From Clavaria fumosa (lineage: Eukaryota > Basidiomycota > Agaricomycetes > Agaricales > Clavariaceae), in NCBI GenBank assembly GCA_951802425.1, contig OX637794.1, positions 1,984,001 through 2,048,000 on the forward strand: a DNA stretch of 64,000 nt. Reading direction: 5' to 3'. The notes under the pieces are model-generated. The model was not told where the DNA came from and did no database searches. It worked only from the letters and a program-made list of their open reading frames with translations. Shown here one piece after another: positions 1 to 64,000 of this stretch. The first letter of the stretch is position 1; every line of letters begins with the position of its first letter. A program made the position numbers and the translations under genes.

Positions 1-328
1 AGAGCTCAGCATAGGCATTAAAGTGAAGTGCTGGCTTCTTGGAGACATGGGCAGCACCCAACCTATCCCAAATCTCCTTGGGATCATCTTCAAACCCCTC
101 AAAATGAGCCATCTGGCTCGTCTCAACCCTCATCTTTAACCACCCAGCAGCCTTGTCAAAGTCCTGCAAGAACTTGTCCAGGTCTGCAGACTCTGGACCA
201 GGCTTAGTCCTCTCTCCAGTCACCACTCTCCACACTCCAAGAGCCTGGAGGGAAGACTTCATAATAGTCTTCCACTCCTTATAATTGCTGTCAGACAGCT
301 TAGGAAAATCTGGGATAGAACCAGCCAT
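1..328 (-). CDS. Copia-type gag, N-terminal part (runs off window)
   Basis: An open frame starts with ATG at 328 and reads leftward for 109 codons to the window edge. It contains a SNYKEWK motif near residue 14, then GVWRVVTG, EIWDRLGAAH and HFNAYAEL. These resemble the N-terminal capsid-like region (UBN2/DUF4219 type) of Copia gag proteins, and the same order (NWGQW, ELWEYV, ARFNAYDAL) is seen in Copia element F at 34082. The start is chosen because it is the first ATG and the protein begins at the usual distance from this domain. The rest of the polyprotein lies outside the window. The family differs from F, since the two gags are only distantly alike. The alternative, a domesticated host gene, cannot be excluded from so short a piece. 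Confidence 0.75.
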   Translation of the reverse strand, partial: MAGSIPDFPKLSDSNYKEWKTIMKSSLQALGVWRVVTGERTKPGPESADLDKFLQDFDKAAGWLKMRVETSQMAHFEGFEDDPKEIWDRLGAAHVSKKPALHFNAYAEL

Positions 329-1190
329 CTCTCCAACAAAGGACTAAAAATGCGAAATAGAGGGGTGACAAAAATCGCGATGGCGAGGGAAGGGACTGTG
401 CGATTTTGCGCGAACTCCGTAGGCTGGTGGGGCTATAGGGCCTCTATCGATGGGCCAAAGGGCTTGGTGATAGCTGTGGTCCTGAGTGAGATATGACGAA
501 ATTTCGAAATGGGTGGAGTTGAATGGCAATGATGAAATTGGCGATTGCAAGGGAACGACTGATGCGATTTACTGCGAACTTGGGGAGCTGATGGGCATTG
601 ATGTGTAGTATGGGCACCCGAAATGGCAAATGGGTATGATAAGACGTTGTTGAGATACGATGAATTTTGTCACAGGAGGGCGTCTGTGAGGCAAAATGGG
701 AAACGACGATTGTGGACGAACGACTGATGCGAATCGTGCGAAACCCCGCGTGCTGGTAGAGACAATATGGTAGGCCGGGTCCACAAAGAATCAAGGGAAT
801 CCTAGCAGTGGTTACTGAGATATTTGCAACTCTGGGATATGGTCTGGGAGGCGAAATGGGCACAGTGCCAGATCTCGGGAACGGATGGTCGGATCGGTGT
901 AAAACTTGGTACGACGATGGATGCAGTAGGTGCAAGGCGTCTGACAGAGTTTGGAGTGAATCCGTAATCAGGATCCCAAGATATGAGATGTTGGAGAAAT
1001 AGGAGAACAATGTCTCAGATGGAGACAGGCGCACTGCGAGCCAGTCCGAGCAGCTAACGACGTAAAACTCCGTATTCCGGGGTAATGGAAGGCGTAGAAT
1101 CTGTTGGTCGAAACGGCAAGGCAATCAGAGCAGTAGTTCTCGAGATATAGTCGATTTTTGCGCTCAGAGGCCGGGTCTCATAATCTGTCA
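329..1190 (-). repeat. Probable 5' LTR and leader of the Copia element, ends not fixed
   Basis: No coding frame here looks real. The sequence just upstream of the Copia gag holds three degenerate copies of a ~165-bp unit (around 370, 535 and 700), each with a core like GGGAACGACTGATGCGAT. The far end (1168-1190, read on the minus strand) carries ATTATGAGACCCGG, which recurs at the far side of the Copia F leader near 35222. That suggests a shared LTR start close to this motif. I could not find the internal LTR boundary or the second LTR. Confidence 0.4.
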
Positions 1191-1241
1191 AGGAGACCTA
1201 TGTAGATGAGTGGACAGGGCTCCTAGAGCCTCACTGGATGA

Positions 1242-1336
1242 CTAGAGTCCAGTACAAGTCACTGAATTAGTAAAAGTACATAGGTAAATGAAGTACATGA
1301 GGGGACACTCACCTAGAGTCCAGTACAAGTCACTGA
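1242..1336. repeat. 24-bp direct repeat pair next to the Copia LTR
   Basis: The 24-bp sequence starting CTAGAGTCCAGTAC occurs at 1242-1265 and again at 1313-1336, with 47 bp between. It lies just outside the presumed Copia LTR. A similar arrangement, with a different sequence, lies just outside the Copia F leader (35305-35396). The rest of 1191-1490 shows nothing else I can name. Confidence 0.6.
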
Positions 1337-1490
1337 GGGACTGAAACTGGACTCTGTGGCGAAGTATCCATGCTTACATAAGCAACAACAGTTACATAAT
1401 GCCTCAGGGTGAAAGGAAAGAGCCCTGGGCAACTATACAACTTAGGAAGGTGAAACTAATGTGAAGGAAGGATGGGCTATCACATTCAAC

Positions 1491-1716
1491 AGTGATTACT
1501 TTGAGGTACATATACCATTGGTAGTTATTAATAGCTATCACATGACTGTAGTAGTATATAAGCAGAGTACCAGCTGTAGTAGATACCCCAGCTGGTTATC
1601 TAAAGTTGTTCTCTGGTCACCACCACTGCTACCAACTCAACCTCACTCCTCACAGTTGCCATTGTCATCTCTCGATAGGATCTTAACTGATCGACACTGA
1701 TAACCAGTTTCTATAA
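1491..1716 (+). repeat. Dispersed repeat G, copy 1 (LTR-like fragment)
   Basis: About 226 bp that recur at 8825-9050 in the same orientation with few changes. Both copies contain a TATATAAG box and end in ACA. This looks like the promoter and downstream part of an LTR, but the left boundary lacks a TG start and the two copies have unrelated upstream sequence. It is probably a truncated solo LTR. No coding potential. Confidence 0.6.
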
Positions 1717-1811
1717 CACCCCAGAGGGGACTGAAGGGCTGGGGGTGCCTCAGAGAGGTGGTAGTGCCTCAGGGAGGCAGTATTGCAAAAGGTGAGGAAG
1801 CCAGTGTATGG
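1717..1811 (+). repeat. Repeat unit also present on the far side of element A1
   Basis: The stretch starting CCCCAGAGGGGACTGAAGGG, with two internal copies of a GCCTCAGnGAGG motif, recurs in diverged form at 7433-7500, on the other side of A1. A1 therefore landed inside an older local duplication. No gene seen. Confidence 0.5.
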
Positions 1812-1816
1812 CTTTG

Positions 1817-2107
1817 TGTTAGGATCGCTTATGTAAGCCATCCCAAAGTGCAGTTGTGGAGAAACTGGGGAGGGTTGTTGGAAGGTCACATGACCTGTGG
1901 CTGGGTCGGATTATGTAATCATGTAAGATCACATGACCTGGGGCCTGGGCGCATCACGTGATCCGAGCGTCCGAGCGTGGGAACGCCGGCAAGTGCCGAA
2001 GCGTTCGCTATAAGTACTTTCGCTTTTCCTTTTTTGTACTCTTTTCCCCTTATCTTAGTATTGTTGTCATGACCTTACACTTAAGTTGTGTGAGACCCAG
2101 TCTGATA
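1817..2107 (+). repeat. 5' LTR of A1
   Basis: 291 bp. A TATAA-like box lies at about 2010, roughly 40 bp before the presumed RNA start at 2052. The LTR reads TGTTAGG at the start and CTGATA at the end. It differs from the 3' LTR at three positions, two of them at CpG. Confidence 0.9.
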
Positions 2108-2119
2108 TAATACTAAGAT
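2052..2119 (+). promoter_or_regulatory. Self-priming pair: RNA 5' end and primer-binding site of A1
   Basis: ATCTTAGTATT (2052-2062, in the LTR) is the exact reverse complement of AATACTAAGAT (2109-2119), which starts two bases after the LTR ends. In Tf1-type elements the first ~11 nt of the RNA fold back onto the primer site just after U5 and prime reverse transcription, with no tRNA needed. The length, place and perfect match fit that. It also predicts transcription starting near 2052. Confidence 0.8.
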
Positions 2120-2677
2120 CTGCCTGTCCGCCCTAGCCCCGTGTCCTAACCCGGCTAGCCTGGACCCTTAATTTCAAACTGTGACATGTTGTCACAGCTC
2201 AGCCCCTATCATCCTCTTCTCCTTTACCCTGCCTGCGGTGTGTAACAGAACCGTGCGAAATTTTTACTGTGTGTAGATACACGTGACCAGACCCAGAGGA
2301 AGTCTACTGTGACTCTTCCCAAGTGATACCAAGTGCCCAAGCCCAGAACCTTGTTTTACAGCTACGTACCAGTGAATCGTGTAGTGTACAGGGCAAGGAA
2401 AGGCCCCTACATAGTCTTTCTGTAGTTTCCTGGTCCAGTGGACAGGGCCCTTGCTCTGTGACCATTGTCAGAAGGGCGCACGGGCAACTCATTAGGAGTT
2501 GTGGAGCGACCACCTGGGACACCATTCAGGCCCCACGTTAACAAAAGTTTCATAGAATAAGAGTTCTATAGGTACATAAGTACACAGAAGAGCAGCCTTA
2601 GAGGACAGGACTGTTAAGAGATCGAAGAAATCCTGAGTGCCCAAGGCCCAGAACTTTATTTACAGCATCCAGGGCCT
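2120..2677 (+). other. A1 5' leader
   Basis: About 560 bp between the primer site and the gag ATG. No long frame. The leader is shared with A2, where it is split between 23885-24184 and 30803-31066. Confidence 0.7.
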
Positions 2678-5600
2678 GTGATGGCAGACCATGTCGCCCC
2701 GCCTGTAGCCCAACCTATGAGGCTTGACCTAGCTGTTGCCCCCTTTGATGGGCAGAAAAGGAACTTCTGTACGTTCCTCCAATCACTTCACCTCTTGTTT
2801 ATGGCGAACCCGACTACCTATGCTACAGACCTGGTGAAGGTCCTCTTTGCTTTGAGCAAAATTACTGGAGATGGATTCACTGCTGAATGGGCAAATATGA
2901 AGGTGGAAGAGATCCTGGGTAGTGGCGAGGCCGGAACCTGGGCAGAGTTTGTGGAGGAGATGAAGTGAGCGTTCGATGACCCGAACAACCGTGCGACTGC
3001 CCTTGCCAATATTGCAGGGTTGAAACAGGGTGCCACAACGGCACCAGAGTTCTTTGCGAGATTCAAGATGCTGTTCCGACAGGCAGAGTTGAGTGCAGAG
3101 AAGGACTCAGGAATCCTGGTCCATTGGCTGGAGTTGAACCTGAGTAGGAGGTTGGTGGAGAGGATCTATGGTGTCTCCCCGATGCCAGAGACTTATGGAG
3201 AATGGAAAGTGCTGGCAGAAAGACTGGATGCCCAGCAAAGGCGATTTGACGCGATAGTCATGGAACGGACACCGCGACCTGTGCAACCCACCACGACCTT
3301 TTCGCAACCTGCCACAGCCCTCTCGCGCCCTCTGAATGTGGCCATGGGCCATGGATGTGCCCCTGCTGATGAGAGATGTTGTTTCCGATGCCACCAGATT
3401 GGGCATGCCATCCGTTTCTGCCCCCTGCCTGACATGCGTCTGCAGGTCCCAAGAGCCCAAACCTGTGGAGTGCCAGGTACCCCCCGAACAACAGAGGATT
3501 ACCAGAGAGAGATTGCGTTGCTCCAAGCAAAACTGGAGCCACTTGAGAGAGAAAGGAGGACTCTGGCTGGAGAGAAGAGTCATTCCAGCCCCCATTCCGT
3601 CCCTGTGCCCACAGCAAGTATACCGAAGTATACTATCTTGCAGCGGAGACATACCCGAATTGGGTCTGAGGTGAAAGAGGAAGTGAGACTGGCAGAGCAC
3701 CCAACCAAGGTGCAGCCAGAGGTGGAGAAACGTGTGCCACAAGAGCTAGCCATCCAGGTGCACTTGGAGGCCCTCAGCACTGGCAAGTGGGCTATGACGA
3801 AGGCCCTTGTTGACTCAGGATGCACCAACTGTTTCATGGATTTGGAGTGGGCAAAAAGAGTGGGCCTGGAACCATCTCCCTTGCTGAACCTGATCACGAT
3901 GTACAACGTGGATGGGTCACAGAACAGAGAGGGTAAAATCCACTTTGGAATTGAGCTGCTGGTGAAGGTGGGCGACCATCATGAATGGGTCCATTTCCTG
4001 CTGGGAAAGATCCAATCCCACAAGGTCATCCTTGGGCATGACTGGCTCAAGCAACACAACCCTGACATCGACTGGAAGAAGGCAGAGCTGAGCCTTACCC
4101 GCTGCCCCCCACAGTGTTCCCCATCCCCTCAAGCCCCTGCACCCCCAAAAATGAGTACCCTTGCATCCGCGAGTATTCCGGACACCTGTTTTCCCAACTC
4201 TGGCCCTATCCCCGATTGGCCCAGCCGCTACCCTTTGGTTTTTAGTGAAGCGAAGTGGGATGAGCTTCCCCGCTCCCGACCGGACTTCGATATTAAAATC
4301 GAGTTCAAAAAGGACCCTGAGCACCTCTCCTCCAAGCTATACTCACTGACACGGCAGGAGATGGTGGAGATGAACCATTGGGTGGATGAGCAGCTTGCTT
4401 CTGGACGAATCCGCCCCTCAAAATCCCCGTATGCCAGCCCCTTCTTCTTCAAACATGAGAAGGACAAGCTGCGGCTGATCATTGACTACTCGAGGCTGAA
4501 TGCACACCTGATCAAGGACAAGTACCCCCTCTCCCGCATCCGAGACACAGTGGATGTGCTTAAAGGAGCGTCGATCTACTCTAAGATTGATGCGAAGGGA
4601 GGTTTCCCATCTATGCAGGTCTGGCCCAAGCACCAGCACCGCTGTGCCTTCCTGACACCCCGTGGACTCTTCGAACCAGCTGTCATGTGGTTTGGACTGC
4701 AGAATGCACCTGCCACCTTCCAGCACTTCATGAATCATGTGTTGAGGGAGGAGATTGCAGGAGGACATGTCCGGGCTTATGTGGATGATGTGATTGTGTT
4801 TGCAGAGGATTTGGCAACACACCGGTATTGGATGGATCGGGTCTTGAGGAAGTTTGGAGAGAATGGGTTGTGTCTCAAACTCAGTAAATGCGAGTTTGAG
4901 AAGAGTGAGATCATCTTCCTGGGGATGAAGATCTCTCACAACCAGCTAGAGCATGACCCAGCAAAGGGTGTGGCAGACCGAGATTGGCCATGTCCTAGGA
5001 ATGTGAAAGATGTCGAGAGGTTCAATGGGATGTTGAACTACCTCCACTGGCACATCCCAAATCTTTCTGCCAGGGCCAAGCCACTCTTCCGGCTGACTGG
5101 GAATGTTCCTTGGAAATGGGAGGAGGAGGAGGAAGCAGCCTTCCGAGATCTCTGCCAGGCACTCGTATCGGCCCCGGTCTTGGCTCTGCCTCAGGACAAA
5201 GGGAGATGGAAGGTAGAGACGGATGCAAGTAACCTGGCAACTGGTGGAGTGCTCTCGCAGCAGCAGACAGATGGAACATGGAGAGTTGTTGACTATATCT
5301 CCAAGGCCCTCACTGCAGCTGAGAAGAACTACAATGTGTACGACAAGGAGTTCTTGGCTGTGATTCGGGCACTTCGTGAGTGGCAGGCGTACCTCATTGG
5401 AGCAGATGAGACAATTGAGATCTGGACGGACCATGCGAACCTCCAATACTTCCAGAAGCCCCAGAAGTTGAAACCGAGACAGGTCCGTTGGGTTGGGGAG
5501 CTCCAGTGCTTTGACTTTGAGATAAAGTATTGCACTGGCAAGTCGAATACAAAGGCAGATGCACTCTCCCGGAGACCGGACTATGGAGAGATGGTGGAGG

Positions 5601-7093
5601 AGGATGCACCGGTGCAGGTTTTCCCGGAAATGGAAGTCCGTGTGTCATTCACATCGGAAATGGAGATGCTGCTCCAGAAAAATAGCGTGGTACACGTACA
5701 GAAGCCAGAGGAGCTTGATGATGAGTGGATGCGAGATCATGCTGGACTCTGGCGAAAGGAAATAGTCACTTGGGTCCCCCTAGGAGCTTGTGAGGCTGTC
5801 CTTGAGTTTGAGCATGACCTCCCTGCTGCTGGACACCCTGGGCCCCAGAAGTTGAGAGCAGCACTAGTGAAGGGTTATTGGTGGCCAGACATGGTGAAAG
5901 ATGCAGATCGGTATGCCCAGGGGTGTGAGACATGCCAGCAGACAAAACCTGACCATACCAAGCATGCTGCCCCACTGCACCCCCATCCAGTTCCCGATGG
6001 TCCCTGGTCGGTGATCTCATGGGACATAGTCGGTCCCCTCCCCCTCTCCTGTGGACATAATGCCATCCTTGTCATTGTCAACAAGTTCACAAAACGGACA
6101 CTGCTCGAAGCGATTGGGCTTGACCTCACGGGACTTGGAGCAGCGTGTCTCCTCTGGGATCGAGTGTTTCATGACCATGGAGTCCCTCACAAGGTTGTGA
6201 GTGACCGGGGGTCCCAGTTTGTGTCCTGCTTCATGAAGGAGTTCTACTCCATGATCCGGGTAAAGGCAAATCCAAGTACTGCCTTCCATCCACAGACTGA
6301 TGGACAGACGGAACGGGCGAACCAGGAGATGGAGATCTATCTCTGGGCCTATGTGGACCACCTCCAGGATGATTGGGCCAAATGGTTGTCGACTGCTGAG
6401 TTTGCTCTTAACAATTGTGAGCACTCCGCAACAGGACAGATGCCTTTCTTCCTCGACTATGGCTGGCACCCATGGAATGGGGGGCTCTGCCCACCCTCGG
6501 AGGTAAACCCTGCTGCAGATGAGTGGATGGCAAAGCTCATGGAGTCCCGAAGAGCAGCCAAGGAAGTGATGGAAAAAGCAGCAGCTGCAATGAAGAGGAG
6601 CTATGATGTTGGGAAGCATCCGAGCTGTGAGTACTCTACAGGAGACCTGGTCTGGTTAGACACCCAGAACCTGAAAATGGACCGGCCCTCGAAGAAGCTT
6701 GACCATAAACGAGCAGGGCCCTTTGCCATTGAGGAGAAGGTGGGGCCAGCAGGGTATCGGCTCAAGCTCCCTTGGGCCTGGTGCATCCATCGGGTCTTCA
6801 ATGAGTTGCTGTTGACACCTTACCATCCCCCTTCCTTCCCTTCTCAGAACCTGCCTCCCCCTCCACCCCCTACAATCGATGATGACCACCTGGAGTATGA
6901 TGTGGAGGCGATCCTTGATGTTAAGAAGGTGGGGCATGGAGTGAGATACCTGGTGAAGTGGTTGGGATACCCTGTAGAGGAGAACACTTGGGAGCCACGA
7001 CGGAACCTCACCAATGTGGCACTGCTTCTCCGGGACTTCTTCCTTGCTCACCCCAACAAGGCCAAGCTAGCTGGTCAGGACACCCAGCCTTAA
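2678..7093 (+). pseudogene. A1 gag-pol polyprotein with one premature stop
   Basis: A single frame of 1472 codons (including the final stop) runs from the ATG at 2678 to the stop at 7091. It is broken only by TGA at 2966-2968 (codon 97), where the A2 copy has arginine (CGG). Domains in order: gag (about 1-230); zinc knuckle CX2CX4HX4C near 235-248; aspartic protease with DSG near 379; reverse transcriptase with YVDD at about 701; RNase H; integrase with an HHCC finger, then catalytic Asp near 1116 (SWDIVGP) and 1176 (VSDRG), followed by the Glu; C-terminal chromodomain from about 1405 (EAILD, then KWLGYP, then NTWEP). The chromodomain is expected to steer integration to marked chromatin. The element is one point mutation from an open frame and could still be moved in trans. 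Confidence 0.92.
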
Positions 7094-7104
7094 GAGGGGG
7101 GTGA

Positions 7105-7395
7105 TGTTAGGATCGCTTATGTAAGCCATCCCAAAGTGCAGTTGTGGAGAAACTGGGGAGGGTTGTTGGAAGGTCACATGACCTGTGGCTGGGTCGGATT
7201 ATGTAATCATGTAAGATCACATGACCTGGGGCCTGGGCGCATCACGTGATCCGAGCATCCGAGCGTGGGAACGCCGGCAAGTGCCGAAGCGTTCGCTATA
7301 AGTACTTTCGCTTTTCCTTTTTTGTACTCTTTTCCCCTTATCTTGGTATTGTCGTCATGACCTTACACTTAAGTTGTGTGAGACCCAGTCTGATA
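7105..7395 (+). repeat. 3' LTR of A1
   Basis: 291 bp, directly after the purine-rich tract AAGAGGGGGGTGA. It has one mismatch (A to G) inside the self-primer stretch, so an RNA made from this copy would pair less well. Confidence 0.9.
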
Positions 7396-7400
7396 CTTTG

Positions 7401-8060
7401 AGTCCTGCCAGCGCGACGTGCCTGAAAGGCACATCCCCAGAGGGGACCAAAGGGCTGGGGTACCTCAGGGAGGCAATAGTGCGAAGGGCAGTGAAAGGCA
7501 AGCAGGGAGTGGAGAGCAGGCAAGCAGGGACCAGGCAGTGAGCAGGGACCAGGCGAGCAGAGACCAGGCAGTGAGCAGGGAGCGGGCAATGGTGACCAGG
7601 TGGTGAGCAGGGAGCAGGCGGCAACAAGGGGGGTGAGCAGACGACAAGGAGCGGGAGCAGGCAGCAAGCAGGGAGTAGACAGTGACAAGGGGGCGGAGGA
7701 CGAATGGGGAGCAGGGGGTGAGCAGATGGCGAGGAGCAGGGAGCAAGCGGGGAGCAAGCAGCAGGGAGCAAGCAGGCAGCAGCGGGGAGCAGGCAGCGAG
7801 CAGCGGGGAGCAGGCAGCAAGCAGCGGGGAGCAGGCAGCGACGCAGCCACAGCGAGTAGGGAGTGGGCAGAGATGGCGATGGCGAGCGGCGAGTAGGGGT
7901 GATGGTGATGGCAAGCGGCGATGGCAAGTGGCGACAGCGATGGCAAGCGGCGACAGTGATGGCAAGTGGCGACAGCGATGGCAAGCGGCGACTAGGGGGT
8001 GACGGAGGTAACAAGTGGGGAGTGGGAGGTAATGAGTGGGGAGTGGGCCATGGTGACGAG
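7401..8060. repeat. Purine-rich low-complexity and minisatellite DNA
   Basis: The first part (7490-7860) is built from variants of GGGAGCAGGCAGCAAGCAGC. The second (7870-7990) is a clear tandem array of a 19-bp unit, GATGGCAAGCGGCGACAGC. Long open frames exist on both strands (up to 289 codons on the minus strand), but they are simple-sequence artefacts rich in Pro, Leu and Cys, with no domain. Nothing else seen here. Confidence 0.75.
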
Positions 8061-8079
8061 CCAACCAGATTACGTAACC

Positions 8080-8238
8080 TTTTTTTTTTCCCAAGCTGCA
8101 TTATCCTCACCTCGCAGGCCTCACTGCCATTGCAGCACCTCACTCCAATGTTAAGTAAGAAAAGTGACCACACAGGGAATTGAACCCAGGACCTCCCAGA
8201 TTCATGATGGGTGCTCTTAACCACTGAGCTATATGGTC
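8080..8238 (-). mobile_element. tRNA-derived SINE-like unit
   Basis: Positions 8166-8238 (minus) read as a 73-nt tRNA-like head. It has a 7-bp acceptor stem (GACCATA with TGTGGTC, one G-T pair), a D arm GCTC/GAGC with an A-box (TAGCTCAGTGG) and a T arm with a B-box (GGTTCAATTCC). The anticodon arm is faulty: position 33 is A, not T, and the closing pair is mismatched. A ~75-bp body follows, then an A-run (GGGAAAAAAAAAGG, minus strand, ending near 8080). Head, body and A-tail are the plan of a tRNA-derived SINE. A decayed tRNA gene is the alternative. I found no clear target duplication. Confidence 0.6.
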
Positions 8239-8824
8239 TGATCCAATAGGAAGTTGGATGTTGGTTAAGTACCCAAGTTCAGTGAACTGGTGCCTCCTCC
8301 TCCTAAGCCCAACCCACCCAATTGAGGGGCACCTTGAACTGTTGGTTGACACATTACAACCTAACATCCAACACCTCAATATCAATGCCTCTCTGCTGAC
8401 ACCTCACCTGTCAAAACCTTCTGTATCCTTGGAGTGAGTGGCTATAAAATATATTCTTCATGCACTGCTCAAGATATCATTAATTAACGTATATCCTCAT
8501 TGTATTGTGAAGTAAAGGATCCATCCACAATGCACCAACTCTGCATACTTCCTAAATTCTCAGCCTTGTGAGGCACTCCTCACCCTCAGATTCACTCTCA
8601 TTGTCTGAGAAATTCAAATTTCTTTTTAGCAATTTGTTGGCTTGCGGTGCCTCCAATTGAGACTGTGCAAGGGCAAGTGACACTTCCTGAAAGGTAACTG
8701 AAGTTCATTTATATGGACATTCCTTAAAGTGTTTGTTGGAATGGGTTATCTCACCCATTGATCAGATAAGCATTACATAATTCTCTTTAGTCATCAGACC
8801 AGACTCCTTAGTAATAATGTCATG
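8239..8824. other. No feature recognised
   Basis: AT-rich unique-looking sequence. Short frames only, no repeat shared with the rest of the window. I see nothing to annotate. Confidence 0.5.
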
Positions 8825-9050
8825 TGATTACTTTGAGGTACATACACCATTGGTAGTTATTAATAGCTATCACATGACTGTAGTAGTATATAAGCAGAGT
8901 ACCAGCTGTAGTAGATACCCCAGCTGGTTATCTAAAGTTGTTCTCCGGTCACCACCACCGCTACCGACTCCACCTCACTCCTCACAGTTGCCGTCATCGT
9001 CTCTTGATAGGATCTTAACTGATCAACACTGATAACCAGTTTCCTTAACA
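8825..9050 (+). repeat. Dispersed repeat G, copy 2
   Basis: Second copy of the repeat at 1491-1716, same orientation, again ending ACA. It truncates the remnant at 9051-9169. Confidence 0.6.
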
Positions 9051-9169
9051 GCGTTACTCACTTTGGTAAAGGAATTGTCAATCAAAGCCAGTGATCGAAG
9101 GATAATACCCATCTTCAGACATCTTGGTTGTGAACTGATGGGTACAGCATGAAAAGAAACCCTTATCTC
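9051..9169 (-). other. Short remnant, possibly the internal start of element E1
   Basis: This ~120-bp stretch follows the 3' boundary of LTR E1 on the minus strand. E1 lacks a matching target duplication here (CAAGG on one side, ATCTC on the other), so E1 may be the 5' LTR of a longer element. This would then be the beginning of its internal region, cut off by repeat G. No coding content. Confidence 0.35.
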
Positions 9170-10613
9170 TGTTAGGGCCTGTCCCGTTTCGATAGTAGTG
9201 CCGGAGATCAACTTGTTGGTGACCTATGCTGGAAACTCGCTAAGACCAATCAACTGTTGAGCACAGTCGAGAATGCTTGGTCCTGGAAGGTCGCAAAGAC
9301 GTCTGAGAAGATGTAAGAGTGAAGAAAGACAAGTATAGAGGAGGAAGATGTCGTTGGGAAGGTCGCAAAGTCGGTAGACGAAGCGTAAAGGAGGAAATTG
9401 ATGAGGAGGGGGGAAATGGGTGATGCTGAGAGGGTCGCGAAGTCGACCGATGAAGTGTGAAGAAAGGAATAGACGAGGTGGGAGAAAGTGATAATGCTGA
9501 GAAGGTCGCGAGGTCGACCGACGAAGCGTAGAGAAGGAAAAAGACAAGGTGAAAGAAATAGAGAATGCTGGAAGGGTCGCGGTGGTCGTGATGGTGTTGA
9601 GAAATGTGTCGGTGAAGGCGATGACTTTGCCAACTGACGGGTGAACCTGTAGGGTTCCAAGATTAGTACCAAGATGAATAATAGAGAATACTTAGATCGC
9701 GCGAGTTGTAGGAGCGCAGAGGGTGAGTTAGAACAGAGTAGAGTGTGTCTTGGCGATCTTGTGGTCACCAAGAGAGACAAGACCTATCAATCGCGATGGT
9801 TCCAAGCTCAAAGGGCGTACTAGCCTCAAGCTTAAACCAATGTGCATCAATATCAAGTCTAGAGTACCATAAGTACATGCAAGACCTTATATACGTACGT
9901 ACAGAGAGTATAACAAAAAAGGGAAAGTACAGAGGTTGCCAGGCGACAAGACTATAGTAGTACGGGGTATGTTTAGTCATAAAGTGACTAGGCGCGTGTT
10001 CTACTAAGGTCGCGAGGGGTTAGGTATGCATAGGTAAGGTCATGACCTAGTTAAATAAGTATATACATCGCTATAACTACGGAGGGATTCTCGGATCATA
10101 AGTAATGTAATTATAGACGACTGAGGAGAAGAAAGGACGCATATTTGAAGTGTTCATACAGCTGACCGTTGGTGGCGCATTTGAGTGTTAAGGTCGCGAG
10201 ATCATAAGAGCGATCACATGGGTGACGCTAGTGACGCAGGTGACCTATGGGCGGGTAGTCACATGGGTAACGCTGGTAACGCAAGTAATGGTCGTAACGC
10301 TGGTAACGTATTGGCGCTGGCAGTGGTAGCGCCGGGGGTGCCGCGCGACAAGTCACGTGCTGGTGGAAGTAGACGCATATCGGTGTGTCGCACGTAGGAT
10401 TGGTGGGTCCAGGTGAAGTATGCGTGTAGGGTGAAGTAATAGGAAGCGTCGCGAGTGTCGTGTGAGTGCGGGGGAGGTTGGAGAGGCTTCTGGAAGGAGA
10501 CAGCGGGTCCCGGAAGTGTGTAGAGGGACTCGCGAGGTTGTAGAGGGTTGTCGGGAAGCTCGTGGATGTGGGTGAAGTCGGCTTGGGCAAGGAAAAATGA
10601 ATGGGTCCTGACA
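9170..10613 (-). repeat. LTR E1 (1444 bp)
   Basis: On the minus strand it begins TGTCAGGACCC and ends GGCCCTAACA. The same sequence makes up E2, where it is flanked by an exact 5-bp duplication, so the ends are well supported. It contains a TATATAAGG promoter box, four to five degenerate ~70-bp repeats each with GGTCGCGA-like cores (about 9285-9610), and a run of 9-bp GTAACGCTG-like repeats (10210-10320). It interrupts the reverse transcriptase of Copia F. No protein is encoded. Confidence 0.85.
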
Positions 10614-10756
10614 CAAGGCCTGGATTTCATCCACAGCAGCCTTGTGCCACAGAGTTCTCTCCTCCACAGTTCTCTGCATAGCCTCATGGTAAGAACTAGG
10701 CTCTCCATCATGTGAAGCAGTTTTGAATGCATGCTCAACAGACTGGAGTGCAAAAT
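10614..10756 (-). pseudogene. Copia F reverse-transcriptase start, detached fragment
   Basis: Translated on the minus strand this gives a fragment with GEPSSYHEAMQ, ERTLWHKAA and VDEIQAL, the conserved entry into a Copia reverse transcriptase. If chromovirus A2 and one copy of its AAAAT duplication are ignored, the frame continues without a break from AWDF at 31373 into ALQSVEHAF here. E1 then cuts it off after QAL. The remaining reverse transcriptase and RNase H are missing from the window. Confidence 0.85.
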
Positions 10757-11045
10757 TATCAGACTGGGTCTCACGCAACTTAAGCGTAAGGTCATGACAA
10801 CAATACTAAGATAAGGGGAAAAGAGTACAAAAATGGAAAGGACACAGTATATATAGCGAGAGCCTCAGGACTTGCCGACTTTCCCATGCTCGGACCCTCG
10901 GATCACGTGATGCGCCCAGGCCCAGGTCATGTGATCTTACAATTATGTAATCTGACCACAGCCACAGGTCATGTGACCTTCCAACAACCCTCCCCAGTTT
11001 CTCCACAACTGCACTTTGGGATGGCTTACATAAGCGATCCTAACA
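10757..11045 (-). repeat. 3' LTR of A2
   Basis: 289 bp. On the minus strand it follows the purine tract at 11046-11058. The self-primer stretch is intact. Confidence 0.9.
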
Positions 11046-11055
11046 TCACCCCCCT

Positions 11056-14000
11056 CTTAAGGCTGGGCGTCCCGACCAGCTAGCTTGGCCTTGTCAGGGT
11101 GGGAGAGAAAGAAGTCCCGGAGAAGCAACATTACGTTAGTGAGGTTCCTACGGGGTTCCCAAGTGTTTTCCTCCACTGGATATCCCAACCACTTCACCAA
11201 GTACTTCACCCCATGTCCCACCTTCTTAACATCAAGGATCGCCTCCACATCATACTCCAGGTGGTCATCATCAATCGTAGGGGGCGGAGGGGGAGGCAGG
11301 TTCTGAGAAGGGAAGGAAGGGGGGTGGTATGGTGTCAACAGCAACTCATTGAAGACCCGATGGATGCGCCAGGCCCGAGGGAGCTTGAGGCGATACCCAG
11401 CAGGTCCCACCTTCTCCTCAACTGCAAAGGGGCCTGCTCTCTTGTTGTCAAGCTTTTTACAGGGCTGGTCCATCTTCAAGTTTCTAGTATCCAGCCAGAC
11501 CAGATCTCCCTCAGAGTACTCCCGACTTGGGCATTTCCCCTTATCATAGCTCTTCTTCATTGCTGCCACCGCTTTCTCCATTGCCTCCTTGGCTGCTCTT
11601 TGGGACTCCGTGAGCTTAGCCATCCACTCATCTGCCACCGGGTTCACCTCAGAAGGTGGCCGGAGCCCCCCATTCCATGGGTGTCATCCATAATTGAGGA
11701 AGAAAGGTGTCTGTCCTGTCGCTGAGTGCTCACGATTATTAAGAGCAAACTCTGCAGTGGACAACCATTCAGCCCAGTCATCCTGGAGATGGTCCACGTA
11801 AGCCTGGAGATAGATCTCCATCTCCTGGATCGCCCGTTCCATCTGTCCATCAGTCTGCAGATGAAAGGCAGTACTTGGATTTGCCTTTACCCGGATCATG
11901 GAGTAGAACTCCTTCATGAAGCAGGACACGAACTGGGACCCCTGGTCACTCACAACCTTGTGAGGGACTCCATGGTCACGAAACACTCGATCCCGGAGGA
12001 GACGTGCCGCTCCAAGTCCTGTGAGGTCGAGCCTGATCACTTCGAGCAGTGTCCATTTCGTGAATTTGTCGACAATGACAAGGATGGCATTATGTCCACA
12101 GGAGAGGGGGAGGGGACCGACTATGTCCCATGAGATCACCGACCAGGGACCATCAGGCACCAGATGGGGGTGCAGTGGGGCAGCACACTTGGTACAGTCG
12201 GGCTTCGTCTGCTGGCATGTCTCACACCCCTGGGCATACCGATCTGCATCTTTTACCATGTCCGGCCACCAATAACCCTTCACTAGTGCTGCTCTCAACT
12301 TCTGGGGCCCAGGGTGTCCAGCAGCGGGGAGGTCATGCTCAAACTCGAGAATGGCCTCACGAGCTCCTAGGGGGACCCAAGTGACTATCCCCTTTCACCA
12401 GAGTCCAGCACAATCTCGTGTCCACTCATCATCAAGCTCCTCCGGCTTCTGTATGTGTACCACACTATTTTTCTGGAGTAGCATCTCCATTTCCAATGTG
12501 AATGACACATGGACTTCCATTTCCAGGAAAACCTGCACCAGTGCATCCTCCTCCACCATCTCTCCATAGTCTGGTCTCCAGGAGAGTGCATCTGCCTTTG
12601 TATTTGACTTGCCAGTGCAATACTTTATCTCAAAGTCAAAGCACTGGAGCTCTCCAACCCAACGAACCTGCCTTGGCTTCAACTTCTGGGGCTTCCGGAA
12701 GTACTGGAGGTTTGCATGGTCCATCCAGATCTCGATCGTCTCCTCTGCTCCAATGAGGTATGCTTGCCACTCGCGAAGTGCCCAAATCACAGCCAAGAAC
12801 TCCTTGTCGTACACATTGTAGTTCTTCTCAGCTGCAGTGAGGGCCTTGGAGATATAGTCAACAACTCTCCAGGTTCCATCTGTCTGCTGCTGCGAGAGCA
12901 CTCCACCAGTTGCCAGGTTGCTTGCATCTGTCTCTACCTTCCATCTCCCTTTGTCCTGAGGCAGAGCCAAGACCGGGGCCGATACGAGTGCCTGGCGGAG
13001 ATCTCGGAAGGCTGCTTCCTCCTCCTCCTCCCATTTCCATGGAACATTCCCAGTCAGCCAGAAGAGTGGTTTTGCCCAGGCAGAAAGATTCGGGATGTGC
13101 CAGTGGAGGTAGTTCAGCATCCCATTGAACCTCTGGACATCCTTCACATTCTTAGGACGTGGCCAATCTCGGACTGCTGCACCCTTGGCCAGATCATGCT
13201 CTAGTCTGTTGTGGGAGATCTTCATCCCCAGGAAGATGATCTCACTCTTCTCAAACTCGCATTTACTGAGTTTGAGACACAACCCATTCTCTCCAAACTT
13301 CCTCAAGACCCGATCCATCCAGTACCGGTGTGTAGCCAAGTCCTCTGCAAACACAATGACATCATCCACATAGGCCCTCACATGTCCTCCTGCAATCTCC
13401 TCCCTCAACACATGATTCATGAAGCGTTGGAAGGTAGCAGGGGCATTCTGCAGTCCAAACCACATGACAGCTGGTTCAAAGAGTCCATGGGGTGTCAGGA
13501 AGGCGCAGCGGTGCTGGTGCTCAGGCCAGACCTGCATAGATGGGAAACCTCCCTTTGCATCAATCTTAGAGTAGATCGACGCTCCTTTAAGCACATCCAC
13601 TGTGTCTTGGATGCGGGGGAGGGGGTACTTGTCCTTGATCAGGTGTGCATTCAGCCTCGAGTAGTCGATGATTGGCCACAGCTTGTCCTTCTCATGTTTG
13701 AAGAAGAAGAGGCTGGCATACAGGGATTTCAAGGGCCGGATTTGTCCAGAAGCAAGCTGCTCATCCACCCAACGGTTCATCTCCACCATCTCCTGCCGTG
13801 TCAAAGAATACAGCTTGGAGGAGAGGTGCTCAGGGTCCTTTTTGAACTCGATCTTAATATCGAAGTCTGGTCGGGAGCAGGGAAGTTCATCCCACTTCGC
13901 TTCACTAAACACCAAAGGGTAGCGGCTGGGCCAATCGGGGGTAGGGCCAGAGTTGGGAAAACAGGTGTCCAGAATACTCGTGGATGTGAGGGTACTCGTT

Positions 14001-14908
14001 TTCAGGGGTGCAGAGGCTCAAGGGGATGGGGAACACTGTGGGGGGCAGCAGGTAAGGCTCAGCTCTGCCTTCTGCCAGTCAATATCCGGGTTATGCCGCT
14101 TGAGCCAGTCATGCCCAAGGATGACCTTGTGGGACTGGGTCTTTCCCAGCAGAAAGTGGATCCGCTCCTGGTGGTCACCAACTCTCACCAGCACCTCTAT
14201 CCCATACCGGACCTTTCCATTCCTGTTCTGCATCCCATCCACATTATCCATGGTGATTGGGTTCAGCAGGAGAGATGGCTCCAGTCCCACTCCTTTTGCC
14301 CACTCCAAATCCATGAAGCAGTTGGTGCACCCTGAGTCAACAAGGGCCTTCATTGTGGTCCCTTTGCCAGTGCTGAAAGCCTCCAAGTGCACCTGGATGG
14401 CTAGCTCTCATGGCACATGTTTCCGCACTTCTGGCTGCACTCTGGTTAGGCGCTCTGCCAGTCTCACTTCCTCCTTCACCTCAGCCCCAATTCGGGTATG
14501 TCTCCGCTGCAAGATGGTATATCGGGGTATACTTGCAGCAGGCACAGGGACGGAAAGGGGGCTGGCACACTTTTTCTCCCCAGTGGGAGTCCTCCTCTCT
14601 CTCTCACACAGCTCTATGCAGGCTCGGAGCCATGCAATCTCTTTCTCATATCCCTCCGCCATTTGGGGGGCACATGGTGCTGCCCGGGTTTAGGCCCTTG
14701 GGACCTGCAGACATGTATCAGGCAGGGGGAAGAAACGGACAGCATGGCCAGTCTGGTGGCATCGGAAACAACGTCTCTCATCAGCAGGGGCCCATCCTCG
14801 GGCCATGGCCACATCGTACACAGCAGAGGGGTCACAAGAGGTCACGAAATGGTCACAGCAGGTCGCGGTGGGTCGCGCGGGGGTTGCAATGGGTTGCAGT
14901 GTCCGTTC
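11056..14908 (-). pseudogene. A2 gag-pol, main part (gag C-terminus to chromodomain)
   Basis: Continues the gag cut at 23305. It holds the zinc knuckle (CFRCHQTGH, last Cys replaced by Phe), protease DSG, reverse transcriptase with YVDD, RNase H, integrase and chromodomain, aligned along their length with A1. I count at least four in-frame stops, all TGA: near 14408, near 14018, at 12392-12394 and near 11681. Two fall where A1 or B has arginine (LWRK, CGRHPW), one replaces glutamine of A1 (PQEL to P-stop-EL), and one falls in the spacer after the protease. The single Cys loss in the knuckle is another sign of decay. It cannot make a full polyprotein. Confidence 0.9.
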
Positions 14909-15109
14909 CATGATGTCAGGACCCATCCATTTTTCCCTTGCCCAAACCGACTTTACCAGCACCTACGAGCCTCAGTAGTACTGAATGAAATAATTAACTA
15001 GACACAGCAGTTAGGTATAATTCATAGTGTACTCTTTGCAGCTACAGCTGGACAAGGAATCCTTATGGTCAGTCAACTTGTCAAGTTAACTTGTCAAAGG
15101 TAGTACATG

Positions 15110-17160
15110 GGGGACTAGTAGACTAGATACAGCTGACAGCTGTGGATCTAGTGGACTAGTTACAGCTACTAGGTGTGGACCTGGTGGACTAGTTGCAGGT
15201 GCTAGCTATGGTTCTAGTGAACTAGTTACAGGTGCTAGCTGTGGGTCCAGTGGACTAGTTACAGCTACCAGTTGTGGATCTAGTGGACTAGGTGCAGCAA
15301 GTAGGTGTAGGTCTAGTGGACTAGTTGCAGCTATTAGCTGTAGATGTAGTGAACTAGTTGCAGGTGCTAGCTATGGTTCTAGTGAACTAGTTACAGGTGC
15401 TAGCTGTGGGTCCAGTGGACTAGTTACAGCTACCAGTTGTGGATCTAGTGGACTAGGTGCAGCAAGTAGGTGTAGGTCTAGTGGACTAGTTGCAGCTATT
15501 AGCTGTAGATGTAGTGAACTAGTTACAGCTAGTAGCTGTGGGCTTAGTGGACTAGTTGCAGCTACTAGCTGTAGATGTAGTGAACTAGTTACAGCTATTA
15601 GTTGTAGATGTAGTGAACTAGTTGCAGCTAGTAGGTGTAGGTCTAGTAGACTAGTTGCAGCTACTAGCTGTGGGCCTAGTGGACTAGTTGCAGCTAGTAG
15701 GTGTAGGTCTAGTAGACTAGTTGCAGCTATTAGCTGTAGATGTAGTGAACTAGTTACAGCTAGTAGCTGTGGACCTAGTGGACTAGTTGCAGCTACTAGC
15801 TGTGGGCCTAGTGGACTAGATGCAGCTAGTAGCTGTGGGCCTAGTGGACTAGTTGCAGCTAGTAGCTGTGGGACTAGTGGACTAGTTGCAGCTACTAGCT
15901 GTGGGCCTAGTGGACTAGTTGCAGCTACTAGCTGTAGATGTAGTGAACTAGTTACAGCTATTAGTTGTAGATGTAGTGAACTAGTTGCAGCTAGTAGGTG
16001 TAGGTCTAGTAGACTAGTTGCAGCTACTAGCTGTGGGCCTAGTGGACTAGTTGCAGCTAGTAGGTGTAGGTCTAGTAGACTAGTTGCAGCTATTAGCTGT
16101 AGATGTAGTGAACTAGTTACAGCTAGTAGCTGTGGACCTAGTGGACTAGTTGCAGCTACTAGCTGTAGATCTAGTGAACTAGTTACAGCTATTAGTTGTA
16201 GATGTAGTGAACTAGTTGCAGCTAGTAGGTGTAGGTCTAGTGGACTAGTTGCAGCTATTAGCTGTAGATGTAGTGAACTAGTTACAGCTAGTAGCTGTGG
16301 GCCTAGTGGACTAGTTGCAGCTACTAGCTGTAGATGTAGTGAACTAGTTACAGCTATTAGTTGTAGATGTAGTGAACTAGTTGCAGCTAGTAGGTGTAGG
16401 TCTAGTGGACTAGTTGCAGCTATTAGCTCTAGATGTAGTGAACTAGTTACAGCTAGTAGCTGTGGGCCTAGTGGACTAGTTGCAGCTACTAGCTGTGGGC
16501 CTAGTGGACTAGTTGCAGCTACTAGCTGTAGATGTAGTGAACTAGTTACAGCTAGTAGGTGTAGATGTAGTGAACTAGTTGCAGCTAGTAGGTGGAGGTC
16601 TAGTAGACTAGTTGCAGCTATTAGCTGTAGATGTAGTGAACTAGTTACAGCTAGTAGCTGTGGGCCTAGTGGACTAGTTGCAGCTACTAGCTGTAGATCT
16701 AGTGAACTAGTTACAGCTATTAGTTGTAGATGTAGTGAACTAGTTGCAGCTAGTAGGTGTAGGTCTAGTGGACTAGTTGTAGCTACTAGCTGTAGATGTA
16801 GTGAACTAGTTACAGCTAGTAGGTGTAGGTCTGGTAGACTAGTTGCAGCTAGTAGTTGTGGACCTAGTGAACTAGTGGCAGCTACCAGCTGTGGGCCTAG
16901 TGGACTAGTTGCAGCTACTAGCTGTAGATGTAGTGAACTAGTTACAGCTATTAGTTGTAGATGTAGTGAACTAGTTGCAGCTATTAGTTGTAGATGTAGT
17001 GAACTAGTTGCAGCTAGTAGCTGTGGACCTAGTGGATTAGTTGCAGCTACTAGCTGTGGGTCTAGTCAATTACTAGCTGTAGATCTAGTGGACTAGTTGC
17101 AGCTAGTTGCTGTGGGTCTGGTAGACTAGTTACAGCTATTAGCTGTGGATCTAGTCAGTC
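15110..17160 (+). repeat. Left 33-bp minisatellite array of P1 (about 62 units)
   Basis: Tandem 33-bp units such as CTAGTTGCAGCTACTAGC followed by TGTGGGCCTAGTGGA. Each unit holds two small dyads: CAGCTAnTAGCTG and CTAGTnnACTAG. Unit variants recur in a fixed order of about five (165 bp), giving a higher-order repeat. The 33-bp length is 11 codons, so short frames (up to 73 codons) appear, but there is no continuous protein. Confidence 0.92.
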
Positions 17161-17960
17161 AATGATGTAGATTCCTTGCAATAAACTATTGTAATTACAA
17201 TAGGTGGCCATTGCGAGAATGACTGAACAAACAATGGCAAACAAAATATGCTGAAAATAAAAACAAAACTCGAAATTGAGCAGCCCTGTGCCTGGTCCCT
17301 CAGGTACAGGTTACCAATCGAGCATAGCTGCTTTTGGTAAGCTGCTATGACTGTGGGAAAATTTTTGCATGGCTTGCAAAATATGACTTTTTATACACCA
17401 AAAAATTGGCAAAAATCAGGAGATTCCAGATCCGGACACCCCACATTTGTATCTGCCTTGGTTCAGTGTCAATTTGCAAAATACACAGAAAATATTCATT
17501 TTTCTACAGTTCTGCAGTACTCTGGCTTAAAAATGGATAGGAGAGGATACACACACCTACACACACTACACTACCTGTGGACATATGGGGAGGGTGTGGA
17601 TTAGTTTAACAACTCACCCACCATCTCTGTCACCTCCCTGGAATCCATTACTAGGAATTAGGGTGTTATTGGCCTGGGAGCATGGCTATTTGTTATATTG
17701 CAAATTCTAGCTGTCAGACTACACCTTATGACATCTAATACAATCATACAAAAGCCCATAATATTTGGTGCAGAATTACAGATTCCCCATGTCTATTTTC
17801 CCAAAATTCTCAAAATCTCTCCCCAGACAGTCCCCTTTGTCAAATCACATATTCCTGTTGTCTGATAGCTGACAAGGCATGCATGAATACATGTTCAAAG
17901 TTTGGTGGAGTTAGGCCAAGTTCTCAGGAAGATAGCCCAGAATGTGTCTTTTAGAGGACA
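17161..17960 (+). repeat. Left inner arm of P1
   Basis: About 800 bp of non-tandem sequence, repeated in inverted form at 18009-18809 with almost no differences (for example GCTGAAAAT against GCTAAAAAT). It carries an 85-codon frame (17347-17604) starting MTVGKFLHGLQN. The mirror copy is at 18365-18622 and a diverged copy in P2 at 42841-43098. Of ten substitutions between P1 and P2 in this frame, about half are silent, so I do not call it a gene. Confidence 0.85.
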
Positions 17961-18008
17961 GTCTAAAGTGAGAGCAAAGATGAAGGCAAGGATAAGGAAG
18001 ACCTTGAT

Positions 18009-18809
18009 AGTCCTCCAAAAGACTCATTCTGAGCTATCTTCTTGAGAACTTGGCCTAACTTCACCAAACTTTGAACATGTATTCATGCATGCCTTGTCAG
18101 CTATCAGACAACAGGAATATGTGATTTGACAAAGGGGACTGTCTGGGGAGAGATTTTGAGAATTTTGGGAAAATAGACATGGGGAATCTGTAATTCTGCA
18201 CCAAATATTATGGGCTTTTGTATGATTGTATTAGATGTCATAAGGTGTAGTCTGACAGCTAGAATTTGCAATATAACAAATAGCCATGCTCCCAGGCCAA
18301 TAACACCCTAATTCCTAGTAATGGATTCCAGGGAGGTGACAGAGATGGTGGGTGAGTTGTTAAACTAATCCACACCCTCCCCATATGTCCACAGGTAGTG
18401 TAGTGTGTGTAGGTGTGTGTATCCTCTCCTATCCATTTTTAAGCCAGAGTACTGCAGAACTGTAGAAAAATGAATATTTTCTGTGTATTTTGCAAATTGA
18501 CACTGAACCAAGGCAGATACAAATGTGGGGTGTCCGGATCTGGAATCTCCTGATTTTTGCCAATTTTTTGGTGTATAAAAAGTCATATTTTGCAAGCCAT
18601 GCAAAAATTTTCCCACAGTCATAGCAGCTTACCAAAAGCAGCTATGCTCGATTGGTAACCTGTACCTGAGGGACCAGGCACAGGGCTGCTCAATTTCGAG
18701 TTTTGTTTTTATTTTTAGCATATTTTGTTTGCCATTGTTTGTTCAGTCATTCTCGCAATGGCCACCTATTGTAATTACAATAGTTTATTGCAAGGAATCT
18801 ACATCATTG
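18009..18809 (-). repeat. Right inner arm of P1
   Basis: Inverted copy of 17161-17960, centred on 17984.5. Frames on the two arms mirror each other base for base, which points to recent duplication or ongoing conversion between the arms. Confidence 0.85.
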
Positions 18810-21800
18810 ACTGACTAGATCCACAGCTAATAGCTGTAACTAGTCTACCAGACCCACAGCAACTAGCTGCAACTAGTCCACTAGATCTACAGCTAGTAAT
18901 TGACTAGACCCACAGCTAGTAGCTGCAACTAATCCACTAGGTCCACAGCTACTAGCTGCAACTAGTTCACTACATCTACAACTAATAGCTGCAACTAGTT
19001 CACTACATCTACAACTAATAGCTGTAACTAGTTCACTACATCTACAGCTAGTAGCTGCAACTAGTCCACTAGGCCCACAGCTGGTAGCTGCCACTAGTTC
19101 ACTAGGTCCACAACTACTAGCTGCAACTAGTCTACCAGACCTACACCTACTAGCTGTAACTAGTTCACTACATCTACAACTAATAGCTGTAACTAGTTCA
19201 CTACATCTACAGCTAGTAGCTACAACTAGTCCACTAGACCTACACCTACTAGCTGCAACTAGTTCACTACATCTACAACTAATAGCTGTAACTAGTTCAC
19301 TAGATCTACAGCTAGTAGCTGCAACTAGTCCACTAGGCCCACAGCTACTAGCTGTAACTAGTTCACTACATCTACAGCTAATAGCTGCAACTAGTCTACT
19401 AGACCTCCACCTACTAGCTGCAACTAGTTCACTACATCTACACCTACTAGCTGCAACTAGTTCACTACATCTACAACTAATAGCTGTAACTAGTTCACTA
19501 CATCTACAGCTAGTAGCTGCAACTAGTCCACTAGGCCCACAGCTACTAGCTGTAACTAGTTCACTACATCTACAGCTAATAGCTGCAACTAGTCCACTAG
19601 ACCTACACCTACTAGCTGCAACTAGTTCACTACATCTACAACTAATAGCTGTAACTAGTTCACTAGATCTACAGCTAGTAGCTGCAACTAGTCCACTAGG
19701 TCCACAGCTACTAGCTGTAACTAGTTCACTACATCTACAGCTAATAGCTGCAACTAGTCTACTAGACCTACACCTACTAGCTGCAACTAGTCCACTAGGC
19801 CCACAGCTAGTAGCTGCAACTAGTCTACTAGACCTACACCTACTAGCTGCAACTAGTTCACTACATCTACAACTAATAGCTGTAACTAGTTCACTACATC
19901 TACAGCTAGTAGCTGCAACTAGTCCACTAAGCCCACAGCTACTAGCTGTAACTAGTTCACTACATCTACAGCTAATAGCTGCAACTAGTCTACTAGACCT
20001 CCACCTACTAGCTGCAACTAGTTCACTACATCTACACCTACTAGCTGTAACTAGTTCACTACATCTACAGCTAGTAGCTGCAACTAGTCCACTAGGCCCA
20101 CAGCTAGTAGCTGCAACTAGTCCACTAGGCCCACAGCTACTAGCTGTAACTAGTTCACTACATCTACAGCTAATAGCTGCAACTAGTCCACTAGACCTAC
20201 ACCTACTAGCTGCAACTAGTTCACTACATCTACAACTAATAGCTGTAACTAGTTCACTACATCTACAGCTAGTAGCTGCAACTAGTCCACTAGACCTACA
20301 CCTACTAGCTGCAACTAGTTCACTACATCTACAACTAATAGCTGTAACTAGTTCACTAGATCTACAGCTAGTAGCTGCAACTAGTCCACTAGGCCCACAG
20401 CTACTAGCTGTAACTAGTTCACTACATCTACAGCTAATAGCTGCAACTAGTCTACTAGACCTCCACCTACTAGCTGCAACTAGTTCACTACATCTACACC
20501 TACTAGCTGTAACTAGTTCACTACATCTACAGCTAATAGCTGCAACTAGTCCACTAGACCTACACCTACTAGCTGCAACTAGTTCACTACATCTACAACT
20601 AATAGCTGTAACTAGTTCACTACATCTACAGCTAGTAGCTGCAACTAGTCCACTAGGCCCACAGCTACTAGCTGTAACTAGTTCACTACATCTACAGCTA
20701 ATAGCTGCAACTAGTCCACTAGACCTACACCTACTAGCTGCAACTAGTTCACTACATCTACAACTAATAGCTGTAACTAGTTCACTAGATCTACAGCTAG
20801 TAGCTGCAACTAGTCCACTAGGTCCACAGCTACTAGCTGTAACTAGTTCACTACATCTACAGCTAATAGCTGCAACTAGTCTACTAGACCTACACCTACT
20901 AGCTGCAACTAGTCCACTAGGCCCACAGCTAGTAGCTGCAACTAGTCTACTAGACCTACACCTACTAGCTGCAACTAGTTCACTACATCTACAACTAATA
21001 GCTGTAACTAGTTCACTACATCTACAGCTAGTAGCTGCAACTAGTCCACTAGGCCCACAGCTAGTAGCTGCAACTAGTCCACTAGTCCCACAGCTACTAG
21101 CTGCAACTAGTCCACTAGGCCCACAGCTACTAGCTGCATCTAGTCCACTAGGCCCACAGCTAGTAGCTGCAACTAGTCCACTAGGTCCACAGCTACTAGC
21201 TGTAACTAGTTCACTACATCTACAGCTAATAGCTGCAACTAGTCTACTAGACCTACACCTACTAGCTGCAACTAGTCCACTAGGCCCACAGCTAGTAGCT
21301 GCAACTAGTCTACTAGACCTACACCTACTAGCTGCAACTAGTTCACTACATCTACAACTAATAGCTGTAACTAGTTCACTACATCTACAGCTAGTAGCTG
21401 CAACTAGTCCACTAAGCCCACAGCTACTAGCTGTAACTAGTTCACTACATCTACAGCTAATAGCTGCAACTAGTCCACTAGACCTACACCTACTTGCTGC
21501 ACCTAGTCCACTAGATCCACAACTGGTAGCTGTAACTAGTCCACTGGACCCACAGCTAGCACCTGTAACTAGTTCACTAGAACCATAGCTAGCACCTGCA
21601 ACTAGTTCACTACATCTACAGCTAATAGCTGCAACTAGTCCACTAGACCTACACCTACTTGCTGCACCTAGTCCACTAGATCCACAACTGGTAGCTGTAA
21701 CTAGTCCACTGGACCCACAGCTAGCACCTGTAACTAGTTCACTAGAACCATAGCTAGCACCTGCAACTAGTCCACCAGGTCCACACCTAGTAGCTGTAAC

Positions 21801-21850
21801 TAGTCCACTAGATCCACAGCTGTCAGCTGTATCTAGTCTACTAGTCCCCC
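18810..21850 (-). repeat. Right 33-bp minisatellite array of P1 (about 92 units)
   Basis: The same unit as the left array, inverted. The 165-bp five-unit pattern is easy to follow from 19205 onward. It is longer than the left array by 990 bp, that is 30 units or six 165-bp blocks, while the flanking arm parts are in exact register. Confidence 0.92.
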
Positions 21851-23304
21851 ATGTACTACCTTTGACAAGTTAACTTGACAAGTTGACTGACCATAAGGAT
21901 TCCTTGTCCAGCTGTAGCTGCAAAGAGTACACTATGAATTATACCTAACTGCTGTGTCTAGTTAATTATTTCATTCAGTACTACTGCGAGCCTCCCGACA
22001 TCCCTCTACAACCTCGCGAACTCCTCTACACACTTCTGGAACCTGCTATCCCCTTCCGAAAGCCTCCCCGACCTCTACCACATTCACACGACACTCACGA
22101 CTGTCATACTATACTCGCATCACCTCCCGCCACCTTACCCTATGTGTGTCTACCACCCGAACCTGCCAAATCAAGGCGCGACACGCAGTTATGCAATCTT
22201 TCTCAGCCGGCACGTGACTTGCCGCACGGCACCACCGACGTCACTAGCATTACCCGCATTACCAGCGTTATCCACATGACTTCCTGCCCAAGCGTCACCT
22301 GCGTCACTACCACCATTCACGTGACCGCACGCATGGACCTCGCGACCTTAACGATGAAACACACCGCAGATGGCCAGTTGAGCACTACTTCGAATTATGC
22401 TTCCTTCCTTCTCCCCAGTCATCTATAACTATGATAATTATGACCAAAGCATCTCTTCATGATTATAGTTACCCATATGATTATTTAACTAAGTCGTGAC
22501 CATGACCAGTCAGGTTCGCGACCTTACTTATGTTTCCCTTACCCCTCGCGACCTTAGTAGAATATGTCCATAGTCACTTTATGATTGACCATACCCCGTA
22601 CTACTATAGTTCTGTTGCTTGGCGACCTCTGTACTTTTCCTTTTCCATTATACTCTCTGTACATATGTATATAAAGCCTCGCATGTACTTACAGTATGGC
22701 AGACTTGATATTGACGCACTTTGGTTTAAGCTTGAGGCCACAATGCCCTTTGAGCTTGGAACCATCACGATTGATAGGTCTTGTCTCTCTTGGTGACCTC
22801 AAGATCGTCAAGACATTTCTACTCTATTCTAATTTGTCCTCTGCGCTCGTATAAACTCGCGCGCTCAAGTATTCTCTCTTGCTCATCTTGATACTGATTC
22901 CTTTGAATCCCATAGGTTCTCTCATCGGTTGACAAAGTCATTGCATTCACTGATACACTTTTCGACTCTCTCAACATCGTCTATTTCTCTCTCCTCGTCT
23001 ATTTCTTCCTTTTCACTTCGTTGGTCGACTCTGCAACCCTCTCAACGTTATCTATTTCTCTCAATTCGTCTCTTTCCTCTTTATACTTCATCTATCGACT
23101 TCGCGACCTTCTCAATGACATCTCCTTCTTCTCTACTTGTTTCTCTTCATTCTCACATTCTCTTAGACGTCCTCGCGACCTTCCGGGACCGAGCATTATC
23201 GACTGAGCTCAACAGTTGATTGGTCTTAGCGAGTTTCTAGAACTGGTCACCAACAAGTCGATCTTCAATATTACTTACGAGACGGGACAGGCCCTAACAC
23301 ATGA

Positions 23305-23884
23305 CTATCATGTCAAATCGCCTTTGCTGGGCATCCAGTCTTTCTGCCAGCACTTTCCATTCTCCATAAGTCTCTGGCATCGGGGAGACACCATAGATCC
23401 TCTCCACCAACCTCCTACTCAAGTTCAACTCCAGCCAATGGACCAGGATTCCTGAGTCCTTTTCTGCACTCAACTCCGCCTGTCGGAACAGCATCTCGAA
23501 TCTCGCGAAGAACTCTGGTGCCATCATGGCACCCTGTTTCAACCCTGCAATATCGGCAAGGGCAGTCACACAGTTGTTCGGGTCATCAAACGCCCGCTTC
23601 ATCTCCTCCACAAACTCCACCCAGGTTCTGGCCTCGCCACTACCCAGGATCTCTTCCACTTTCATATTCACCCATTCAGCAGCGAATCCATCTCCAGTAA
23701 TTTTGCTCAAAGCAAAGAGGACCTTCACCAGGTCCATAGCATAGGTAGTCGGGTTCGCCATAAACAAGAGGCGAAGTGATCGGAGGAACATACAGAAGTT
23801 CCTTTTCTGCCCATCAAAGGGGGCAACAGATAGGTCAAGCCTCATAGGTTGGGCTACAGGTGGGGTGACATGGTCTGCCATCAC
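23305..23884 (-). pseudogene. A2 gag, N-terminal part
   Basis: Starts at the ATG at 23884 (MMADHV) and runs about 193 codons to the E2 insertion. It matches A1 gag closely (FDGQKRNF, EEMKRAFDDPNN, LSRRLVERIYG), and has arginine where A1 has its premature stop. It ends at the CATGA target duplication and continues on the far side of E2 at 14908 (ERT...). Confidence 0.9.
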
Positions 23885-24184
23885 AGGCCCTGGATGCTGT
23901 AAATAAAGTTCTGAGCCTTGGGCACTCAGGATTTCTTTGATCTCTTAACAGTCCTGTCCTCTTAGGCTGCTCTTCTGTGTACTTATGTACCTATAGAACT
24001 CTTATTCTATGAAACTTTTGTTAACATGGGGCCTGAATGGTGTCCCAGGTGGTTGCTCCACAACTCCTAATGAGTTGCCCATGCACCCTTCTGACAATGG
24101 TCACAGAGCAAGGGCCCTGTCCACTGGACCAGGAAACTACAGAAAGACTATGTAGGGGCCTTTCCTTGCCCTGTACACTACACG
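23885..24184 (-). other. A2 leader, part next to gag
   Basis: Untranslated leader, matching A1 2380-2677. It is cut at 24184 by element B and resumes at 30803. Confidence 0.8.
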
Positions 24185-24763
24185 TGTCAGTCCAAGTCCC
24201 TCACAGAAGCGAGAAGGGGAAGGAAGCTCGATTTCAACGTGAGGGCCTACACTCATTACAAGGCGTTATATATACTGGGGGAAGGGGGCTGTGTAGGGAG
24301 TGAGTCATAAGTAAGAGAAACGAGGCTACGCGCTCTGAGTCGTGCGGGATAGGGGAGGCAACAAAGGGAAAAGGGGATGCCGAATAAGGAAGGTAGCGGC
24401 GAGGTACGAATGTGGGGAGGATGACAGAGGGAATGCTTGGCGCGGTCTTGGCTGCCCGAGGGGAGACCTCAATTAAGCCCGTTTAGGTTAGATTGGTTGA
24501 TGGGGCACGTCAGAGGCATTTTAGCTGATCCGCCTCCATCACGAATTCCAAAGCGTGGGAAATCGCAAGGAACGTGGGTGGGGGCACGTGATGGGTGCTG
24601 GTCGCGGGCCTATAAGCGCCAGGGGGGTCGCGAGTGTGGAGTTGAGGTCGCGGGCGGGCGCTTAAGGTCGCAGGGGGTCACGTGGTCCCATACTTGGTCC
24701 TCGTAGCTAGATCCTAGCGTGTTGCGGACTTAGTGACGGCGGCTTACGTAATGGATCCTGACA
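24185..24763 (-). repeat. 3' LTR of B
   Basis: 579 bp; on the minus strand it follows the purine tract GAGGAGGGGG at 24764-24780. Confidence 0.93.
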
Positions 24764-24801
24764 TGGCCCCCTCCTCAAGGCTGGGCGTCTCGACCGGCCA
24801 A

Positions 24802-27800
24802 TCACGCCTTATCCAGGTGTTTGAGGAAGAAGTCGCGGAGGAGAATTGCGGTGTTGGTAAGGTTCTGGCGGGGTTCCCAAGTATTCTCTTCGATGGGGTA
24901 GCCTTGCCATTTTACCAGATACTTCACTCCTCGTCCTACTTTCTTCACATCCAGGATCTCTTCGACCTCATACTCCAAATGGTCGTCGTCGATGGTCGGG
25001 GGGGGCGGAGGTGGTCGGGCTTGAGAAGCGAAAGAAGGAGGGATGAACGGGGTGAGGAGCAACTCATTAAATACGTCATGGATTCGCCAGGCCGGGGGCA
25101 GCTTGAGGCGATATCCAGCTGGCCCCACTTTCTCTATGATGGCGAAGGGTCCAGCGCGTTTGTTGTCGAGTTTCTTGTTTGGGCGGTCCATTTTCAGGTT
25201 TCGCGTGTCGAGCCAAACTAAGTCTCCCTTCCCATACTCGCGGCTGGGTCGTTTTCCGCTGTCGTAGCTTTTCTTCATTGCTAGCGCGGCTTTCTCCATG
25301 GCCTCTTTGGCAGCACGTCGCGACTCTTCCAACTTCGCCATCCACTCATCTGCAGCTGGGTTCACTTCTGTCCGCGGGTGTATACCTCCATTCCAGGGGT
25401 GTCGGCCGCAGTCCAAGAAGAAGGGCGTATAGCCTGTCGCGGAGTGTTCCCGGTTATTCAACGCAAACTCTGCTGTGCTCAACCACTCTGCCCAATCATC
25501 CTGGAGATGGTCGACATATCCTCGCAGGTAGGTCTCAATCTCCTGATTTACTCGCTCTGTTTGTCCGTCAGTTTGGGGGTGGAAGGTGGTACTCAGGTTA
25601 GCCTTTATCCCAATCATCCGGTAGAATTCCTTCATGAATCGAGAGACGAATTGTGGGCCACGGTCGCTGACGACCTTCTGGGGGATTCCGTGGTTCCGGA
25701 ATACTCGGTCGCGGAGGATCCTCGCAGCTCCCAGGCTCGTCAGGTCGAAACTGATCGCTTCGATGAGAGTGCGCTTGGTGAATTTGTCCACGATTACAAG
25801 GATGGAGTCGAACCCACGGGACTGTGGTAACGGTCCTACTATGTCCCAGCTGATTGCCCACCATGGGCCGTTTGGGACTGGGTGCGGGTACAGAGGCGCG
25901 GCGCATTTGGTTCGATCAGGCTTGGTTCTCTGGCAACCTTCGCACCCGGATACGTACTTCTCCACATCCTTCACCATCTCGGGCCACCAGTAGGCCTTGA
26001 CCATTGCGGCTTTCATTTTCTTTTTTCCGGGGTGCCCTGCGGTGGGGAGGTCGTGTTCATAGTTGAGCACCACCTCGTGAACGCTCGTGGGTATCCACAC
26101 AGTGTTGTTTCTCCACCAAAGCCCGAGGCGGTCTCGCGTCCAACTGTCATCAATCTCCGTGGGCTTCGTGACATATTCCGCGCTCTTTTTCTGGAGGAGC
26201 GTCTCCATTTCCAAGGTAAAGCTGGTGCGGACGTTCATGTCAGTGGGGAGCATCTGGACAGGGGCATCTTCTTCGGCAGCGTCTCCGTAGTCTGGCCTTC
26301 GTGAGAGGGTGTCGGCTTTGGTGTTGCTCTTGCCTGTCCGATACTTGATTTCAAAGTCAAAACTTTGGAGTTCTCCGTACCAGCGTACCTGTCGTGGCTT
26401 CAGTTTTTGGGGCTTTCTGAAGTATTGCAGGTTGGCGTGGTCCGTCCAAATTTCGAAGGTCTTGTCCACTCCCACTAGATACGCTCTCCACTCTCTTAGA
26501 GCCCTGATGACCGCGAGGAATTCTTTATCGTAGACATCATAGTTTTTCTCGGCGGCTGTGAGGGCCTCGGAGATGTAGTCGACCGGTCTCCAGGTTCCAT
26601 CAGGCTGCTGCTGCGAAAGAACACCACCCGTCGCGAGGTTACTCGCGTCCATTTCTACCTTCCACCTGCCCGAGTCCTGGGGTAGGGCGAGGACCGGGGC
26701 TGAGACAAGCGCTCCTTTCACATCCAGGAAGGCCGCGACCTGTTCGCTCTGCCAACACCAGGGGACGTTGCCGGTGAGCTTAAACAGGGGCTTGGCTCGC
26801 GTGGACAGGTTGGGGATGAATCTCCGCAAGTGGTTGACCATTCCCAAGAAGCGCTGGAGTTCTTTGACGTTTCGGGGCACTGGCCAGTTTCGGATAGCTT
26901 CTGCCTTGGCCGGGTCGTGCTCGAGGCGATTATGCGAGAGCCTAAGCCCAAGGTAGAACACCTCAGCCTTCTCGAACTCACACTTGCTTAGCCGGAGGCA
27001 TAGCCCATTCTCACGGAATCTCTGCAGTACCCGATCCATCCAGTAGCGGTGGGTCGCGAGGTCGTCCGCGAAGATGATGACGTCATCGATGTACGCGAGA
27101 ACGTGTCCGCCGGCGATCTCCTCTCTCAGGATGTGGTTCATGAACCTCTGGAAGGTCGCGGGGGCATTCTGGAGTCCGAACCACATTACCGTAGGTTCGA
27201 ACAAACCTCGCGACGTTAGGAACGCACATCTCTCTTGGTGCCCCTCCCACAACCTCATGGACGGAAATCCCCCCTTCGCATCGATCTTGGAGAAGATCCT
27301 GGCTCCACGTAGCTTGTCTACACAGTCGCGGATGCGTGGCAGCGGGAACTTGTCTTTGATCAGAAATGAGTTGAGGTGCGAGTAGTCGATGATCGGTCGG
27401 AGTTTGTCCTTTTCTCGCTTAAAGAAGAACGGACTGGCATAGGGCGATTTGGAGGGTCTTATCCTTCCTGATGCGAGCTGTTCGTCAATCCACCTATTCA
27501 TCTCAATCGTCTCTTCTCTCGTCAGCGAGTACAGTTTGGAGGATAAGTGGCCTGGGTCCTCGCGGAACTCGATCTTAATGTCAAAATCGGGTCGCGGTTT
27601 AGGCAACTCGTCCCACTTGGCTTCACTAAAGACCGTTGGGTATAGCGACGGCCAGTCAGGCATGTCTCCGGTGTCCGAAAAGCGGATATCCATGGTTGTT
27701 CGCAGTGCATTGTCCCAATCACTGCTCTTTGGATAGGCCCAGGGACTCGCGAGGAGCGGGTCGAAGTGGCAACTCGCGGGGCAGCGTTTGAAGGAGACCT

Positions 27801-28596
27801 TCCCCAGTGGCCAATCGATCTCTGGGTTGTGTTTGGATAGCCAGTCGTGTCCCAGGATGATTTTGTGCAACTTGGCTGTTCCGAGCAAGAAGTGTATTCG
27901 CTCTTGGTGGTCTCCTATGGTCAACAGGAGGTCGATGCCGTGGCGAATAGGCCCGCTTTTGTTTGCCGATCCATCCACATTGTATACCTTGATCGGGTTC
28001 TGCAGCGGCACAGGTTCTAGTCCGAGCTCCCTGCACCAGGCTAGGTCCATGAAGCAGTTAGTACATCCCGAATCGATCAGGACTTTAACGCCTCCCCACT
28101 CAGCTGTGGTTAGAGTCTCAAAGTGCACCGGTAGGGTCAACTCTCTCTTTCGTCTCTTTGGTTTCTCCTCCGCGACTTTTGTTGTTCTGTTGTCCTCAAG
28201 TTCATTCGCGCTCCGGGCGTGTCTCCGTTGCAAGATCGTGTATTTGGGTATACTTGCTACGGGTACAGGGGCGGGGGCGGGAACGAGACTTGTACTGTTA
28301 CAGAGACGCCAGTTCGGACTTACTGCGTCTCTCCTCCAAAATCCTGCTCCTGGGTGGGAGCCGGCGGGAGCTGTTGTTGGTGTTGCTGGGCCTGTGGGGC
28401 ACCAGCCATCTGCCTCTCTCTTTCGTAGATCGCGAGCCTGTCGCGAAGTAGCGCGAGTTTGTTCTCGTATTCTTCCACTTCTATTGGGCCAGGGACCATT
28501 GCACGTACCTGCGGCCTCGGGACATAGGGTCGCGAGTCCGGGAGGTGGCAGTTGCGGGCGATGTGTCCTACCTGGCCACAGCGGAAGCATCGACAC
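24802..28596 (-). CDS. Pol polyprotein of chromovirus B
   Basis: Open for about 1264 codons. Domains from the N-terminus: aspartic protease (LIDSGCTNCF, near residue 170), reverse transcriptase (YIDDVIIFADD), RNase H (DASNLATGG), integrase with zinc finger and DDE core (SWDIVGP, VSDRGPQF), and a C-terminal chromodomain (EEILDVKK, KWQGYP, NTWEP). It overlaps the end of gag by about 277 nt in the -1 frame, so expression probably needs a -1 frameshift. I see no classic slippery heptamer near the gag stop at 28320. The ATG at 28596 is internal to gag and may not be used. Cleavage would yield protease, reverse transcriptase/RNase H and integrase acting in cytoplasmic particles and the nucleus. Confidence 0.93.
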   Translation of the reverse strand: MSMLPLWPGRTHRPQLPPPGLATLCPEAAGTCNGPWPNRSGRIREQTRATSRQARDLRKREADGWCPTGPATPTTAPAGSHPGAGFWRRDAVSPNWRLCNSTSLVPAPAPVPVASIPKYTILQRRHARSANELEDNRTTKVAEEKPKRRKRELTLPVHFETLTTAEWGGVKVLIDSGCTNCFMDLAWCRELGLEPVPLQNPIKVYNVDGSANKSGPIRHGIDLLLTIGDHQERIHFLLGTAKLHKIILGHDWLSKHNPEIDWPLGKVSFKRCPASCHFDPLLASPWAYPKSSDWDNALRTTMDIRFSDTGDMPDWPSLYPTVFSEAKWDELPKPRPDFDIKIEFREDPGHLSSKLYSLTREETIEMNRWIDEQLASGRIRPSKSPYASPFFFKREKDKLRPIIDYSHLNSFLIKDKFPLPRIRDCVDKLRGARIFSKIDAKGGFPSMRLWEGHQERCAFLTSRGLFEPTVMWFGLQNAPATFQRFMNHILREEIAGGHVLAYIDDVIIFADDLATHRYWMDRVLQRFRENGLCLRLSKCEFEKAEVFYLGLRLSHNRLEHDPAKAEAIRNWPVPRNVKELQRFLGMVNHLRRFIPNLSTRAKPLFKLTGNVPWCWQSEQVAAFLDVKGALVSAPVLALPQDSGRWKVEMDASNLATGGVLSQQQPDGTWRPVDYISEALTAAEKNYDVYDKEFLAVIRALREWRAYLVGVDKTFEIWTDHANLQYFRKPQKLKPRQVRWYGELQSFDFEIKYRTGKSNTKADTLSRRPDYGDAAEEDAPVQMLPTDMNVRTSFTLEMETLLQKKSAEYVTKPTEIDDSWTRDRLGLWWRNNTVWIPTSVHEVVLNYEHDLPTAGHPGKKKMKAAMVKAYWWPEMVKDVEKYVSGCEGCQRTKPDRTKCAAPLYPHPVPNGPWWAISWDIVGPLPQSRGFDSILVIVDKFTKRTLIEAISFDLTSLGAARILRDRVFRNHGIPQKVVSDRGPQFVSRFMKEFYRMIGIKANLSTTFHPQTDGQTERVNQEIETYLRGYVDHLQDDWAEWLSTAEFALNNREHSATGYTPFFLDCGRHPWNGGIHPRTEVNPAADEWMAKLEESRRAAKEAMEKAALAMKKSYDSGKRPSREYGKGDLVWLDTRNLKMDRPNKKLDNKRAGPFAIIEKVGPAGYRLKLPPAWRIHDVFNELLLTPFIPPSFASQARPPPPPPTIDDDHLEYEVEEILDVKKVGRGVKYLVKWQGYPIEENTWEPRQNLTNTAILLRDFFLKHLDKA

Positions 28597-29390
28597 TCGG
28601 CCGCAGGAGCTCGTGTCTGGTCTACGATCATCCGGTCACCGGCACCAGCGGGACGGGGCATGATCTGTGGAACAGGAGCGCATTGCTGCTGTTGCGGAGC
28701 GGAGGGGAAGCGAGGCGCGGGTCGCGGGGGGTTCGGGTTCGGGTAGCGCGGGGGTGTAGGCAGCGGTCGCGACTGTTGGGACTGAGGCGGGGCCGGGCGG
28801 CTGGCGTTCTGCTCGCGGATGATCGCGTCAAGCCGTCGTTGCTGAGCGTCCAGGGTCTCGACCAGATGCTTCCACTGGGCATAGGTAACTGGCATGGGGT
28901 TGACGTTGTAGACCCGCGTGGTCAACCTTCGGTTGAGATTCGTCTCCAGCCAGTGGATGAGCACGTCAGAGTTGTCGACTGGGTCCAGTTCCGCCTTGCG
29001 CATCAGCGTTTCGAAAAGGGCGAAGAACTCCGCAGCTTCCAACGCTCCCTGTTTCATCTTTGCTATATCGTTCAGGGTGGTCGCGGTAATGTTTGGGTCG
29101 TCAAAGGCCCTCCGCAGGTCCACAACAAAGTCTTCCCAAGTTCCTGCCACTCCAGCATTCAGGATTTCGTCACCTCGCATGTTCGCCCACTCCGCTGCGA
29201 ACCCTTCTCCTGTAATTTTACTCAGTGCAAATAGAATCTTGTTTAGGTCACTGGCATAGAGCCCCTGGTTTCCCAGGAACTGCAGCCGGAGAGACCTGAG
29301 GAAGGTCCGGAAGTTCTTCTTATTTCCATCAAAAGATGGAACGGCTAGGTCCAGCCTCGGCATTGGGGCTGCGGGGACGGCGTCCGCCAT
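28320..29390 (-). CDS. Gag of chromovirus B
   Basis: 356 codons from the ATG at 29390. The N-terminus (MADAVPAAPMPRLDLAV, then SFDGNKKNF) lines up with A1/A2 gag, which fixes the start. A capsid-like helical region comes first, then a Pro/Gln-rich stretch and a CX2CX4HX4C zinc knuckle (CFRCGQVGHIARNC) near residue 270. A1 has gag and pol in one frame; B has gag ending 277 nt inside the pol frame. The protein should form the virus-like particle and bind the RNA. Confidence 0.92.
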   Translation of the reverse strand: MADAVPAAPMPRLDLAVPSFDGNKKNFRTFLRSLRLQFLGNQGLYASDLNKILFALSKITGEGFAAEWANMRGDEILNAGVAGTWEDFVVDLRRAFDDPNITATTLNDIAKMKQGALEAAEFFALFETLMRKAELDPVDNSDVLIHWLETNLNRRLTTRVYNVNPMPVTYAQWKHLVETLDAQQRRLDAIIREQNASRPAPPQSQQSRPLPTPPRYPNPNPPRPAPRFPSAPQQQQCAPVPQIMPRPAGAGDRMIVDQTRAPAAECRCFRCGQVGHIARNCHLPDSRPYVPRPQVRAMVPGPIEVEEYENKLALLRDRLAIYERERQMAGAPQAQQHQQQLPPAPTQEQDFGGETQ

Positions 29391-30210
29391 TTCGGGTGCA
29401 GGCGAGGGCGGCGACGAGGGTTCTGGCGGCGATGGATTCGCATGTTGGGGTCGCGGTTCCGGCTCTGGAGTCGCAGGTGATTGTGGTGGTGGTGGTGGCG
29501 ATGGTGCTTGCCGGGCTAGGCGCTCGTCTAAACTCGCGAAGTCTACGGGGGGTTCGGTATGAACTGGTGGTGCTGGGGGGGATGGGGTTGATAGGACGGG
29601 GGATGAAAGCGAGGGGTCGGTATTCGTGGACGATGAACTGTTCGACTCCGAGGAGGGTAAGCTCTGTCTGGATCTCCACGGAAACGTACGCGGGTTCGTT
29701 CGTCGACTCGTCGTTGTCGCTGTTTATGTAGTCCTCAAGGTCGTCGAGGTTAACGTCGATGGTGCTGTGTGCGGGCGATCTCGTGCCTGAGGTCGCGGAG
29801 TCTGGTAATGCAATCGCTAGGGCTTCTCTCAATCTCTGCTCTCGTCTGCTCTGTTCTTGTGTGTATAGCCTTCCGAAGTAAGGCGCGAGTCTTCTTTCCT
29901 CCTCAATAATCCACAATTCGAAAGGGCGTAGCTCTCGCGGTCTCAGTACCACAGTTTCCGTCTCCGAAACGTCGGATTCCGTAGGTGTGTCTGGGTAGAA
30001 TTCAGTTCGTACGCGGGTGTCAAAGTACCTCGCCCAATATTCATCTTCTCCAAAGTCCAGGACCGTGGTGAGCCACTCGTCCGTTATGTCCTCGTTATGC
30101 GTCGGGTACGCCAGGGTGATTCTCTCGCCATTCTGTTGCACATGACGGGCAGGGGGTAAAGAGAAAGCTAGGCCGACCGGGGGTTGACAGGGTCGAGGTA
30201 GCAAGGGGTA
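29329..30210 (-). other. Long ATG-less open frame upstream of gag in B
   Basis: From the primer site to 29329 one frame stays open for 293 codons with no methionine codon. It overlaps the gag start by 62 nt and is in the same frame as pol. The translation looks protein-like: an acidic segment (TPTESDVSETET), a region rich in charged helix formers (EEERRLAPYFGRLY, SRREQRLREAL), another acidic segment and a basic Ser/Pro-rich tail. No family recognised. It could be a relic, a frame read from a non-AUG start, or a chance product of stop-poor CpG-rich DNA. Confidence 0.4.
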
Positions 30211-30280
30211 CACATTGAAATTGTGTCAGTCCAAGTCCCTCACAGAAGCGAGAAGGGGAAGGAAGCTCGATTTCAACGTG
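30211..30280 (-). promoter_or_regulatory. Self-priming pair and promoter of B
   Basis: The 13 bases right after the 5' LTR (30211-30223, minus strand CAATTTCAATGTG) pair with CACGTTGAAATCG in the LTR (30268-30280): 11 Watson-Crick pairs, one G-U and one mismatch. A TATATAA box lies about 30 bp upstream of that LTR stretch (about 30305-30312), so the paired stretch would be the RNA 5' end. Both non-Watson-Crick positions are CpG against TpG/CpA differences. Confidence 0.65.
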
Positions 30281-30802
30281 AGGGCCTACACTCATTACAA
30301 GGCGTTATATATACTGGGGGAAGGGGGCTGTGTAGGGAGTGAGTCATAAGTAAGAGAAACGAGGCTACGCGCTCTGAGTCGCGCGGGATAGGGGAGGCAA
30401 CAAAGGGAAAAGGGGATGCCGAATAAGGAAGGTAGCGGCGAGGTACGAATGTGGGGAGGATGACAGAGGGAATGCTTGGCGCGGTCTTGGCTGCCCGAGG
30501 GGAGACCTCAATTAAGCCCGTTTAGGTTAGATTGGTTGATGGGGCACGTCAGAGGCATTTTAGCTGATCCGCCTCCATCACGAATTCCAAAGCGTGGGAA
30601 ATCGCAAGGAACGTGGGTGGGGGCACATGATGGGTGCTGGTCGCGGGCCTATAAGCGCCAGGGGGGTCGCGAGTGTGGAGTTGAGGTCGCGGGCAGGCGC
30701 TTAAGGTCGCAGGGGGTCACGTGGTCCCATACTCGGTCCTCGTAGCTAGATCCTAGTGTGTTGCGGACTTAGTGACGGCAGCTTACGTAATGGATCCTGA
30801 CA
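30224..30802 (-). repeat. 5' LTR of B
   Basis: 579 bp, same length as the 3' LTR, 6 differences. Confidence 0.93.
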
Positions 30803-31078
30803 ACACGATTCACTGGTACATAGCTGTAAAACAAAGTTCTGGGCCTTGGGCACTCGGTATCACTTGGGGAGGGTCACAGTTGACTTCCTCCTGGTCTGGT
30901 CACATGTATCTACACACAGTAAAAATTTCGCGTGGTTCTGTTACACACCGCAGGCAGGGTAAAGGAGAAGAGGATGATAGGGGCTGAGCTGTGACAACAT
31001 GTCACAGTTTGAAATTAAGGGTCCAGGCTAGCCGGGTTAGGACACAGGGCTAGGGCGGACAGGCGGATCTTAGTATTA
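30803..31078 (-). other. A2 leader, part next to the LTR, with self-primer site
   Basis: Continues the leader cut at 24184. The primer site AATACTAAGAT (minus, 31067-31077) is intact and pairs with 31124-31134 in the LTR. Confidence 0.85.
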
Positions 31079-31367
31079 TATCAGACTGGGTCTCACACAA
31101 CTTAAGTGTAAGGTCATGACAACAATACTAAGATAAGGGGAAAAGAGTACAAAAATGGAAAGGACGCAGTATATATAGCGAGAGCCTCGGGACTTGCCGA
31201 CTTTCCCACGCTCGGACCCTCAGATCACGTGATGCGCCCAGGCCCAGGTCATGTGATCTTACGATTATGTAATCTGACCACAGCCACAGGTCATGTGACC
31301 TTCCAACAACCCTCCCCAGTTTCTCCACAACTGCACTTTGGGATGGCTTACATAAGCGATCCTAACA
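31079..31367 (-). repeat. 5' LTR of A2
   Basis: 289 bp with a TATATATAG box. It abuts Copia F at the AAAAT duplication. Confidence 0.9.
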
Positions 31368-34082
31368 AAAATCCCAAGCCTGATCCATGGTAAGGAAATC
31401 ATGTGTCTGATCATGCATAAGATACTGGAGACCAGTCATGACCAGATCAGCATGCTCCTGTTCAGAGACCATGGGAGCAGTGAGCAGGAGCTCATCATCA
31501 CTGCTAGCAGGAGAAGGAGAAGGAGGCTGAGGAGGAGGAGTGGGAGACTTCTGATGACCATGGAGGACATTCTCATTGAGGGAGCCCTTAGGACGAGCCA
31601 TTCTGGGTGGATTCAAGTGTCTTGAGGGTGCAGGAGCTGGTTCAATAGGCACAGTAGCAGAACCATCATTCTGAGCAGCCATGGGCACTGGTGGAGGTGG
31701 TACATCATAGTCCTGCTCATCCTCATCATCCCCTTGATGGAGCACCACCACAGACTTAGGAGAGGGTGGGCCAACCACAGGAGGGAGGGAATCAGAGGCA
31801 AGCTGAATGGGACCAGAGTAAGTGCCAGGGAAACATCGTTCATCAAAGGCTGCATGGCTACTGATGATGATCTGCTTGCTGACAGGATCCCAGAACTTCC
31901 ATGCTTTGACACCTTCAGGGTAGCCAACAAGGATGCATTTCTTGGAGTGAGGTTGCAAAGCTTTCCTCTTTTCTTTGTGCACCAGCACATAGGCCAGGCA
32001 ACCAAAGATTCTGAAATGCGATATGTCTGGCTTCTTCCCTGTCCAAATATGGTAAGGGGTGTCCCCCTGAAGGGCAGCAGATGGAGTCCTGTTCCTGGTG
32101 TGCACATAGGCTGCAACAGCAAGGGGCCAGAAGGAGGGAGGGAGTTTGGCCTGAACCAGGAGTGCAGTGGTGGAGGCAGCAATGTCTCTGTTTGACTGCT
32201 CTGCAACTCCATTCTGGTGAGGCTCATTAGGCTCAGTGTGCTGATGCATAATACCATGGTCTGTGCAGAACTCATTGAACTCCTTGGAGATATACTCCCC
32301 TCCTTTGTCATCCCTGGACATCTTGATGTGGCAATCAAGCTGGTTCTCTACCAATGCCTTGTACTGCTTGAAGGCATTGAGAGCCTCACTTTTGCGCCTC
32401 AGGAAAGCAACAATCAGGTATCTGGACTTGTCATCAATGAAGGTCTGCCAATAGTGATACCCCTCCCTGCTAGCTACAGGAAGAGGGCCCTTCACATCAG
32501 AGTGAACAAGTCCAAGAAGCCTGGACTGCCTGGATGTGGCAGTCTTGGGAATGTCATGACGATGTTGCTTCCCAAGGATGCAAGGCTCACAGATTGGGTC
32601 AGGGGCACTCTGAGAGTGGATAGTCATCCCTGAGACAATCTTGTGGAGGTGCATAAGCTTGAGGTCAGCAATGTTAAGATGAGAACATCGCTGATGCCAC
32701 AGAGAGAGGTCCATGGGACAGGTGCTGGCAGCCTTGGCACTTTCTGCTTGGTTGGGCACTATGGCATGACCATCAAGGTACCCAACATTATGCATGTTGA
32801 CTGTGGCTGTAAAAGCCATCTGACCACCATGAAAGAAAGAGACTAGATTTTTCTCTATGGACACAGAGTATCCCTTTGATCTAGTAAGGTGGAACAGAGA
32901 CAGCAAATTGCTGCCCAAGTCTGGTACATGCAAACAATCATGGAACACAACAGGGCACATCTTTATCCCATTCACAACAGGCTGGAATTCAACTGATCCC
33001 AAACCTGCAGAGTAGACAATAGAGTGGTCAGCAAGTTGAATTGCAACCACATGTGGGATGTATGAACGAAACCAATGACGATGGGGGGTCATGTGTGATG
33101 TGGCACCTGTGTCAGTATTCCATTGATTGCAAGCAGGAGATTTCAGCCAAAGAGCATGATTAGAGGAAGTGAGAGCACTTGCATGGCCAGCAAATTCAAC
33201 ATGGGCTGAGTTGCCCTGTTGCACAGGGGTATCCTGAGTTGCTTCTTTGGCAACATGTTGCTTAGGCAATCCTTTCTTGCCCTTCCCTTTTGCACTCTGC
33301 TGTCCCCTTCCTGTCACCTGTGCTTTAGCTAGCTCTGAAGCCTGCCACTTTCTGAAACAGGTGTCCTCAGCATGGCCAGGAATGCCACAGAAGAGGCAGG
33401 ACAAGTGGGAAGTTGGCTTCTGCAAAGCAGAGGCAGGCATGGCAAGGGCAGGATTGGCAAGGCCGCGGGCAAGACATTGGCTCTCCTCATTCTGAAAGGC
33501 AGACTGGAGCTTGGCAAGGTCCAGGGAGTCAATAAGGAGCAAGGATGATGCAAAGTTGTTGTACTCTGCAGGCAAAGCTCTGATGAGAGTCATACAGAGC
33601 AGCTCCTGGTCCAAGTCTGCAAGGGTGAATGTGGAAGGTCTAAGTGCCTTAACATCCTGGAGTGCCTTATCTGCCCTGGCCATGAGAGAAGGTAAACTCT
33701 CATTCTCTTCTTTTCTGATGTTGAAAAGGGCATCATAGGCATTGAAACGGGCTCCAGGATGTTTTTGGAGGTGCACAGACTCCAGCTTTTTCCACATGGC
33801 AACAGGGTCACCCTTGAGATCCTTAACATGGACCTTCTGACTATCCTCTAAACCAAGCCAGATCTCCCCAGAAGCCCTAGCAGACTTCCTTCTCCAATCA
33901 CTCAGCTCCTTCTTCTCCTCTAAAGAGGGTGTGGTAGGGTCCACAAGGCTTGGCTGCACACAAGAGCCATCCACATACTCCCACAATTCCTTGGTGCTGA
34001 GATAGGCTTCCATATTGTCAGCCCATTGTCCCCAGTTGGTGTTGTTAAGACAGGGGAAGGTGTTTTTGTTGTCAGAAGACAT
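31368..34082 (-). pseudogene. Copia element F gag-protease-integrase, cut by A2
   Basis: Open for about 905 codons from the ATG at 34082 (MSSDNKN); the frame extends a little further upstream, but this ATG sits directly before the gag domain. In order: UBN2-type gag (NWGQW, ELWEYV, FNAYDAL), zinc knuckle CLFCGIPGHAEDTC near 250, protease with DTGATSHM near 350, GAG-pre-integrase HHCC region (SLWHQRCSHLN, CEPCILGKQH) and integrase (HSDVKGPLP, then DDKSRYL, then KGGEYISKEF and the PHQNGVAEQ signature). The frame has no premature stop; it was broken by A2. The reverse-transcriptase entry survives at 10614-10756. Confidence 0.92.
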
Positions 34083-35240
34083 GATGGTGATAGATGGTGG
34101 TAGGAAATGAAAAATGGGTGAAAAAAGCGAAATATGTGGGTATGGGAGCATGTGGACAGGTTCCTGGTACTATGAGGTTGAACGTCAGGCCTGGTTTCTA
34201 ATCAAACACCAGTCCACTCTCAGATTGATGAAATTGGTGTTAGCAGTGGTAGTTGATAGTGGAGCAACTTCCAAATGGAAGGGGAGGCAACTGTAAACCC
34301 GCCAGCCCAATCTCCCTACACACTGCATACAGAGAGAGGTGCAAAGGCAACCGGGGTAACACTCAAAACAAGGCCCAGGGAGGTAGCACTTCACTGTACG
34401 TCACCTTGTTCTAGTCTCTCTTCAGTAGACCAATGTCCAACTGTACTAACAGTTAAACCCAACAGAAGATGATGGAAGGATGAATTGGGTGTTACCCAGA
34501 AGCAGAGTTGAAAGACCAGCAGAGAGAGGCGGTCAATGGGGTGAATTTTGCGCACGCAATACGGATCGTCTTCACCGTCCAGGTACCAGGAAGGTAGACA
34601 AGAAATTCGGTCGATGAGGCGATTCTTGCGCGCACGATAGCGGTCGAAGGGGACGTGATAACCTTATAAAAAGGTGTGGGGTGGTAGAACAGCTTCTTGC
34701 AAAGAAAATGAGTTCTAGGTGAGCTGATGGCGATGGGAATTGAGCAGGATATGCTCAAAACACTGAGGGGTCCAAATTCGAAGTTGGAAAGTCGAAAAAC
34801 GCAAATAACTCTGGAACGGTAGGTCAGATAAATTAAGGGATGATATGGGCTGAAATAACTCGTCGAGGCGCACCAGACTGCCGCGGGAAACGTCTGCAGC
34901 AGAGCAGTGGATAGTGGAATATAAGGGATTTTGTTGAAATCACAAGAATTGATGTAGAGCACGAACGACTAGTCGGATCAAAATGTCGGAGGGAGCGGAA
35001 TTGTTCTCCCAGACAAGGCGAGCGCGGCGAATACAAATAGTAGTGGGGTTTACTTTGTAGAAGTCGAGATATCGCACCAAAAAGTACCCCTGCACCGAAA
35101 AGTGGCTGATCCAAGTGATCCAAAGTGATCCAGGAGGTCCAGGTAGGTGAATATGGGGTTTTTGAGGGTGCAGAATCGATTGGTGAGGTCAGATAATTGA
35201 TCAGAGTGGCCTAGAAGCCGGGTCTCATAATCTGAGAAGG
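34083..35240 (-). repeat. Leader and probable LTR of Copia F, boundaries not fixed
   Basis: No real coding frame. The far end near 35222 (minus) contains ATTATGAGACCCGG, also found beyond the Copia gag at 1168-1190, so both leaders probably begin at a related LTR terminus. The second LTR is absent, as expected after loss of the 3' half. Confidence 0.45.
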
Positions 35241-35304
35241 CCAGATAGGCCAAAACCTCGAGATGGTGCCCAGGGAGGGTCACCAGAAGCTAACAAAGTG
35301 TTAG

Positions 35305-35396
35305 CTGGGCCAGAGGCACTCAGTAAGAGATATATTCAAGGCATAGAAATGTACGAAACATGACATACCTGGGCCAGAGGCACTCAGTAAGAGATA
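35305..35396. repeat. 28-bp direct repeat pair beyond Copia F
   Basis: CTGGGCCAGAGGCACTCAGT, then AAGAGATA, occurs at 35305-35332 and 35369-35396, 36 bp apart. Its position relative to a Copia leader parallels the pair at 1242-1336. Confidence 0.6.
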
Positions 35397-35507
35397 ACTC
35401 TACTGATTGCCTCTGACACAGGTCTTCAGCCGCTTTTTGACCAAATAGAGGTAAACAACATCCAGAATAGGTATCTATTATGTAAACAGAGTTCCTCATC
35501 ATCACAG

Positions 35508-36246
35508 AACTCAACAGATGTAAAGGTCGTGGAGTTGACAGCGTGGAAGGAGGAGGTGGAGAGAGATTTCGAGGCTCTCCATGGGGAATGGCAAGGTGAG
35601 TTTCATTTGTTTTTTATGCATACTTAAACTTATTTCTTCTTTTCCTTATTAGAACAAGAGGTCAATCTCCGGGGAATGCGATGCGAGTTGGAAGAGGTGC
35701 GACTTGAGTTGGAGAAGTCGCGAGGAGACTACAAGGGTAAGTCCCATAATTATGATGGTCGAAATATGTTGATCTTCATTTTCAGAATTGTTGGAGATAT
35801 TAGAGGAAGTGTGGGGAGAATCGCAGGAGATGAGGAGTGCTTTAGAAAGGTCGCGTGGGGAGAAAGAAAGTAAGTGACTCGTTGGATTTAAAAATGAGTT
35901 GATGTTTGACAGTCTGCTAGGGATGGATGGGGTTTTGCTGACGTTATGTGGACGAATCAGCGAATTCCGCACATGGGGGCGTCGCGGTTTAGAAGTGGTG
36001 TTCTTTGGTTATGAAGAGTTACTTCGTAAGCTGTTGAGTGGGGTGGAGTTGTCATTGGTGACAAAATGGGTGGAGAAGGAGCAAGATCGATTGCAGGCTG
36101 AGTTAATGGGGTTCCCGCGAGTGGACCAGACTGGGTGATTGATTGAGGAGGAGGGAGAGCAGACGGAGGAGAAAAGTCCCAGTGTGGAAGAGGTAGATGA
36201 GGTGGAAGGGTTGCAAAAGGGGGAGGAAAAGGCTCACGACCAGTAA
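35508..36246 (+). pseudogene. Spliced coiled-coil gene antisense to gypsy H, 5' end missing
   Basis: Four exons fit: 35508-35595, 35653-35736, 35786-35869 and 35921-36138 (TGA), joined by GT-AG introns of 57, 49 and 51 nt. Every junction is phase 1, so the frame is kept. Exons 2 and 3 are both exactly 84 nt and encode similar 28-residue segments ending KSRGDYK and RSRGEKE, which is four heptads of coiled coil. The frame stays open beyond TGA 36136 for 35 acidic codons to TAA 36244, followed at once by AATAAA, so the TGA is probably a CGA-to-TGA mutation. The start codon is not found; Copia F or the 28-bp repeats lie upstream. The gene converges on the end of H pol (36342). No family recognised. 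Confidence 0.65.
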
Positions 36247-36341
36247 ATAAAAATTTTCTTGTTGTAATTTTATTGTGTATATGAATTGCTGTGAAATCCA
36301 GAGTGAGAAAGTGAAGAAAAACGAAAAGGAGGCAAGGAAAA

Positions 36342-39300
36342 TTATTGAGTTGCATGAGTCGTGCGGGGTTTTTCCGGGTAGGTTGCGTGGAAATCCTTTA
36401 AGAGTTCCTTCGAGCCGGAAAGTGATTCAATGGGCTCCCAGGTGTCGTCCTCGGGTCCGTAACCTTCCCAACATATGAGGTAAAGCACTTTCCTACCCCT
36501 CCTTTGAGAATCTAGTATGTCAGCGACTTTGTAGTGTTGTTCACTGTCGATTTCAATAGGGGGTGGGGGTTGCTGTTGTCACTGGGGGAAGGTATCGTTG
36601 TAGACCTTCTCTAGTAATGAAACGTGGAACACATCATGTATTCCTTGCATCGATTTTGGTAACTGGAGGCAATAAGCGTGAGTCGAAACTTTCACGAGTA
36701 TAGAGAAAGGTCCGGCTCGTTTCAAATCCAGTTTCTTCATCGGCCTCTTCATCTTTACATTTCGCAGGTCTAACCACACCTTCCTTCCAATCCAGCGTAA
36801 TCTCTCTCTTCTTGTCCATGAAGCGCGAATAGGCATCATTCGCAACCTTGAGTTCATCTCATAGGTGCTGATGGAGCATCTTGAGATTGGTCACGACCAT
36901 GTGGGCCTTGTGTGCGGGTATCCCTTCAGGGGAAATCATGAGTCTTGGGTGGTATCCCTTGTTCACAAAGAACAGGGAGACACCGGTAGTGCTATGGGGG
37001 GTATTATTGTATACGAACTCAGTGAGCGGAAGTTGGTAGGTCCAATCCTCCTGTTGGTAGTTTGTATAGATTCATATGTATTGCTCGAGTATTTGGTTGA
37101 TCCGTTCGGTTTGTCTGTCGGTCTCAGGATGGTAGGCTGTGGAGAGATTGGAAGTAATATCCAGAGCCTGACATAATGAAGACCAAAACTTAGAAACGAA
37201 TAATTTTCCTCTATCCGACACTATGTCTGTGGGTAGCCCATGCTTTGAGAAGACATGAGCGATGAAGTGTTGGGCCAGTTCCTTCGCAGTGTCAGTAGTG
37301 TTGGAGGAGATAAAGATTGCTTGCTTCATAAGTCGGCAGACGACAACGAGGATTGAGTCAAAGGTTGTGGAGAGAGGGAGGGCTTCGATATGGTCCATCG
37401 AGATTGAAGACCAAGGTCGCTTGCCTATGGGCAAGGGCTTGAGGAGTCCATAGGGTTTGTGTCAGATGGGTTTTGCCCTTGCGCAGGTGTGACAACCACG
37501 GATGTAGGCGGTTACGTCCTTTCTGAGTCCTGGCCAGAAAAACAACCTATTTATTAGCTGGGTTGTCTTCCTTATACCTGGATGTCCTCATAGTTTGTGG
37601 TCGTGGTTGGAGCATAGAATATTGAATTGGAGAGAGTCGTGGTCGGGAACATATATTTTGCCATCTCGAAGTAATAGTGAACCGTTGGGTGAAAGTGAGA
37701 ATGCCTTGTCGTGACCTTGTGAAGCATCTTGAGACTTTCTGGAGAAGTAAAGGTTGCGAGGAGTGTGTCGGATTTGCAAGAATAGAGCCTCTTCGTTGAG
37801 TATGACAGCTGCTCGAAGGAGTTCTGGTATCGCGACCTTGTTGTTTTGTGCATTGGTCGCGGGTTGGTCGGCCTTCTTCAGGTAGACGTCAGGTTGTCAG
37901 GTGAGGGCATCTGGCTTTGCACCTAGTTTTCCTGCTCGATAATGAATTACATAGTCAAAACTGGAAAGATACTCAGCCCAGCGGGCTTGTCGGCGGCTAA
38001 GTTGCTTCGTAGTGGTGAAATAACATAGATTGTTGTGATTGGAGAAGACCTGAACTTGATATCTCACACCCTCGAGGTATGCTCGCCATTGCTTGAAAGC
38101 TTCATGGATCACAAGGAGTTCTTTGTCGTATATGTCGTAATTGAGCTCTGCGGCGATCATCGTTCATGTGTGAAAGGTGATGGGGCATAATTTGTTGGTC
38201 GTGGGATCGGTCTGGGATAGAATGGCCGCTATGGTGTAATCAGAAGCATCACATTTGTAGTGTCGGAGGACGGGAGCTTCGGTGAAGGCCTGCTTGAGAG
38301 TTTCGAAGATTTGTTGACATCGCGAGCTCCACTTCCACAGCGTATCCTTGTGGAAGAGTCGCGTAAGTGGAATGACGATGCCTGAATAGTTGTCAATGAA
38401 TCTCCAGTAGAAATTAGTGAAACCTAAAAAGCTCTGAAGGTCGCGAATTTTTGTGGGTACAGGCCAGCTGAGGATGGCCTGAATCTTTGAAGGGTCCATC
38501 ACAATTCCATTGGGGGACACTATAACTCCAAGGTACTCGACCATCGTGGTGTGGAAATCACACTTCTCAGGTCGTGTGTGTAGGTTCGCCTTGCGTAGTT
38601 GTCATAGGACCTCTCGGACATGGTCGCGATGTTCTTTGATATTATCTGAGTAGATCAAGATGTCGTCAAGGTAGACGACTATGTTGACGTCAACCAAGTC
38701 ATGGAATATATCATTCATGAGATGCTGAAAGGTCGTGGGTGCGTTCGTGAGTCCAAAAGGCATAACAAGATATTTGAATGCGCTGTAGCAAGTGCGGAAC
38801 GCAGTTTTCCACTTGTCTCCTTCAGCTATCCTCACGTTATTGTACCCAGCATGAAGGTCGATTTTTGAATAGACTTTGGCTGATCGTAATTGGTCAATGA
38901 GGGTCTCGATTCGGGGAATTGGGTAGCGATTCTTTCGGGTTATCTTGTTGAGGCCCTGGTAATCGACACAGAGACGAAGGCTTCCATCTTTCTTTTTCAC
39001 GAAGAGTACCAGTGCGCCCACGGGTGACTTTGACGGCCAAATGAAGCCTTTTTCCAACATGTCATCCAAATAATCCTTCAACGTCTTTAACTCCACTTCT
39101 GACATGTTGTATAGTTTTCCATGAGGAGGTGTCGCACCTTCCTCAAGTTCAATTCGGTGGTCGTAGTCGCAGTGTGGAGGTAGTTCCTGGGCTAGGGCTT
39201 CGGAAAATACATCCATGTAGTTGTGGTACTCTCGTGGAACTATTTCTTCTGGTTTCGGGGGAGGGGTTTGGGTGGTCGTGGAACTTGCAAGTAAGGATTC

Positions 39301-41254
39301 GTTGTCGTAGGGGTTGTTTGTAGGTTGGAAATACAGGTGTCCTATAAATTCTCCTTGTTGCTCCAAGCGACGAAGCATAGTGGCCTTGACTAGTTGAACT
39401 CGTAAGGGTTTAGGGGGTTTCGGGGTTGAGTTTGCAAGGTTGGGGGAGGGTTTACTTGGGGGTTTCACATCCAGAATGGTGAGGGGGATAGTCGCAGAGC
39501 GGGCTGTCTGTCTGAAACTAAGGGAAAGGTTAGTCCAATTGATCTTAGGGTTCCAGGTTTGCAACCAGTTGAGCCCTAGAATGATGGGGGTAAGGGGATG
39601 AGTTTTAGTAACAAGGAACTTGATAGATTGGATGGTATCGTCAGGGAACTTTGTATTAGCGAGGATGTAATGTGTGATATTGGAGTTGGAAGAACTTCCG
39701 TTGAAGTATTGAAGAGGTAGGGATTGTGGGAGCAGCATTAGGAGGTTTGGACAGGTGTTTGTGAGGGTAAAATCGATAAAATTCATTGATGCGCCACAGT
39801 CAACAAGAGTATTGAGAGGAATCGAACCGAAATCTGGTATTTGCGTTTTTATGAGGAAAGATTGAGAGGACTGGGAAGCAATAGTCGTATTAGAAAAGTC
39901 ACAAGGAAACTGAGGAGAGGAGGAACTAGTCACGGCCCGCACGAGTATGGGGGTTGCTTCTTCATCGCGACTCAGAGTTCCCCTGGAAGTTCCTGAGCCG
40001 CTTCCTCATTTAACTCTTCATGCAGGTTATCCTCATGCTCTTCCACTTCTTCCTTGACTTCATATGCTTCCTGGAAGTCTTCCTCTCCTTCTTCCAGTGT
40101 AAACACGGCTTGTCCTGTTACTCATCGATTGGGACAAGCAGCACTATAATGTCCAGGTTTCCCACATCTCAAACACAAATTTCCCTGACATCATCATTCT
40201 CGTTCCTCATCGCTAAGGGGGATGTAGGGCGGATTCGGATTTGGTTGGCAAGGCAGATTGGTGGGTCGTGGTGTGGTCACAGGGTTTCCTGTAGCTGGAC
40301 AGGGTGTCGTAGGGTTGTTGCCAGCAGCGGGATAGGGTCGCAACGTTGTTTGAAGGTTGTGATTTCTGCCTTGTTGAGTAAAGGGACGACTTCCGCCTTG
40401 TTGAGCAGGAGGACGAGGAGCAGGAGGGTTAGCACGGATTTGAGTTCGGCGAGTCTCACTCTCATACTCCCAGTGCCTCCGGTCTATTTGCATTGCTAAA
40501 TCTCGAAGTTCTTGGTACATCGTAGGTCACGGAATAACTTTCATGGCCTCTTTGATGCGCGTGGACAGCGAACAGTAGAGTTCTGATTGTAGAGCAGTGG
40601 AATTCCATTTGGATTCAAAGGCAAAAGACTCGAAGTGTATAATATGGTTTGAGAACTGCTCGTTTTCGCCCATCTGCAACATACGGAGGTTCTGGTCCAC
40701 TTTGATCTGCGTATTAACTATTCCAAACATTCCTCCAAACTTGTGGATGAATCCTTCCCAGGAGTGTAGGGCCAGATGTTCGGCATTGAATTGAAGGAGG
40801 GAGGTGTAGTGGCTCTGCATGGTGTCCGTGAGGTAGGAGGCTGCGAAAGTAACCCTCTCATGGTCTCCCTGGAAGGTTACAGGTTTTGCGAAGAAAGTCA
40901 TAAGGCATTCTGTGATGAAAGGTTTCCATTTATGCTGGTCGCGACCATTAAAAGGTTCAGGGTGCCTGGTATCAAGCTTTGATTCTCGAGCAAAGGCATC
41001 CTGAACCAATGGTCCTTCGGAAGGAGGAGCCTGGTAATAATGGTGGTGGTGGTGGTGGGTACCAGGAGCCTCGTCTCGAAGCGCGGCAGCAAGGTGTGGA
41101 AGCATAGGAGGGATCGGAGGGACCTGCAGGGCTTCAGCCTGAGATGGGGGGCAGGATGCTGGTCGCATCTCCATCGGGGTACTGGTCACACTTCCGGTTG
41201 AGGAATACGGAAGGGTTCGACCGGTACTTCGAAGTGGGAGACAGGTTGAAGTGT
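36342..41254 (-). pseudogene. Gypsy H gag-pol, heavily mutated
   Basis: Reading leftward: gag (from about 41174; the HPEPFNGRD region, with a His/Tyr run near its start), zinc knuckle (CLRCGKPGHYSAAC, near 40165), protease with VDCGASMNFID, reverse transcriptase with YLDDILIYSDN (near 38670), RNase H ([10 protein letters not shown]), integrase (HPGIRKT, HTCARAK, SMDHIEALP, VSDRGKLF) and a chromodomain ending at 36342. It is a different chromovirus family from A/B. I count about ten in-frame stops (40524, two near 40190, near 40130, 38599, 38161, 37894, near 37585, near 37455, 37069, 36858). All are TGA and sit where arginine is expected. There is also a frameshift near 36790. The 5' LTR is missing because P2 begins at 41255; no 3' LTR was found. 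Confidence 0.88.
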
Positions 41255-43848
41255 CAGTAGTACTGACTCAAATAATTAACTAGACACAGCAGTTAGGTAT
41301 AATTCATAGTGTAGTACTCTTTGCAGCTACAGCTGAACAAGGAATCCTTATGGTCAGTCAACTTGTCTAGTTAACTTGTCAAAGGTAGTACATGGGGGAC
41401 TAGTATACTAGATACAGCTGATAGCTGTGGATCTAGTGGACTAGTTACAGCTACTAGGTGTGGACCTGGTGGACTAGTTGCAGGTACTGGCTATGGGTCT
41501 AGTGAATTAGTTACAGCTGCTAGCTGTGGGTCCAGTGGACTAGTTACAGCTACCAGTTGTGGATCTAGTGGACTAGGTGCAGCAAGTAGGTGTAGGTCTA
41601 GTGGACTAGTTGCAGCTATTAGCTGTAGATGTAGTGAACTAGTTACAGCTAGTAGCTGTGGGCCTAGTGGACTAGTTGCAGCTACTAGCTGTAGATCTAG
41701 TGAACTAGTTACAGCTATTAGTTGTGGATGTAGTGAACTAGTTGCAGCTATTAGCTGTAGACATAGTGAACTAGTTACAGCTAGTAGGTGTGGATCTAGT
41801 GAACTAGTTGAAGCTACCAGCTGTGGACCTAGTGGACTAGTTACAGCTGCTAGCTGTGGGTCCAGTGGACTAATTACAGCTACCAGTTGTGGATCTAGTG
41901 GACTAGGTGCAGCAAGTAGGTGTAGGTCTAGTGGACTAGTTGCAGCTACTAGCTGTGGGCCTAGTGGACTAGTTGCAGTTACTAGCCGTAGATGTAGTGA
42001 ACTAGTTACAGCTATTAGTTGTAGATGTAGTGAACTAGTTGCAGCTAGTAGGTGTAGGTCTAGTAGACTAGTTGCAGCTATTAGCTGTAGATGTAGTGAA
42101 CTAGTTACAGCTAGTAGCTGTGGGTCTAGTGGACTAGTTGCAGCTACTAGCTGTAGATGTAGTGAACTAGTTACAGCTATTAGCTGTAGATGTAGTGAAC
42201 TAGTTGCAGCTAGTAGGTGTAGGTCTAGTAGACTAGTTGCAGCTAGTTGCTGTAGATCTAGTGAACTAGTTACAGCTATTAGCTTTAGATGTAATGAACT
42301 AGTTGCAGCTAGTTATTGTGGACCTAGTGGACTAGTGGCAGCTACCAGCTGTGGGTCTAGTGGACTAGTTACAGCCATTAGCTGTGGATCTAGTGAACTA
42401 GTTGCAGCTAGTTGCTGTAGATCTAGTGAACTAGTTACAGCTATTAGTTGTAGATGTAGTGAACTAGTTGCAGCTACTAGCTGTGGACCTAGTGGACTAG
42501 TTGCAGCTACTAGCTGTGGGTCTAGTCAGCTACTAGCTGTAGATCTGGTGAATTAGTTACAGCTACTAGCTGTGGATCTAGTGGACTAGTTGCAGCTAGT
42601 TGCTGTGGGTCTGGTAGACTAGTTACAGCTATTAGCTGTGGATCTAGTCAGTTAATGATGTAGATTCCTTGCAATAAATCATTGTAATTACAATAGGTGG
42701 CCATTGCAAGAATGACTGAACAAACAATAGCAAACAAAATATGCTAAAAATTAAAACAAAAACTCGAAATTGAGCAGCCCTGTGCCTGGTCCCTTGGGTA
42801 CAGGTTACCAACCAGGCATAGCTGCTTTTGGTAAGCTGCTATGACCATGGGAAAATTTTTGCATGACTTGCAAAATATGACTTTTTATACACCAAAAGAT
42901 CGGCAAAAATCAGGAGATTCTAGATCTGGACACCCCACATTTGTATCTGCCTTGGTTCAGTGTCAGTTTGCAAAATACACAGAAAATATTCATTTTTCTA
43001 CAATTCTGCAGTACTCTGGCTTGAAAATGGATAGGAGAGGATACACACACCTACACCCACTACCTGTTGAGATATGGGGAGGGTGTGGATTAGTTTAACA
43101 ACTCACCCACCATCTCTGTCACCTCCCTGGAATCCATTATTAGGAATTAGGGCAAGTGAGAAAACAGGAAGAGGCCGAAGCCGAAAGGGGGCGCACAAGT
43201 GAGGTGTTATTGGCCTGGGAGCATGGCTATTTGTTATATTGCAAATTCCAGCCATCAGACTACACCTTATGACATCTAATACAATCATACAAAACCCCAT
43301 AATATTTGGTGCAGAACTACAGATTCCCCATGTCTATTTTCCCAAATTTCTCAAAATCTCTCCCCAGATAGCCTCCTTTGTCAAATCACATATTCCTGTT
43401 AGCAAGTAGCTGACAATGTATACATGAAGACATGTTTAAAGTTTGGTGAAGTTAGGCCAAGTTCTCAGGAAGATAGCCCAGAATGTGTCTTTGGGAGGAC
43501 AGTCTAAAGTGAGAGCAAAGATGAAGGCAAGGTTAAGGAAGACCTTGACTGTCCTCCCAAAGACACATTCTGGGCTATCTTCCTGAGAACTTGGCCTAAC
43601 TTCACCAAACTTTAAACATGTCTTCATGTATACATTGTCAGCTACTTGCTAACAGGAATATGTGATTTGACAAAGGAGGCTATCTGGGGAGAGATTTTGA
43701 GAAATTTGGGAAAATAGACATGGGGAATCTGTAGTTCTGCACCAAATATTATGGGGTTTTGTATGATTGTATTAGATGTCATAAGGTGTAGTCTGATGGC
43801 TGGAATTTGCAATATAACAAATAGCCATGCTCCCAGGCCAATAACACC
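41255..43848. mobile_element. Second foldback copy P2, right arm truncated
   Basis: Begins CAGTAGTACTGA like P1 and runs through outer sequence, a 33-bp array (41400-42655), inner arm, centre (about 43526) and the start of the right arm. It stops at 43848, where the sequence becomes part of the antisense gene of element L. The right array and outer arm are absent and there is no matching duplication. The left arm holds a 52-bp piece of that same gene (43153-43204), inserted into otherwise continuous P sequence and in inverted orientation to the copy at 43849-43900. Confidence 0.87.
41400..42655 (+). repeat. 33-bp minisatellite array of P2 (about 38 units)
   Basis: Same 33-bp unit as in P1 with both dyads, more diverged. 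Not coding. Confidence 0.9.
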
Positions 43849-43900
43849 TCACTTGTGCGCCCCCTTTCGGCTTCGGCCTCTTCCTGTTTTCTCACTTGCT
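43153..43900. repeat. Palindrome of P2 that includes captured gene sequence
   Basis: Inverted arms of about 350 bp around a ~40-bp loop. The outermost 52 bp of both arms derive from the antisense gene of element L, not from P. Symmetry ends at 43153 on the left, where P sequence (AATTAGGG) resumes, and at about 43900 on the right, where the gene continues. Confidence 0.85.
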
Positions 43901-44222
43901 CAGTGATCCACTTGTCCCCGCAGAGCCTTCGCCACTTCTTGAGCCTTCGCACGATGAGGATGAGTCCCTCGTCCACTTCCATGTCATCGTTGATTGCGGC
44001 AATGTAGCCGGCAAGAAAATCGTTCTAAAACCTTGTCAGTCCGATGTGAAAAGGAAAGAAAGAAACTTGTTCACGCACCGCGTCACCCGCGTATGTCCTC
44101 ACCCACTCCACGTATTCACCATCCTGTCCCCCTTCCGGCAACTCGTCACCCGGAGCCATCATCTGTGCCTCCTCCATCGCCTGGATTGTGTGTTGGAAGA
44201 TAATGGCATTGAAACTTTCCAT
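43849..44222 (-). pseudogene. Antisense Zn-cluster gene of element L, 5' part only
   Basis: Exon 1 (44079-44222, 48 codons, MESFNAIIFQ) and the start of exon 2 (from 44024: NDFLAGYIAA, then VRRLKKWRRL) match the complete copy at 52669-54090, with the same 144-nt first exon and the same GT-AG intron position (44025-44078). The codon at the site mutated in that copy is still CGA here. The rest is lost to P2. It lies 161 bp from LTR L, the same arrangement as in elements I and K. Confidence 0.82.
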
Positions 44223-44382
44223 TGCTGAGTGGTCAGTGGTGTGTCGTTGTTGCTGGAGAAAACACAAGTGCATGTTTGGACCTATGTGCACCCACACAGC
44301 GCATACTTCACAATCAACAAACGGTTATTTGGCCTTGTTTGGTTGCAACCAAGGCCAGTTGCATTTTCAGCCCCTGGGAGAA

Positions 44383-45299
44383 TGTAAGGATAATATGTGG
44401 TTTAAACAAGGAAACACGACAGATATCAACTATCTGGATATTTTGGGATCCAAGGCAATTACATCTGATACAATCCAATAATGATCTGATACCGTCCGAT
44501 AACATCTGAAAACGTCTGATAAATATCCGATACCAGACTCTCCGGTCCTCAATCCCCCATAAAAATCACAGCCTGCAGGTCACATACACCACCTACACTT
44601 CTCTATTTCATCACTCCAGCATGGTCAGTGCTCAACATATTCACTATTCCATTTTCCTTCCTTTATTTCATATACCATGCTGTAAATTTCATATTGTGTT
44701 CCCTTTCAAGTGTCTATTCATTTCAATGTTTCAAACCCTTTACAGCACTTTGCCCATTGTTCCTAGTACTCCCTTGCTGTACCCCCCACACTTTCCTTCA
44801 TTTAATGAGCGGTCCAGATGTACACCGATCATCAGACACTTCATTCCTCTGAACCACATGATTCCTTTATGACTTATGACCTCTATATGACCTTGCACAC
44901 AATACTGCATTACCTTCTGTAACTTCTGGAGACTTCCGTAGAATCAGATTTGCTGTACTTAGGAAAATGTACTTAAGTATGTACCAGACTCTATGGAAAT
45001 TTGGCTTTTGGACCATCATCCTCTTATTCCGACCTTCGACAAGCCCACCCTCTGTCGTACCTCTCGAACCGCTGGCCTTCATCGTTGCTGGCCTCTCGAA
45101 CTTTCGATCTGGACATCGGACTCTATCGGACCCGATACTGAATACTTCGGACAACATATATTTTCATTCTCTGAACATTTTACACTCAACCTCTACATCC
45201 TCCAAGGTTCTGTCTAGTGTCTCCGACATGTGATAAGACCCCCTGAAGAACTTGGCTGTGAACACCTATTTGCAGCCAACACCAGTACAGCCTACTACA
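44383..45299 (+). repeat. 3' LTR of element L (917 bp)
   Basis: Begins TGTAAGGATAAT and ends CCTACTACA. It is the same family as the LTRs of I and K. The antisense gene fragment on its left identifies it as a 3' LTR. Confidence 0.85.
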
Positions 45300-45322
45300 C
45301 CGGAGCTGATGGATTATCATGC
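45300..45322 (+). pseudogene. 23-bp piece of element K pol between two LTRs
   Basis: CGGAGCTGATGGATTATCAT, then GC, matches pol of element I near 50555 (AGAGCCAATGG...). K pol resumes at 55167 (ATGCCGAC...). This sliver therefore shows that both L and I sit within 23 bp of each other in K. Confidence 0.75.
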
Positions 45323-46213
45323 TGTAAGGATAATACCTGGTTTAAACAAGGAAACTTAACAGATATCAACTATCTGGATATTTTGGGATTCAAGGCAATT
45401 ACATCCGATACAATCCGATAACCATCCAACACTGCCCAATAACATCCGAAAAACGTCCAATACTTATCCGACATTGGACTCTCCGGTCTCCGATCCCTCG
45501 TGATGATCACAGCCCGCAGGTCATACACACCGCCCACACCTCCCTATTTCATCACTCCAGCATGGTCAGCACTCGACACACTCATCATTCCATTCCCCTT
45601 CCTTTATTTCATATTCCATGCTGTAAATTTCATATTGTGATCCCTTTCAACCATCCAATCATTTAAACGTTTCAAACCCTTTGCAGTGCTTTGCCCATTG
45701 TTCCTAGTACTCCTTTGCTGTACCAGCCACACTTTCCTTCATTTTACAAGCGGTCCGGACATGTGTTGGTCATTGGACATTTCATCCCTCTGAACCGCAT
45801 GACTCATTTATGAATTATGGCCCCTATATGACCTTGTGCATGATACCGCATTGCCTTCTGTAGCTTCTGGAGATTTCTGTAGAATCGGGTTTGCTGTACT
45901 TAGAAAAATGTACTTAAGTATGTACTGGACTCTAGGGAAATTCAGCTTTTTGAATGCCTGCATTGTGCTGTGATCTTTAGCAAGCTCACCCTTCATCGTC
46001 GCCAGCCTCTCGAACCTTCGATCCGAACATCGGACTCTACCGAATCCGATACCGGACACTCCGGACAACATATATTTTCATTCTCTGGACATTTTACACT
46101 CAGCCTCTACATCATCCAAGGTTCTGTCTAGTGTCTACGTCGTGTAACAAGACCCCCTGAAGAACCTGGCCGCGAACATCTATTTGCAGCCAACACCTGT
46201 ACAGCCTACTACA
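45323..46213 (+). repeat. 5' LTR of element I
   Basis: TGTAAGG...CTACTACA, 891 bp. It lacks 27 bp present in the 3' LTR. Confidence 0.88.
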
Positions 46214-46240
46214 ATTTTGGAGCCCACCGCGAGGGGGTCG
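46214..46240 (+). promoter_or_regulatory. Possible tRNA primer-binding site of element I
   Basis: Four bases after the LTR the sequence reads TGGAGCCCACCGCGAGGGGG. A TGG start with a GC-rich 3' extension is what a tRNA 3' end would pair with. The exact tRNA was not identified. Confidence 0.4.
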
Positions 46241-46593
46241 TAACAACGTCTTCACTACAGCCTTTGAGAATTCCCAGAGGCTCCTCCGCTTTCCAGCCTC
46301 AACACTCCGAAGGCCTGAGAACTCGAAACCCAAATCCGATCACAGAAGCACCACATTCCGGACCTCCTGGAGAAGTAATTGAAACTTCCCACTTTCTTCC
46401 ATTGGACATTCCCAGTACTTCATCCATTGTTTACTCCCACACGAGCTTCGCCACCCCGGTTACCACATTACCACAGATCTTCGAAGAACTGCTTACACCA
46501 CTCCCCCTTGAATCGAGCATCCTTCACTTCCCTCCAGAAGCGCCCCAGAATTCACTGGACGACATTTACTTACCACCCCACGCACCAATACAA

Positions 46594-48540
46594 ATGGCTA
46601 ATCAACCAAGATATCCGCTCCGTGGCACTCACGGAGCCCCTGCCTTCAATGGAGTTCCGACACACCTCAATCGGTACTTCGAGGACATTGACATCGTACT
46701 CACCGGCATTAATCCAGACGTCCCAGAACCCGATTTAATTCGGTATGCAAAGCATTACCTCGACACCAATACATGTCTTCTCTGGGAGACTCTCACACCC
46801 GACCCGCATCCGGAATGGACTTGGGATACCTTCAAAGCGGCCGTCCGACGTCTTTATCCAGGTTCCGATGGTGGCCGTTTGTTTTCTGTCGCCGATTTGG
46901 ACCGTTTCATATCAGACTTGGCCCAAAAAGGAGTTTACACACGCACAGAACACGGAGAGTATTACCGGGACTTTCTTCGGATCACCTCGCATTTGATCAG
47001 CTCACAGCGCATGTCTACAAATGATAGGAACCGGCTTTACATCCTCGGATTTGGGGATCATACAAGGCGCCGGATCGAGAGCCAGCTCACTATTATACTT
47101 CCGAATCACCATCTGGAGGACCCATACCCGATGAATGAGGTTCACGCCGCAGCCGAATTCTTACTCTCCTCAACGTCCCCGCACTCCATGACAACCGATC
47201 AATTCTCCGGACCCATCCGATTCACATCCGCAGCCCCTGGGAGGGAACCGAAACCAGTAATCAAGAAGGAAGAACTTGACATGTCTGCGGCCTTGGCAAC
47301 ATTTGCTTCTACAATGGCTTGCCTGGAGTCAATTTTATCAGCACAGTCTCTCGAACCAGCAAAACATTCTGCTCCTTGGACCACAAATTCCCCTACAAAT
47401 CGGACATGTAACTTCTGTTCGGAACTAGGTCATTTTGTTAGTGCTTGTCCGAAGGCCCTCGAATACATCAAGTCCGGTAAATGTATACAGAACACTGAAG
47501 GCAGGATTTGCCTTCCCTCCGGACGATACTTGCCCGGCACCATTGTGGGGAACAACCTATCAGAGTGCTTTGATAAGTACTATGCCACTTACCAATCCCA
47601 GAATACGCAGCCAGCGACTACCACGGTATTTGAAGCACAGCCTACCGGATCATCTGGTGATCCCGCGGATATGGAAGACAATTCAGACAAAGAAGATGGC
47701 GAGAGGATCACCCTGGAAAATATGGCTTGCACATTCGCGAATGATGTGGCAAAGAAAATAGACAAGGGCAAAAGGAAAGTGCCCGCACCCCGAAATAATG
47801 ATCCACAGCCATCTAGGTTATCTCCTCCACCTGCTGTTGTCATTACGCCGACCCAGGTTACTCGTCCATCGAAGCAGGAAAGAATCGAAAGACCTGACGT
47901 CCAGTATCATTACCAAGCTCCCATCGAGAATCCAGTAACCATTCAACAAGTCTTTGATCGTGCACTCGACATCCCGGTCCATGTGACACCTCGGGAACTA
48001 CTTGCCATTTCCGGAGATGTCCGCAAAAAGATGAAGGATATGGTTACCGCCCGCCGTGTTCTGGTCACCGCTTCTGTCGTACAGGATATGCTCTACACAA
48101 ACATTACGGCCCCGGATACCTCCGATCTCGTTGTGGCAGTCGATGCCGCTCTGCTCTGCATCGTAGAAAGCATTTTGGATGGTCGGATCAGCGCGGAGTG
48201 CCTTCTCGACCAGGGAAGCTCAATTGTAGCAATGCGGCGGGACATTTGGGAGAAACTCGGCAATCCAATACACTCCAAGCACGTTATTCATATGGAATCC
48301 TCTCACGGCACCATCGCTCCGACACTCAGACTTATCAAGAATTTCCCTTTACAGATCAGTCTGTGCACATTCCATGTTCAAATGCAAGTGGCAGACACGC
48401 TGCCTTGCGAGGTTCTCGTCGGACGACCGTTCTTTATGCTAACCGGCTCTCAGACAATTGACCATCCCCATGGGGCCCAGGACCTCATTCTAAACAATCC
48501 GAACACTGGAGAACGAATCATAGTGCCTACAAGAGAGTGA
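46594..48540 (+). CDS. Gag-protease of element I
   Basis: The frame is open from 46264, but the first ATG is at 46594 (MANQPRYPLRG), a start typical for this group, giving about 648 codons. A gag domain follows (FNGVPTHLNRYFEDID, then WETLTPDPHPEWTWDTF, then RRLYPGS). A zinc knuckle CNFCSELGHFVSAC lies near residue 275, then a Lys/Pro-rich linker. A protease-like region near the C-terminus has CLLDQGSSIVAM, with DQG in place of the usual DSG/DTG. The 110 open codons before the ATG have no Met. The frame ends at TGA 48538 and pol continues in the -1 frame as a separate ORF. Confidence 0.85.
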   Translation: MANQPRYPLRGTHGAPAFNGVPTHLNRYFEDIDIVLTGINPDVPEPDLIRYAKHYLDTNTCLLWETLTPDPHPEWTWDTFKAAVRRLYPGSDGGRLFSVADLDRFISDLAQKGVYTRTEHGEYYRDFLRITSHLISSQRMSTNDRNRLYILGFGDHTRRRIESQLTIILPNHHLEDPYPMNEVHAAAEFLLSSTSPHSMTTDQFSGPIRFTSAAPGREPKPVIKKEELDMSAALATFASTMACLESILSAQSLEPAKHSAPWTTNSPTNRTCNFCSELGHFVSACPKALEYIKSGKCIQNTEGRICLPSGRYLPGTIVGNNLSECFDKYYATYQSQNTQPATTTVFEAQPTGSSGDPADMEDNSDKEDGERITLENMACTFANDVAKKIDKGKRKVPAPRNNDPQPSRLSPPPAVVITPTQVTRPSKQERIERPDVQYHYQAPIENPVTIQQVFDRALDIPVHVTPRELLAISGDVRKKMKDMVTARRVLVTASVVQDMLYTNITAPDTSDLVVAVDAALLCIVESILDGRISAECLLDQGSSIVAMRRDIWEKLGNPIHSKHVIHMESSHGTIAPTLRLIKNFPLQISLCTFHVQMQVADTLPCEVLVGRPFFMLTGSQTIDHPHGAQDLILNNPNTGERIIVPTRE

Positions 48541-48590
48541 ATCCCAATCTGTAAAACCTTGAAGAATAAGAAACCGCATCCGGATTTTTG

Positions 48591-51500
48591 ATGGCTGGAG
48601 CCTCGAATATCTGCAAACCCACAGACTCACCTCCAATCAATGCGGACATGGAAACTATACACAAATACAAGACTCCAGCCATCTTCTCCACTTCCATTCA
48701 GAATTCCTCATCGTCTTCCTTTGTAAATTTAGCCCCTCTTGATCCCCTTCCTCATATCAGAGTCTCAGATGTTTCTCTCCATTCTGTTGATTCCCCGGTC
48801 ACTGTCAGATGTGAACTGACGCATCCAAATGTGGTATACCCCTTGTACAACAAAACTTCCAAAATGAATTTTCCATCCACAGACGCCGTCTTGCCAGTTT
48901 ACCTAGGAAAGAAATATAAGAAAGTGGCGAATCGTATCAATCCGATCAAAGCGATAGTACCTGAAGAATTCCGGATTGTTTGACGCCGGCATCCGGACCC
49001 CCTAGCCGATATACCGATTCTTCCAACACACCCCCCCGATTTCACACCCGGTCACCGATATACTCAAGACCGGAAAAATGTGCATAATGCAAACCCCACT
49101 GGATTCTTATGGCCAGAAGAAGAAAAACTCGTTCACAATCTTATTAAAATCCAGGAAGATGCCTTCGCTTGGATGGAGACCAAAAAAGGACGATTCGACG
49201 CAAAATACTTCGATCCGATTATCATCCCAACAGTCGAACATGTTCCCTGGATCTTCAAAAATATACCGATTCCTCCCAGCATCTACGATGAAGTCCTGAA
49301 GGTTATCCGAGAAAAGATTGCGGCTGGAGTCTACGAAGAGTCCAACTCTTCTTATCGGTCCCAATGGTTTTGTGTGTTAAAGAAGGACGGAAAGTCTCTC
49401 TGACTTGTACATAACCTCCAGCCATTGAACAAAGTCACCATCGGCGACTCCGCAGTTCCCCCAATAATGGAGGTTTTTGCAGAATCATTTGCCAGACGCG
49501 GATGCTACGGATCACTCGACTTATTCATCTCCTTCGATCAGCGATCTCTCGACGAGCGAAGTCGAGACCTTACCACATTTCAAACCCCTCTCGGAGCCAA
49601 ACGGCTCACTTGCATCCTGATGGGATACACCAACGCGATGCAAATTATGCATGGAGACGTCACGCACATCCTGCAGGATGAAATTCCGCATGTAACCATT
49701 CCATTTGTGGATGATGTAGCGATTAAGGGCCCGGAAACCCGATATGAGCTTCTGGACAGCACTTACAAGATGATCCCGGAGAATCTGCAAATACGGCGGT
49801 TCGTTTGGGAGCACTTGAATAATGTTAACAGGGTCCTCCAACGGATCAAGAAAGTTGGAGGAACCTTTAATGGCAAGAAAACGACAATCTGCACACCCGA
49901 AACAATCATTACCGGACACATGTGCACATATCAGGGGTGAGTTCCGGATGCCTCCAATGTTCAGCGTATCCGAGACTGGCCTCCGTGCGAAACGCTTACC
50001 GATGTCCGATCATTTTTAGGTGTTTGCAGACTGCTCCGGATGTTCATTAAAAACTACGCCGTACTTGCCCGACCACTCATAAGTCTAACTCACAAAGACA
50101 TTCCATTTAAATTTGAAGAAGAAGAGCAAAATTCGATGGACCGACTTAAAGACACAATAATCAACTCATCCGCCGTTCAACTGATTGATTACCGCTCTGG
50201 ACGGCCCGTGATTATGGCCATTGATTCGTCTAACATCGCTGTTGGCTTTGCGCTATTTCAAATCGGAGAAGATGGAATCTGGTACCCATCTAGGTTCAGT
50301 TTGATAACCTGGAATGAACGCGAGGCCCGATACTCTCAAGTGAAAATCGAGTTATACGGACTGTTTCGTGCCCTTCGGTCGTACCAGATTTACCTTGTCG
50401 GCCTTCAGAGATTCACCGTCGAAATGGACGCCAAATTTATTAAGGGTATGCTAAACAATCTGGACATTCAACCAAACGCCACCATGAATTGATGGATTGC
50501 CAGTATACTACTTTTCGATTTCGACCTTGTTCACATCCCTGCAAATAAACATACCAGAGCCAATGGATTATCATGCCGATGTGCCGCAGATGGTGAGGAA
50601 GACACCAAGTCCGAAGATCATGAAGAGTGGATTGATCAGAGCTACGTGTTTGCCATGGAACACATGAATCGAGCACCAGAATCTTACTACCCATCCGAGG
50701 TGCGCCTCCCTGGTATTGCTCACACCGGCCTCAAGGTTTACACAGGATCCACGCTATATAACTCCACCAAATCATCTGACAACTCACCCACCCCGAAGAT
50801 TTCCCCAGAAATCTCTATCCCCCAATCTGATGCCACGAACAAACGAGAGCAACATATCCATAACATTGAGTTCTTCCTCCGGAACCCAACGCAAACTTTG
50901 GATTTGGATTCCACACAGCTCCGTCGTCTAATCCGATTGGCATCCGACTTTTTCATTTTAGATAACAAACTCTGGTGTTGTCGCCCCAATGGATGTCATC
51001 AACTTGTACCGCCAGATCACAAATGGCTCGGAATTATTACCAAAGCACATGACTCTCTAGGACACAAAGGGATCTTTGTCATCCGGAGCCAGCTTCTCAA
51101 CCGATTTTGGTGGCCAATGCTTGATCAAGACGTCAAAGGGTTTGTTCGGACATGTCATCAGTGTCAGACACAACAGATCTGAAAAATATTTATCCCTCCC
51201 ACGGTCGCAACCCCGGCTGGACTATTCTGCTGTGTTCATATCGATACTATGTTCCTCCCCAGAGCTCGCGGTTACAGGCTTTTCGTACATGCGCGCTGCT
51301 CGCTATCCGCATATCCCGAAGGACGACCGCTACGAAACGAAACCACTAAATTGATCGGCACCTTCATTTTTGAGGACATCCTCTGCCAATGGGGAGCGGT
51401 AGAATAGCTCATCACGGACAATGGAGCACCTTTTATCAAAGCACTCGACTTCCTCGGAAAACGCTATGGAATTCATCATATTCGCATTTCGGGATACAAT

Positions 51501-52449
51501 TCTTGTGCCAATGGGGTGATTGAACGTGCCCACCACTCGGTTCGCGAATCACTCATCAAAGCTGCAAATGGTGACGAATTGAAGTGGCCCGATGTCACAC
51601 CCTCAGTCATGTGGGCCGAACGGACCACGATACAATGGTCCACCGGTCATTCCCTATTTTTCATCACTCACGGCGTTGAACCACTTTTCCCCTTTGACAT
51701 AGCTGAAGCAACCTATCTAATCCTGACAACGACAATGACAACGACGGCAACGACGGCAACGGTCCACCAGTCATTCCCCATTTTTCATCGCTCACAGCGT
51801 TGAACCACTTTTCCCCTTTGACATAGCTGAAGCAACCTATCTAATCCCCACAGCCGACACTCCGATGACAACGCCCGAGTTAATTGCTCTTCGCACCCGA
51901 CAACTTCAAAAATGAGAGGAAGACCTCACAACGATTGCTGATAAAGTTCTTGCTGCCCGAAAACAATCCGTCAAACAATTTATCAATAGCCACTGGAACG
52001 CAATTATCGACTACGACTTTAAACCCAGATCCCTGGTGCTGATCCGGAACTCAGCCATCGAAATGGAACTAAACTGGAAGACAAAGCCCCAATTTTTCGG
52101 TCCGATGGTAGTTGTCCGCCGAACTCAATACAGTGCTTATATTTTATCGGAGCTTGATGGCACCATGTCCAAGATTCGATACGCAGCATTCCACATCATC
52201 CCATACTACCCTCAAGCTCATACTTCAATCCTGATTACCTCCATCATCAATCCTGACAAAGAAGAGAAGGATATCGATGTACCTGTTGAACAATACAAGG
52301 CATCAGAGACTATAACTGAAGCCGATCAAAACCCCGATCAACTCGCTTCACTATCTGACGAATCCGATAATGAAGCTACTGACACCGACGCCCCAGAAAG
52401 TCGTCCGCAACCCCCCGGAGCGACCCGAAAACTCCGGCCTCGCCATTGA
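48591..52449 (+). pseudogene. Pol of element I, few stops
   Basis: One frame from the ATG at 48591 to TGA 52447, interrupted by stops at 48981, 49401, 49938, 50490 and 51180 (all TGA, where arginine is expected, e.g. IV-stop-RRHPD, SL-stop-LVHN, MN-stop-WIAS), TAG near 51404, and a TGA near 51913 where element K has Trp. Domains: reverse transcriptase with FVDDVAIKGP (near 49710), RNase H (AIDSSNIAVGFAL), integrase zinc finger (LGHKG, then CHQCQTQQ), DDE core (HIDTMFLP, TDNGAPF, then the Glu) and a C-terminal region ending RKLRPRH. A ~135-bp duplication with a GACAACGAC-like run lies at 51640-51850. No chromodomain seen. Confidence 0.88.
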
Positions 52450-52668
52450 GCATTTTCACCATCGTATCCCTTATGTCCTTTATCATTCCTCCACACACAA
52501 AAAATAAATAAATAATAATAATAATAAAATTGGAAACTTTGGACAAGTCCAAACTTCCCACCCGATATTCTCTTTTCATCCCAGACTTCGTCATACAATT
52601 CTCCTCACATCATAGCCAAAAATATATCCAAGAAGAAAAAGTAAAAACACAAAATAGATATACATAAA
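52450..52668. other. Convergent 3' region between pol and the antisense gene of I
   Basis: 219 bp with an AATAAATAATAATAATAATA run (about 52500-52527). It would serve as the 3' end of both convergent transcripts. Nothing else seen. Confidence 0.5.
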
Positions 52669-54090
52669 TTACATACTCGACGGCTCACCAAGGAGAAGGA
52701 CCCGGAGCAGTTCCGCTCCGGCCTTCACCTGATCTGCCCCCCTCTCCATCGTCTGCAGCACCTGCTCCAGCGCCTCCCTCACGGACGATCCCGTCACCGG
52801 CTCCCACTCCTTACCCTTCCAGCTCGGACCCGCCTCTGCCCTCTTCCGCTTTGCTGGCAGCTCCACCACCTCCACGCTCTCCTCATCCTCGATCTCGTCC
52901 TCCTCCTCCTCCTCCGGTGTCATCTCCTCGCGAACCGGTGCCCACGTCGCACCCCGCCTCAGCCTCTTGCTGCCACTTGCCTCCACCGCCTTTGGACCTA
53001 CTCCACCACGTTAGCCAACACGGATCTGGTAATTCCTCAACTTACCCTCAACCCCGGACACTGGCGCCTTCTCTGACTTCATCCCTGAAAACTCACCTAT
53101 TATTTATCCCACCACGGAAAGTTACCATTATCACTTACCTCGCACAGCTGACAAACTACACGACACCTTATACGTCCGGCACCACCAGCACGCCACCCCT
53201 TCCACTCCATAACACGCACACTGCTTCCGGGCGCACTCCTCACAAACCAGATCGTGGTCCTACTCACCGGATCAGACACCTAAAAATTTCACACATTCTA
53301 ATCAACGACTTACCTTATCTCCAGGCTGCCGTGCAGCCCGGGACTTAATGTCGGCTCCCGCTCCACCCCTCCTCCCCCGCTTCCGCCTATCTATATCTCC
53401 CCTCGTGATCTCCACCCACACCGGCATCGCCGTCATCCGCCCGCCCGCCCGATGCTCCAACACGGGGGGTGGCACCGCACTCACTGCTGCTGCCTCGATA
53501 ACACTGACGGGCGTCACTCCGTCGGTTCCCCACACGGTCCAATGACCGTCCCGATCCTCCGCCCCTGTCATCGTTGTTGCCACTGCCGCCACCCCGCCGT
53601 CGTCGTCGCTGCCACTGATCACGATAAGGCGCGCCCTCTTCTCGGCAGCCCTCGCCGCTTCTGTCCGCCTCTCCTCTGCCTCCGCCTCCGCTGCGGCCCT
53701 CTCTGCGGCTGCCCTCTCCTTGCTCATGCGTCTCTTTTCGGCCTCGGCCTCCTCCTGCTTTCTCGCCTGCTTGGCGATCCACTTGTCCCCACGAAGCCTT
53801 CACCACTTCTTGAGCCTTCGCACGACAAGGACAAGTCCCTCGTCCACTTCCCTGTCATTGTCAATTGCAGCAACATAGCCAGCAAGAAAATCGTTCTAAA
53901 ACCTTGTCAGTGTGATGTGAAAAAGAAAGAAAGATACACCACGCACAGCATCGCCCCCATACATCTGCACCCACTCCGCGTACTCACCATCCTGCCCCCG
54001 TTCCGGTAATTCTTCACCCAGCGCCATGGTCCGTGCCTCTATCATCGCCTGGACCGCGTTTTGGAAGAGTAGGGAATTGAAGTTTTCCAT
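52669..54090 (-). CDS. Antisense Zn2Cys6-like gene carried by element I (one TGA)
   Basis: Five exons on the minus strand: 54090-53947, 53895-53314, 53259-53139, 53084-53046 and 52997-52669, with GT-AG introns of 51, 54, 54 and 48 nt. The pieces sum to 1215 nt, exactly 405 codons. The protein begins MENFNSLLFQ and has an Ala/Glu/Arg-rich coiled coil in exon 2. Exon 3 has C-x2-C-x6-C-x7-C-x2-C-x6-C, the spacing of the fungal Zn2Cys6 binuclear cluster. The tail is acidic (EEEEEDEIEDEE), then KRKR, then a Leu-rich helix ending GEPSSM. One TGA (53800-53802) replaces the CGA kept in copy L. The gene sits between pol and the 3' LTR in I, K and L, always antisense. It could be a DNA-binding regulator, but this is inferred from Cys spacing only. 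Confidence 0.8.
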
Positions 54091-54248
54091 TGTTGAATAA
54101 GTTGACGTGTCGTTGTCGTTGGAGAAAACACAAGTGCATGTTTGGACCTATGTGCACCCACACAACGCATACTTCATGATCAACAAACGATTGTTTGGCC
54201 TTGTTTGGTTGCAACCAAGGGCGGTTGCATTTTCAGCCCCCAGGAGAA

Positions 54249-55166
54249 TGTAAGGATAATACGTGGTTTAAACAAGGAAACTTAACAGATATCAACTATC
54301 TGGATATTTTGGGATTCAAGGCAATTACGTCTGATACAATCCGATAACAATCCGACACCACCCGATAACATCTGAAAAATGTCCGATACTTATCTGACAT
54401 CGGACTCTCCAGTCTCCGATCCCTCATGATGATCACAGCCCACAGGTCATACACACCGCCCACACCTCCCTATTTCATCACTCCAGCATGGTCAGCGCTC
54501 AACACACTCATCATTCCATTCCCCTTCCTTTATTTCATATTCCATGCTGTAAATTTCATATTGTGATCCCTTTCAACCATCCAATCATTTAAACGTTTCA
54601 AACCCTTTGCAGTGCTTTGCCCATTGTTCCTAGTACCCCTTTGCTGTACCAGCCACACTTTCCTTCATTTTACGAGTGGTCCGGACATGTGTTGGTCATC
54701 GGACATTTCATCCCTCCGAACCGCATGACTCATTTATGAATTATGGCCCCTATATGACCTTGTGCACAATACCGCATTGCCTTCTGTAGCTTCCAGAGAT
54801 TTCCGTAGAATCGGGTTTGCTGTACTTAGAAAAATTTACTTAAGTATGTACCGGACTCTAGGGAAATTCAGCTTTTTGAACACCTGCATTGTGCTGTGAT
54901 CTTTAGCAAGCTCACCCTTCATCGTACCTATTGATCCACTGGCCTTCGTCGTCGCTGGCCTCTCGAACCTTCGATCCGAACATCGGACTCTACCGAATCC
55001 GATACTGGACACTCCGGACAATGTATATTTTCATTCTCTGGACATTTTACACTCAGCCTCTACATCATCCAAGGTTCTGTCTAGTGTCTATGTCGTGTAA
55101 CAAGACCCCCTGAAGAACCCGGCCATGAACATCTATTTGCAGCCAACACCTGTACAGCCTACTACA
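54249..55166 (+). repeat. 3' LTR of element I
   Basis: 918 bp, TGTAAGG...CTACTACA. The 158 bp before it (54091-54248) is the 5' flank of the antisense gene, holding a TTGTTTGGTTGCAACCAAGG dyad region conserved in L and K; it may be that gene's promoter. Confidence 0.88.
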
Positions 55167-55170
55167 ATGC

Positions 55171-56920
55171 CGACATGCCGCAAATGGTGAAGATGACACT
55201 GAGTCTGAAGATCACAAAGAATGGATCGATCAGAGCTACGTGTTCGCCATTGAATGCATGAATCGAGCACCTGAATCTTCCTACCCATCTGAGGTGCACC
55301 TCCCTGACATTGCTCATACTGGCTTCAAAGCTCACACAGGATCGATGCTACTCAACTCGACAGAGCCATCTGATGATTCACCAACCTCGAATGAATCTTC
55401 CGCCATTGTTATCCCTCGGTCAGATGCAGCAAAGAAAAGAGATGACCAACTCCGTAAAATCAAATCTTTCCTTCGAAACCCGATCCGTCCCTCTGGCATT
55501 GACACAAACCAGTTCCGACAATTAGTCCGATCCACATCCGAGTTCTTCATCCTTGATGACAAGCTATGGTGTCGCTGACCTAACGGATGCCACCAGGTAA
55601 TACCAGCAGACCACAAGTGGCTTGTGATCATCACTCAGGCACATGATTCACTTGGCCACAAAGGTGTTTACATAGTCCGAACACGTATTCTACATTGGTT
55701 CTGGTGGCTGATGTTGAATCAAGACATAAAGTGGTTTGTCCAAACTTGTCACCCATGTCAGACTCGGCAAATTCGGAAAATCTTCATTCTGCCGACGGTT
55801 GCCACACCAGCTGGTCTTTTCCATCGAGCGCACATTGACACCATGTTCCTACCCAGAGTTCGCAGTTTTCGATTCCTTGTCCATGCCCAATGTTCATTGT
55901 CCGCATATCCGGAAGCAAGACTGCTATGGAACGAGACTGCCCGACTTATCAGAACCTTTATATTTGAAGATATACTATGCTGATGGGGAGCAGTACAAGA
56001 GATTATTATGGATAACGGTGCCCCATTTATCAAGGCCCTCGATTTCCTCAAGGAATGGTACAGAATATGCCACATCTGTATTTCTGGATATAATTCCCAC
56101 GCTAATGGCATCATTGAACATGCCCACCGTTCGGTCCACAAGTCGTTGATCAAAGCAGCAAACGGAGACGAATCCAAATGGCTGGATGTTTTGCCCTCAG
56201 TCATTTGGGCAGAATGAACCACAATCTAACAATCCACTGGTCACTCTCCATTTTACATCGCACACGGCGTTGAACCACTTTTCCCTTTCGACATATCTGA
56301 AGCAACATATTTAATTCTGACCGCCGATGCCCTGATGACCACTCCGGAACTGATAGCCCTCCGTTCCTGCCAACTACAAAAATGGGAAGAAGATCTAACA
56401 ACAATTGCTGATAAAGTGCTCACTGCCCGAAAACAATCTGTCAAGCAGTTTATTGACACACACCGGAACTCTATCATCGACTACTAATTTCAAACCCGGA
56501 TCATTGGTATTGATCCGAAACTTGGCTGTAGAAATGGAATTAAATTGGAAGACAAAACTGCAATTCTTTGGACCGATGATCATTGTTCGCCGAACTCAAT
56601 ATGGCGCATATATCCTCTCGGAACTCGACGGCGCCATCTCAAAGATCCACTATGCAGCTTTCCGCATCATTCCCTACTATCCGTGGTCGCAAACATCAAT
56701 TCCAGTCACATCGATCATTGACCAAATGATGAAGATAAATGAGGACATCTCACACAATCAAATACACGAGGCCTCACACAACTCTATCGATACTGGGGAT
56801 GGGGAAAACCAAACTGCCGAACTATCCAATGAATCCAATAATGAAGCCACCAACATCGACACTCCGGAAACTCATCCACAACGCTCCGGAGCAACCCGAA
56901 ACCTTTGGCCTCGCCATTAA
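55171..56920 (+). pseudogene. Element K pol, 3' part (RNase H end to integrase)
   Basis: Resumes K pol at the codon cut by element I and aligns with I 50570-52449: CRHAANGED, WIDQSYVFA, LGHKGVYIV, CHPCQTRQ, HIDTMFLP, DNGAPFIKAL, ending RNLWPRH. In-frame stops include TGA near 55577, 55980 and 56215 (arginine or Gln expected), a TAA near 56227 and a frameshift near 56486. It is older than I, as the nesting requires. Confidence 0.87.
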
Positions 56921-57136
56921 GCATTTTTCTCTATTGTATCCCTTATTTTTTTTCATCATTCCCTTTGATTAAAAGTAAAAATATAAAATATAAAAAATCA
57001 GAAATTTCAGACAAGTCCAAACTTTATACCCAACATTCCATTTTAACCTTTATCTCACTTTCACATCCCTCACTCACTTTTCTTACACATTATAGTACCA
57101 TATTGAACAAGAAAAACATAGATAAAAACAAAACAT

Positions 57137-58641
57137 TTACATGGTTAAGGGCTCACCAAGGAGAAGCATCCGGAGCAGCTCGGCTCCGGCCTTCACCTGA
57201 TCAGCCCCCCTTTCCATCATCTGGAGCGCCTGCTCCAGCACCTCTCTTGTGGACGACCCTGCCACTGTCTCTCGCTCCTTACCCTTCCGACTCAGACCTG
57301 CCTCTGCTTTCTTTCACTTTGCCAGCGGCTCCACCATCTCCACACTATCATCATCCTCGATCTCATCCTCTTCCTCCTCCTCCGGGGTCGTCTCTTCATG
57401 GACTGGTGCCCGCGTTGCACCTCACCTCAGCCTCTTGCTCCCGGTCGCCTCTGTTGCCTTCGGACACCGCCACCTTCTCAGCTTTCACTCCTGAAACACA
57501 CCTATCAGATTGTTTCAACACAGAAATAAAAAGAATATTACTTACCTCGTACAGCCAAGAGACTGCACAACACCTTGTAGGTCCGGCACCACCAACATGC
57601 CACTCCTTCTACCCCATAACACAAGTGCCGTTTCCAGGTGCACACCTCGCAGGCCGGCTTGTGTTCCTATTTTCCAGATCAGAAACCTAAGCTTCAAACT
57701 CCTCATTTGACCACTTACCTTGTCCCCAGGCTGTTGCGCAGCCCGGACCTCGATGTCCGCCCCCACTCCGATCCTCCTCCCTCGCCCTCACCCCTCCGTC
57801 GCCCGTTTCTCAATTTCGGCGCATACCAGCAAATTGCGGAACGTCACCGTCATCTGCCCGTCAACCCAATGCTTCAGTACAGGGCGCACCTCAACCACCG
57901 GATAGCGCGCCCCGACCTTCGCACTGGTCGCCCCCGTCTTGATGACACCAACAGGCGTTACCCCGTCGGTTCCCCACACGGTCCGGCCACCGTCTTGATC
58001 GCCCTCTGCGGCCCCTGCCTTGCCAACGGCACCCGTCTCCAGATCCATCTCCTTGCTCAAACCCGGCTCCAAAACGACCATCGGACCCGTCGCGGTCATG
58101 GTCACTGCTGCTGCACCGACAGCTGGCGCAGTTGTTGCTGTTGCTGCTGTTGCTGCTTCTGCTGCAGCCCCCTCTCCCTCTTCCTCATTGTCCTCGCTCC
58201 CGACGATCTGATGTGCCCAGGCGAGTCGCGCCCTCTTCTCGGCAGCCCTCGCCGCCTCCGTCCGCCTCTCCTCTGCTGTGGCCCTCTTTTGGCTTCGGCC
58301 TCCCCCTGTTTTCTCACCCACTCGGCAGTCCATTCTTCCCCACGGATTTTTCGCCACTTCCTCAACCTTCATGCCACGGGGACGAGCCCCTCATCAATAT
58401 CCACATCTTCCTCAAGGGCTGCCACATATCCAGCAAGAAAATCATCCTGAAATGCTGTGTCAGTGCATTGCCAGATTTGAGAAACTGGTTCACGCACCGT
58501 GTCACCCATGTATGCCCTCACCCACTCCACATATTCACCATCCTGTCCCCGTTCCAGCAACTTGTCACCCGGAGCCATCGTTCGTGCCTCTTCCATCATC
58601 TGGATCATGCGTTGAAAGATAACACCGTCGAAATTTTCCAT
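57137..58641 (-). pseudogene. Antisense Zn-cluster gene of element K, decayed
   Basis: Same structure as the copy in I. Exon 1 is 58498-58641 (144 nt, MENFDGVIFQ) and exon 2 begins at 58446 (DDFLAGYVAA). The Cys-rich exon (about 57543-57665) keeps the six conserved cysteines (ACEVC, HLC, ACWWC, VLC) but lacks the extra one seen in I. The end is GEPLTM. TGA stands for arginine near 58378, and exon 2 is frameshifted around 58290. A CAG/CTG-type run near 58130-58175 encodes alternating Ala/Thr or Gln depending on frame. Intron sites are conserved with I, so splicing was under selection or recently inherited. Confidence 0.75.
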
Positions 58642-58801
58642 TGCTGAGTTGTTGGTGGTGTGTCGTTGTTGTTGGAGGAAAGCAGTTGTGTGTTTGGGCC
58701 TATGTGTGCCCACACAATGCGTACTTCAGATCAACAAATGGTGTTATTTGGCCTTGTTTGGTTGCAACCAAGGGCGGTTGCATTTTCAGCCCCTGGGAGA
58801 A

Positions 58802-59703
58802 TGTAAGGATAATATACGGTTTAAATGAGGAAACATGACAGATACTGACTATCCAGATATTTTGGCATCCAAGGCAACAGCGCCCGATAACAATCCAACA
58901 TTGTCCAATAACATCTGGAACATCTGATAAATGTCCGATACTGGACTCTCCGGTCTTTAATCCCCTGTGAAGATTACAGCCTGCAGGTCACATACACTGC
59001 CTACACTTTTCTATTTCATCACTCCAGCATGGTCAGCGCTCAACATACTCACTATTCCATTTTCCTTCCTTTATTTCATATACCATGCTGTAAATTTTAT
59101 ATTGTGTTCCCTTTCAAGTTTCTATTCATTTCAATGTTTCAAACCCTTTACAGCACTTTGCCCATTGTTCCTAGTACTCCCTTGCTGTACCCCCTATGCT
59201 TTCCTTCATTTAATGAGCGGTCTGGATGTACACCGATCATCGGACACTTCATTCCTCCGAACTGCATGATTCCTTTATGACTTATGACCTCTATATGACC
59301 TTGCACACAATACTGCATTACCTTCTGTAACTTCCGGAGACTTCCATAGAATTTGCTGTACATAGGAAAATGTACTTAAGTACGTACCAGACTCTATGGA
59401 AATTTGGCTTTTTGGACCGTCATCCTCTTGTTGTGACCTTCGACAAGCCCACCCTTTGTCGTACCTCTCAAACCGCTGGCCTTCATTGTCGCCGGCCCCT
59501 CGAACTTTCGATCCGAACACCGGACTCTATCGGACCTGATACCGGATACTCCGGACAATGTATATTTTCATTCTCTGAACATTTTACACTCAACCTCCAC
59601 ATCCTCCAAGGTTCTGTCTAGTGTCTCCGACGTGTGACAAGACCCCCTGAAGAACCTGGCTGTGAACACCCATTTGCAGCCAACACCAGTACAGCCTACT
59701 ACA
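58802..59703 (+). repeat. 3' LTR of element K (902 bp)
   Basis: TGTAAGGATAAT...CCTACTACA. It follows the antisense gene at the same distance as in I and L. Its right flank is the gag of element M, so K landed in M. Confidence 0.87.
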
Positions 59704-60871
59704 TCGCAAACCTGCTAACATCACACATTGGTTCTCCAACTGCAGTCCCACTACTCTATAAAAATAGAAGTAGTTAAGGAGGCCATCGAGCCACCTTTCC
59801 CAGATGATGAGGTCATCTTGTCCATCATAGAGCTCAGGGGGCTCAATCTTGATCCCCTTGATCTCAGCTATTGCTTTGGGCAATAGCGAGGTTTTATCTC
59901 ATATCATCACAAGGTAGCAATGTAAAACATTGCTTTGGTAGTTTGTAGAACTCAGGGATACTTCCCAAGTAATTTCCCGCTCCCTCTGGGGCAGTTCCAT
60001 CCATTCGAATGGGCCCATCCAGCCCATTGGCTCTCACTGACCCAACTGTGGGTAGCATGGGATAGGCTGTGGTTCTGGCCCCACTGTTTCTTAGGGGCTG
60101 CCACCCTCCACTCCTGGCTCGCCAGGGGTTCGAGAACTATCCGCGCAGTTCTCCCTTTGCCACCCTTCCTCGCGGTCAGCGGGCGCTGTCCATCCGACCT
60201 CCAGGGCTACCCCCGTGAGCACCTGGCTAGGTGGGACAAGTCCCACCTCACGTTCCAGCGATTCCCAGCATTGCCGCCATAAGGGAGCTGCTAGCGCAGT
60301 TCCCTGATTGTCTAGCAAGTCCAATACCCACCTTACATGGGTAGCTTCCTCGCTTAACTGTTGCCAAATAGTGGCCTGGCAGTTTTTCATTGCCCTTACA
60401 AGAGCCTCAAACTCTTCGTCCTGGCAGGATAGTTCTGCCTGAATATCCAAGAGTCTCTCGGCTACAGCGTTAGCTCGTGCTATCGCTGTTTGCTCGGCTC
60501 CAAAATTGGAGGGAGCCCGCGAGCTTGACCACTCTCGTGGCCACCTCTCATGGGTTTCTAAGGGCTCTATGCCCTTTCCTTTGGAAGGCCCAGCCTTCCC
60601 ACCCAATGGCGCCTCACCAGTGACTTGGCGCATTGTGGCACCCTCCTCATGTTGACGGCATTTCGGACCTAACACCATTGTCAGGGGCCAGTGATGCCAC
60701 ATCAGCCCTTAGCGGTAGTTCACTGCTGGGCTCGACAGAGGGTCCTATTCCCTCTGGCTGTGCGATGCCTGTGTCGCACAGTGGTCCTACTAAGGGAGGA
60801 GTCTCTCCTCCCTTTCTGTTGTGCTTTTTCTGCACAGCTATACAGGGGTGACCCATTTTAACCACACTCAT
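59704..60871 (-). pseudogene. Gag of retroelement M, cut by element K
   Basis: The first ATG lies at 60871, 22 bp inside the 5' LTR. The frame then shifts to 60702-60091, which has a coiled-coil-like part (AERLLDIQAELSCQDEEF). A recognisable gag core follows at 59883-59704 (IEPPELYDGQDDLIIWERW, then LDGLLNYFYFY). Stops and frameshifts separate these pieces. The core resembles gags of fungal gypsy elements (PPEPYDGKDD type). The rest lies beyond the K insertion and is not in this window. Confidence 0.6.
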
Positions 60872-60893
60872 TGTGTTGAAGGTTCAAAAAAGT

Positions 60894-61118
60894 TGTAAGA
60901 CTTTCTATCCCTCAAAAGAACTGGTCTCAACTGTATATTGAGCTGGTAGTTCTAAGTAGAGGGATCTACCCTCTCTGCACAGTTGCGACAATGTATATAT
61001 AGGCGAGCAGCCCTTCAGAGGGCTGCTGACATAAGCATAGCCAAGTGGCTATGCTTATGGAACTAAATAAGGTAGGTAGATTATGTAATAGAAAATATAG
61101 AAGGCCTGGGGCCTTACA
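60894..61118 (-). repeat. 5' LTR of element M (225 bp)
   Basis: On the minus strand it begins TGTAAGGCC and ends GTCTTACA. A TATATATAC box lies at 60993-61001. The right flank (CTTTG) belongs to LTR E3. Confidence 0.65.
61006..61059. promoter_or_regulatory. Two adjacent perfect hairpins in the M promoter
   Basis: 61006-61027 forms a 9-bp stem (AGCAGCCCT / AGGGCTGCT) with a 4-base loop. 61030-61059 forms a 13-bp stem (CATAAGCATAGCC / GGCTATGCTTATG) with loop AAGT. They lie directly upstream of the TATA box on the minus strand. Role unknown; a protein-binding site is possible. Confidence 0.7.
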
Positions 61119-61619
61119 CTTTGAGCTTGGAACCACCATTATTGATAGGTCTTGTCTCACTTGGTGACTTTGACAACACCAAGACACACTCTGCTTTCTT
61201 CTAATTCGTCCTCCACACTCATAAAAACTTGCATGCCTAAGTATTTTCCTTCACTCATCTTGGTACTAACTTCTGGAACCCTACAGGTTCAACTTTCAGT
61301 TGGCAAAGTCATTGCCTTCATTGACTCACTTCTCAACACCATCATGACCACTCACAACCTTCTCAACAACACCTTTTTCTCCCAACTCATCTTTTTCCCT
61401 CTCTACACTTTGTCTATTGACTTCGTGACCTTCCTAGTGACATTTTCTCCTTCCAAACTTGTCTTTTCCTATTTCTACACTTTGTCAAATGTCTTCACAA
61501 CCTTCTGGGACCAAGTATTCTCAATTATACTCAACAGTTGTCTGGTCTTAGCAAGTTCACAGATTGGTCACCAATGAATTGAGCCTTGGTGCTATTTATG
61601 AGATGGGACAGGCCTTAAC
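61119..61619 (+). repeat. LTR E3, downstream half
   Basis: Diverged copy of the second half of the E LTR, ending GGCCTTAACA. Most CpG sites of E1 are TpG or CpA here (for example ATCGCGATTG has become ATTATTG-like), so it is old. Confidence 0.75.
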
Positions 61620-61975
61620 AACCAGCACCACTGGTGCTACAACACTACTGGCACTACCAGCATTACTTGTGTTACTGGCATTACTCATGTGACCCACCTC
61701 ATGATGCTGCAACCTTAACACCCAAATGTGCCACCAATGGTCAGCTGCATATGCCTTTCAAATATGCTCCCTTCTTCGCCTACAGTATCCTATAACTACA
61801 TTATCTATGATCTGAGGATCCCCCCATAGTTATAGTTACATATATGATTATTTAACTAGGTTGTGACCTGTGACTGGTCATGCTTGTGACCTTACATATG
61901 CTTTCCTAACCTCTCATGACCTTAGTAGAGCAGGCACCTAGTTACTATATGACTAAACATACCCTGCACTACTAC
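61620..61975 (+). repeat. Second E fragment, upstream half
   Basis: Matches the first half of E (9-bp GTTACTGGC-like repeats and the CCTTAGTAGAGC region), placed after the downstream half. Two broken E copies or a rearranged one. Confidence 0.65.
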
Positions 61976-62944
61976 TCAATCAAGGCCTGATCATGATCAG
62001 CTACCCCACAGCATTATCACACTGACAGACTCACACCAGTGAGTTGCTGAGCTCTAGCTAAGCTGCTTCACACCCATTTGTCTCACAAACTTGTAGGTAT
62101 GACCTTCCAGCACCTCTCTACATTTCTGTCTATCCAGATTTCTAAATTAGAAAGCATTCCTATTGTAATTTTGATAATACTTAGATACAGGCCTCCACAA
62201 CACTAGAACTAGATTTAATGATTAAGTAAAAGTTCCCCTGACTTGCAATTATAGATTTAAGGGTAATAAACAAGTGGAAATCCAATGGTATAAGCTGCTT
62301 CTTTGTGCATTTCTTTGTTCTTGCTGTAGAGCCTTCTCTTTCCCTCCAAGTACTATCTTTGTATTCTTATCCATCCAGCTAGGTTAAATCTGCTTGGTTT
62401 CCATGAATATTGTTACAAAGATCAGATGTAGAGTAGAGGGCCATGTTTACAGACTAATGAGATGCATTTCTTGAAAACTTAAAGTGGAAGGAACAACTAC
62501 ACATGGCATGGTGTGGTAATGATACATTCTCCTAACAGGACTTCTCCAGCCATAGTAGATAAAAGTCCTCTTGTATAGCACTATAAACAAGGGTGGGTGT
62601 TATAGGTGGTATACATGTATGCAATGCTCTGTACCATGGCCTAGCTCCCACATATTTCACTGATGCTGGCCAAGTCCAACAAAGTCTTTGCTGGCTCTTT
62701 GCTGGCTCTAATGGAGTCCATCAGAATGGGTGGCCAAGTGTAAAGTCCTCATTTTCAATAACTTCAAATCACAATAATAATCCAAATTATGTTGGTCCAG
62801 TTCATTTACAGCACAACACATTTGGAACTTTAGTCTTACATGTTGACCACACAATATGTATGTATGTTGCACACAAGTCTATTGTATTAGTCTCCAGTCA
62901 TACACTGAATCAAAACTCATAAGGGAGGCAGAGCAGAATCTGAC
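61976..62944. other. Intergenic region, no feature seen
   Basis: AT-rich sequence downstream of the host gene. Frames up to 109 codons have no recognisable domain. It may hold the 3' UTR of the host gene on its right side. Confidence 0.5.
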
Positions 62945-64000
62945 TCATGCTCCATAACGTTGTCGAGCCTGCAGAGCCAAGGGTTCAGCGAAGTTCCCAT
63001 ATTTACACCCAAGCTTTCATCTCTGGACCAGATATCACTTACCGCATCCTTGACAACATCCACATATCCCGAATATCCTTCAGTATATTTTCCTACCTCT
63101 CGCCCTTTGCTAGCACCCAGTCCAGCTCCTTGGGCATAGATCGCTGTCTGGCTATAAGCTGTTGTTAGAGTCATTGCGATAAATACAATATCTTGCAATA
63201 GTCACATCGGCTCAGTCCGGCCTTCGCCAGTCGTCCCAAGACCAGACCCCTCCGTCCAACCCATCATCTTCAGCAACTTATTGCCAATGTTATTTTGATC
63301 TTCGCTAGGATTTGTTGGAGGCGGGGAAGATTTAACAGGCGACGGTTCATCAACATGTTGCCTCTTCTTGCCTAACTTCTCTTTGTCGGCAGGCGCAAGC
63401 CCAGGAACTTCAGGTTGATTGTGCATGACTCTCCTTTCTGACGCACGATCTCGGTACTTGCTTTGCTCTGTCGGAGCGGAACCACCAGACTTCCTTGCAG
63501 CCTTGACTTTATCACGGGCCAATACACGCAAGTTCGTGTCTTTGGAGTTCTTCTGCTGGGGCAAACAGACCGGAGGAGAGAGTGGAGGTCAGGTTAACTT
63601 CAAAATTAAGTAATGAGACATTGGGGAATGCGAGCCTTGTGTAGGTCAGATTCCTTGTTGTGGCGTTTGAGCTGTTCAAGAGTCTTGAACTGACGAGCGC
63701 AAAGTAGACAAGTCATAGCAACGGTATCCGAGAACTCAAATTCAATTTCTTGAGGCAAGGAGACACCAGAAGCGGTGGCAGATGCTGGCACCGCAGGTTG
63801 GTCGACAGTAGGAGTGTTCATAGTGACAGCCTAGACATGAGAAACATGGAAGTAAGACAAAGACTTGCTCCGGCTCGCGCAGAGAAGAGTCTGAGAAGAC
63901 ATGCCACCGAAGCAGGAGGATTAGCTGGATTAAGTTCCTCCTGGACCTGATTCCACTTCGAGATATTGCTAACAACCTGCAATCCGAAGGGTCGTAAAAC
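62945..64000 (-). CDS. RBM5/RBM10-like G-patch splicing factor, C-terminal part
   Basis: Minus strand. Exons that keep one frame: from the window edge or 63976 to 63908, 63830-63636, 63552-63206, 63151-63043 and 62968-62945 (TGA). Introns are 77, 83, 54 and 74 nt. The protein reads NISKWNQVQEELN, then a C2H2 finger (CLLCARQFKTLEQLKRHNKE, then SDLH), then KDTNLRVLA and YRDRASERR. A G-patch follows (NIGNKLLKMMGWTEGSGLG, then GEGRTEPI, QTAIYAQGAGLGAS), and the end is ARQRYGA. This order is that of RBM5/RBM10 spliceosomal proteins of the nucleus. N-terminal RRM domains would lie outside the window. The 83-nt intron starts GC, not GT. This is the only gene here that looks like a working host gene. 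Confidence 0.88.
63553..63635 (-). other. Probable GC-AG intron in the RBM5/10-like gene
   Basis: Donor AAG|GCTCGC, acceptor CCCCAGCAG|AAG, branch site CTGAC. Only this pair joins the finger (SDLHK) to KNSKDTNLR in frame; the nearby GT donor shifts the frame. Confidence 0.6.

What the first reader, a model, noticed from the sequence alone, without database searches (positions are those of the whole stretch)
52669..54090. A retrotransposon family that carries an antisense, five-exon Zn2Cys6-like gene
Between pol and the 3' LTR of element I, on the opposite strand, lies a gene whose five exons sum to exactly 405 codons. The same gene stands at the same place and orientation in elements K (57137-58641) and L (43849-44222), with identical first-exon length (144 nt) and conserved intron sites. 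Exon 3 has six cysteines spaced C-x2-C-x6-C-x7-C-x2-C-x6-C, the Zn2Cys6 pattern of fungal regulators. Introns survive because the gene is antisense to the genomic RNA, so reverse transcription does not remove them. Carriage of a putative regulator by an LTR element is unusual; antisense ORFs are known in some plant Ty3 elements (Ogre/Retand type), but I know of none with this content in fungi.
Basis: partly seen in the sequence, partly recalled or inferred. Interest (0 to 1): 0.92.

Follow-up and report, generated by a model that had tools for sequence, protein, structure and literature searches.

The report
Retrotransposons carrying an antisense regulator gene
A fungal genome holds at least three families of retrotransposons that carry, on the strand opposite to their own genes, a gene for a zinc-cluster-like protein of the kind fungi use to switch genes on and off, which may be how these elements control themselves.

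Summary
The finding holds and reaches further. The window gene (52669-54090, minus) has the exons claimed (405 codons) but carries an in-frame stop. It lies between pol and the 3' LTR of a Ty3/gypsy element. Genome-wide, 133 of 145 exon-3 matches have pol opposite and downstream. Two young copies read whole are intact; two others, picked for lacking exon 3, have deletions. The frame is under purifying selection (median dN/dS 0.27, 78 pairs; other frames 0.41-1.29), splice sites are kept (GT 74/74, AG 71/74) and six cysteines are invariant in 19 copies. A predicted exon-3 model hits only Zn2Cys6 proteins (24 of 24, all weak). Two further Ty3/gypsy families, with chromodomain pols, carry an antisense gene with similar six-cysteine spacing at the same place. 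The LTR end beside the gene is rich in CGG; in family 1 it forms a helically phased array (0 of 2000 shuffles), altered in some copies. Best reading: an element-encoded nuclear regulator of its own LTR. Expression, zinc binding and DNA binding are untested. Antisense extra genes are known (plants; Boty brtn); this content was not found in print.

The parts
53947..54090 (-). antisense gene of element I, exon 1 (144 nt, ATG at 54090)
   Evidence: 144 nt in 18 of 19 aligned copies, absent in the other, L033
53314..53895 (-). exon 2 (582 nt): Glu/Ala/Arg-rich stretch and a conserved TVWGTDGVTP motif; in-frame stop at 53800-53802
53139..53259 (-). exon 3 (121 nt): six-cysteine Zn2Cys6-like domain
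53046..53084 (-). exon 4 (39 nt)
52669..52997 (-). exon 5 (329 nt): basic stretches that look like nuclear signals, acidic stretch, conserved leucine-rich C-terminus (by eye), stop
53896..53946 (-). intron 1 (51 nt, GT-AG)
53260..53313 (-). intron 2 (54 nt, GT-AG)
53085..53138 (-). intron 3 (54 nt, GT-AG)
52998..53045 (-). intron 4 (48 nt, GT-AG)
45323..46213 (+). 5' LTR of element I
   Evidence: 92.6% identical to the 3' LTR over 920 columns
54249..55166 (+). 3' LTR of element I
46132..48540 (+). gag-type ORF of element I with a CCHC motif (by eye) and an aspartic-protease-like end (802 aa stop to stop; begins inside the LTR)
   Evidence: in the young counterpart Asp_protease_2 scores 21.2 bits, under its cut-off of 24.3
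48570..52449 (+). pol of element I (RT, RNase H, integrase), interrupted by stops
   Evidence: young counterpart is one 1287-aa frame
54331..54397 (-). array of TATCGGA-like units, 10-11 bp apart, in the 3' LTR next to the gene
45405..45471 (-). the same array in the 5' LTR
57137..58641 (-). antisense gene of element K: introns 1-3 kept, intron 4 lost, exon 2 frame-shifted
43849..44222 (-). antisense gene fragment of element L: exon 1, intron 1, part of exon 2

Best explanation
At least three Ty3/gypsy families of this fungus carry an accessory gene on the strand opposite to gag-pol, between pol and the 3' LTR. Shown by sequence for family 1: it is coding, under purifying selection, has four introns with kept splice signals, and is present beside 131 of 139 pol matches, among them a young burst. 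Inferred: it is transcribed from the 3' LTR end; its product enters the nucleus, pairs through helices, binds CGG-type sites in the LTR through a Zn2Cys6-like domain, and regulates transcription of the element (its own antisense promoter, the sense promoter, or both) in trans. Because the introns are antisense to the genomic RNA they survive reverse transcription.
For: Linkage 133 of 145, 16 of 25 in family 2, 75 of 104 in family 3 with 0 on the wrong side. dN/dS median 0.27 over 78 pairs of 13 copies; exon 1 0.19, exon 3 0.18. Other frames 0.41-1.29. Introns diverge nearly like third positions (0.318 against 0.369; first and second 0.19). Splice sites kept. Six invariant Cys. Model of exon 3: mean pLDDT 69.9, one short helix at each CxxC; the 24 Foldseek hits are all Zn2Cys6 proteins. 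Family 3: intronless antisense frame with a six-Cys pattern found where it was looked for, modelled as two long helices around a small Cys domain. TATCGGA array; in L029 six CGG in a 10/11-bp chain, 0 of 2000 shuffles. CGG excess on the gene strand of the LTR end: P 0.004 and 0.022 (families 1, 2), 0.020 (family 3).
Against: No transcript data. Foldseek hits all have E of 0.46 or more. Zn_clus is matched by 15 of 15 members, but the window copy scores 15.4 bits against a cut-off of 21, and two whole family-1 proteins give no Zn_clus hit at E 1. hhalign of families 1+2 against family 3 aligns all six Cys but at probability 7.7%. The CGG windows were chosen after seeing the sequence and differ in length (170, 170, 97 bp); over the whole family-1 LTR both CGG and CCG are in excess and TCGG is not (8 against 5.5, P 0.156); two other 130-bp windows of the element hold 6 TCGG against 7 in the array. 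The array is altered in K, has one unit missing in L020, is partly gone in L010 and L015 and interrupted in L022. Family 2 shows no phasing. Binding and nuclear entry were not tested. Two young copies lost most of the gene while keeping the pol frame and a near-identical 3' LTR, which fits a trans-acting factor but also a dispensable one.
Confidence: 0.6

Rival explanations
1. The protein is made and is nuclear, but serves integration or nuclear import of the pre-integration complex (target-site choice, chromatin tethering) rather than transcription.
For: PMC7264820 (passages read) discusses such roles for plant antisense genes; DNA-binding-type domain and long helices.
Against: Does not explain the phased CGG array in the LTR. 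Family 2 already has a chromodomain at the end of pol, and family 3 resembles it there.
Confidence: 0.22
2. The gene acts mainly on host genes, as a captured or half-domesticated regulator.
For: Zn2Cys6 domains are common in fungal regulators (recalled); 12 of 145 exon-3 matches have no matching pol nearby.
Against: Three of the 12 belong to family 2, whose pol the query would not find, and three have the young family's identical exon-3 score; the rest were not read. No close homologue apart from the element families came up. None of the 16 host Zn_clus matches is at an exon-3 position.
Confidence: 0.1
3. Only the antisense RNA matters (double-stranded RNA or interference); the reading frame is incidental.
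For: Antisense transcripts of retroelements may silence (discussed in PMC7264820).
Against: dN/dS 0.27 in this frame and conserved introns.
Confidence: 0.05
4. Gene-model artefact: a GC-rich stretch open by chance, or selection on a sense ORF.
For: Sense-strand ORFs over 200 aa overlap it in the window; one mirrored sense frame has dN/dS 0.41, and another sense frame has only 32 stops in 4235 codons.
Against: The 0.41 frame carries 50 stops in 4225 codons and is the mirror register of the gene frame; the frame with 32 stops has dN/dS 1.29. Splice sites and the six Cys fit the antisense reading.
Confidence: 0.02

Closest known systems
[quoted passage not shown] review PMC7264820, passages read)
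   Same: Position, orientation, presence in most copies, constraint of the same order as pol.
   Different: Plants. The passages report no clear similarity to other proteins, apart from an SMC domain (PvRetro13) and a transposase-28 domain (Retand), and nuclear location for the Grande product; the words 'zinc' and 'intron' do not occur in the text.
brtn of Boty-like elements in Botrytis cinerea (Zhao et al. 2011, Virology; only seen as cited in passages of PMC7264820, PMC8365987, PMC4227169, PMC5987419)
   Same: Fungal LTR element with an additional antisense gene; PMC4227169 gives its gag-pol a CHROMO domain, as in family 2.
HBZ of HTLV-1 (titles and abstract starts seen)
   Same: Antisense, spliced, started in the 3' LTR, encodes a regulator: a working analogy.
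   Different: bZIP factor of a retrovirus; no bZIP found here; for the fungal gene transcription start and regulation are untested.
Fungal Zn2Cys6 regulators (Gal4, Put3, Ppr1, Hap1, Leu3, Pho7, AlcR)
   Same: Six-Cys spacing and predicted two-helix fold.
   Different: Carried by retrotransposons in many copies; no other regulator domain found by Pfam in two whole proteins; below Pfam's cut-off.

Membership tests
Antisense additional gene (aORF-3R) of LTR retrotransposons | lies between pol and 3' LTR, opposite strand | tested here: met
   family 2; family 3, with the LTR edge inferred
Antisense additional gene (aORF-3R) of LTR retrotransposons | present in most copies | tested here: met
   131 of 139 pol matches are partner of an exon-3 match, 8 are not
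Antisense additional gene (aORF-3R) of LTR retrotransposons | conserved about as well as other element genes | tested here: met
   median dN/dS 0.27 against 0.11-0.21 for pol in nine comparisons; two more, 0.04-0.05, have saturated dS. The gene is somewhat less constrained than pol
Antisense additional gene (aORF-3R) of LTR retrotransposons | transcribed | not testable with these tools
   no RNA data
Zn2Cys6 binuclear cluster domain | C-x2-C-x6-C-x(5-12)-C-x2-C-x(6-8)-C | tested here: met
   (consensus recalled)
Zn2Cys6 binuclear cluster domain | fold | tested here: inconclusive
   24 of 24 hits are Zn2Cys6 proteins but best E is 0.46; model pLDDT 69.9
Zn2Cys6 binuclear cluster domain | Pfam PF00172 curated cut-off | tested here: not met
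   15.4 bits against 21 for the window copy; 14.8 for family 3. Hence called Zn2Cys6-like
Zn2Cys6 binuclear cluster domain | binds two zinc ions and DNA | not testable with these tools
   -
HBZ-type antisense retroviral regulators | bZIP domain | tested here: not met
   Pfam scan of two proteins shows none
HBZ-type antisense retroviral regulators | transcript begins in 3' LTR and is spliced | not testable with these tools
   splice signals only
Boty brtn | sequence homology to BRTN | not tested
   BRTN sequence not met in any collection used

The most novel reading that the evidence does not exclude
Ty3/gypsy elements of mushroom-forming fungi commonly carry their own antisense-coded Zn2Cys6 regulators, kept through the divergence of a chromodomain and a non-chromodomain lineage. 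Each family pairs its protein with CGG arrays in the U3 end of its LTR, forming an element-specific feedback circuit driven from the 3' LTR: a fungal counterpart, by convergence, of retroviral antisense regulators, and a hidden source of many 'Zn(2)-C6' proteins in mushroom annotations.
Probability: 0.42. Interest if true: 0.9.

Novelty: new variant of a known kind. Interest (0 to 1): 0.78.

Why it matters
The role of antisense extra genes in LTR retrotransposons is an open question, in part because most of their products resemble nothing known (PMC7264820, passages). Here the product has a recognisable DNA-binding-type domain, and the LTR shows a candidate site, so the question can be tested with one protein and one DNA fragment. 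It could also mean that part of the Zn2Cys6 gene count in mushroom genomes is transposon cargo, and that mobile elements can supply spliced regulators.

Tried and rejected
Permuted domain: the one PDB sequence hit (GAL4, E 3.9) aligned the two halves in swapped order. A test with an HMM of five host Zn2Cys6 sequences (the other 11 of 16 host loci gave no match to my pattern and were left out) was undecided: of ten element sequences five scored higher in native order and five with halves swapped, among these both of family 2. Foldseek, which aligns in chain order, matched the family-1 window copy over 26-48 columns, so I dropped the idea for family 1; for family 2 it stays open.

A 10-bp palindrome and an 18-bp inverted repeat between the polypurine tract and the gene start are partly conserved (seen by eye); I did not pursue them because CGG is not in excess in that leader.

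Capture from a host gene: no close homologue apart from the element families in this genome. Relatives elsewhere: protein searches gave only 3, 5 and 13 hits, from sources without organism names; other fungal genomes are not held, so spread across fungi is untested.

Pol without the gene: of the eight pol matches without an exon-3 partner three were read. Two are deletion copies (L058, L059). The third, a related pol (C4:3682560, L057), shows no such gene near its end and runs into a decayed family-3 element.

Family 2's gene model is unfinished: the frame changes after the Cys exon in both copies read (L036, L037). Foldseek was not run on the family-3 model.

Paper searches for this content; none of their listings (titles and abstract starts) shows it. 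Subscription papers are mostly outside that library.

Full report
Setting. The window is C1:1984001-2048000 of a 48.76-Mb genome in 17 contigs.

The observation. In element I the five exons on the minus strand are 144, 582, 121, 39 and 329 nt, 405 codons with the stop. Introns are 51, 54, 54 and 48 nt, all GT-AG. One stop, TGA at 53800-53802, interrupts exon 2, so this copy is damaged; its pol also carries stops and its LTRs are 92.6% identical. K is frame-shifted and lacks intron 4, and L is a fragment.

The gene belongs to the element. A search with an exon-3 peptide gave 145 matches in the genome, 140 of them below E 1e-8. A piece of the pol C-terminus gave 139. Of the 145, 133 have pol on the opposite strand, downstream, 126 of these within 0.8-1.3 kb; pol on the same strand within 6 kb occurs once, and on the wrong side twice. 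Eight of 139 pol matches are not partner of an exon-3 match. Three of these eight were read: two young copies with deletions of 640 bp and about 0.9 kb inside the gene, and a related pol with no such gene near its end.

It is kept by young elements. Thirty-nine exon-3 matches have one identical score. Thirty-three pol matches sit in a 1287-aa open frame. In the listed part of an exon-2 search (168 matches, list cut), 34 match over the full 231 residues at 97% or more with no stop. The gene was read in four young copies: L029 and L030 have an intact 440-aa gene; L058 and L059, picked because they lacked exon 3, have the deletions. L029 has LTRs identical over the 798 nt held, a gag frame of 807 aa and a pol frame of 1287 aa, stop to stop. 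L031, from a divergent subfamily, also seems open up to its own stop.

Selection. Thirteen copies compared pairwise (78 pairs) give a median dN/dS of 0.27; by region 0.19 (exon 1), 0.17 (first part of exon 2), 0.45 (rest of exon 2), 0.18 (exon 3), 0.22 (exons 4-5) in eight representatives. The 13 were chosen by me from 19 aligned; nine near-identical subtelomeric copies and one double copy had been left out before. In ten copies the gene frame has mean 0.28 with 21 stops in 4235 codons, natural ends included. The other two frames of that strand give 1.27 and 1.08 (132 and 160 stops), the three pol-strand frames 1.29, 1.29 and 0.41 with 32, 69 and 50 stops; the 0.41 frame is the mirror register of the gene frame. 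Introns diverge at 0.318, third positions at 0.369, first and second at 0.19; leaving out CpG sites, introns (0.306) and third positions (0.328) stay well above first and second (0.171, 0.155). Pol against L029 gives 0.11-0.21 in nine comparisons and 0.04-0.05 in two where dS is saturated, so the gene is somewhat less constrained than pol. Donors are GT in 74 of 74 introns, acceptors AG in 71 of 74.

The domain. Six Cys are invariant in the 19 aligned copies; further Cys in the window copy are not. Some of these copies were found through exon 3 itself. Across families 1 and 2 the invariant columns are the six Cys, one Trp and one Lys. Zn_clus is matched by 15 of 15 members, best E 0.0035, but the window copy is under the curated cut-off; a zinc ribbon is matched by 2 members (best E 0.004) and an inhibitor family by 3. 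The PDB sequence search gave one hit, GAL4, at E 3.9. An AlphaFold2 model of the 40-residue piece has mean pLDDT 69.9 with helices 7-12 and 25-30. Foldseek lists 24 PDB chains with E up to 10. All are Zn2Cys6 proteins (for 1cld, Pho7 and CBF3 this is recalled, the rows do not say so), best E 0.46, best probability 0.87, TM-score by query 0.51-0.67. I therefore call it Zn2Cys6-like.

Other families. Family 2 (L036, L037, L039, L040) has LTR pieces 94.9 and 96.3% identical, RT, RNase H, integrase and a chromodomain. The part of its pol read in L036 and L037 is 21-23% identical to family 1, yet it has a gene with the same Cys spacing at the same place, 37% identical in the domain to the window copy, again with an intron just before the Cys exon by eye. 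Of 25 family-2 matches, 16 have that pol opposite and downstream (17 pol matches used). It holds an antisense, intronless frame of 328 aa from its first ATG, with C-x2-C-x6-C-x10-C-x2-C-x6-C (L061:692-1675). Its model (mean pLDDT 71.6, pTM 0.28) has long helices at 37-102 and 176-297 around a small Cys domain. Of 13 database relatives 12 are 60-72% identical and one 36%. Profile comparison of families 1+2 with family 3 pairs all six Cys, but at probability 7.7%, so common descent of the domain is likely to me, not shown.

The LTR. Next to the gene the LTR of family 1 carries TATCGGA-like units. Eleven LTRs were read for it (ten elements). Nine keep the 10/11-bp steps unbroken over at least six units, L020 has one unit missing, and K shows a step of 19; the count allows altered units. 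In the alignment, L010 and L015 have lost part of the array and L022 is interrupted; the L031-type copies were not held far enough to tell. In L029 six CGG form an unbroken 10/11-bp chain; 0 of 2000 dinucleotide shuffles reach it. CGG on the gene strand is in excess at the LTR end in family 1 (9 against 5.0 in 170 bp, P 0.004), family 2 (12 against 7.7 in 170 bp, P 0.022) and family 3 (9 against 5.2 in the 97 bp held, P 0.020). CCG is not in excess there, nor CGG in the leaders between LTR and gene. Against this: the windows were chosen after looking; the last 98 bp alone show no excess in family 1; CCG is in excess in the rest of the family-1 LTR (P 0.018); over the whole LTR TCGG is not in excess (P 0.156) and two other windows of the element come close to the array; family 2 shows no phasing. 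CGG as the half-site of Zn2Cys6 proteins is recalled knowledge.

How it may work. Shown: a conserved, intron-bearing antisense coding gene of the element. Inferred: transcription from the 3' LTR, nuclear entry (basic stretches KRPRR and PAKKKK), pairing by helices, binding to CGG sites in U3 and control of one or both promoters. A stretch like LIVVSDSDDE recalls a SUMO-interacting motif (recalled, untested).

What is known. [quoted passage not shown] PMC8365987, PMC4227169 and PMC5987419, passages). HBZ of HTLV-1 is a working analogy (titles and abstract starts). A Laccaria transposon survey and a chromovirus survey do not contain the words antisense or zinc. Nine paper searches listed no Zn2Cys6 antisense gene in a retrotransposon (listings only).

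Noticed in passing
window 43152-43504 and 43547-43899: Perfect 353-nt inverted repeat with a 42-nt spacer; the antisense gene fragment of element L runs into one arm.
   Followed up: partly
window 41301-42557: Over 30 units of a 33-nt tandem repeat with long open frames on both strands.
   Followed up: no
window 51633-51728 and 51757-51852: 96-nt segment duplicated (93%) inside the integrase region of element I.
   Followed up: no
L009-L019 (one copy each on C14, C13, C12, C11, C10, C7, C6, C5 and C1, two on C4): Eleven closely alike copies of one rearranged element, ten of them within about 190 kb of a contig end and one (C11) at about 290 kb; at least five have an inverted LTR directly before a truncated pol. 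Probably spread as subtelomeric duplications.
   Followed up: partly
L022:4459-4600: Sequence like a family-3 LTR sits inside the CGG array of a family-1 LTR, which also marks the family-3 LTR edge.
   Followed up: partly
L058:659-664, L059:775-800: Two young copies with internal deletions in the antisense gene and the pol frame open: a hint that the gene is not needed in cis, unless the deletions came after insertion.
   Followed up: partly
window 8164-8238: tRNA-Ser (TGA) gene, the only match at Rfam's gathering thresholds in the window.
   Followed up: no
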